Assembly (NCBI GenBank): GCA_029242935.1
Contig: JAQWSX010000029.1
Span: forward strand, 1-37,747
Reading direction: 5' to 3'
Source of the DNA: Akkermansiaceae bacterium
GTDB lineage: Bacteria; Verrucomicrobiota; Verrucomicrobiia; Verrucomicrobiales; Akkermansiaceae
DNA: 37,747 nucleotides
The stretch's first letter is position 1. Each line of letters begins with the position of its first letter. The position numbers and the translations under genes are program-made. This document shows, piece after piece, positions 1-37,747 of this stretch. The notes under the pieces are model-generated. The model had not been told where the DNA came from. It was given only the letters and a program-made list of their open reading frames with translations, and ran no database searches.

Positions 1-1330
1 ATTTAGGGATGGTGAGATTGATGTCGACGTGATCGTGAAGGCGGCGATGGAAGAGGGTGTTTTTCGGCAGCCGCGGCGAATTGCAAATATGTTTTTCGCA
101 CGCAAGATCAATGGGAGGGAAGCTCCAAATGGTCTTGGACAGGAGCCTGGATGGGTCACTTTTATTGCTCAGGGTGATGATCCTCCGCTTGGGCAAGATG
201 CCTTTGTGGTGGTGCACGAGGTGACCCATAATTTGGGACTGTCTCATACTGTCGATGATGCCGAGGTGCCGTCGGATATTTCTAATGTGATGGGTGATGG
301 GGACTTTTTGGATCGCATCGGGGAAGATGGAATCACAAGGCATCAAGCTGCGACTATTTTAAAAAGCCCCTTGGTTCGCGAGACAGTAAAGTGCCTTGAG
401 GTAGACGAGGGACGGCGAGCTTATCTCGGGGAGAGTTTTGAAGCTTATTACACGGAACTCAATCGGCGCGAAGTTGAGGCAATGACCGGGAAAGTGGTGG
501 GGAAAGCTCTGAAAGGTGAAGCTTTGGAAAAAGAAGCGCGAAAGAGGTTCGGAAATGCTGTGATGGATTTTACTCGGGAAGAAAGAGAAGTTGTTCTCTG
601 GATGGTCGGGGAGTATCGCAAGCTATTAGTGGAAGATTTTCCGCTTCTAGCCAACCAACCATGGCAGGTGGTTAAGGTGAAGGGGGATCATTGTGGAGGG
701 TTTTGCCATACTCGTGGCTTGTCTGTGGTGATTGCCGAGGGGGCGCTTGATCGCATGGTGAAGGACTATCGTCAGCATGGAAAAAGTAGGAAGACGCTGG
801 CGGGTGCAGGGACGATTATTGTTCACGAACAAATCCATGTGCTTCAGCGATGCTTCCCTCGAAAGTTTTCGGGCCTTTATACTGGGGTTTACGGATTAGT
901 TGACGGAAAGGTGGGGCATGATGAGTGGGTGGCGCGCAACGAAATTCAAAATCCTGATGGACTAGAGGGAAATCGTTGGATTGTAGATTACGAGGGGAAT
1001 TATTATTGGCTTAAGACAATTCTCGATGAGAAGGATGATCCGGCGATGATGCCCGCTTCCTTCCAGGAAGCGATAATGCCTCTTCGAAAAACTGGCGAAA
1101 CCTATCGGGTGATTTGGAGAAAAGGAGGGAAGATGCCTCAGCTCGTTAATCCAAATCTGATTAGGGGCTGGAAAAAGCAGTTCCCAATCCATACCGGATA
1201 CGATCACCCAAATGAGATCTTCGCCTATCTTTTTCAAGCCGAGTTGACCCGAAAAATTATGGAAGAGGAACCCTCTGATGACATGATGACCAAGAAGACG
1301 ATGGAGTGGGCCCGGAAGGAATTGAGGTGA
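1..1330 (+). CDS. Dual-HExxH putative zinc metallopeptidase, 5' partial
   Basis: The frame is open to the left window edge (no stop before base 29), so the start lies upstream and the visible part is at least 442 codons. Numbering from the GTG at 29, residues 63-73 read HEVTHNLGLSH, a full metzincin-type HExxHxxGxxH zinc site, followed by a Met-turn-like NVMG at 87-90. A second, separate zinc motif HEQIH sits at 267-271 (VHEQIHVLQR) with a downstream NEIQNPDG segment of the kind seen near third ligands in other HExxH families. The middle (about 130-260) is charged and helical. No substrate can be named. It ends 12 bp before the convergent dehydrogenase gene. I am confident that it is a real gene and that both motifs are present; catalysis is inference. 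Confidence 0.85.
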   Translation, partial: FRDGEIDVDVIVKAAMEEGVFRQPRRIANMFFARKINGREAPNGLGQEPGWVTFIAQGDDPPLGQDAFVVVHEVTHNLGLSHTVDDAEVPSDISNVMGDGDFLDRIGEDGITRHQAATILKSPLVRETVKCLEVDEGRRAYLGESFEAYYTELNRREVEAMTGKVVGKALKGEALEKEARKRFGNAVMDFTREEREVVLWMVGEYRKLLVEDFPLLANQPWQVVKVKGDHCGGFCHTRGLSVVIAEGALDRMVKDYRQHGKSRKTLAGAGTIIVHEQIHVLQRCFPRKFSGLYTGVYGLVDGKVGHDEWVARNEIQNPDGLEGNRWIVDYEGNYYWLKTILDEKDDPAMMPASFQEAIMPLRKTGETYRVIWRKGGKMPQLVNPNLIRGWKKQFPIHTGYDHPNEIFAYLFQAELTRKIMEEEPSDDMMTKKTMEWARKELR

Positions 1331-1342
1331 TCTGGCCGGCCT

Positions 1343-4300
1343 CTATTTTACGATCATGACGCCTTTCATGATGGTCCAGTGGCCGGGGTAAGAGCAGAGA
1401 AAAGGATATTCCCCAGGCTTTTTGGGCGCCATGAAGCGAATGGTTTGAACCGTATCTTTCTTTAGGAGTTTGGTGGCGTGGAGGATGCGTTTGTCGTTTG
1501 GAATGAAGCCCTTTTTCGCGGCTTCGGGATCGGCCGCCATACGATTAGCGGCCTCACCGATTTGTTGGATGGAGGTGCCTTGGTCGAGGATGAGTAGGTT
1601 GTGCTCCGTGACGTCTGGGTTTGAGAAGTGAAGACGAACCGGTTTCCCTGCTTCCACATTAAACTTATCTTTGGTGAAGAGGAGTCGCTCTGGGATGCAG
1701 GAAATATCAATCGTTTGAAGGCCCTTTTGTGCGTCAAAAGAAGCTTCATTAGCATTTTTCGTGTTAGGTTTAAGCTTGTTTAATTTTTTGAAATCCGCGA
1801 GGGCCTTGGTGATAGTGGGGGAGTGTTGTGAATCCTGCCAGTGAGGTTTCAGAGCTGAGGAATTAAGAGCGGTGCTGATCGCGTAGGCGAGGTGGGTGTC
1901 GGCTTCTTGTTCGAATATTGGCGCAAGGGTATTGATGAGTGAGGACGGAGTGATTGAAGAATTCGTCCGGTTGCTGTGGGAGGGGACCAGATAGGAAGCG
2001 CAGAGGACGGCTTCGCGGCGGACATGTTGGGAGGGATGGGAAATGCCGTAATTCAGAAGGCCTAGTGATGTCGAGGGTAGAAGCTCGGGAGCCCAGAAAC
2101 GGAGAGGACCAAAGGCAGAAGCGGCTACGAGGTGGTTGTCGGAGCGGATGAGTTTTTCCAAGAGCTCTACGTTGGGTTGGTCGAAGGCTTGGTGGAGCCA
2201 GAGAGACTCGAGAAGATGTAGAGGGGTCTTTTGTTTTTTTGTCCAAGCCAAAAGCGGGCTGAGCACTTCTTTAGGAGACTTGCTCCGGAGTTCCCGCTTT
2301 GCCCAGTAGCGGGTTCGGTAGTGAGGCGACTTGAGATGGTCGAGGAGTTCGGTGATGGAGGCTGGGGCAATCTTTGGCGCGGAATCGAGTTTGGCTTTCT
2401 TTGGGATAATACGCCAGATACGGCCTGCTTTGCGGTCGCGGCGGGGATCACGAAGAGAGTATTGAGCGTGGCCTTTGACTGGGTTATACCAATCGCAGAC
2501 ATAGGCTGCCCCGCGTGGACCGAAGCGAAAATCGACTGGGATGAAGGAGAGGTTGGTGGAGAAGATGAGGTCAAATTGATATTTTTCGGAAAAGTGGGCG
2601 GGTTCTTCATTCCAGTGGTGGAACTCGACGCGGTTGGTTGGTTTGTAGCGAACTTTGATGAAGCCACCTTGCATTTCCTTGGGCCAGAAGTCGTGAGAGA
2701 CGAAGTCTTGTCCGCAGACTCCAGAGTAAGCTTGCATCCCTTTGGCTCCGGGATGCTGGCTAGGATAATCGGGATTAGTGGCGTGGAAGGTGGAGGCGAA
2801 GACGGGGTGAGACGCGACGTGGTTTCCGTATGGATCGAAGCTCACCCCCCAGGGGTTCGTATTTGGGTAGGCTCCGAATGCGGTGAGCTTTTTTGTGGAA
2901 GGGTGGTAGAGGAACCAAGAGGAGTTTTTGGCGCGGATCGGGCCATAAGCAGTTTCGGTTTGGGAGTTGTGGAAGATGGATTCGCGGAAGAGAAGGTCTC
3001 CACCGGGAGTCCAGGTGAAATCGTGGAGGGCGTGGTGCGAATCCTCACAACCGAAGCCGGTGAAGACGATTTCGCGGTGGTCCATTTTACCGTCGCCGGT
3101 GGTATCGGTAAGATGGGTGAGGTGTGGTTCTTCGGAGCAGAAGACGCCGCCGTTGCCATCAAGGACGAAGGAGAGGGGGATGTGAAGGTCATCGGCCCAG
3201 GTGGTGCATTTGTCGGCTTTTCCATCTTGGTTGGTGTCCTCGAGGATGATGATTTTATCGCAAGGTTTTTGGCCGGGATAGACGTGGGGATAGGTGACGG
3301 AGGTGGAGACCCAAAGGCGGCCGTGTTTGTCCCAGCGCATTTGGATGGGGCAGGCCATTTCGGGGAAGTCTTCCTCGGAGGCAAAGCAATTGACTTCGAA
3401 ACGTGGATCAATTTTGAAGGCCTTCAGTTCATCGGTTGGGGAGAGAAACTTGTTGGCTCCGCGTGAGAGGAGGACGTCGTCGAGTTTAGGGAGATTGGAG
3501 TCGTCGGGTTTGACGAGTTTGCCGGTGGCGACGGTTTTGTGAATGGCAGTGTCGCGATTGGCGACCATGAAATCGAAGTTCCGCATAGCGGGAAGGAAGT
3601 CGAGGTAGCCATAGGATTTGTTGCGCCCGCCGGTGTAGTAGAAGGTGTTGAGAGGGCGGTAGCGGTAGTGAAATTGGGTGGCTTTATCGACGACGAGTTG
3701 CCGGAGGTCTTCGTTGAGAGCGGTGGGGTCTTTTTCGAAGAGAGCCTTGAAGGCGATGTTAGCGAATTGGTGGTGCCCATGGATGTTGTTTTGATGGCCA
3801 TCAATGGTTCGTTGATTGAGTTTACTGGCGATGATGTTGGCCTTGGTGCCATCAAAGACGTTGCAGAAACCGATGGAGTGCTTCTTCGCTCCTTCGGCAA
3901 GAGCTTGGGTGTAAAGTGCGAGGTTTTCGTTGTTTCGATCACCGGCATTAACGGCAGCGATGTTCTCACTGGCTATGGGAGAAAGAAGGATAATTTGGGG
4001 AGCGGTCTTTCCATTGTAAGCCTGCGATTTGAGATGGGTCAGGAATTGATCAAGGCGTTTTTTGAAGTCAGGGAGGCCTTCTTCTCCGCCGAAGGATTCA
4101 TTGTAGCCGTAGGCCGCAATAATGAGGTCGCTTTTGAAGTAGTGGAGATGTTGGTCAAGGTCGCCGAAGTTATCTGGGCGGGGCATGAGATCGACTTCAT
4201 CAGCTGGCCAGGCAAGGTTACGAATGGCGAGCTTATGCTTCGGATGGTGCTGGTGGAGAAGAGTTTCGAGGTGACCGAAGCGGCGTTCGGCATCAAGGAG

Positions 4301-5515
4301 AAGGTTTCCGATGAGGGCGATACGGGTGCCGGAGGAAATTTCGAGAGGAAGCTCGGTTTTGACGGGTTGGATTTTTTCCGGGCGTGGCGAGGTTTTGTGA
4401 TTGATATAGTATTTGGCGAGCTCTGGATCTTTAGATGGCGCTTTACGGTCAGTCTTTAAATTTTTGGCGTCCTTTGCCTTTGCTGCATTTTTCTTACGGC
4501 GAGTATCGGTGGAAGCTGGAGTGCTTTTACCAGGGATGGGGGAATTGATGTCTTGGTAAACTTCTGGGTTGAGGCCGCGGACGTGGCCGCCGTTCCGGAA
4601 GGTGGTGGGCTTGTATGGTCCGACAAGATCGACGCTCGAGTCGGCTTTGATTTTCTTTTCAAGACCCATGGCCCAGTAGGTCCCATTGATGACAAGTCGG
4701 CGGTAATCGGCGTCTAGGAAATCTTGGGAAGCTCCTTGGGTTGAGTGGAAGACGCGTTCCTTTTTGCCATTCTTGCTGATGTAGTGACGGGTCCAGGTTG
4801 AGGGTGAAGGTTTTTTGGTCTCATCGGCGGGAGAGCTTTTTTCCATCCCGTTAAGGGGCTGGGACTCGGTGAGTACGGTGAAGGTTTCATCCGGAATACC
4901 AGTGTAGGCTCCAGCAATGGTGTGAGCGTTGTTACCGACTCCGGTGAGGATAATGTGGTCCTTATTTTTGGAGGTGATTTGAAGGCGGGTGGATTGTTGG
5001 TGATTTCGTCCGTAGTGGCCGACCCAGGTGTTCCCAAGAATTTGGTGGCCGAACCCGCGATCGAAGTCCTTGCCCTGGTATTGAAAATCGTAGCTGGAGT
5101 ACTTTTTGCCTTTGGGGATTTTGAAGGCGTGAGACGAGGTGCGGAGTCCGACGACGGGGCCACCGCGCTGGAGGTATTCGTCGATGTGGACCATTTGTTC
5201 ATCAGGAAGATCGAGGAAGCGGGCAAAGATGAACATGAGGTCAGCCTCTTTGAGAGCTTCAAGACCTTGGATGTTAGAAGCCCCAGCGGTGATTTCGTCC
5301 TTGTCGTTGACTCCGAAAAGAACGGTGGTTTTAAAGCCGTGATATTTAGCGAGGATACGGGCAAGGGCGGGGCAGGTTTCCTCGGCGCGGTATTCGTGAT
5401 CGGAGGCAACAAAGACGATGTGCTTTCCTTTACCGGGACCGGAAGTGCCCTCATAGGAGATTTGCGCGAGAGCAGGAATTGACAAAAAAAGGGTCAGGAC
5501 GAGGAGGAGATTCAT
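1343..5515 (-). CDS. ThuA / SGNH-like / PVC-type dehydrogenase / HEAT / azurin fusion protein
   Basis: 1390 residues. A signal peptide (MNLLLVLTLFLSIPALAQ) is followed by a ThuA-like domain (about 28-285), a Lys-rich linker (330-390), an SGNH-hydrolase-like domain (about 395-600), a PVC-type membrane-bound dehydrogenase beta-propeller (about 695-1040, with DTNQDGKAD and DTTGDGKMD loops), a HEAT-like helical stretch (about 1055-1245) and a C-terminal cupredoxin (1268-1390). The cupredoxin shows the azurin ligand pattern: H1305, then C1374, H1379 and M1383 in CSYPGHWTIM, with azurin spacing. The SGNH block I, normally GDS or GNS, reads GNLLLD, so the usual nucleophile serine is missing; a block-III-like GYNESF is present. 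There is no CxxCH haem site. The role is probably periplasmic sugar or alcohol oxidation with the copper domain as electron acceptor; the substrate is unknown. Confidence 0.93.
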   Translation of the reverse strand: MNLLLVLTLFLSIPALAQISYEGTSGPGKGKHIVFVASDHEYRAEETCPALARILAKYHGFKTTVLFGVNDKDEITAGASNIQGLEALKEADLMFIFARFLDLPDEQMVHIDEYLQRGGPVVGLRTSSHAFKIPKGKKYSSYDFQYQGKDFDRGFGHQILGNTWVGHYGRNHQQSTRLQITSKNKDHIILTGVGNNAHTIAGAYTGIPDETFTVLTESQPLNGMEKSSPADETKKPSPSTWTRHYISKNGKKERVFHSTQGASQDFLDADYRRLVINGTYWAMGLEKKIKADSSVDLVGPYKPTTFRNGGHVRGLNPEVYQDINSPIPGKSTPASTDTRRKKNAAKAKDAKNLKTDRKAPSKDPELAKYYINHKTSPRPEKIQPVKTELPLEISSGTRIALIGNLLLDAERRFGHLETLLHQHHPKHKLAIRNLAWPADEVDLMPRPDNFGDLDQHLHYFKSDLIIAAYGYNESFGGEEGLPDFKKRLDQFLTHLKSQAYNGKTAPQIILLSPIASENIAAVNAGDRNNENLALYTQALAEGAKKHSIGFCNVFDGTKANIIASKLNQRTIDGHQNNIHGHHQFANIAFKALFEKDPTALNEDLRQLVVDKATQFHYRYRPLNTFYYTGGRNKSYGYLDFLPAMRNFDFMVANRDTAIHKTVATGKLVKPDDSNLPKLDDVLLSRGANKFLSPTDELKAFKIDPRFEVNCFASEEDFPEMACPIQMRWDKHGRLWVSTSVTYPHVYPGQKPCDKIIILEDTNQDGKADKCTTWADDLHIPLSFVLDGNGGVFCSEEPHLTHLTDTTGDGKMDHREIVFTGFGCEDSHHALHDFTWTPGGDLLFRESIFHNSQTETAYGPIRAKNSSWFLYHPSTKKLTAFGAYPNTNPWGVSFDPYGNHVASHPVFASTFHATNPDYPSQHPGAKGMQAYSGVCGQDFVSHDFWPKEMQGGFIKVRYKPTNRVEFHHWNEEPAHFSEKYQFDLIFSTNLSFIPVDFRFGPRGAAYVCDWYNPVKGHAQYSLRDPRRDRKAGRIWRIIPKKAKLDSAPKIAPASITELLDHLKSPHYRTRYWAKRELRSKSPKEVLSPLLAWTKKQKTPLHLLESLWLHQAFDQPNVELLEKLIRSDNHLVAASAFGPLRFWAPELLPSTSLGLLNYGISHPSQHVRREAVLCASYLVPSHSNRTNSSITPSSLINTLAPIFEQEADTHLAYAISTALNSSALKPHWQDSQHSPTITKALADFKKLNKLKPNTKNANEASFDAQKGLQTIDISCIPERLLFTKDKFNVEAGKPVRLHFSNPDVTEHNLLILDQGTSIQQIGEAANRMAADPEAAKKGFIPNDKRILHATKLLKKDTVQTIRFMAPKKPGEYPFLCSYPGHWTIMKGVMIVK

Positions 5516-5600
5516 GAGAGGTGGATGCTAGAGATTGGGTGGAAAATGACAAGTTGAGGTTGTCGGATTGACGAGGGGTAGTCTACGAACGCATAGTGGA

Positions 5601-6839
5601 ATGATGAAATTTCAGGTGATTCTTATGTTGGTCATGATGATGGTGGGTTTCGGGCGCGAGGCAAAAGAAGGAGATAAGGATGTCAATTATGACGAGGCCA
5701 ATATTCCGGCTTATGATTTGCCAGAGTTGTTGGTAACGGCAGAGGGGCAGCGCATCACGACAGCGGAGGAGTGGTATACCTTAAGAAGGCCTCAGATCAT
5801 GTCGCTCTTCAGTAATCTGGTTTATGGGCGGGTCCCAGAGCCGTCGACACCGATAAAGCTGACTTTCCGGGAGGTAAAGAAGGACGAGGCTTTTATGAGA
5901 GGGAAGGCAACGCGGAAGGATATCGAAATCCAAATCAAAACGGAGAAGGGCGAAAAGACGATGAGGATTTTGCTTTTTGTTCCGAATGGGGCGACGAAGC
6001 CGGTGCCGGCGATCATGAAGCACAGTTTTAACAATACACGGTCGGGCGATTTTGAGGTGGGATTCCTCAGGAGGGATCGACTGAAAAATGGATGGCCGCT
6101 GGGGAAGATTCTCGATGCGGGTTTCGCATTTTGTGCGGTTTATCACGAGGATTTGGTGAAGCACAACGAGGTGGAATTTCGGAATAGTATCCATCGGTTA
6201 TTTTATCCCGAGGGACAGAGTTTTCCGAAAGCTCACGAGTGGGGCGTACTTTCGGCTTGTGCTTGGGGTGGGATGCGTGCGCTGGATTATTTGGAAACCG
6301 ATGCCGAGGTGGATGCCAAACGAGTGGCGATCATGGGTCACTCAAAGATGGGAAAGACGGCGTTATGGACGGCGGCGCAAGATGAACGATTTGCGATGGC
6401 GATCTCGGCCCAGTCAGGGTGTGCCGGGGCTGCCTTATGGAGGAGGAAATCAGGCGAAACCTTGAAGAAAATGGTGACCCGTTTTCCGTATTGGTTGTGT
6501 CGCAATGCCCAGAAGTTTGTGGAGCAGGAAGATGACCTTCCGGTGGACCAGCATATGTTGTTGGCGTGTATCGCGCCGCGCCCGGTTTATGTGCACAGTG
6601 GAGTGAAAGACACGTGGGCTGATGGACGAGGAGAATATTTATCTGCCTACCATGCGAGTGAGGTCTACCGTTTGCTTGGTAAGAAAGGCATAGAAAGTGA
6701 GAAATCGCCAGAGGTTGGGAAAGCGGTGATGGATGGTGAGGTCGGGTATCACATTCGGAATGGCGGACATTCGATTGAAGAGGGAGATTGGGAGAAGTTT
6801 ATCCAGTTCGCTTCCAAACATTTGAAGGAAAGTAAGTAA
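5601..6839 (+). CDS. Glucuronoyl esterase-like (CE15) exported alpha/beta hydrolase
   Basis: The ATG at 5601 was chosen because it puts a signal peptide (MMKFQVILMLVMMMVGFG) at the N-terminus; an in-frame GTG at 5568 would add 11 residues ahead of it. The product is 412 residues. The nucleophile elbow GHSKMGKTALW (Ser 248) fits the CE15 GxSxxGK pattern, and the catalytic His is probably in GGHSIEE (His 390). N-terminal W-x3-RRPQI-type residues and the EWGVLSACAWGGMRALDYL helix before the elbow are also typical of bacterial CE15 proteins. These enzymes cut ester bonds between glucuronic acid and alcohols in plant or algal polymers. The gene is divergent from the 1390-residue dehydrogenase with 85 bp between. 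Acetyl xylan esterase is the alternative reading. Confidence 0.88.
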   Translation: MMKFQVILMLVMMMVGFGREAKEGDKDVNYDEANIPAYDLPELLVTAEGQRITTAEEWYTLRRPQIMSLFSNLVYGRVPEPSTPIKLTFREVKKDEAFMRGKATRKDIEIQIKTEKGEKTMRILLFVPNGATKPVPAIMKHSFNNTRSGDFEVGFLRRDRLKNGWPLGKILDAGFAFCAVYHEDLVKHNEVEFRNSIHRLFYPEGQSFPKAHEWGVLSACAWGGMRALDYLETDAEVDAKRVAIMGHSKMGKTALWTAAQDERFAMAISAQSGCAGAALWRRKSGETLKKMVTRFPYWLCRNAQKFVEQEDDLPVDQHMLLACIAPRPVYVHSGVKDTWADGRGEYLSAYHASEVYRLLGKKGIESEKSPEVGKAVMDGEVGYHIRNGGHSIEEGDWEKFIQFASKHLKESK

Positions 6840-6902
6840 ATCAAGGGGCAATCGCTGAGTGCTGGGCAGCCAGTTCAGAGCGAGTTCCCTCTTCAAAAGG
6901 GC

Positions 6903-8156
6903 TTACTTTTTGATGGCCTGATAGACGATGGGTTTGATGAGGCGCTCGAGGTTCCAGTTGTAAGGAAGGGTCTGTTCCATGGTGACGACCACGAGTTTGT
7001 GTTTGGGAGAGATCCAGTAGTGGGTGGATGCCATGCCGCCCCAACCGTATTCGCCAATTGTTGCGTCTTTCGCCCAGCGTTTGTCAGGGGCGATTCGAAC
7101 GGAAAATCCGAGGCCAAATCCGGTGCCGTGACGTTGTTCTCCGAGGGAGATGGAAGCGATCTCGTCTGGGAGTTGGTTGGTGGTCATGAGCTTGACGGTG
7201 TCTGCCTTGAGGTATCGTTTTCCTTGGAAGTTACCGCCATTGGCAATCATCTGAAGAAAGCGCGCGTAGTCGTTGATCGTAGAGACGAGCCCCCCACCGC
7301 CAGAGAAGTTCGCGGGTTTTTTGAGGAAGGGAGAAGTTTTCCCGGGTTCGGAGGTTGTGAGGAAAAATCCTTTTGTCTGGTAGACATCAGCGAGACGGTT
7401 TGCCTTTTCGGCAGGAACGTAGAAGCCGGTGTCGGACATGCCGAGAGGCGCGAAGAACTTTTGCTGGAGGAATTCATCGAAGGTTTGACCAGAAGCGACT
7501 TCAATGACCCGCCCGAGGATATCGGTATTGATGCCGTAATTCCATCTCGTTCCTGGTTGGAAGAGGAGGGGGGCACCGCAAATGGAACGCGACATTTCGG
7601 CGAGTGTTTTGTCACGGTCAAGCGGCTGGAAACGCCGGTAGTAGCGATCCACTGGGTGCCCGCCCCAGCCGTAGGAGAATCCAGCGGTGTGGCGAAGGAG
7701 GTCGCGGATAGTGGGCAGCGGTTCGGCAGGGGCGGGATCACCTCTTCTCTGCCAAACATTTAGGAGTGCGAATTCCGGAAGAAATCTCGTGATGGGGTCG
7801 TCGAGGTTGAGTTTTTTTTCGTCATAAAGCATGAGAGCCGCCGCCGAGGTGATGGCTTTAGTCATTGAGTAGATGCGGAAGATGGTATCTTTTTTCATCG
7901 GAACCTTGGCGGCCCGGTTGGCGTCGCCAAATTGTTTTTGGTAAACAATTTTCCCCTCGCGCAAAATCAAAACGGACCCGCCGGCGAGTTTCTTTTTCTC
8001 GATGAGTTCTTGGAGCGCCGGATCGATTTTCGCGAGAACTTCCGGCGACATACCAACTTCCCCAGGAGTGCTGACGGGGAGAGCCTTTATTTTTGTCTCC
8101 TTTGCAGCAAGTGGGAGGCAAAGGAAAAGGATGGGGAGAAGAATGAGTTTGATCAT
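6903..8156 (-). CDS. Exported beta-lactamase-like serine hydrolase (class C / EstB type)
   Basis: 417 residues with a Sec signal peptide (MIKLILLPILFLCLPLAAKE). The S-x-x-K motif is SMTK at 97-100 (in FRIYSMTKAITSAA), and the second catalytic Tyr is Y207 in RWNYGINTDILG, matching the YxN-like motif of EstB-type esterases and class C enzymes. The GGGGLVSTINDYARF segment is typical of the beta-lactamase-related (Pfam Beta-lactamase) family. Such proteins in polysaccharide-degrading bacteria are usually esterases or D-amino peptidases rather than antibiotic-resistance enzymes; the substrate here is unknown. It is convergent with the glucuronoyl esterase (63 bp gap) and divergent from the tandem SASA gene. 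Confidence 0.92.
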   Translation of the reverse strand: MIKLILLPILFLCLPLAAKETKIKALPVSTPGEVGMSPEVLAKIDPALQELIEKKKLAGGSVLILREGKIVYQKQFGDANRAAKVPMKKDTIFRIYSMTKAITSAAALMLYDEKKLNLDDPITRFLPEFALLNVWQRRGDPAPAEPLPTIRDLLRHTAGFSYGWGGHPVDRYYRRFQPLDRDKTLAEMSRSICGAPLLFQPGTRWNYGINTDILGRVIEVASGQTFDEFLQQKFFAPLGMSDTGFYVPAEKANRLADVYQTKGFFLTTSEPGKTSPFLKKPANFSGGGGLVSTINDYARFLQMIANGGNFQGKRYLKADTVKLMTTNQLPDEIASISLGEQRHGTGFGLGFSVRIAPDKRWAKDATIGEYGWGGMASTHYWISPKHKLVVVTMEQTLPYNWNLERLIKPIVYQAIKK

Positions 8157-8426
8157 TTTTATGAGGGTTTGGGAAAAATCTTGGAAAGTCTTTAGACCAG
8201 TTTTTCACCATTCGGCAAGCCACGAATCAAGACATGATAAAGCGGCAAGGAAAGTTTTGGGTCAATCTCCCCCAAGGGCTCCGGGAAGATGCTTTTCTTC
8301 GGGAAGGGAAGATCCCGTTTTGCAGATCCAGCGTAAGTGAGTTTCGCGAGCTGATTTTTGGTAGAGTTTCGTGAATTTCGTCCTTTGGGCTTAATCTGGA
8401 GCGACTTTGCTGAGAGAGTGTCCGCC

Positions 8427-10433
8427 ATGAAATTTATGGCCTTTGTTTTCGGCATTTTGGGCAGTGTCGTTTCCCTGTGTGCAGGAGCTCCTGCGATGAT
8501 TTTGAATTCGCCTTCAGATTATCAGGTTTTCCAGCGAAGCACTCAAAGCTCAGGGGCTTTCATTATTAGAGGGCAGCTCAGTGAACCCGCCTCGAAGCCT
8601 ACGAAAATTCAGGTGAAGTTTGGTCATCGTCAAGAGGCCCAAGGTGATGGGGCTGTCTCTACCCTAGGAGTGATTCAGAAAGGTGAATCTCAGTTTAGCT
8701 TTAAGTCACGGTATCTGGCAGGCGGTTGGCATCGTTTGGATGTTCGGGCCGTGGCAGGTGAAGAAATTGTGGGGCAGGCGGTTGTCGAACATGTTGGAAT
8801 CGGTGAGGTCTTCGTGATAGCCGGGCAATCAAATTCGGCGAATCACGGGGAGGAAAAACAAAAGATAAACATTCAGAAGGTTTCTACTTTTGATGGGAAG
8901 GCGTGGCGGATTGCTGATGACCCGCAGCCGGGCGCCAGTGGTCGGGGGGGCAGTTTTATCCCGCCGTTTGCCAACGAGTTAGTGAAGAAATTCAATGTCC
9001 CAGTGGGGATTGTTTCGACTGGGGTTGGTGCGACGAGCGTGCGTGAATGGTTGCCGGAAGGAGAGCGGTTCCCGAATCCTCCTACCATCATGAATAAAGT
9101 TGTCTCTCATCCTAAAGGTGGCTGGATGAGTAAAGGTGACATTTATCGGAATTTAATCTCAAGGGTGAAGTCTCTGGGTCGATACGGATTTCGAGCAGTG
9201 CTGTGGCATCAGGGTGAATCGGATGCCAATCAAAAGGACGAAAGCCGGACCTTGTCAGGTCAATTGTATCAGGAGTATCTTGGGAAGCTGATCAAAGCGA
9301 CCCGGAAGGATCTGAATTGGGAGTGTCCTTGGGTTGTGGCTCAGGCGAGTTATCACACTCCTGATGACCCCGGGTCAGAAGATATTCGTGCGGCGCAAAG
9401 GGCTCTTTGGGAATCAGGTCTCGCCTTAGAAGGGCCGGATACTGATTCGTTGACGGGAGAGAATCGCGATCACAATGGCAAAGGAGTGCATTTCAGCGGG
9501 AAGGGTTTGCGGGCTCACGGTAGGGCTTGGGCTGATAAGGTAGAACCTTGGTTGTCAAAGGAGCTTGAGAAAAAGAAAGCCGTGGTTTTTGTTCTCGCAG
9601 GCCAATCAAATATGCAGGGCCAAGGGGTGGTTTCGATGGACCATGAGAAGTATTATAATGCTGGGAAGGGAAACCTAATCTGGTCGATGGAACATTCGCA
9701 AAGTAAGGAGAAGATGAAGCACCTCCGGGATGACCAGGGTCACTGGGTTAGTCCCCAGAACGTAAGAATCAGATATAAGCAGAAAGATGAGGTTCGGAGT
9801 GGCCCGCTGACAGTCGGGTATACAGGTTACGGTGGGATTAGTCATATTGGGCCCGAGTTACAATTTGGCCACGTAGTTGGGGAGTATTTCCAAGATCGGG
9901 AGGTTTACCTCATCAAAACCGCGTGGGGTGGTAAGAGTCTTTTCAAAGATTTCCGGCCACCAAGTTCGCAAGGTGAGACTGGTGAGTATTACGCTAAAAT
10001 GGTTGATGAGATTCGAGCTGGCCTCGATGAATTTGCGCCCGATACTTATGAGCTCGGAGGGTTTGTGTGGATGCAGGGCTGGAACGATATGGTCTCGCAA
10101 GAAGCAACGGCAGAGTATTCTAAAAACCTCGTTAACTTTGTCGCAGATCTAAGGAAGGAATTTTCGGTCAAGAATCTACCTTTCATTGTCGGGGAACTTG
10201 GGAATGGGGGCGAAGCTAAACCTGGTTCTGGAATGGCTAAATTTCGCACAGCGCAAAATGAAGGGGTCAAAAAAATCGAGCAAGCTTGGTTCACTAGCAC
10301 TAAGGAATTTGCCCGTCCCCCGGAGCTCTCACCGAATACTGGCCACGGTCACCATTGGTATGGAAATGCTGAGAGTTATTTTTTGATTGGTGATGCCTTG
10401 GCGCGCGAGATGATCAGAGCGCTGAATCGTTAG
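8427..10433 (+). CDS. Tandem SASA-domain carbohydrate esterase
   Basis: The start at 8427 places a signal peptide (MKFMAFVFGILGSVVSLCAGA) at the N-terminus; the frame extends to 8358 without benefit. The product is 668 residues. After an Ig-like N-terminal region (about 25-125) come two consecutive SASA (sialate O-acetylesterase-like SGNH) domains. The first has VFVIAGQSNSAN (Ser 135), WHQGESD and GVHFSGKG. The second has VVFVLAGQSNMQG (Ser 394), WMQGWNDM and a C-terminal GHGHHWYGN. Both nucleophile serines are intact, so two active sites are plausible. The enzyme probably deacylates polysaccharides in the periplasm or at the surface. The next gene starts 44 bp downstream. Confidence 0.9.
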   Translation: MKFMAFVFGILGSVVSLCAGAPAMILNSPSDYQVFQRSTQSSGAFIIRGQLSEPASKPTKIQVKFGHRQEAQGDGAVSTLGVIQKGESQFSFKSRYLAGGWHRLDVRAVAGEEIVGQAVVEHVGIGEVFVIAGQSNSANHGEEKQKINIQKVSTFDGKAWRIADDPQPGASGRGGSFIPPFANELVKKFNVPVGIVSTGVGATSVREWLPEGERFPNPPTIMNKVVSHPKGGWMSKGDIYRNLISRVKSLGRYGFRAVLWHQGESDANQKDESRTLSGQLYQEYLGKLIKATRKDLNWECPWVVAQASYHTPDDPGSEDIRAAQRALWESGLALEGPDTDSLTGENRDHNGKGVHFSGKGLRAHGRAWADKVEPWLSKELEKKKAVVFVLAGQSNMQGQGVVSMDHEKYYNAGKGNLIWSMEHSQSKEKMKHLRDDQGHWVSPQNVRIRYKQKDEVRSGPLTVGYTGYGGISHIGPELQFGHVVGEYFQDREVYLIKTAWGGKSLFKDFRPPSSQGETGEYYAKMVDEIRAGLDEFAPDTYELGGFVWMQGWNDMVSQEATAEYSKNLVNFVADLRKEFSVKNLPFIVGELGNGGEAKPGSGMAKFRTAQNEGVKKIEQAWFTSTKEFARPPELSPNTGHGHHWYGNAESYFLIGDALAREMIRALNR

Positions 10434-10477
10434 GGTTTGCCTTGCTCATCTGGCTTCAGTGGAGAAGGTCACTAGTA

Positions 10478-11170
10478 ATGAAACCCTATGTGAAGCTTGC
10501 CGAGTCCACCATGCCGGACGTCACGATCTATTCGCTCCACAAGCACGACGGGAAAATTTACCTTAAGTATAATGGGTTTGAGTTGATGAGCACTGCGCTC
10601 ACCTACTCCGAACAAATGCTGGCTGATTACGGGTGCCAGGCTTTGAGAGAGGGGAAGGGATCGAGGCCCGGCCATCCTAAGGTCTTGATCGGTGGGCTTG
10701 GCTTGGGATTCACCTTGAAGCGAACTTTAGAACTGGTGGGAAGCCCTGCGACGGTTGATGTTGCCGAGTTGATGCTTCCGCTCATCGAGTGGAATCGCAC
10801 TTACCTTGTGGAACACAACGGTCCTCTCTTGGAGGATCCCCGGACTCAGATTATTCAGGGCGACCTTTACAATATCATTTCCGACGCGAAACCGGGTTCT
10901 TATGATTCACTCCTGCTGGATATCGACAATACCCCGGATGATCTCATCACATCCGGTAATTCACGGCTCTACTCGCCCGGGTTCCTTGATAAATTACGTA
11001 ATGTCATTACCGCGCAAGGATGTCTTGCTTATTGGCTGTCCGAGCCTGCTCCCCGATTTAAGAAGCTATTGATCAAAGCTGGTTTTCAGGTCGAGGAGTT
11101 TGCCTCTAAGCCTCACGAGAAGTCAAAGCGATCCCGCCATTGCATCTTGCTGGCCCGCAAGCGCCGGTAA
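10478..11170 (+). CDS. Spermidine synthase-like SAM-fold protein
   Basis: The ATG at 10478 is preceded by a good ribosome site (GGAGAAGG, 9 nt upstream), which decides this start over 10442. The product is 230 residues, cytoplasmic, with no signal peptide. The glycine-rich nucleotide loop GGLGLGFTL and the following acidic strand end (TVDVAELM) match the SpeE/PMT fold, as does LLLDID, which forms the substrate-side acidic loop. It is shorter than SpeE (about 280-300) and lacks a clear N-terminal beta domain, so it is probably a SpeE-like methyltransferase-fold protein whose real substrate is unknown. It lies between the SASA esterase and msrBA in the same direction. Confidence 0.82.
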   Translation: MKPYVKLAESTMPDVTIYSLHKHDGKIYLKYNGFELMSTALTYSEQMLADYGCQALREGKGSRPGHPKVLIGGLGLGFTLKRTLELVGSPATVDVAELMLPLIEWNRTYLVEHNGPLLEDPRTQIIQGDLYNIISDAKPGSYDSLLLDIDNTPDDLITSGNSRLYSPGFLDKLRNVITAQGCLAYWLSEPAPRFKKLLIKAGFQVEEFASKPHEKSKRSRHCILLARKRR

Positions 11171-11224
11171 CCTTGCATTTTTCGGAGAATAGGATTCCTT
11201 CCCAAGACTCAAACCAACACAAAA

Positions 11225-12202
11225 ATGTTAACTTGGAACGATATTGTTAAATTTGCCACGGACGGAAATCCTGAGCCCGATTGTGAGGTTCGGAAGTCGG
11301 AAGACGAATGGCGCGAGCAACTTGCGCCGGAGCAATTTCACGTCACTCGGAAACATGGAACCGAACGGGCCTTTAGCTCCGGGATGTGTGATTTATTTGA
11401 GCCGGGTAAGTATGCCTGTGTTTGTTGTGACACCTTATTATTTGATGCTGATGAGAAGTTTGACAGTGGGACAGGTTGGCCCTCTTTTACGCAACCTGCG
11501 AAGGAAAACGCGATCTCCTATCATGGAGATAACACGATGGGAATGACGCGGGTCGAAACTCTGTGCAATGCCTGTGATGCTCATCTCGGACATGTTTTTC
11601 CTGATGGTCCGGCGCCGAGTGGTCTTCGTTACTGCATGAATGCAGTCGCTCTCAAAAAGGTGGAGGGGACCGATGCGGTCGCCACTTTTGGTGGTGGGTG
11701 CTACTGGTGTACGGAGGCTGTTTTTCGGAGTGTGAAAGGCGTGAGCGGGGTTCAGAGTGGATTTAGTGACGGCGAGGCAGCTGGCCCGACTTACAAAGAA
11801 GTTTGCACCGGAGAAACGGGCTACGCCGAAGTCGTTCAGATTAATTATGATCCTAAAGTGGTGAGCTATGAGGAACTTTTGCGTATTCATATGGGAACCC
11901 ACGACCCGACTACGCTAAATGCTCAGGGTGCTGATATCGGAACCCAATACCGCAGTATCATTCTTTACCGGAGCGATGAGGAACGGCAGATCGCTGAGAA
12001 TCTTTTGGAGGAGATTTCCGATACCTTTGAATCTGACATTGTCACAGAGGTGAAGAATTTTGATGAATTTTATCCTGCTCCCGAAGCTCACGATGATTAT
12101 TACAATCGCAATCCGGACCAAGGATATTGTCAGGTAGTGATCTCTCCTAAGATAGCCAAATTCCGAAGGACTTTCCAATACCTCCTATCTCCCGACGAGT
12201 GA
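11225..12202 (+). CDS. msrAB: Bifunctional peptide methionine sulfoxide reductase MsrB-MsrA
   Basis: 325 residues, no signal peptide. The N-terminal MsrB domain (about 25-145) has zinc cysteines in CVCC (C65, C68) and CNAC (C114, C117), SGTGWPSF, HLGHVFPDGP, and the catalytic Cys 137 in RYCMN. The C-terminal MsrA domain (about 152-320) has the catalytic Cys 159 in GGGCYWC, then GDIGTQYRS-like ADIGTQYRS and a HDPTT motif. It reduces both R- and S-methionine sulfoxide in proteins using thioredoxin. The order B then A is the opposite of the classical A-B fusions. The stop is TGA. It fits the redox-repair theme with SelO and the thioredoxin-like gene nearby. Confidence 0.96.
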   Translation: MLTWNDIVKFATDGNPEPDCEVRKSEDEWREQLAPEQFHVTRKHGTERAFSSGMCDLFEPGKYACVCCDTLLFDADEKFDSGTGWPSFTQPAKENAISYHGDNTMGMTRVETLCNACDAHLGHVFPDGPAPSGLRYCMNAVALKKVEGTDAVATFGGGCYWCTEAVFRSVKGVSGVQSGFSDGEAAGPTYKEVCTGETGYAEVVQINYDPKVVSYEELLRIHMGTHDPTTLNAQGADIGTQYRSIILYRSDEERQIAENLLEEISDTFESDIVTEVKNFDEFYPAPEAHDDYYNRNPDQGYCQVVISPKIAKFRRTFQYLLSPDE

Positions 12203-12338
12203 ATCATTTACTCTGATCCGCCCTCGGTGACGTAAGAGTTTTATTTTTGGTTATGGTGGCTGCGGAAGCAGCGTAGAATGACAGAGGTGGCGATTGTAAC
12301 TGACTCAAGCGGAATCTCACGGAAACCAGAGGCGGCTG

Positions 12339-13061
12339 CTAAGAGACGTCGATAATATCGAGTTCGATCAGTTGTCGGGTGGCGGTGCCGGAAAAGTCGC
12401 GGTTTGCAGCCGGAGAAGCTGGGGAAGGGTGCAGGATTTTCCCGAGTTGGTGCTGGTCGTTCTTGACCGAGGCGAGTTGCTTTTCAGCGAAGGCTCCAAC
12501 CCCAATAAGTTTTTCCGGCTGTAGGATTTCGATGATGCGGGCGAGCGATTCACGGCAGGATTTTTCAACCGGCTCCATACAATCGTGTGGAAGTTTGTCC
12601 GGTGTGAGATTAGCTCCAGTATCTTTCATCCAAACAAGGGGGCAGAAGTTTGCGACGAAATGGTTTTCGAAAAAGGCTTCGGCTGAATCAAAGAGTTCGG
12701 AGAATAGTCCCCAGAGGCGACGGCCAGAAACTTCGGAGCGTTCACAGTTGAAGCCGGTGACCGGGCGCTTTGGGTGTTCGGGGTCGGGCTTGTTAACTGA
12801 GCCGGAGATGCCCATCCAATCTCTGACGTGGGAGATCTCGCCAAAGGGGACGCCGGTTTGAGCCATGCCATAAGGTCCGGGATTCATGCCGAGGAAGAGA
12901 ACCTTCTTGGTTCCGTTTCCGAAGTTTTTCAAGTAGTCGCAATGACGATCCCAAGCGTATTCAAGTGGGTTGTAAGTGTAAGCGACGGGATCCGGGAATT
13001 TTAGGCCACGCAGTTCTTTGCGAAGATCATCAGCGGCGGCAACAAGAGAATGTTTGCTCAT
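12339..13061 (-). CDS. SMUG1-type uracil-DNA glycosylase
   Basis: 240 residues from the ATG at 13061, chosen because it gives an ATGA overlap with the stop of the upstream DUF3293 gene; an in-frame start at 13088 would overlap more. Motif 1 is GMNPGPYGMAQTGVPFGE (catalytic-type Asn at residue 60) and motif 2 is HPSPASPAANRDF, both close to single-strand-selective SMUG1. It removes uracil and oxidised pyrimidines from DNA in base-excision repair. It is the last gene of a coupled trio with DUF2237 and DUF3293. SMUG1-like enzymes are uncommon in bacteria but known in several phyla. Confidence 0.93.
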   Translation of the reverse strand: MSKHSLVAAADDLRKELRGLKFPDPVAYTYNPLEYAWDRHCDYLKNFGNGTKKVLFLGMNPGPYGMAQTGVPFGEISHVRDWMGISGSVNKPDPEHPKRPVTGFNCERSEVSGRRLWGLFSELFDSAEAFFENHFVANFCPLVWMKDTGANLTPDKLPHDCMEPVEKSCRESLARIIEILQPEKLIGVGAFAEKQLASVKNDQHQLGKILHPSPASPAANRDFSGTATRQLIELDIIDVS

Positions 13062-13444
13062 AAAGTGGGTGCTTGGAGTTTGGACCATGTTCCGACCATT
13101 TCATCGGCTTCGGTTTCCTGGCAGTCGACGAGGACGACTTGATCGTCGCAGATTTCGTAAATGGCGTCTTGTCGGAATTGCTTGCCCAGCGCGATTGCTT
13201 CGGCGCGGGAACACACAACTCCGAATCCAGCCTCGGCGTGGTCTTCGCATTGTCCGGTGATGGGGAAGCAGCGCCACTTTGAAGCTTGGATGGCTTCGAG
13301 AAGGAGGGCGTTCTTTTCGTCGTTCTTTTCATCGGGCGCAACCTCTCCGAAAGGATTATGTGCGGTGATGATGAAGAAGTGATCGGGAGAGCTCGCTCCC
13401 TCAAGCCCGGTGACGAATTGAGTTTGGTGATACCCTTCCTTCAT
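13058..13444 (-). CDS. DUF3293 domain protein
   Basis: 128 residues from the ATG at 13444. That start overlaps the upstream gene's TGA by one base (TGATG), a sign of translational coupling; the frame runs open to 13576 but the upstream part lies inside the neighbour. Features of DUF3293 are FFIITAHNPFGE near the N-terminus, a conserved central Gly-Gln-Cys (PITGQCEDH), an E-x-GFGVV strand, and FRQDAIYEICDDQVVLVDC near the end. The function of the family is unknown. It sits between DUF2237 and SMUG1 and overlaps SMUG1 by 4 bases. Confidence 0.85.
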   Translation of the reverse strand: MKEGYHQTQFVTGLEGASSPDHFFIITAHNPFGEVAPDEKNDEKNALLLEAIQASKWRCFPITGQCEDHAEAGFGVVCSRAEAIALGKQFRQDAIYEICDDQVVLVDCQETEADEMVGTWSKLQAPTL

Positions 13445-13803
13445 CAGACCGAGTGTTTTCTGAGATCCAAAAGATCGACGAATTCGAGGGCCACTACCGA
13501 AGTGGCATTGAGATCGACCTTTGGGGCGCAGCCGTGGTCCAAGGCCTCCTTCCAGCGAAGAACGCAAAGACACCATTGGTCGCCAGCCTTGAGGCCGCGG
13601 AAGGAGAATTCAGGTCGCGCAGTCATGAGATCATTTCCCTGCTTGCGGCTAAATTCTAGAAATTCCTGTGTCATCACCGTGCAAACACAATGAAGACCGC
13701 GGTCACCTGCACCGGTTCGGCAGCAACCATCACGAAAGAAACCGGTCATGGGATCGGTCGAACAGGTTGCGAGGTCTTCGCCGAGGACGTTGAGGTGTGA
13801 CAT
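13444..13803 (-). CDS. DUF2237 family protein
   Basis: 119 residues, small cytoplasmic protein. The pattern NVLGEDLATCSTDPMTGFFRDG at the N-terminus, GLHCVCTVMTQEFLEFS, GDQWCLC and CAPKVDLNATS near the C-terminus matches DUF2237. It has several conserved cysteines (CSTD, CCRTG, HCVC, WCLC, CAP) that may bind metal or be redox-active; no function is established. It is the first gene of the trio, divergent from the thioredoxin-like gene with 93 bp between. Its TGA stop shows that TGA is used as an ordinary stop in this genome. Confidence 0.87.
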   Translation of the reverse strand: MSHLNVLGEDLATCSTDPMTGFFRDGCCRTGAGDRGLHCVCTVMTQEFLEFSRKQGNDLMTARPEFSFRGLKAGDQWCLCVLRWKEALDHGCAPKVDLNATSVVALEFVDLLDLRKHSV

Positions 13804-13896
13804 GGAAGGACTTTGGAACGAGTGTCGTCATCTGGCAAGCAGAGTGAACTCGATATTGGCTGGCTAGAAGGGTGTGTTCGAGAGTATAAGCTGGAG

Positions 13897-15054
13897 ATGA
13901 AAAATTTGGTTCAGATAACGTTGATCGGTTTAGCCGTTCTGGGAGCTCGCGCGGATGAGGTTGTGGTGAAGGAAATCATACCCTCAAAAGCAGAGTCGAC
14001 ATGGCTTGAAATCGATTGGAAGACTGATCTTTGGGAGGCTCGGAAAGAGGCCGCTCGGACGGGTAAGCCTATTTATCTCTGGGAGATGGACGGGCATCCG
14101 CTGGGCTGTGTTTGAAACAACGGAGTGGCCGACAGGTTGTTGGTCTTTGCAAATGAAGAGGTGCAGAATCTTCTCAAGGAGAAGTTTGTTACGATAGCTG
14201 CTGATGATTGGTATCAGCGGCGGCGAAAGGATAAAGTGGGGGAGTATTTTGCTAAGGTGGTGGATCAAAGTCCACGGAAGGGTGTTCACACCAAGCAAGG
14301 GCATTACATTTTTACGGCGACCGGAAAGTTGCTTGGTTTTAATAACAATCGAGGACCTGAAAAACGGTTGGCGATGATGAAGGATGCCCTTTCAAAGTGG
14401 GACAAGCTTCCCAAGGAAGAGAGGACGGTCGAAATTCCGGAGCATGGGAAGAACGATCAGGGATTTTATCGTGAGTTACCCAAAGGGGGGCAGATTGTAA
14501 AAGTTTACACCCGGTGTTTGGAGGAAAGAAATGGGCGGTTGCAAAAGCTTGCTGAGAATAAGATAGGAAATTTATCAGCGGTGGATCACCTCTGGTTGCA
14601 GCATTTGGAAATGAAGAAACTAGGGAATCTGATCGCCTCGGGTGGCGGAAAGATTTCGAACGTGCTTTCTCTTCGAATCGCGAAGTTCCATCTTCGTGAC
14701 AATACGAGGGGAGAACCTCGTGATTGGAAAAAGAATGAGATTAAAGAATGGTCATTGAAGGTCGATGGAAAAGGAAAAGTGAGTGGGAACTTTCTTATCA
14801 GCTCGTCTGATGGGAAAATGGGCTATCAGGGGAAGATCGAGGGGGAGCTTTCGGTGAAGAAGGGGCGTTTGAGCAAGTTCGAATTTTTGGTGCTTGGAAA
14901 GCATTGGGGGCATAGCAAATACACTCGGGGTGCCCGGTCTGGCAAGACCCCGATGGGGCAGGTCTTCCGCTTGTCGGATGGCAAGAGAGCGAGTGACCGG
15001 ATTCCTCCGCAAGGGATTCGGTGGGCGCCGGGATATTGGAATCCGGAGAGTTAG
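13897..15054 (+). CDS. Exported thioredoxin-like protein with in-frame TGA; probable selenoprotein (C-x-U)
   Basis: Read as one frame, 385 residues with TGA at codon 73. The ATG at 13897 gives a signal peptide (MKNLVQITLIGLAVLGARAD). Residues 46-72 (WEARKEAARTGKPIYLWEMDG then HPLGCV) resemble the start of a thioredoxin-like domain, and the TGA falls two residues after C71, giving Cys-Val-Sec followed by NNGVADR. The frame then stays open for 312 more codons with protein-like sequence: a QGHYIFTATGKLLGF strand pair typical of such folds (about 135-150), and a beta-rich C-terminal domain (about 255-375). A hairpin matching the bacterial SECIS pattern follows the TGA. A GTG at 14125 could only make a fragment lacking signal peptide and redox site. 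Alternatives are a nonsense mutation or sequencing error. No sel genes are in the window. Confidence 0.75.
14113..14145 (+). promoter_or_regulatory. Candidate bacterial SECIS: recoded TGA plus hairpin with GGU loop
   Basis: TGA is at 14113-14115. Bases 14127-14134 (GGCCGACA) pair with 14138-14145 (TGTTGGTC) over 8 continuous pairs, of which two are G-T wobbles, closing a three-base loop GGT at 14135-14137. Below it, after a T-T mismatch, G14125-T47 and A14124-T48 extend the stem. There are 19 bases between the TGA and the loop, and the loop begins with two Gs. This agrees with the published bacterial SECIS layout (loop roughly 16-37 nt after the UGA, a G in the first two loop positions). The local CAGGT resembles the apical CAGGU of E. 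coli fdhF. A competing stem, AACAAC 14116-14121 with GTTGTT 14136-14141, also exists. Confidence 0.7.
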
Positions 15055-15114
15055 AGGCTCCTTATTGGAAAAGAGATTTGAGCATTTTGGAGAGTCACCT
15101 AGAAAGCTGAATCC

Positions 15115-17094
15115 TCACGCAGAACCGAGTTCAGCTTCAAGCTTTTCAATCTGAGTGCTTAGATCTTCCCATTTTGAATAGGCAGTTTCGAGTTTCTGGG
15201 AAATTGTCTCATAAGCATTGGTGGTTTCGCGGAGCTTATCAGGATCACCCATGACCTCAGATGACTCGAGGTGAGCGGTGAGCGTTTCTTGCGCAGATTC
15301 GAGTTCGGCAATAGCTTTTTCGACGGAGGTAAATTCGTGCTGCAGAGGCTTGAGAACTTTGTTGCGCCTTTCACGGATAGAGGCGTCTCGCTTGCGACGC
15401 TCTTTTGAAGAGAGTTGGGGTTGGCTTGGGGCTGACTGAGACGGGTGAGCGGAGGAATTTGCAACGGGGGTCGTTGTGTCGCCTTCTTCTGCTTCGATTT
15501 TATCGAGGTAGTAGGTGAGATTACCCGCAAACAGGCGTGGGTCGTGGTCTTGGCGGAATTCCATTGTTTTTTGAACGATGGGATCGAGGAAGTTCCGGTT
15601 GTGGGATACGATGAGGAGGGTGCCCGGGTAATCGATAAGAGCCTTTTGCAATATGTCCTGCGACTGCATGTCGAGGTGGTTTGTAGGTTCATCGAGAATC
15701 AGGAAATTTGCGGGGCGAACGAGCATGCGGACCAGGGCGACCCGTGAACGTTCGCCGCCGGAGAGAATGCCGATTTTCTTAAAGACGTCGTCGCCTCTGA
15801 AGAGGAAACAGCCGAGGACGTCACGCGCAGACATGTTAGAGCCACGGGTTTGGATTTGTTCGACTGTTTCTAGAACTGTCAGGGTGGGGTCGAGTTCGTC
15901 AGCGTGGTTTTGGTTGAAGAAGGAGGGGAGGGTTTTGGGCCCAAGGTTTTGGTCGCCTGTGGAGGGGGCTTCTTCGCCGGTGATCATGCGACAGAAGGTG
16001 GATTTCCCGGCGCCGTTTGGCCCAACAATGGCGATTTTTTCCCCGCGGGTGATTTCGAGATCGAGATCCCGGAAGACGTTGAGGTCGCCGTATTGTTGTG
16101 CGGCATTTTCGAGCTTAGCGACGAGGTGAGTGGAGGCGGGGGGATCTGGAAAGCGAAAGGACATGACCGAGTCTTTGGCGTCGATCTCGATGCGCTCGAT
16201 CTTGGCGAGCTGCTTGATGCGAGATTGGACCTGCGATGCTTTGTTGGCCTGGGCGCGGAAGCGGTTAATGAATTGTTCTGTTTTGGCGATCTCGCGATCT
16301 TGGTTGATCTTTTGTTTGCGGAGGTTGTCTTGACGCTCCTTGAGCTGGGTTTCGTAGGATGAGTAGTTGCCCGTGAACTCTTCGGCGCGGCCGTGGTGGA
16401 AGGCGATAGTGCGGGTGGTAAGGCCGTCCATCATAGAGCGGTCGTGGGAGATGAGAATGATGGCGCCCTTGTAGCTGTGGAGGTAGGATTCCATGAAACG
16501 CTGGGCGTTGATGTCGAGGTGGTTGGTGGGTTCATCGAGAAGGAGGACTTCGGGCTCGGCAAGGAAGAGCTTAGCCATGGCGATGCGCATTTGCCATCCA
16601 CCGGAGAATTCGCCGCAGTCGCGATCAAAGTCATCGTGCTTGAAGCCGAGACCGGTCAGGACGGCCTGGATTTTGGGTCGCATACGGGAGGGATCGTGAC
16701 CATCGAGCCGGAGTTCTAGTTCTCCAATTTTGTTGAGGAGATCGGAGAAAGGCGCTGAGCGAGGATCAAGCTTCTCGAGTTCGGTGGAGTAGCGTTCGAT
16801 ATCTTCCTGAATGGCCTTGGTTTCGGCAAAGGCGGATTCAACTTCAGCATAAAGTGAGATGTCCTTAATGTGGATCCCTTCCTGGGGAAGGTAGCCGATC
16901 CGGTGGTGCTTTGGTTTGGTGATTTCGCCGGCGTTGGGTTCCAAGACACCTCCTATGCATTTCATGAGGGTGGATTTACCGGCTCCATTGTGTCCAGCGA
17001 AAGCGATGCGCTCCTTTTCTCCAATAGAGAAGGTGAGGTCTTTGAAGATCACACGGGGTCCGAATTCCACGCGGAGGTGTTTGACAGCGAGCAC
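15115..17094 (-). CDS. ABC-F family ATPase (ribosome-associated type)
   Basis: 659 residues with two ATP-binding domains in one chain and no membrane segments. Domain 1 has Walker A GHNGAGKST (34-42), signature FSGGW (163-167) and DEPTNHLD (187-194). Domain 2 has GPNGAGKST (358-366), LSGGE (444-448) and DEPTNHLD (468-475). The inter-domain linker at about 240-305 is charged and helical, as in ABC-F factors, and the C-terminal extension (about 560-659) is a coiled coil as in Uup/YheS-type proteins. ABC-F factors act on ribosomes in the E site or on translation quality control; a subgroup cannot be assigned from sequence alone. It is convergent with the thioredoxin-like gene (60 bp). Confidence 0.95.
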   Translation of the reverse strand: MLAVKHLRVEFGPRVIFKDLTFSIGEKERIAFAGHNGAGKSTLMKCIGGVLEPNAGEITKPKHHRIGYLPQEGIHIKDISLYAEVESAFAETKAIQEDIERYSTELEKLDPRSAPFSDLLNKIGELELRLDGHDPSRMRPKIQAVLTGLGFKHDDFDRDCGEFSGGWQMRIAMAKLFLAEPEVLLLDEPTNHLDINAQRFMESYLHSYKGAIILISHDRSMMDGLTTRTIAFHHGRAEEFTGNYSSYETQLKERQDNLRKQKINQDREIAKTEQFINRFRAQANKASQVQSRIKQLAKIERIEIDAKDSVMSFRFPDPPASTHLVAKLENAAQQYGDLNVFRDLDLEITRGEKIAIVGPNGAGKSTFCRMITGEEAPSTGDQNLGPKTLPSFFNQNHADELDPTLTVLETVEQIQTRGSNMSARDVLGCFLFRGDDVFKKIGILSGGERSRVALVRMLVRPANFLILDEPTNHLDMQSQDILQKALIDYPGTLLIVSHNRNFLDPIVQKTMEFRQDHDPRLFAGNLTYYLDKIEAEEGDTTTPVANSSAHPSQSAPSQPQLSSKERRKRDASIRERRNKVLKPLQHEFTSVEKAIAELESAQETLTAHLESSEVMGDPDKLRETTNAYETISQKLETAYSKWEDLSTQIEKLEAELGSA

Positions 17095-17390
17095 GTGGGA
17101 GGGTTAGTCGAGTCGGGCGAGATTTAGAATCAAAAAGCGACGAGGAAATCTGGCGTAAAAACTTCCTCTTAAACCTGTGGATTGGTTGAGAGGGGAAGAA
17201 ACACTTTTGAAGGAATTATCAGCTGTAATGGGCCTTCTGGAGCCTAGCATGGATCTTTTCTCCATAAAAAACGGACAATTTTAGCAATGATCTGAATTGG
17301 CGGGGTTGGATCACCAGAGGCTTCCAAATTGTCAGGTGGCCATTTTCTTGCGCAGATGGATGGGTTGGCCTCTGCCGTTTTTTAGTTCTT

Positions 17391-17990
17391 CTACTGAACT
17401 GGCTTGATCCTCATTTTGCGGAATTTCACCCAGCCAGCGTGACCTTCGGCGCCATAGGTTTGAATGGCGAGGTGGCCTGGAGCGAGATGCTTGGCGAGGC
17501 GTTTGGCGTCTTGGTAATCGACGATTTTTTGGCCATTGAGCCAGACTTGGATATGAGAACCGAGCGCTTTAATGCGCAGTGAATTCCAGATTTTGGGTTT
17601 GCGGATTTCGTCGTTGGCGTCGCCTTTGTCGAGCCAGTCATTGAGATAGAGGCCCACAGGTTCATCGGCCGCACCTCGCCCGATGTTAACTTGAAGGCGA
17701 TCGCCTTTTTGTTCCGAATGATAGCGAAGATAAATGCCGCTATTGTATTTGCCGTGTTCATCGATCTTGAAGTCGAGGCTGAGATCGAAGTCTTGATATT
17801 TCGCTTTTGAAAGCAGGAGGCCGGAGCGCTTGGGGTCGCCGTCCTGACCGCCAGAGAGGGTGCCATCCTGGTAGGACCATTTGGCGCTTCCTCTAGCGGT
17901 CCAATCATTTAGGGAGTTTGAGGGAAACAGCGAGAGCTCTTCTGAGTGAAGAATGGAACCGGAGAAGATGAAAATGAGAAGACGAATCAT
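17391..17990 (-). CDS. DUF1080 (3-keto-disaccharide hydrolase) exported protein
   Basis: 199 residues with a signal peptide (MIRLLIFIFSGSILHSEE). The single beta-sandwich domain carries DUF1080 hallmarks: LFPSNSLNDWTARGSAKWSY at the start, DFDLSLDFKIDEHGKYNSGIYLR in the middle, then WNSLRIKALGSHIQVWLNGQKIVDY and GHLAIQTYG near the end. Family members fold like concanavalin-type lectins, and some hydrolyse 3-keto-glycosides. The Gfo/Idh-type oxidoreductase gene lies 154 bp upstream on the same strand, so the two may act in sequence (3-oxidation, then cleavage). Confidence 0.9.
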   Translation of the reverse strand: MIRLLIFIFSGSILHSEELSLFPSNSLNDWTARGSAKWSYQDGTLSGGQDGDPKRSGLLLSKAKYQDFDLSLDFKIDEHGKYNSGIYLRYHSEQKGDRLQVNIGRGAADEPVGLYLNDWLDKGDANDEIRKPKIWNSLRIKALGSHIQVWLNGQKIVDYQDAKRLAKHLAPGHLAIQTYGAEGHAGWVKFRKMRIKPVQ

Positions 17991-18005
17991 TGAAGTGCTA
18001 ATTTT

Positions 18006-18061
18006 GAAATAGATCGAGAACTAGGCAATGAAATAGATCGAGAACTAGGCAATGAAATAGA
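18006..18061. repeat. 24-bp tandem direct repeat, 2.3 copies
   Basis: The unit GAAATAGATCGAGAACTAGGCAAT occurs at 18006-18029 and again, identical, at 18030-18053, followed by a partial third copy (GAAATAGA, 18054-18061). It lies just upstream of the DUF1080 start (17990) and downstream of the Gfo/Idh gene. Perfect identity suggests a recent slippage duplication; the position would put it in the leader of the DUF1080 message. Confidence 0.95.
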
Positions 18062-18143
18062 GAGGCTTTGCTGGATGATGTAAGCTGAAAAGCTCGTGGA
18101 TGAGTGTGAAGAGCTCTAATAGGTCACCTCTCTTGCTATGAGT

Positions 18144-19115
18144 TTATTTTTGCGCTGCCTTGGCGAGAACTTCCTTGAGGGTTACGGGTTTGCCTTGCCG
18201 GCGTTTGCTTTCATCGGCGGCTTCCATGAAAGCGAACAATTCGATGGTCTCAGCTGCTGAAACGGGCGGCTGCTTTGTCTTGAAGAATTTGACCACTTCA
18301 ACAACCAAGGGTGCATACCCATCATAGGCACCGACAGCGACTTCTTCACCCTTCGAATTCCGGGCGATACCGAAGTAGCCTTTACCTTCTCTGAAGATGC
18401 CAGTTCGCCCACCTTTCCAATTGCCTTCCACCTCGATCAATCCCTCGGGGGTCGTTTTGCGAATGACTGACTGGCATCCGGTTCCCATTACCGTGAAGAG
18501 TGACTCACAGCCATGGACGCCATACCAAAAAAGATCAGGATGGTGAGGTTCGATTTTGGCTGGACTGGAACAGCGAGCGTAAGTGACTTTCCCAATCGAC
18601 CCTCCGCGAACCGCCTGGGTGGTTTTCCCGTATCGAAGCGAGGATGACGAGAAGATTGGAACCCCTGCTTTTTTGGCGAGTTGGTAGATTTTCAGAGTGT
18701 CACTGAGACTTCCAGCAACGGGTTTGTCTAGGAAGAGGGGCAGGCCTGCAGCAATGACTGGTCTCGCTTGTGCGAGATGGGGTCGACCGTCGACACTTTC
18801 GATCATAACGGCGTCTACTTTTCCGCAGAGTTCTTCAATCGTTTGACAAATTTCCACGCCAAAGTCCTTCTCCAGAGTTTTGGTAAAACCATCGACTCGT
18901 GAGATGCTAGATTCGATGTCAGGGCTTCCTCCTTTGAAGGCCGCGACCACTTTGGCTCCCTTTACGTGGCCCTTTGCGGTTGCATCATTGATGATTCTTG
19001 TAAAGGCCGTGACGTGTGAGGTGTCGAGCCCAATCAAGCCAATCCGGATGGGGTCCTTTGCGGTTGCAGAAGAGAAGACTAAGAGACTGCAAAAGATGGT
19101 AATGAGTTTTGTCAT
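18144..19115 (-). CDS. Exported Gfo/Idh/MocA-family oxidoreductase
   Basis: 323 residues. A Sec-type signal peptide (MTKLITIFCSLLVFSSATAK, no twin arginine) precedes a Rossmann fold with GLIGLDTSH as the dinucleotide loop, then a family-typical LDKPVAG (about residues 134-140, in place of EKP) and a C-terminal domain ending PVTLKEVLAKAAQK. Family enzymes oxidise or reduce sugars and inositols using tightly bound NAD(P). The closest functional clue is the DUF1080 neighbour, which would take a 3-keto product. The export signal is firm; the substrate and bound cofactor are inference. Confidence 0.88.
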   Translation of the reverse strand: MTKLITIFCSLLVFSSATAKDPIRIGLIGLDTSHVTAFTRIINDATAKGHVKGAKVVAAFKGGSPDIESSISRVDGFTKTLEKDFGVEICQTIEELCGKVDAVMIESVDGRPHLAQARPVIAAGLPLFLDKPVAGSLSDTLKIYQLAKKAGVPIFSSSSLRYGKTTQAVRGGSIGKVTYARCSSPAKIEPHHPDLFWYGVHGCESLFTVMGTGCQSVIRKTTPEGLIEVEGNWKGGRTGIFREGKGYFGIARNSKGEEVAVGAYDGYAPLVVEVVKFFKTKQPPVSAAETIELFAFMEAADESKRRQGKPVTLKEVLAKAAQK

Positions 19116-19320
19116 TTGGTGATCACTTAATGGTTAATTTGTTGAGAAGTAGATCATAAACACTTATGCCGTCATTATTATTTTTATTTCTAGATTGGGG
19201 GATAGTTCTTAAAGGCATGCTATCGGGTGAGGCGAGAGAGCAGGGATCTTCCTGACGTCTATTAGTGCTTTGCTACTTGTAGCGTTTGGCGATCCATGCG
19301 AGACAACGCCAATCGACAGT

Positions 19321-19722
19321 ATGGATGGAATTAATATTTTTCGGCTGATTGGAGTTTGCGGCTTGTTGATTGCAGCTTGGTGCGTTGAGATCTTTGGTTT
19401 CTCGACGTTTCGGAGCGAAGAGATGAATGGTCCTCCGAAAATGAATATTGTGGATTTTTCTAAAGAAGATAGCGCTAAACCGCTGATTGGATCTGGCTAT
19501 GATTTTAACGCGCCGTTTGTTTCTACCACTGAGGCTCAGAAGCGAATTAAGGAGTATCAAAGGAACAAATGGCTAGCCTTACTGGCGGGTATCGCGGGAG
19601 CGTCCGGTGTCTTTTTCTTTGCTAATAAAATCTGGGACAATTGGGTGATTTCAATCACGTGTGTGATGTTCGGGCCTCTCGGAGTAGCCTGGGGATTTCG
19701 GAAATCACATGGGAGCGGTTAA
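19321..19722 (+). CDS. Small membrane protein of unknown function
   Basis: 133 residues from the ATG at 19321; an in-frame TTG at 19270 would add 17 residues. No ribosome site helps choose. Hydrophobic segments at about 6-26 (LIGVCGLLIAAWCVEIFGF), 82-100 (LALLAGIAGASGVFFFA) and 105-124 (WVISITCVMFGPLGVAWGF) predict three membrane spans with a polar loop of about 55 residues between the first two. No family is recognised. It is divergent from the Gfo/Idh gene and followed by a hydrolase gene 170 bp downstream. Confidence 0.6.
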   Translation: MDGINIFRLIGVCGLLIAAWCVEIFGFSTFRSEEMNGPPKMNIVDFSKEDSAKPLIGSGYDFNAPFVSTTEAQKRIKEYQRNKWLALLAGIAGASGVFFFANKIWDNWVISITCVMFGPLGVAWGFRKSHGSG

Positions 19723-19726
19723 TTAT

Positions 19727-19785
19727 GCGAGGAAAGTCCGGGTGTTTACAGAGAATTGAGCTTCCTGGGAAAGGACCAAGGAAGC
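19727..19785 (+). other. RNase P RNA-like 14-base block plus strong hairpin, possible RNA remnant
   Basis: Bases 19729-19742 read GAGGAAAGTCCGGG, identical to the universally conserved block (CR-I, P4 5' side) of bacterial RNase P RNA. Just downstream, GCTTCCTGG (19760-19768) pairs with CCA(A)GGAAGC (19776-19785) to form a stable hairpin with loop GAAAGGA. The partner block (about ACAGAACCCGGCTTA) and the GGTAACGCC helix of RNase P RNA are absent from the following 170 bases, so this is not an intact rnpB. It may be a remnant, or chance. Confidence 0.3.
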
Positions 19786-19892
19786 GCATCCTTCGAGGTT
19801 CGTGAGATTGGTGGCGATGGATTAAACCCCCAAGCAGAGCTACCGAAGTAAAAGCCTTCGCTTTGTCGTGACCGACCGTTAAGGTGCCTGTC

Positions 19893-21527
19893 ATGCGGAT
19901 CGTTTCTTTTATACTGCTGTTGTTCAGCAGTGGTCTTTTTGGAAAGTTGACGATCAGCTGGAAGGAGAACTTTTTGAGGATTAGTGACGACCGGAATCCG
20001 GGAGGGGCACTTGAGGTTTGGTATCTTGAGGCCTACTGCCGTTCGGGATCGACTGACCGGGACTGGAATGAGACTGTTATCGATCATGAGACCAAGCTCC
20101 TTTCTGCGACTGAAACCGAAATTCAATTGAGGTGCCAACTAGCCGATGGCGTGATCATTGATCATCTAATCACAGCGGAGGGAGATAAGGTTTCATTTCA
20201 TCTTATTGCTAAGAACCCCACCGGTCAGAAATCTGAGGTTCATTGGGGTCAACCTTGTATTCGGGTCGGACAGTTTACGGGAACCCATAATGATGTAAAC
20301 AAGTATGCCTACCTGAAGAACTCATTTGTGTTTCTCGACGATAAGAAATCCTTCATGCCAACTGGTAATTGGGCGACAAGTGCACGCTATGTGCCGGGCC
20401 AAGTTTGGTGTCCTTGTCACGTTCCAGAGACGGATGTCAATCCGCGCCCGCTTTCAATGGACCGACCCTCAAATGGATTGATTGGTTGCATCTCCGCCGA
20501 CAAGAAATGGTTAATGGCTACGGCTTGGGATCCCTATCAGGAGCTTTTTCAAGGAGTGATTCGTTGTTTGCATTCGGACTTTCGGATTGGTGGTTTGGAA
20601 GCGGGTGAAGAGAAGGTAATTCGGGGTGCCATTTATGTAATGGCCAATGACGCTTCGGCGCTCATAAACCGATATGAAGAGGATTTTCCAGATCAGGTTC
20701 GGCGTCACCGAACTCTCAGTGCCCCCAAGGTGATTGCGGGGAATCTAGTTCCGGGAAAACGCGTCTCGATCACTATTCCTGACTATTCTGGGACGGACGT
20801 CCACCATACCCTCTATCTTCCAGGGAACTGGAATCCGAATTGGAAGGAAGCAAAGAAGAGCTACCCGTTAATCGTGGAATATTCCGGGAATCGGGCGCCC
20901 TCGCTTGGCTCCAGTGGGCGGGTTGAGGATTCGGTTTTGGGGTATGGCTTAAGTAGTGGCGAGGCTGTTTGGCTGAATCTGCCATTTGTGGATGCGAAAG
21001 GTCAGGTGAACCAGCCTAACTGGTGGGGCGATGAAGTCGCAACAGTGGCTTACGCCAAGAAGGTTGTTCCGAAAATTATCGCAGAGTATGGAATCGATCC
21101 TGATCGCGTGATTCTTTGTGGGTTTTCGCGTGGAGCGATTGCCGTAAACTATATCGGCTTGCATGATGATGAGATCGCAGCTTTGTGGTCGGGCTTCGTG
21201 ACGCACGACCATTACGATGGGGTGATAGAATGGCGGGGCACGAAGTGGGGAGCTCCGCTTGCGAGTTATCGGGAGGCTGCTGCCGAAAGATTTAAAAGAA
21301 TCAATGGGAGACCAGTTTTGGTCTGCCAGAATGGTGGAACTAGCGAGATTCGCAAAGTGATTGGCTCACCGGATAACGTTTCTTTTTTGGATGTTGATAC
21401 AAGAGCGATTTTTGGAACCTACCCCACAGAAACAAGGATTCATCCTCACACTGATCGCTGGCTTTTGAAGCCGAGTGCTCAGCGTAATAAAGTTTTAGAC
21501 TGGATGAAAAAGTGTCGCTTTTTTTAG
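19893..21527 (+). CDS. Exported alpha/beta hydrolase with N-terminal beta domain
   Basis: 544 residues from the ATG at 19893, which has AAGG 8 nt upstream; a GTG at 19884 is possible. A signal peptide (MRIVSFILLLFSSGLFG) is followed by about 260 residues of beta-rich sequence, then an alpha/beta hydrolase (about 285-540). The nucleophile elbow is CGFSRGAIA (Ser 412), and the HPHTDRW segment near the C-terminus probably carries the catalytic His. The VHHTLYLPGNWNP strand pattern before the core is typical of exported esterases. The substrate is unknown; the context suggests a carbohydrate or sulfated-glycan esterase. It is convergent with the downstream sulfatase. Confidence 0.8.
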   Translation: MRIVSFILLLFSSGLFGKLTISWKENFLRISDDRNPGGALEVWYLEAYCRSGSTDRDWNETVIDHETKLLSATETEIQLRCQLADGVIIDHLITAEGDKVSFHLIAKNPTGQKSEVHWGQPCIRVGQFTGTHNDVNKYAYLKNSFVFLDDKKSFMPTGNWATSARYVPGQVWCPCHVPETDVNPRPLSMDRPSNGLIGCISADKKWLMATAWDPYQELFQGVIRCLHSDFRIGGLEAGEEKVIRGAIYVMANDASALINRYEEDFPDQVRRHRTLSAPKVIAGNLVPGKRVSITIPDYSGTDVHHTLYLPGNWNPNWKEAKKSYPLIVEYSGNRAPSLGSSGRVEDSVLGYGLSSGEAVWLNLPFVDAKGQVNQPNWWGDEVATVAYAKKVVPKIIAEYGIDPDRVILCGFSRGAIAVNYIGLHDDEIAALWSGFVTHDHYDGVIEWRGTKWGAPLASYREAAAERFKRINGRPVLVCQNGGTSEIRKVIGSPDNVSFLDVDTRAIFGTYPTETRIHPHTDRWLLKPSAQRNKVLDWMKKCRFF

Positions 21528-21550
21528 AACGTGCAGACGTGAAAATTTGA

Positions 21551-21573
21551 AGGAACTCAGGGGAGCTGTTCCT
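21551..21573 (-). terminator. Weak hairpin in convergent gap, possible terminator
   Basis: AGGAA (21551-21555) pairs with TTCCT (21569-21573), with an inner CAG/CTG helix and loop GGGAG. It lies in the 55-bp gap between the convergent hydrolase and sulfatase genes. On the minus strand it is followed by TTCAAATTTTC, a modest T-rich stretch, so it would serve the sulfatase gene better. The call is weak. Confidence 0.3.
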
Positions 21574-21582
21574 CGCAAACCC

Positions 21583-22992
21583 TCATTTAGCCGTTCCGGC
21601 TTTGGGTTGTCCAGCTAGCGGAGTGTGTGCTTTATCGATGATAGCGACCATCTCCTTAACGATTTCCGGTTGGTCTTTTGCAAGGTTTCTCTTCTCGAAG
21701 GGGTCATCTGAGAGGTCATAAATTTCGAGGGGAGACATGCCTCCGCCCTTCTTGGCTTGGCGGTAGGCTTTCCAATTCCCTTTGCGAACCGCTTGGGAAA
21801 AAATGGTTTGGTTGTCACCTTTGCAGAACTCGAAGTAGAGAAAGTCGTGCTTCTTTTGTTTCTCTCCCCTCAGAAGAGGAAGGAACGAGATGCCATCGAT
21901 GTTTTGGGGGATTGGTTGTTTGGTAAGTTCGGCCATTGTAGGGAGGATATCCCAGAAGGCACTGATATGGTCGGTGGTGTGGCCTGGATCGATGATGGCG
22001 GGCCAACGGGCGAGCATAGGAGTGCGAATACCGCCTTCGTGCATATCTCGTTTCATGCCACGAAGTGACCCTGTGGAATTCCAGAAGTGAGGATCGTGTC
22101 CACCTTCGCGGTGGGCACCGTTGTCGGAAGCGAAAATGATGAGAGTGTTATCGGCAATTTCGTAGTGATCGAGGAGGGCTAGGATGTCACCGATTTGGTT
22201 ATCGAGGTTCTCTATCATGGCTCCAAATCCCGCAATGGGATTAACCACGTCAGGAACGGTTTCGGTTCCGTCGCCGCCATGGATCCGGTATTTTCCGATG
22301 ACCTTATCAAACTGCGGGTATTTCCTGCGCCACTTAGAGTGGAGTTCCTTGGGCGCATGCATGGCAGCATGGGGGACGGCGGTCGGGATGTAGCAGAAGA
22401 AAGGGGTTTTGCTTTTCGCGTTGGACTCAATGAACTGCATGGCGTGGTTCATGATGATGTCGTGAACGTATGTTCCTTTTTTGAGCGCCTTCTCTTTCCC
22501 GTTGTGAACGTAAGTGGTGGGGTAGTAGGTGTGAGCAATTGTCTGGCTTTTCCAGCCTACGAATTCGTCGAAACCGTGGGTGAGGGGATTGGCGTTTCCT
22601 TCGACATGGGTATGGCCTAGTCCCCACTTTCCATAAGCGCCGGTAGTGTAGCCGGCGGATTTAAAGATTTCGGGGAGGACGGTGAGCTTGGGGTCAAGAG
22701 GTGCGACTTTGTTTTCAGTGACATTGCCTCGGAGGTAAACTGTTCCGGGTTGCTGGCCAGTCATAAGAACCGCGCGCGAAGGACTACAGACAGTATTACC
22801 GGAATAGTGGGCCGTGAACTTTAGACCTTCGGACCCAATGCGATCAATATTAGGAGTCTTAAATTTTCTCTGTCCATATATGGAAAGGTCACCTAATCCA
22901 AGGTCGTCGGCGAGAATGTAGATTACGTTCGGCTTATCCAGCGCCTTTAAAAGTGCGGATGAAAGCAGGATTAAAAGAAAAACTCTCTTCAT
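21583..22992 (-). CDS. Exported sulfatase (formylglycine type)
   Basis: 469 residues from the ATG at 22992, chosen for its signal peptide (MKRVFLLILLSSALLKAL); an in-frame TTG at 23010 would add six residues. Arylsulfatase-type: metal-binding ADDLG near residues 28-32, and the activation motif C-x-P-x-R as CSPSRAVLMTG with Cys 69 to be converted to formylglycine. GKWGLGH (the second signature) and FASDNGAH (metal-binding DN) follow. It hydrolyses sulfate esters, probably on algal polysaccharides, in the periplasm. The maturation enzyme (anSME or FGE) is not in the window. Confidence 0.95.
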   Translation of the reverse strand: MKRVFLLILLSSALLKALDKPNVIYILADDLGLGDLSIYGQRKFKTPNIDRIGSEGLKFTAHYSGNTVCSPSRAVLMTGQQPGTVYLRGNVTENKVAPLDPKLTVLPEIFKSAGYTTGAYGKWGLGHTHVEGNANPLTHGFDEFVGWKSQTIAHTYYPTTYVHNGKEKALKKGTYVHDIIMNHAMQFIESNAKSKTPFFCYIPTAVPHAAMHAPKELHSKWRRKYPQFDKVIGKYRIHGGDGTETVPDVVNPIAGFGAMIENLDNQIGDILALLDHYEIADNTLIIFASDNGAHREGGHDPHFWNSTGSLRGMKRDMHEGGIRTPMLARWPAIIDPGHTTDHISAFWDILPTMAELTKQPIPQNIDGISFLPLLRGEKQKKHDFLYFEFCKGDNQTIFSQAVRKGNWKAYRQAKKGGGMSPLEIYDLSDDPFEKRNLAKDQPEIVKEMVAIIDKAHTPLAGQPKAGTAK

Positions 22993-23308
22993 AAAGAAGA
23001 GCTTTTCCAATGGGAGGCCTCTCGTCGAGTTATTCCTTAGTTGAGATTATTCAAAATGATTCAGTGCCATACGTTCCTCAAATTCTTTCAGAGTTTTCGG
23101 CCAAAGTTGAACTGTATTGAGAGCGGTTCTGGGGTTTGATTCCAACTGGCCTTACCATCTCTATCGGATTCTTTCCCAGCACTGAATCAAGGAGAACTCT
23201 CTCAGGATCGCACTTGATGGGAAACCCATTTTTAAAGCCTCTCTGGCCGATCTGGGATGATTCCTTTTTTAAACGAATATCGTCCGGAGGAAGTGATTTT
23301 AAGGTCCT
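22993..23308. other. Intergenic stretch (316 bp) between sulfatase and selO; 11-bp inverted repeat
   Basis: No full gene is seen. It should hold the promoter of the sulfatase gene to its left. An inverted repeat of GATTCAGTGC (23058-23067) and GCACTGAATC (23179-23188), extended by one more T-A pair to 11 bp, encloses 111 bp. A minus-strand frame ending TAA in this interval encodes about 32 protein-like residues (ending in ERMALNHFE) without a convincing start. This could be a decayed gene end or chance. Confidence 0.5.
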
Positions 23309-24706
23309 TTAGGTTCCGCAGAAAGTATTGCAGACGACCTCCTCTGGTGCAGGAGTTTGCTGCAGTTTTTCGAAGCCTTCCTGCTCGTTGTAAGGATTTT
23401 TAAGCGCCTTATGGAGCTCATGGAAAGGAGCGAAGTTGTCTTGTTTGGCGGCTGCGATCACTTCTTCGATCCGATGGTTGCGGGGAATATAAACTGGATT
23501 CATGACCTTCATGAGAGAGGTTTCTGGTGTTCCCGCCGCATTCCATCTTGCCAGCCAATCTCGGGCTGGTGCCTCGTCTTCAAAATTGAAGAGGAAGGAA
23601 TCGGGGCTGTTGCTAAGGCTGCGAAAGGTGAGGGTGAAGTCGGTTTTCTGGGAAGCCATAAGGTCAAGCAAGGCCTGAATGAGTTCGGGATCATGGTTTT
23701 GGGAAAGTCCGATTTTTTTTGAGAAGATTTTAAGGTGAGCTTCATCAAAAAGATGGGGAAATTTTTCCAGCTCACCTTTTGCCATGGTGACCGCTTTTTC
23801 CTGATCCTCATCAAAGAGTGGGAGGAGGGACTCGGCGAGGCGGGTTAAATTCCATTGAGCGATACCAGGTTGGTTGGAATAAGCGTAGCGACCATTTTGG
23901 TCGATAGAGCTAAATTTTTGCGTGGGATTAAATCGGTCCATGAAAGCGCAAGGACCGTAGTCGATAGTTTCGCCTGAAAGGCTCATGTTGTCGGTGTTCA
24001 TGACTCCGTGAATGAAGCCGATTCCCATCCAGTGAGCGACAAGTTGGGCCTGTTTGCTAATGATACTTTGAAAGAGTTCGAAGGCGTTTGATGTCTGTGG
24101 GTCGTGGCGCTGGATGGCGTAATTGACGAGTGATTTCAGGCTTTCGATGTCGTTTTGGGCGGCGAAATATTGCGCGGTGCCGATTCGAAGGTGGGAGCTG
24201 GCAACTCTGGTGAAAATCCCACCTTGTTCGGGTTGTTCGCGAAGGACTAATTCTCCGCTCAGAACTGCGGCGAGAGCGCGGGTTGTGGGAATGCCCAATG
24301 CGTGCATCGCTTCCGAGACGAGATATTCCCGAAGGACAGGTCCGAGAGCGGACCGACCATCGCCACGACGGGAAAAGGGAGTGGGACCAGCGCCTTTGAG
24401 CTGGATATCCTTCCCTCCGATTTCTCCAAGTAGAATGGCCCGACCGTCACCGAGCTGCGGAGAGAATCCTCCAAATTGGTGGCCGGCATAAGCCATGGCA
24501 AGAGGCTCGGCTCCCTCGGGAATCGAATTGCCAGCAAGAATGGCGAGCCCTTCGTCGGTGGCAAGAAAATCGGGATCAATTCCAAGTTCTTTTGCTAGCC
24601 CATCGTTCACCGCGATGATGGAAGGTTGAATGACCGGAGTGGGTTCGACTTTTTCAAAGAAGCTCTGGGGAAGCCGGGCAAAGGTGTTTTGGAAGTTGAG
24701 CTTCAT
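23309..24706 (-). CDS. selO: SelO protein adenylyltransferase (YdiU/UPF0061), Cys-ending form
   Basis: 465 residues, close to the usual length of about 480. Hallmarks are YAGHQFGGFSPQLGDGRA (74-89), the ATP-lysine strand IQLKGAGPTPFSRRGDGR (101-118), VASSHLRIGTAQYF, and NTDNMSLSGETIDYGPCAFMD. SelO is a pseudokinase that transfers AMP to protein Ser/Thr/Tyr and is linked to the oxidative-stress response. The C-terminus ends CNTFCGT: Cys 463 stands third from the end, where eukaryotic SelO carries selenocysteine. It lies between two sulfatase genes on the same strand, an odd housekeeping insertion in a degradation cluster. Confidence 0.97.
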   Translation of the reverse strand: MKLNFQNTFARLPQSFFEKVEPTPVIQPSIIAVNDGLAKELGIDPDFLATDEGLAILAGNSIPEGAEPLAMAYAGHQFGGFSPQLGDGRAILLGEIGGKDIQLKGAGPTPFSRRGDGRSALGPVLREYLVSEAMHALGIPTTRALAAVLSGELVLREQPEQGGIFTRVASSHLRIGTAQYFAAQNDIESLKSLVNYAIQRHDPQTSNAFELFQSIISKQAQLVAHWMGIGFIHGVMNTDNMSLSGETIDYGPCAFMDRFNPTQKFSSIDQNGRYAYSNQPGIAQWNLTRLAESLLPLFDEDQEKAVTMAKGELEKFPHLFDEAHLKIFSKKIGLSQNHDPELIQALLDLMASQKTDFTLTFRSLSNSPDSFLFNFEDEAPARDWLARWNAAGTPETSLMKVMNPVYIPRNHRIEEVIAAAKQDNFAPFHELHKALKNPYNEQEGFEKLQQTPAPEEVVCNTFCGT

Positions 24707-24849
24707 GAGAGTGATTTTAGCCTGGGATGATTGAAGCGCGACCTCTGAAAAACATGGTTTTTTGGTGAGTGAATAATGGACCTGTTATGAGAAGGTCTAG
24801 ATTTTTGCGGAGTCTTTTGCCGACTCTGTCGCTACCGAGGTTTCTCGTA

Positions 24850-26391
24850 TTAGTCTTTGGTTTGAACCGAGCCCCACCAGGTCTTGTTGGGTTGGTAGCC
24901 GGGCCTTAGAAAATTAGCGTGCTGTTTTTCCAGTTGAGTCTTTTTTTTGGTGTGAAGTGATTTGATCTGTTGCGCCTTTTTCCCGGCGTTGAAACGAGGG
25001 TCGGGCTGGGGGATTTTTGCTCCGACTTCGGTGAGGTGGGCGGTGAGTTTCGCCGAGAGTTTCCTGACGAGATCTGGGTGTTCTATGGCCAGGTCTTTGG
25101 TTTCGCCAATGTCTTCTTTGACGTTGTAGAGTTCCTCGTGTCCGTCTTCGTAGTAGCGGATGAGCTTGTGGGCGCCATCGCGAATGATGCCAGACGGTTC
25201 CCCGCCTTGGTTTCCATAGTGAGGGTAGTGCCAGTAGAGAACGCGCTCGGAGTGACCGCCTCTGAGTGCGGGGACAAGCGAGATGCCATCGATGTGGTGA
25301 GTCGGGAGCTGTTCGAGTCCAGCGAGTTCAAGGAGAGTGGGGTAGAAGTCAGTTCCGGTTGCAAATTGGCTGGAAGTTGATCCGGGCTTGGCGACTCCAG
25401 GTGCGACGATGTAGTAGGGTTGACGGATACCACCTTCCCATTGGCGCCCTTTTCCGCCACGTAAGGGAAGGCAGGCCGTAGCAAAAGCATCGCCTGAAGA
25501 AACCCCGCCATTATCTGAAGTGAAAATTACAATGGTGTTTTTTTCGAGCTTAAGCTCCTTGAGTTTGTTCATGACAAGACCGACAGCGTTGTCCATAGAC
25601 TCCATCATGCCGCCATAGATCGGGCAGTCTTGCACCTGGCGGACAGGAAGGGTGCGATCGTTCTTGAACCGTTCGGTGGTGAGGCCGGCCGCGGTGGCCT
25701 TTTTACGATATTTTTCCCAGAGATCGGGCGAGGTCTGGATGGGGCCGTGAACGGAGTAGAAAGACAGGAAAGCGAAGAAAGGTTTTTTTGAATTCTTTTG
25801 GCTAATGAAGTTGTTGGTTTCCCTGGCAAGGCGGGTCGGAAGGGCTTCGCTATTAGGGCCGTCATTGAGTTTTGGGTTGTTGAAAGGAGCAAAATATCCG
25901 CCGCGTGGTGATCCCGAGTAATACCCTCCTTTGTTCACTTCGAATCCGTGGTCTTCGGGGCCGGATCCTTCGCCGCCGATATGCCATTTTCCAGCAAAGA
26001 AAGTGCGATATCCACCGGACTTAAGCGCTTCGGCAACGGTCGTAATCTTCGCGGGGAGGCGGGAGCCATTCTCCGGAGGAAGGATCTTGTCATTGCGTTT
26101 CCATTTCATCCCGGTGGCGGCGCCGATCCAGTCGGTGATGCCGATGCGGGCGGGATATTGTCCGGACATGATGGATGCTCTAGAGGGCGAGCAGACCTGG
26201 CATGTGGAGTAGCCGTTGGTAAAGCGCATACCGCTGTTGGCAATCGAGTCAATGTGTGAGGTCTCATAGAAGGTAGAGCCTTCGCAGGAGAGGTCTTTGA
26301 TTCCTAGATCATCAGCGAGGATGAACAGGATGTTGGGTTTATCTGCCGCAAGGAGGGGCAGAGAAAAAAAGACTGAGAGCAAATTCCGCAT
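24850..26391 (-). CDS. Exported sulfatase (formylglycine type)
   Basis: 513 residues with a signal peptide (MRNLLSVFFSLPLLAA). ADDLGIKDLSCEG supplies metal ligands, CSPSRASIMSGQYPARIG holds the formylglycine Cys 67, GKWHIGGEG is the second signature and FTSDNGGV carries the distal metal Asp-Asn. The C-terminal tail is Lys- and Gln-rich (about 465-513, KKAQQIKSLHTKKKTQLEKQ). It differs clearly from the 21583 sulfatase, so it is not a recent duplicate and probably acts on another sulfate position. It is 143 bp from selO and 169 bp from the PQQ-propeller gene, same strand. Confidence 0.95.
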   Translation of the reverse strand: MRNLLSVFFSLPLLAADKPNILFILADDLGIKDLSCEGSTFYETSHIDSIANSGMRFTNGYSTCQVCSPSRASIMSGQYPARIGITDWIGAATGMKWKRNDKILPPENGSRLPAKITTVAEALKSGGYRTFFAGKWHIGGEGSGPEDHGFEVNKGGYYSGSPRGGYFAPFNNPKLNDGPNSEALPTRLARETNNFISQKNSKKPFFAFLSFYSVHGPIQTSPDLWEKYRKKATAAGLTTERFKNDRTLPVRQVQDCPIYGGMMESMDNAVGLVMNKLKELKLEKNTIVIFTSDNGGVSSGDAFATACLPLRGGKGRQWEGGIRQPYYIVAPGVAKPGSTSSQFATGTDFYPTLLELAGLEQLPTHHIDGISLVPALRGGHSERVLYWHYPHYGNQGGEPSGIIRDGAHKLIRYYEDGHEELYNVKEDIGETKDLAIEHPDLVRKLSAKLTAHLTEVGAKIPQPDPRFNAGKKAQQIKSLHTKKKTQLEKQHANFLRPGYQPNKTWWGSVQTKD

Positions 26392-26560
26392 ACGTTGAAG
26401 GTTGTCGGAGCCGGATGTCAGAGCAAGGTCAAACCGATCTCTTCGATTACGAGATCAATCTTCTCGGAAGGCAGGATGTGATAGAATCTAATTCTGCGGT
26501 TGTGACCGGGTTACTCAATCGTAAGGCCGCTTGGCAGGTCACTCAATTTCCCCCATGGGA

Positions 26561-27844
26561 TTATTTTTTTTCGATCCGATAAACGTGCGATTTGGTGCGC
26601 AGGTAAATGGCTTTCCCATTGAGGGCCGGTGAGGCCATACAGCCGTCGTCGAGTTGATTGGTGGCGATGATTTCCAGTTCCGGGCCGGGTTTAACGACGA
26701 AGGTTTTCCCTTTTTCGTCGGCGAAGTAGAGGTGTTCGTCGGCATAAACCCCGGAAGCCGAGAATGCGGTCTTGAGGGCTTTGTATTTTTCAATTTGTCC
26801 ATTTTCAGAGTTGAGGACGCTGAGGATGCCGGATTCGGAGGTGAAGTAGGCATCGCTGCCAATCACTACGGGTGAGCAGCGACCTGGAATGCGTTTGAAG
26901 ATATCCCATTCGATATGGCTTTTGGTAATATCACCTTGAGTCTTCTCATCCAGTCTGACGCCAAGGAGATGGGGTTTGCCAAGGCCGGTGTTGATGAGCG
27001 CCATGTTGTTGCCGACAAAGACGGGTGCGGCGGCATTGGAGAAGCCTTTGTAAAGAATCTTCCAGAGCTGCTTGCCGGTATCGGCATCGTATGAGTAGCA
27101 GGCCTTTGCTCCAGGCGAGACGAGCTGGCGGACTCCGTTCAGAGTGACGAAGTTTGGAGTGGAGTAAGCTTTGCGGAAATCCCCGCCGCCCCGGATCTTG
27201 CCATCGGCCTCCACGTCGCCGAAGTCGGTGCCACGCTCGGTTCTCCAAACGTTCTTACCGGTCTTGCGGTCCAGCGCGACGAGATACTGTTCGTCGACTC
27301 CGTCCATGCTGAGGATGACGAGATTTTTGTGGAGAACGACGGATGAGCCAGGGCCACGAAAGTGCTGACAGGGAAGGTCGCGGCGTTCCCAGACTGCTTG
27401 GCCGGTTTTTCGATCAAGAGCGGTGGTGCCGTAGCTACCGAAGTGGATGTAAACGTGGTCGGCATCGATGGCAGGTGAGCAGGATCCGTAGCCATTGACG
27501 TGGTTGCTGAGAGGCTCGGGATCGGCGTTCTCGAAAAGGAGGAGGTCGTGGACTTTCTTGCCGGTGGTTTTGTCGAGACAAACGGCATACATCTTTTTGC
27601 CATTGGGGGTGGCGTTGGTGACCCAGACTTGGTTGCCCATGACTACGGGGGTCGACCAGGCGCGACCGGTGACCGGAGTTTTCCAAACGATGTTTTTGTC
27701 TTCGCTCCATTCGGTGGGGAAGCCGTGGACTTTTCCTTCCGAGGCAACCGGGTAGTGACCGTCATTTGTTGGGCCGCGGAAGGTGGGCCAATCAGCTTGG
27801 CCGGGGAGAGTCAGGCAGAGAAAAAGGAGAGCTCGAACGAACAT
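26561..27844 (-). CDS. PQQ-like beta-propeller exported protein (BamB/quinoprotein fold)
   Basis: 427 residues from the ATG at 27844, which gives a signal peptide (MFVRALLFLCLTLPGQA); the frame runs open to 27997 but that part is not protein-like. The mature start ADWPTFRGPTNDGHYP is typical of PVC PQQ-like propellers. Repeated blades are recognised by the recurrent pattern of ALDRKTGQAVWERR, ALDRKTGKNVWRTE, SYDADTGKQLW and LDKTTGKK. No catalytic PQQ residues can be assigned, so it may be structural or a dehydrogenase-like scaffold rather than an enzyme. It is divergent from the DUF1080/SASA pair. Confidence 0.9.
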   Translation of the reverse strand: MFVRALLFLCLTLPGQADWPTFRGPTNDGHYPVASEGKVHGFPTEWSEDKNIVWKTPVTGRAWSTPVVMGNQVWVTNATPNGKKMYAVCLDKTTGKKVHDLLLFENADPEPLSNHVNGYGSCSPAIDADHVYIHFGSYGTTALDRKTGQAVWERRDLPCQHFRGPGSSVVLHKNLVILSMDGVDEQYLVALDRKTGKNVWRTERGTDFGDVEADGKIRGGGDFRKAYSTPNFVTLNGVRQLVSPGAKACYSYDADTGKQLWKILYKGFSNAAAPVFVGNNMALINTGLGKPHLLGVRLDEKTQGDITKSHIEWDIFKRIPGRCSPVVIGSDAYFTSESGILSVLNSENGQIEKYKALKTAFSASGVYADEHLYFADEKGKTFVVKPGPELEIIATNQLDDGCMASPALNGKAIYLRTKSHVYRIEKK

Positions 27845-28082
27845 GAAGGAGAGTCTGTCATTTGGAGGTTTGGCATCAAGGGGGAAGTTTGCTTGAGTAA
27901 TGGAAGAAATTGTCAGGAGTAGAGCCGCCGCGGATGGTGGTGAAACAAGGAAGGTGGGATTTGACCTCAGCGAGACTGGGGCTCTTGATCTCGCCAAGGT
28001 CTTTTTCAGGGTTGAGGTGCAGCCTGCCGGTTAGTCTTCTTGGGGCTTGGAATGGGGGAAGACTTCTTTTAGGCTTTCCGCC

Positions 28083-28763
28083 ATGAAAGCTTTTGCCTTC
28101 CTCCTGTTGACTCTTCCGCTCGTTGCCGATCACCATAAAGCCAACGAGCTGACCGCTACTGAAAAAGAAGCGGGATGGACCTTGTTGTTTGATGGAAAAT
28201 CGACCGAGCACTTTCGAAATTATAAGAAAGAGAGTGTTTCTTCGAAGTGGATAATTAAAAACGGGATATTGACCCTGAGTGGCAGAGGTGGTGGTGATAT
28301 TATCACGAAGAAGGAGTATGGAGCCTTTGAGTTTACGGTTGATTACAAGATCTCCAAGGGTGGCAATTCCGGTCTGATGTTTCATGTGAAGGAGACGGAG
28401 TCTAGTCCATGGCAGACCGGTCCCGAAATCCAGATCCAAGACAACGTCGACGGGCACGATCCTCAGAAAGCAGGCTGGCTTTATCAACTTTACCGTCCGG
28501 CAAAGGGCGTTGATGCGACCAAGCCGGCCGGCGAGTGGAATACCCTTAAGGTGTTGATCACGCCTGAGAAGTGCGTGCAATGGATGAATGGAACGAAATA
28601 TGTCGAATATGTTAAAGGCTCAGACGATTGGAATAAGAAGGTGGCAGCTTCGAAGTTTAGGAAGTTCAAGTATTTTGGTAAAGCGACTGAGGGGTATCTC
28701 TGCCTCCAAGATCATGGGAACGTCGTCTCCTTCCGGAATATTAAAATCCGAGAAGTGAAATAG
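28083..28763 (+). CDS. DUF1080 (3-keto-disaccharide hydrolase) exported protein
   Basis: 226 residues from the ATG at 28083, giving a signal peptide (MKAFAFLLLTLPLVADHH). Family features: GWTLLFDGKSTEHFRNY, FEFTVDYKISKGGNSGLMFHV, EIQIQDNVDGHD, GEWNTLKVLITPEKCVQWMNGTKYVEY and CLQDHGNVVSFRNIKIREV at the C-terminus. This is the more complete type of DUF1080, with the QDHG segment usually near the active cleft. It is followed 24 bp later by a SASA esterase, so they form a two-gene unit. It is the second DUF1080 in the window and only loosely similar to the 17391 copy. Confidence 0.93.
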   Translation: MKAFAFLLLTLPLVADHHKANELTATEKEAGWTLLFDGKSTEHFRNYKKESVSSKWIIKNGILTLSGRGGGDIITKKEYGAFEFTVDYKISKGGNSGLMFHVKETESSPWQTGPEIQIQDNVDGHDPQKAGWLYQLYRPAKGVDATKPAGEWNTLKVLITPEKCVQWMNGTKYVEYVKGSDDWNKKVAASKFRKFKYFGKATEGYLCLQDHGNVVSFRNIKIREVK

Positions 28764-28787
28764 TTTCTGTCTTTACTCTGACGTCCT

Positions 28788-29495
28788 ATGAAGCGACTTC
28801 TTCTTTTTTTCTCTTTGACCTCGGCTGTTTTTGCGGGCGAGGTTCACCTCTTCATTTTATCTGGCCAGTCGAATATGGCGGGTTTAAAGCCGGAGAAGGC
28901 TTTTTTACCCGAACTTAAAAAGCTTTTGTCGAACGACGATATTCAACACGTCAAATTCGCAAAAGGCGGACAGCCGATCCGGAAGTGGGTGAAGACCTTC
29001 GACGAGATTTCGGCGAAGAATAAACTTCCTGCCAAGAACGATCCGGGTGCCTTTTATGATCAGACCTTGAAGGCGGCTCGCGCCAGTATCTTGGCTAAGA
29101 AGCCAAAGACCATCACTTTTCTCTGGATGCAGGGGGAGCGTGATGCCAAGGAGAAACTTTCGGCTGCTTACGAAGAAAGCATGAACACTCTGATCGCCAA
29201 TTTGCGTAAAGACCTCGATACGCCTAACATGAATTTCGTGATTGGCAGACTCAGTGATTTTTCGACAAGTGATCATTGGGAAGCAGTGCGAGCTGCTCAA
29301 GTGAAAGTTGCCAAGGACGATCCCCGCGGTTCGTGGGTTGATACCGATGACACCAATAACAAAGAGAAGCAGGGAAATCCTCACAATGACTTGCACTATA
29401 CAAAGGAAGGCTACGATCTCTTTGGTCGGCGTCTCGCGCGTCAAGCGGTGCTGCTAATCAAAGGGGAGGAACCTGACCCGAAAGGGCAGCCCTAG
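28788..29495 (+). CDS. SASA-type carbohydrate esterase, single domain
   Basis: 235 residues with a signal peptide (MKRLLLFFSLTSAVFAG). Features of the SASA / SGNH fold: HLFILSGQSNMAG (Ser 27 as nucleophile), FAKGGQPIRKW, FLWMQGERDA, and NDLHYTKEGYDLFGRRLA, which supplies the catalytic Asp-x-x-His pair. It probably removes acetyl groups from polysaccharide. It is coupled with the DUF1080 gene just upstream and convergent with the next sulfatase (28-bp gap). Confidence 0.92.
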   Translation: MKRLLLFFSLTSAVFAGEVHLFILSGQSNMAGLKPEKAFLPELKKLLSNDDIQHVKFAKGGQPIRKWVKTFDEISAKNKLPAKNDPGAFYDQTLKAARASILAKKPKTITFLWMQGERDAKEKLSAAYEESMNTLIANLRKDLDTPNMNFVIGRLSDFSTSDHWEAVRAAQVKVAKDDPRGSWVDTDDTNNKEKQGNPHNDLHYTKEGYDLFGRRLARQAVLLIKGEEPDPKGQP

Positions 29496-29523
29496 GATTC
29501 TTTGTGAGGTGAATTTCACCCGG

Positions 29524-30915
29524 CTACTTTTTGAGCCAGGGCTGGCGCTGGTTCTTGGCGATCTCGGCGTCCAGTTCCTTCATGCGAACGCCTAGTTTGG
29601 CGACGATTTCGGGATGTTTTTCCGCGAGGTTGGTTTTCTCGCCGAGATCAGAATCAAGGTCGAAGAGCATGACTTGTCCGTTGCTCGCGGGTTGGTTTTT
29701 GCGACGGCGATTTTTCTTGATGAGAAGTTTATATTTTCCTTGGCGGAGGCCTTCAAGGTCGCCGCGCGAGGTGTAGTAGATGAACTCATTGCGGGGGCTT
29801 TTGTTGCTGCCGGCGAGGAGTTTTGAAATGTCGAGGCCGTCGATTTTCTTTTCCTTCGGGAGAGGGGTTTTAGTGAGCGCGGCAATGGTGGGGAGAAGGT
29901 CGATGGTGCCGCAGAGTTTGTCACAGTTGGTGCCGGCGGGGATGCGACCGGGAGCCCACATGACACAGGGAACGCGTTGTCCGCCTTCAAAGGTGGTGCC
30001 TTTGCCTTCGCGAAGTGGTCCGGCGGATCCACCGTGATGTTTGAACTGGAGCCACGGTCCGTTGTCGGTTGTGAAGATCAGATAGGTGTTTTGCTCGAGC
30101 TTGAGTTTGCGAAGGAGGTCGGCGATGCGGCCGACTTCGGCGTCGATGTGTTCGATGACGTTGGTGTAAGCGTTGAGGGGATTTGGGTTGCGGATTTCAT
30201 CCGGCACGTAAAGCGGAATGTGGGGCATTGAGTGGGGGAGGTAGAGGAAGAAGGGCTTGTCCTTGTTTGTCGTAATGAAGTCGATTGATTTGTCGGTGTA
30301 GCGACGAGTGACAGTGCGTTGGTCGACGGGGACTTCGAGGATTTTTTCATTCTCCATCAAAGGGGTTTTCCACTTGGTGAGAGTGGACTCAGGGTCTTTC
30401 CAAAGGTCGTCCATTCCGGCCCAGCCACCCTTGGGTTTCCCCTTGTTATCGGGGTGATTCATATCGTTCGAGTAGGGAATGCCGAGATAGGTGTCGAAGC
30501 CGTTGCTCGTCGGAAGAGTTTCGGGGTGGTGGCCAAGGTGCCACTTGCCAAAGCAAGCGGTGGCGTAGCCTTGGCCTTTGAGGTGATCAGCGATGGTGTG
30601 CTCTTCGGGATTGAGTCCTTTTTGGGATGAGGGAAAGAGGACGTGCTGGTGCATGCTGACACGCTTGGGATAGCAGCCGGTCAGGAGGGCGGCGCGTGAA
30701 GGTGAGCAGACCGGTGAGGCGACCATGAAGTTGGTAAACTTACGTCCTTCTTTAGCGAGGCGGTCGATGTTGGGCGTTTTGATTTTGGTGGAGCCAAAAC
30801 AGCCGAGGTCGCCGTAGCCTTGATCATCGGTGAAGATGATGATGAAATTGGGTTTCTTCGCAGCGGTTGCAAAGATGGAGGTGACGGCGAAGGCGAGGAA
30901 GAGGAGTATTTTCAT
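29524..30915 (-). CDS. Exported sulfatase (formylglycine type)
   Basis: 463 residues with a signal peptide (MKILLFLAFAVTSIFATA). TDDQGYGDLGCFG supplies metal ligands, CSPSRAALLTGCYPKRV the formylglycine Cys 70, GKWHLGHHPE the second signature and FTTDNGPW the distal metal site. It ends with a helical, Lys-rich tail. Its ATG overlaps the stop of the upstream 48-residue lipoprotein gene by 4 bases, so the two are probably translated together. It is the closest sulfatase to the TonB receptor gene, on the other side of a shared divergent region. Confidence 0.96.
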   Translation of the reverse strand: MKILLFLAFAVTSIFATAAKKPNFIIIFTDDQGYGDLGCFGSTKIKTPNIDRLAKEGRKFTNFMVASPVCSPSRAALLTGCYPKRVSMHQHVLFPSSQKGLNPEEHTIADHLKGQGYATACFGKWHLGHHPETLPTSNGFDTYLGIPYSNDMNHPDNKGKPKGGWAGMDDLWKDPESTLTKWKTPLMENEKILEVPVDQRTVTRRYTDKSIDFITTNKDKPFFLYLPHSMPHIPLYVPDEIRNPNPLNAYTNVIEHIDAEVGRIADLLRKLKLEQNTYLIFTTDNGPWLQFKHHGGSAGPLREGKGTTFEGGQRVPCVMWAPGRIPAGTNCDKLCGTIDLLPTIAALTKTPLPKEKKIDGLDISKLLAGSNKSPRNEFIYYTSRGDLEGLRQGKYKLLIKKNRRRKNQPASNGQVMLFDLDSDLGEKTNLAEKHPEIVAKLGVRMKELDAEIAKNQRQPWLKK

Positions 30916-31058
30916 GTGGGATCTTGGGTTTGGGGAGTCTCTGGCTTGGGCTCAGCTTTTTGCTCCGGAAGAAAGGAGTAAAGTTTGCGGTCGCAGCATG
31001 AGCTGAGAAGGGCAAAGAGCGACAGAGTGACGACTTGAAGAGGAAAGGAACGGATCAT
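30912..31058 (-). CDS. Small lipoprotein (48 residues) overlapping the sulfatase gene
   Basis: ATG at 31058, TGA at 30912-30914. The TGA overlaps the sulfatase ATG in an ATGA, a 4-base overlap. The sequence is a signal peptide, Met-Ile-Arg-Ser start, a hydrophobic core and the lipobox LSSC, with Cys 21 as the lipid-modified residue (a second Cys follows). The mature part is about 27 residues, Pro- and Lys-rich (PEQKAEPKPETPQTQDPT). No family is known. The lipobox, overlap and shared strand together make a real gene likely. It may be a tether or chaperone for the sulfatase; that is inference. Confidence 0.75.
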   Translation of the reverse strand: MIRSFPLQVVTLSLFALLSSCCDRKLYSFLPEQKAEPKPETPQTQDPT

Positions 31059-31154
31059 GGTGAAATCTGTTAACGTCGGTGTTTAACCTGCCCGCTAGAT
31101 CTATCAAGCCTTCTTGGTTGACGTCCCATGAAAATTAGAGAGGATTTGGCGTCT

Positions 31155-33197
31155 ATGAAACAAATTAAATTTTGCCTGAACATCTTGTTGATTGGTGGGT
31201 TGTTGAATGCTCAGGATCTTTTAAAACCCCTAGTTGTGGAGGGGGATTCGGTTGGGAACGTTGCGGTAGAAACTTTTGATGCAGAGCGCGTAAACGAGCT
31301 TCTTGGTTATCTTCCGGGATTTGCATCGGTTGCTTCCGATTCGGCTGGGTATGGTGATGTTATCGGGATGCGCGGTTCCACAAATACTCTGTTTTTTGGA
31401 GGCGCAGGTGTTGCAATGGTGGTGGATGATGTTCCATACGGTGATGTTTTGGGATACTCGACCGAGTTTTTTGACTTGGAGTCTTTCACGCTCCACCGAG
31501 GACCCCAGGGGTCCCGCTTTGCGCGTAATGGTGTGGGTGGTCTGATGGAGCTGAGAACGCCCGGCCCGACCAAGGAGTATGAGCATAGGCTTAGCGTCGA
31601 GCATGGTAGCTATGACCTCACCCACTTGCGTTTTCGTTCCAGTGGACCTCTCGACAAGAATTGGTCGTACGCGTTTCAAACTTACCTGAAAGAGCGGGAC
31701 GGGTTTGTTGATAATATCACTCTCGGTCGTGAGACCGACACCCGTGAGCAGTTTGGCTCCTTGAGTAGCCTTTACTACAATCCAAGCGAGGACTTCGAAA
31801 TGCGCTTTCGCTTCATGTATGAGCGGACGCGTGACGGAAGTCAGCGGCTGTCGGCGTTGCCGGGAGTGAATTCGCCTTTTGGAGAGTTTGTTGATTCGCA
31901 ACTTGTCAAAGATCCTTTTAAGGTGGCCAGCAACGTTCCGGGGGTGACCGAAATTGACCGCTTTCAGCTTTCGATGCACCTCGATCAGGATTTCGGATGG
32001 GGAGATTTTAAGTTCAACACCGCCTACTCGAATTGGAAGCTCGGACCGAATATCGTGGACCTTGATTTGTCGGCATTTGATCTCTCTAGGTCATCAATTA
32101 GGCAGGAGCAAAATCTTTTCAGTCAGGAATACCGTCTTCAGTCCGATCAAGATGCTGAGGTCAGGTGGCTCGGTGGATTGGCCTACCTGAACAAAGATAA
32201 CCAGGGCGTGGCCAATCGGGTTTTCCCTCTTTTCGGTAACATCTCTGCAAATCAATTCACAAACTTTTACGTTGAGGAAGAGAGTGTTGCGCTTTTTGGA
32301 AACGTTCAGTGGGATCCGATCGAGAATCTTACTGTCGAAGTGGGCGGCCGTCTTGAGTCTGTTGATAATTTAATCAGCCGGAGTAAAACCCAGCGAGGTG
32401 GAGGATTCATGCCTCTCCCGCCGGCTTTCGCCAGCGAAAGCGATGGGGTCTATTTCTCGCCCTCTCTTGGAGCGAGCTATGCTTTGAGGCCCGAGACGAC
32501 TGCCTTTGCGAGAACTTCACTTTCATATAAACCACAGGGTTTTACGGCTTTTAGTGATGACGCGGCAACCACGGGTTTTGATGAAGAGCGGTCTTTGGAA
32601 ATTGAAATCGGGGTTCGTTATCAAAGTTTCGATCAATCAGTCGGTGCGGAGGTCAGGGGTTATTATAAGCGGATCGACGACTACCAGCTCAACCAGAGCA
32701 TTCCGGAGACCACTGACTTCATCATTGCCAACGCCGACCGGGTAGAGGCCCTTGGTATTGAAGGCGAAGTCTTCTGGAAGCCAGTGAGCGGATTGACCGT
32801 TCAGGCGAGTGCAGGTTGGAACCAGATTGAGTTCAAGAAGCACACCGCCGCTTCGCCATTTGGCGAAAATTTATCTGGAAACGATGTTCCGTTTTTGCCG
32901 GAGTTTACGGCGGGAATGATCGTCCGATGTGATTTCGAGTATGGCTTTTTCGCCCAGACCGGTGTTCGCGCCGTGGGTGCCACCTTCTTCGATGAGAACA
33001 ACAATGACGACTACCGCCAAGGATCTTACGCGGTGTTGGACGCGCAGCTTGGGTATCAAGGAGAGAGTTGGAATGCGGCGATTTTTGCCCGTAACTTCAC
33101 GGACCAAGATTACTACAGCTTCATGAACAATCAGATCGCGGCAGGAGTTGTCGGTGACCCTAAAATGTATGGAGTTCGGGTGGGTCTCGAATTCTAA
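31155..33197 (+). CDS. TonB-dependent outer-membrane receptor
   Basis: 680 residues from the ATG at 31155 (signal peptide MKQIKFCLNILLIGGLLNAQ, with GAGAGGA-type AGAGGA about 11 nt upstream); the frame runs open to 31128. A TonB-box-like stretch (PLVVEG) starts the mature part. The plug domain (about 30-150) includes GMRGSTNT, VVDDVPYGDV and FTLHRGPQGSRFARNGVGG. The rest is a 22-strand-type barrel ending in the aromatic C-terminal Phe (VRVGLEF) used for outer-membrane assembly. No SusD-like partner is next to it. The neighbouring sulfatase and lipoprotein hint at import of glycan products, but the family also takes up siderophores and vitamins. Confidence 0.93.
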   Translation: MKQIKFCLNILLIGGLLNAQDLLKPLVVEGDSVGNVAVETFDAERVNELLGYLPGFASVASDSAGYGDVIGMRGSTNTLFFGGAGVAMVVDDVPYGDVLGYSTEFFDLESFTLHRGPQGSRFARNGVGGLMELRTPGPTKEYEHRLSVEHGSYDLTHLRFRSSGPLDKNWSYAFQTYLKERDGFVDNITLGRETDTREQFGSLSSLYYNPSEDFEMRFRFMYERTRDGSQRLSALPGVNSPFGEFVDSQLVKDPFKVASNVPGVTEIDRFQLSMHLDQDFGWGDFKFNTAYSNWKLGPNIVDLDLSAFDLSRSSIRQEQNLFSQEYRLQSDQDAEVRWLGGLAYLNKDNQGVANRVFPLFGNISANQFTNFYVEEESVALFGNVQWDPIENLTVEVGGRLESVDNLISRSKTQRGGGFMPLPPAFASESDGVYFSPSLGASYALRPETTAFARTSLSYKPQGFTAFSDDAATTGFDEERSLEIEIGVRYQSFDQSVGAEVRGYYKRIDDYQLNQSIPETTDFIIANADRVEALGIEGEVFWKPVSGLTVQASAGWNQIEFKKHTAASPFGENLSGNDVPFLPEFTAGMIVRCDFEYGFFAQTGVRAVGATFFDENNNDDYRQGSYAVLDAQLGYQGESWNAAIFARNFTDQDYYSFMNNQIAAGVVGDPKMYGVRVGLEF

Positions 33198-33292
33198 GGA
33201 AATTCAGAGATAGATTGGGCTTGCCATCGAGGTTGTTTTGTGGTTTTCCACTGCGCTCGCAGGTGAATCTTCGCTTGTTAATCTTTGGAGTT

Positions 33293-33562
33293 ATGGATGC
33301 AGACAATATCGTTCCGTTCGAAGCACCTACTCCTCCTCCCCGTTCCAGTGCGATCCCTATGAAAAACGATCTTGTCGAAAAGGCTTCTGAAATTGTCGCC
33401 GATCCCCTCGTGCTCATCAACCTCGTGTCGAAGCGCGTGACTCAATTGAATCAGGGCCGCTCCCCTTTGATCGAGGCACTTCCCAGCATGGGTTTTGCCG
33501 ATATTGCTCTTACCGAAATCATTGAAGGTAAGATCAAGCTTATTGAAGGGACGGATTCCTAA
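33293..33562 (+). CDS. rpoZ: RNA polymerase omega subunit
   Basis: 89 residues from the ATG at 33293, preceded by GGAG very close (2 nt); the frame continues to 33215 without protein-like sequence. The core pattern VLINLVSKRVTQLNQGRSPLIE and ALTEIIEGKIKL is the omega subunit, with an N-terminal extension DADNIVPFEAPTPPPRSS. It helps assemble and stabilise RNA polymerase. It is followed 42 bp later by smpB in the same direction. Confidence 0.93.
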   Translation: MDADNIVPFEAPTPPPRSSAIPMKNDLVEKASEIVADPLVLINLVSKRVTQLNQGRSPLIEALPSMGFADIALTEIIEGKIKLIEGTDS

Positions 33563-33604
33563 AGTCGGTCTGCTTTTTCCGGGGCAGACGCAATTATACG
33601 TGTC

Positions 33605-34072
33605 ATGTCGAAAGAGGTAGCTACTAACAAAAGAGCGCGCCGTGATTACGATATCACGGAGACTTTTGAAGCAGGGCTGGTTCTACGTGGGACCGAGGTG
33701 AAGTCGATCCGTGAGGGGAAGGTGAGTATCACCGAGTCTTTCGCGCGGATCGAGCGTGGCGAGTGCTGGCTTTATGGTTGTGACATTCAGCCGTGGCAAA
33801 CGGCCGGAGCCTTTTTTCAGCACGAGGCAAAGCGGCCTCGTAAACTGCTCCTTCACAAGAACGAGATCTTGAAACTTTCTCAAGCCACGTTGCAAAAGGG
33901 TTTCACTTTGATCTGTCTCAAACTCTATTTTAAGGAACGGCGCGTGAAGGTTCAGCTTGGCCTTGGAAAAGGTAAGGGGCACAACGACCAGCGACAAGAT
34001 CTTAAGAAGAAGACCGAGCTTCGTGAGGCTCAGCGAGAAGTGGCTCGCTTTAACAAGGGCCGCGGGCTCTAG
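33605..34072 (+). CDS. smpB: SsrA (tmRNA)-binding protein SmpB
   Basis: 155 residues, normal length. RARRDYDITETFEAGLVLRGTEVKSIREGKVSI and FARIERGECWLYGCDIQPW at the N-terminus, HEAKRPRKLLLHKNEI in the middle, and GLGKGKGHNDQRQDLKKK at the tail are the family hallmarks. SmpB delivers tmRNA to stalled ribosomes for trans-translation. It follows rpoZ and is convergent with the SHD1 gene (15 bp). Confidence 0.98.
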   Translation: MSKEVATNKRARRDYDITETFEAGLVLRGTEVKSIREGKVSITESFARIERGECWLYGCDIQPWQTAGAFFQHEAKRPRKLLLHKNEILKLSQATLQKGFTLICLKLYFKERRVKVQLGLGKGKGHNDQRQDLKKKTELREAQREVARFNKGRGL

Positions 34073-34087
34073 ATCGAATCCGCCCGC

Positions 34088-35341
34088 TTATCGGTGAGTT
34101 GGCTCGGCAAGCGCTTTTAAGACCGGCTTAAGTTTCTCGGATTTTTGGTAAGTCTTCTCGAGCTTCGCCATCATGCGTACAAATTTTTTCGGGCTATGCG
34201 CGGTCAGTGGTTTGAAGTGGCTTCCGTATCGGGCAAGTTGGGTCTCGGAAAAAATATCAAGGGCATCTGTTCCCTGAATATGGGCTACGGCTTCCTGGCT
34301 CTGCAAAAGTTGGGCATGAAGCTTTTCGATTTCCTGTTTGAAGTGGCCCTTCAGCGTGCAATCGGAGGTCAGCATGCGGGTCAGGTAGGCCGCCTGTCCT
34401 TTCGAGTTTAGGGCAAGCTCCTCTAGCCATGGAAGAACCCGCTCTTCGAATGTGTCGATTTCATCGCCCCTTCGTGTGGCGTTTTCATAGAGACCTTGGG
34501 CATACATCCAGATCATGCCAATTGTGATGTCCCGGGAATCGGGCATCTCACGTGCACCAAGGTAGAGCTTGTGAGTGGCGTCCTCATCAAACTTTGCGGC
34601 GGCATAAGCGGTCATGTAGCGCTGGCTGCTATTTGTGCTACCTGCCAAAAAATGGTGACCCTGATTTGCTCCGGTCATGTTTGGAGTAAAATATCCCGAA
34701 ACCGTGTAGGTGCCGGCGCTCTGGATCTTAAGTGAATTGTGGAAGGCAGCGGCTCCGCCGCTTTTATCACCGCCAAAGTGAATACCATGGCCGTTGATCT
34801 TGTAGTGGCGTTTTACATCTGAGAGAACATTCCGGGTGTGGGAAAAATTGTTAAGCAGTGTGACTTGACCCTCGTGACGAGCCTCGATCGGGCTTGCGAT
34901 GATCATTCCAAGAACATCGGCAGCTTCAGTAAAGCGTTGCAAGGTTTCCTGCTTGGCGCCATCGGACTGGGTCCAAATCATCACAGGAGCGCGAGTTTCG
35001 GGGTCGAGATTTTTTGGGATGTAAACGAAGTAAGACGTGCCGGCGTCTGCCTCGACAGGTCCTTCCAAAGTCCCGGCATTCGCAGCGAATTGGAGCTCCT
35101 TTTTTTTGAAATGTTGTTCTAGAAATCCCTGATCTTTTTCTGAAAACTCGTCGATTCCCAAGGTGAGCTCGCGGCCGTCCTTTGTGATCAGTTGGATCGA
35201 ACCGTTCTGGGTCATTTCGCTAGCTTGGGCGGAAATTTTGCTCCCGCTCTTAGAAGTCCAGATACGAAATTTGGTCGGCTCTATCGCCCCTGCGTATGAA
35301 GAAATTGCGAAGAGTAGTGTCGCGAATCGACGAAAGTGCAT
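34088..35341 (-). CDS. SHD1-like plus degenerate alpha/beta hydrolase, exported
   Basis: 417 residues with a signal peptide (MHFRRFATLLFAISSYAGA). Residues 24-75 (FRIWTSKSGSKISAQ to IDEFSEKDQGFLEQH) form an SHD1-like small domain, common at the N-terminus of PVC exported proteins. About 100-270 resembles an alpha/beta hydrolase (YFVYIPKNLDP strand, then FGGDKSGGAAAF), but the elbow that normally reads GxSxG is GDKSGG at 191-196, so Lys 193 stands where the nucleophile Ser should be. The rest is helical. It is probably a non-catalytic binding or regulatory protein; its role is unknown. Confidence 0.85.
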   Translation of the reverse strand: MHFRRFATLLFAISSYAGAIEPTKFRIWTSKSGSKISAQASEMTQNGSIQLITKDGRELTLGIDEFSEKDQGFLEQHFKKKELQFAANAGTLEGPVEADAGTSYFVYIPKNLDPETRAPVMIWTQSDGAKQETLQRFTEAADVLGMIIASPIEARHEGQVTLLNNFSHTRNVLSDVKRHYKINGHGIHFGGDKSGGAAAFHNSLKIQSAGTYTVSGYFTPNMTGANQGHHFLAGSTNSSQRYMTAYAAAKFDEDATHKLYLGAREMPDSRDITIGMIWMYAQGLYENATRRGDEIDTFEERVLPWLEELALNSKGQAAYLTRMLTSDCTLKGHFKQEIEKLHAQLLQSQEAVAHIQGTDALDIFSETQLARYGSHFKPLTAHSPKKFVRMMAKLEKTYQKSEKLKPVLKALAEPTHR

Positions 35342-35399
35342 GATGGGAGGAAACTACGGTATTCCGGAATCGATGTCAAAGGCTAGAAGTGCCCGTGCT

Positions 35400-36086
35400 T
35401 TATGCTTCCCGGATGCCCTGAACTGCTGCGGCCATGTCAGGAGCGCCAAAAGTGGATGATCCGGCAACAAAGACATTGGCACCTGCGGCTCTCGCTATTG
35501 CGGCGCTTTCGAGGCCAATCCCACCATCCACTTCAATATGGTAGTTTAGCTTGTTTTCGGCCCGGTGTTTTACTCCGGCTTCGACCTTGGGCATGACTTC
35601 TTCCATGAACGACTGGCCACCAAACCCGGGCACAACCGTCATTACAAGGAGGAGATCAATATCTTCCAGAAAAGGGAGAACAGCTTCAAAGGGCGTCGCT
35701 GGGTTCAGCGCTAAGCCGGCAAGGCAATTCGCTTCACGAATGGCTTTTATCGTAGTGGTAACGTCGTGGTCTGCTTCCGGTTCGACATGAACCGTGATGA
35801 GGTCGGCTCCAGCCGCGACAAACCGGGGCAGATAGTGATCCGGCCGAGTGATCATGAGGTGCACATCGAGAAAGATATCATTGGTCTCATGAACGGCTTG
35901 GATCATCGCCGGTCCAAAAGAGATGTTATCGACGAACTGTCCGTCCATGACATCCAGATGCATCCAGTCCGCTCCGGCGTTAATGGCGCGGGAGGTTTCA
36001 GCTCCGACTCTGCCGAAGTCGGCGGCGAGGAGGGAAGGGGCAATGATACGATCTTGATGGGTCCACTTTTTCACGACGCGAGTCAT
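35400..36086 (-). CDS. rpe: Ribulose-phosphate 3-epimerase
   Basis: 228 residues from the ATG at 36086; the frame extends to 36161 but the upstream part is not conserved. TIM-barrel motifs: IIAPSLLAADFG, WMHLDVMDGQFVDNISFGP (metal-binding His-Asp), DVHLMITRPD, VVPGFGGQSFMEEVMPKV and EVDGGIGLESA. It converts ribulose 5-phosphate to xylulose 5-phosphate in the pentose phosphate pathway. It is divergent from lexA and 58 bp from the SHD1 gene on the same strand. Confidence 0.97.
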   Translation of the reverse strand: MTRVVKKWTHQDRIIAPSLLAADFGRVGAETSRAINAGADWMHLDVMDGQFVDNISFGPAMIQAVHETNDIFLDVHLMITRPDHYLPRFVAAGADLITVHVEPEADHDVTTTIKAIREANCLAGLALNPATPFEAVLPFLEDIDLLLVMTVVPGFGGQSFMEEVMPKVEAGVKHRAENKLNYHIEVDGGIGLESAAIARAAGANVFVAGSSTFGAPDMAAAVQGIREA

Positions 36087-36265
36087 AAGGTGAAAACCGG
36101 CTCGAGGCGCGAAAAAAAATCGGTTCCAAAGGAGGAGTGATTTCCCGAGTGGCTTGAGCAAGGTGGTGTGTTTCTTGAAGAGGGCTGACCTGAAATCAAT
36201 CCAGCTTCAAGAGGCTGTTAGCTAAACAAGGGTAGGGAAAGTGATATTTCTCACTGGACAAATAG

Positions 36266-36279
36266 TGTTCATTGAAACA
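36266..36279. promoter_or_regulatory. Candidate LexA operator upstream of lexA
   Basis: TGTTCATTGAAACA is an imperfect dyad (TGTT, six bases, AACA) ending 10 bp before the lexA start codon. Autoregulation of lexA is usual. The motif is only partly palindromic and was found by eye, so it is tentative. Confidence 0.35.
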
Positions 36280-36289
36280 ATAGTCTCAT

Positions 36290-36907
36290 ATGGCTCACAA
36301 ACTCACTCAGCGGCAGCAACAGCTGTTAGATTTTCTCAAGTTATCTCAAAACAAGAATGGTCTGATGCCCTCCACTCGTGAAATTCAGGCGCATTTTGGT
36401 TTTGCAAGCCAAACCGCGGCAATGAGCCATTTGCGGGCGCTTGAGAAAAAGGGGGTCATCGTTCGCTTAGCAGGTAAGGCAAGAGCAGTGGTTTTTCCTG
36501 AGGATTTGGAACGTGAGGAAGTTATCGATATTCCAATATACGGGTCGATTGCAGCAGGTATGGCGGAAGCGGTAGAGGAGGAGAAACAAGGTTGTATCTC
36601 CATTGACATTGCTTCGCTCGGAATCCCACGGAATGCTCGCACTTTTGCTCTCAAAGTTCGTGGGGAATCGATGATCGACGCCCATATTTGTGATGGTGAT
36701 ACTGTAGTACTCGAGTTTCGGGAGCCACGACACATGGACATCGTGGCCGCTTTGATCGATGGCGAAACAACCTTGAAGCGTTTTGTATTGGAAAATGGCC
36801 GTCCTTTTCTTCGCGCTGAGAACGAAAATTTCCCAGATTTGATGCCGGCTCGCGAGCTTGTGGTGCAAGGGGTTTTGGTAGGATTGCTGCGGACGGGGCT
36901 GATGTAG
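36290..36907 (+). CDS. lexA: LexA repressor, SOS regulator
   Basis: 205 residues. The N-terminal winged-helix domain has LTQRQQQLLDFL and STREIQAHFGFAS-QTAAMSHL (recognition helix). The cleavage site is A89-G90 (SIAAGMAEA), the catalytic Ser is S127 (RGESMID) and the Lys K163 (ETTLKRF). It represses DNA-damage genes and self-cleaves with RecA. A terminator follows about 35 bp after the stop. Confidence 0.97.
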   Translation: MAHKLTQRQQQLLDFLKLSQNKNGLMPSTREIQAHFGFASQTAAMSHLRALEKKGVIVRLAGKARAVVFPEDLEREEVIDIPIYGSIAAGMAEAVEEEKQGCISIDIASLGIPRNARTFALKVRGESMIDAHICDGDTVVLEFREPRHMDIVAALIDGETTLKRFVLENGRPFLRAENENFPDLMPARELVVQGVLVGLLRTGLM

Positions 36908-36942
36908 TCTCGATCTCCTTCACTAGTTTTTTGAACCAAGGT

Positions 36943-36969
36943 CTTGGGCTTTCAGCCCAAGGCTTTTTT
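36943..36969 (+). terminator. Rho-independent terminator after lexA
   Basis: CTTGGGCT (36943-36950) pairs perfectly with AGCCCAAG (36954-36961) over 8 bp with loop TTC, followed by GC and TTTTTT (36964-36969). It begins 35 bp after the lexA stop. Confidence 0.9.
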
Positions 36970-37129
36970 ACTTTGACCGAAAAGAAGATCGTGAGCGTTA
37001 CTGGGGCTAGGGTGTTTTGTTAAGGTGAGATTTGTGAAGTTAAAATGAGTTTGGAAAACAGGATTCCCTGTGGTTTCATAGCGCTCCCGCCGCAGATTGG
37101 CTCGCGTGCGAAGGATTGTAACCACCTCA

Positions 37130-37747
37130 ATGATACACAGATTTTTATTACTAGCGGGTTCGGCTTTGACTATGGGGCCTCTGGCTCTTCAGGCCGGGGG
37201 AGTTTCAGCGGAGCATTCCGAGACAAAAAAGAAAAAGGGCCCAGGCGATTGGTGTGAGACTCTGCAGGATTTTGGAACGCTCTATGATGTGAAGAAAAAG
37301 AATAACCCTTATGTTCAGAAAATTAAGATTTTTGGCCGATATCAACAGCAGTGGGCTTATTCTGACGGCTCTGACCGGGGACGCGATTTCAGTGGCTATG
37401 GCCAAGAATTGCGGCGGTTTCGGATAGGTGCCTCGGTTGAGTTCCTTGACCGCTGGAAAATACACGGACGGATCAATTTAGAAGAGGGTGGATTCAATGA
37501 TACCAAAATCAGACATGGCGATTTTGACGAATTGATCATTCGCTATGAGTCCAAGGATATCTTTTTTTTCAATGAGCCTTCGATAGCTTACGGTCTCACT
37601 AAAATTGATTTCGGTGGTGAGTGGTATGCGACTTCAAAAGAGATCAAGACTGTGGAGCGAAGTAACCTCTCCAACCTATATTCTCCAAATCGATCCACCG
37701 GTTTTCTCTTTGCAGCGGAAGTTGAAGACTTTGATATTGTTTTGGGA
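37130..37747 (+). CDS. Porin-like outer-membrane protein, 3' partial
   Basis: 206 codons to the window edge with no stop, so the gene continues to the right. The ATG at 37130 gives a signal peptide (MIHRFLLLAGSALTMGPLALQAG), with AAGGA 14 nt upstream. After a Lys-rich linker (SETKKKKGPGD) come alternating polar and aromatic strands (KIFGRYQQQWAYSDG, ELRRFRIGASVEFLDRWKIHGRINLEE) typical of phosphate-selective porin O/P-type barrels. The ion or solute is unknown. The 222-bp gap from lexA holds the lexA terminator and probably this gene's promoter. Confidence 0.82.
   Translation, partial: MIHRFLLLAGSALTMGPLALQAGGVSAEHSETKKKKGPGDWCETLQDFGTLYDVKKKNNPYVQKIKIFGRYQQQWAYSDGSDRGRDFSGYGQELRRFRIGASVEFLDRWKIHGRINLEEGGFNDTKIRHGDFDELIIRYESKDIFFFNEPSIAYGLTKIDFGGEWYATSKEIKTVERSNLSNLYSPNRSTGFLFAAEVEDFDIVLG

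Follow-up and report, generated by a model that had tools for sequence, protein, structure and literature searches.

A candidate selenocysteine-only family of exported thioredoxin-like proteins in Akkermansiaceae

Introduction

Iodothyronine deiodinases, with the motif SCTU, carry a Cys-Thr-Sec string in a thioredoxin-like (Trx-like) fold, and mammalian thioredoxin reductase, a flavoenzyme, carries a vicinal Cys-Sec pair in the GCUG of its flexible C-terminal tail. The catalogued Trx-like selenoproteins VPGUxxT (NF041382/NF041383), Trx7/PDZ (NF041199) and GOS_C combine a Trx-like domain and a selenocysteine (Sec) at the redox site with a bacterial SECIS element (bSECIS). Published bSECIS rules include a hairpin 16-37 nt downstream, a G in the first two loop bases and a folding energy of -7.5 kcal/mol or lower (PMC13188914 Fig. 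2A). Selenoproteins are reported from Planctomycetes (PMC4807772), and our literature search returned no relevant paper on selenoproteins of Akkermansiaceae or Verrucomicrobia.

Here we analyzed a 37,747-nt stretch of DNA from an Akkermansiaceae bacterium (contig JAQWSX010000029.1 of assembly GCA_029242935.1), hereafter the window, in which a preliminary description based on the letters alone had proposed a new selenoprotein. We consider it highly probable that the locus encodes an exported, two-domain Trx-like selenoprotein, which on the best reading belongs to a new Sec-only family of likely thiol oxidoreductases. Its features are the following:

13897-15054, + strand: putative selenoprotein gene, 385 residues, Sec at codon 73, TAG stop at 15052-15054
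13897-13956, + strand: probable signal peptide MKNLVQITLIGLAVLGARAD, by sequence reading, with hydrophobic N-termini in relatives too
14002-14412, + strand: Trx-like domain, residues about 36-172, from the AlphaFold model, VIA-align matches and a subthreshold Thioredoxin_7 match
14107-14109, + strand: Cys71, proposed resolving partner (C-V-U), with a Cys at -2 in 35 homologues
14113-14115, + strand: UGA codon, predicted selenocysteine 73, present in 58 of 58 covering homologous frames and aligned with the first Cys of CxxC
14116-14124, + strand: NNG after Sec, with Gly76 at the place that the second CxxC Cys takes in Cys relatives
14127-14145, + strand: SECIS-like hairpin of the bacterial type, with 8 bp and a GGU loop at 14135-14137
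14491-14976, + strand: C-terminal domain rich in beta structure, residues about 199-360, perhaps a barrel, without a clear relative among known domains

Results

Conservation of the UGA codon

The 385-residue frame at 13897-15051 (+) ends in a TAG stop at 15052-15054 and is interrupted once, as initially described, by the TGA at 14113-14115, which is codon 73 (not 72) and lies in the motif HPLGCV-U-NNG; the frame holds no other internal stop. TGA is the normal stop of 4 of the 20 genes in the window, so the standard genetic code applies, as had been concluded. The N-terminus (MKNLVQITLIGLAVLGARADE), read from the sequence with no predictor, resembles a signal peptide, and relatives also have hydrophobic N-termini. 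These observations support the export proposed for the protein, which is very probable.

Homologues were searched for in 195 Akkermansiaceae genomes. The window protein retrieved them from 44 genomes, nearly all with one internal TGA, and in the frames that were read out the TGA fell in the same alignment column throughout. A profile (A1) was built from 41 members, with 19-90% identity to the window protein and with W, P, G, the Sec position, R and G as invariant positions. Searching the 195 genomes with this profile, down to ~19% protein identity, we found TGA at this codon in 58 of 58 covering homologous frames, which come from about 42 genomes. Two strong matches lack the TGA (G089:C141 and G126:C81), and both begin downstream of the codon. 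The dN/dS ratio 3' of the TGA is 0.05-0.21 (ten pairs), which indicates that the downstream part is translated. Conservation of the TGA goes far beyond chance, unlike the hairpin taken alone, and because all 58 relatives share the codon, the window gene almost certainly encodes a selenoprotein with Sec at position 73.

The host assembly is a fragmented draft (219 contigs, 85.5% complete, 4.5% contamination), as would suit a pseudogene, a sequencing error or an assembly artefact. Against these stand the same TGA in 58 frames of about 42 genomes, the purifying selection 3' of it and a frame with no other stop. The conservation of the TGA already refutes such an origin, to which we assign a negligible probability, and the earlier argument against a decayed pseudogene holds.

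Searches of plasmids and of viral contigs yielded no homologues. In a phylum-wide search, full-length TGA homologues were found only inside Akkermansiaceae, and the remaining matches whose sequences we inspected are Thioredoxin_7 proteins of the CxxC type. The genomes searched yielded no Cys ortholog that shares the two-domain layout.

Selenium machinery and the SECIS-like hairpin

A search for the sel genes, suggested at the outset, was successful in large part. The host genome encodes SelA, SelB and SelD, and its SelD (L112, G000:C149:64935-65861), whose frame likewise contains a TGA, in the motif SCGGU-ASKLG, is itself a predicted UGA-encoded selenoprotein. The tRNA-Sec was not found in the 85.5%-complete host assembly, where a 1.1-kb query across a relative's tRNA-Sec locus also gave no match; four close relatives do have a tRNA-Sec with a TCA anticodon (ARAGORN). 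At its usual threshold, the tRNA-Sec search flags almost every genome, and each of the 14 controls as well; because this threshold does not discriminate, strong matches alone were used. SelB was detected in 41 of the 43 genomes that carry TGA homologues and in 27 of the 152 others (p about 2e-21), and the two SelB-negative carriers, G091 and G140, are 80-86% complete and both have SelA.

Folding confirmed the reported hairpin at 14127-14145 (ggccgaca/ggt/tgttggtc). With its 8 bp, its GGU loop starting 19 nt after the UGA and its energy of -8.4 kcal/mol, it agrees with all four published bSECIS rules (PMC13188914). In isolation it is mildly unusual (z -1.2), as equal stability occurs in 2.5% of synonymous recodings and at 0.9% of random codon positions. 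Covariation was analyzed in 34 homologues of group A over the stem at columns 15-21/27-33, where the UGA takes positions 1-3. Pairing reached 94.9% versus 84.9% in shuffles, the covariation score was 0.371 versus 0.211, and there were 17 double-change cells versus 5.4; none of 500 shuffles matched the pairing, the double changes or the covariation, a result to be read as supportive rather than as a p-value since the shuffles ignore relatedness. In slid registers, at most 54% of the stem is paired. One pair stands out, columns 18-30, where the window clade has C-G and a sister genus G-C. The group B hairpin lies further downstream (columns 30-34/39-43), with a weak covariation that is statistically weak alone, and groups C and E have yet other hairpins. 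No qualifying hairpin was found in L054 and L056, and those of several homologues are weaker than -7.5 kcal/mol. By conservation and covariation, the hairpin at 14127-14145 probably guides Sec insertion.

A frame conserved on either side of the TGA is also what any productive read-through would give, and the UGA might be passed without selenium, by near-cognate suppression or leaky termination, yielding a short and a long product. Such read-through does not predict the co-occurrence with SelB, a covarying hairpin at bSECIS spacing or a codon that coincides precisely with the catalytic Cys of relatives bearing CxxC, and we regard it as very improbable. Selenocysteine insertion, as first claimed, is supported by SelA, SelB and SelD in the genome, by the covarying hairpin and by the TGA in 58 of 58 frames.

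Fold and active site

An AlphaFold model built from eight sequences (mean pLDDT 67.7) has a Trx-like domain at residues about 36-172. VIA-align matched this moderate-confidence model to 3f9u with a Z of 12.7 (rmsd 2.3, 117 residues), followed by ERp19 (Z 11.3), AGR3 (Z 11.3) and DsbH (Z 9.7); AGR2 and AGR3 are among the top fold matches. The model is least sure at residues 66-78, the active site included, where pLDDT is <50, so the geometry of this loop is not usable. Plain Foldseek with the full model gave no match with E <0.001, and the C-terminal domain alone (about 199-360) gave Z scores of at most 5.7 to various beta-barrels, with no clear match.

A profile alignment with ordinary Thioredoxin_7 proteins, which are remote relatives, puts Sec opposite the first Cys of WCxxC and the UNNG Gly opposite the second; a weak PDB profile match to 3f9u gives the same placement of Sec on the first Cys. 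With Sec in place of the nucleophilic Cys that opens CxxC and a Gly in place of the other Cys, the site reads as UxxG with a relocated partner Cys, a refinement of the CxU redox site of the preliminary description, which is otherwise supported. Of 57 sequences, 35 have the near-Sec Cys at -2, 10 at -4, 8 at -1 and 2 at +3, and 2 have none, one of which is L052 and the other L063, on an N-rich contig. The -4 group and the -1 group each form a coherent branch of the tree. L022 and L047 have no Cys other than the -2 one between a point 60 residues ahead of Sec and the C-terminus. Some group A members read GCTU, and groups C and E have a vicinal Cys-Sec (NCU, FCU).

Further branches were seen beside these. 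Group E (L114, L133, L134 and L135) is a UGA Trx-like branch that reads FCUANG and differs in its C-terminal part, and L114 has no Pfam or NCBIfam match. Another branch was seen once, in L132 (G109:C164; NLGRCUGGAFAMR). A remote paralog in the host genome, L073 (G000:C164:20349-20588), has a single Cys (TGSPGSPMCARL), which falls in the Sec column of the alignment, and is conserved in close relatives. Group B members of the window's genus (L125, 7440-9095, and L128) carry an additional domain of roughly 180 residues at the N-terminus, for which Pfam gave no match.

The near-Sec Cys bears on the type of chemistry. The loss of the second CxxC Cys (UNNG), the presence of AGR3 and AGR2 among the best fold matches and the lack of any Cys near Sec in L052 would all suit a genuine selenoprotein with a single nucleophile, similar to peroxidases, deiodinases or AGR proteins, in which the nearby Cys is incidental or structural. 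Such an enzyme is possible but unlikely in our judgment, as 55 of the 57 sequences keep the near-Sec Cys, at one fixed offset per clade, and group D retains a UxxC motif (UGAC). We lean toward Cys71 as the resolving residue and regard the window protein as a likely thiol/selenol oxidoreductase.

Family status and genomic context

The window protein scores 14.9 bits against Thioredoxin_7 (PF13899), where the cut-off is 27; no Pfam family is above its cut-off, and NCBIfam gives no match up to E 5. Among 41 members, no NCBIfam cut-off was reached (E 0.04 or worse), and two further members had no match. Iodothyronine deiodinase (PF00837) is not among the Pfam matches of the 41 members up to E 1, a list from which weak matches may be filtered out. 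The 2026 prokaryotic selenoprotein inventory (PMC13188914) has no matching entry and no CxUNNG, nor is there a matching entry in the accessible portion of the GOS selenoprotein table (PMC2398784). The claim that the protein belongs to no described family is thus borne out in Pfam, NCBIfam and PMC13188914, with the refinement that the window family appears as one branch of a larger all-Sec superfamily, a placement supported by the sequence comparisons. On the best reading, these proteins are exported Trx-like thiol oxidoreductases that form a new, Sec-only family, judged against Pfam, NCBIfam, PMC13188914 and the portion of PMC2398784 available; other public records may already contain members.

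The genes on both sides of the selenoprotein gene lie on the opposite strand, which makes a single-gene unit probable. Nearby genes encode an MsrB-MsrA fusion, an ABC-F-type ATPase, SelO and sulfatases, and the closest relatives keep the gene order around the selenoprotein gene. The MsrB-MsrA fusion, a methionine sulfoxide reductase (11225-12202, ~1.7 kb upstream) that is also kept in the closest relatives, is a possible functional neighbor. SelO (23309-24706) was considered as a second selenoprotein of the window and rejected, as it ends in VVCNTFCGT followed by TAA and is the Cys form, within a genome equipped with the Sec machinery. A 547-residue frame at 19884-21527 has no Pfam match at E 0.001. 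Elsewhere, the host genome encodes a DsbD-like membrane protein, a possible electron donor.

Discussion

Comparison with described systems places the window protein near known families and apart from each of them. It shares the Trx-like fold over ~117 residues with Thioredoxin_7/DsbD-gamma (PF13899), ERp19 and AGR proteins (3f9u, 1sen and 3ph9; Z 11-13), whose first CxxC Cys aligns with its Sec, and differs in having UNNG for CxxC, Sec for Cys and an added C-terminal beta domain. The catalogued VPGUxxT, Trx7/PDZ and GOS_C selenoproteins likewise have a Trx-like domain, a redox-site Sec and a bSECIS; however, no aligned member of the window family reaches an NCBIfam cut-off (best E 0.04-0.08 to these models), and their motif and C-terminal domain are different. 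The Cys-Thr-Sec string of the deiodinases recurs in the GCTU members of group A as a resemblance only, as the window family has other flanks and a second domain, and none of its 41 members showed a Pfam deiodinase match. As in mammalian thioredoxin reductase, Cys and Sec are vicinal in groups C and E, but here the pair is the active site of a Trx-like domain, whereas there it sits on a flexible tail.

In the mechanism we propose, SelB with Sec-tRNA would read the UGA at 14113-14115 as selenocysteine, directed by the hairpin at 14127-14145. The signal peptide would export the protein, which would fold into a Thioredoxin_7/DsbD-gamma-like domain with a beta-rich domain C-terminal to it. Sec73 would occupy the place of the nucleophilic first Cys of CxxC, and its selenolate may attack an oxidized substrate outside the cytoplasm, possibly a disulfide, a peroxide or a sulfoxide. 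Cys71 would then resolve the intermediate as a Cys71-Sec73 selenenylsulfide, and the enzyme would be reset by an electron donor, for which the DsbD-like protein of the genome is a candidate. Sister clades retain the same Sec, with the presumed partner Cys at -4, -1 or +3.

For the superfamily as a whole, we give about even chances to a broader reading: a Trx-like scaffold that lost the second CxxC Cys, carries Sec without exception, repeatedly re-placed its resolving Cys (-4, -2, -1, +3), has SECIS hairpins whose place differs between branches and has no surviving Cys ortholog, from which it follows that its chemistry may need selenium.

A selenoprotein family without a close Cys counterpart would be easily overlooked and would probably be annotated as two broken open reading frames. 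The present family would add a set of exported selenium enzymes to Akkermansiaceae, for which we found no selenoprotein paper. Its clades would form a natural series for asking why Sec resists replacement by Cys and over what range a resolving Cys may shift around one active site.
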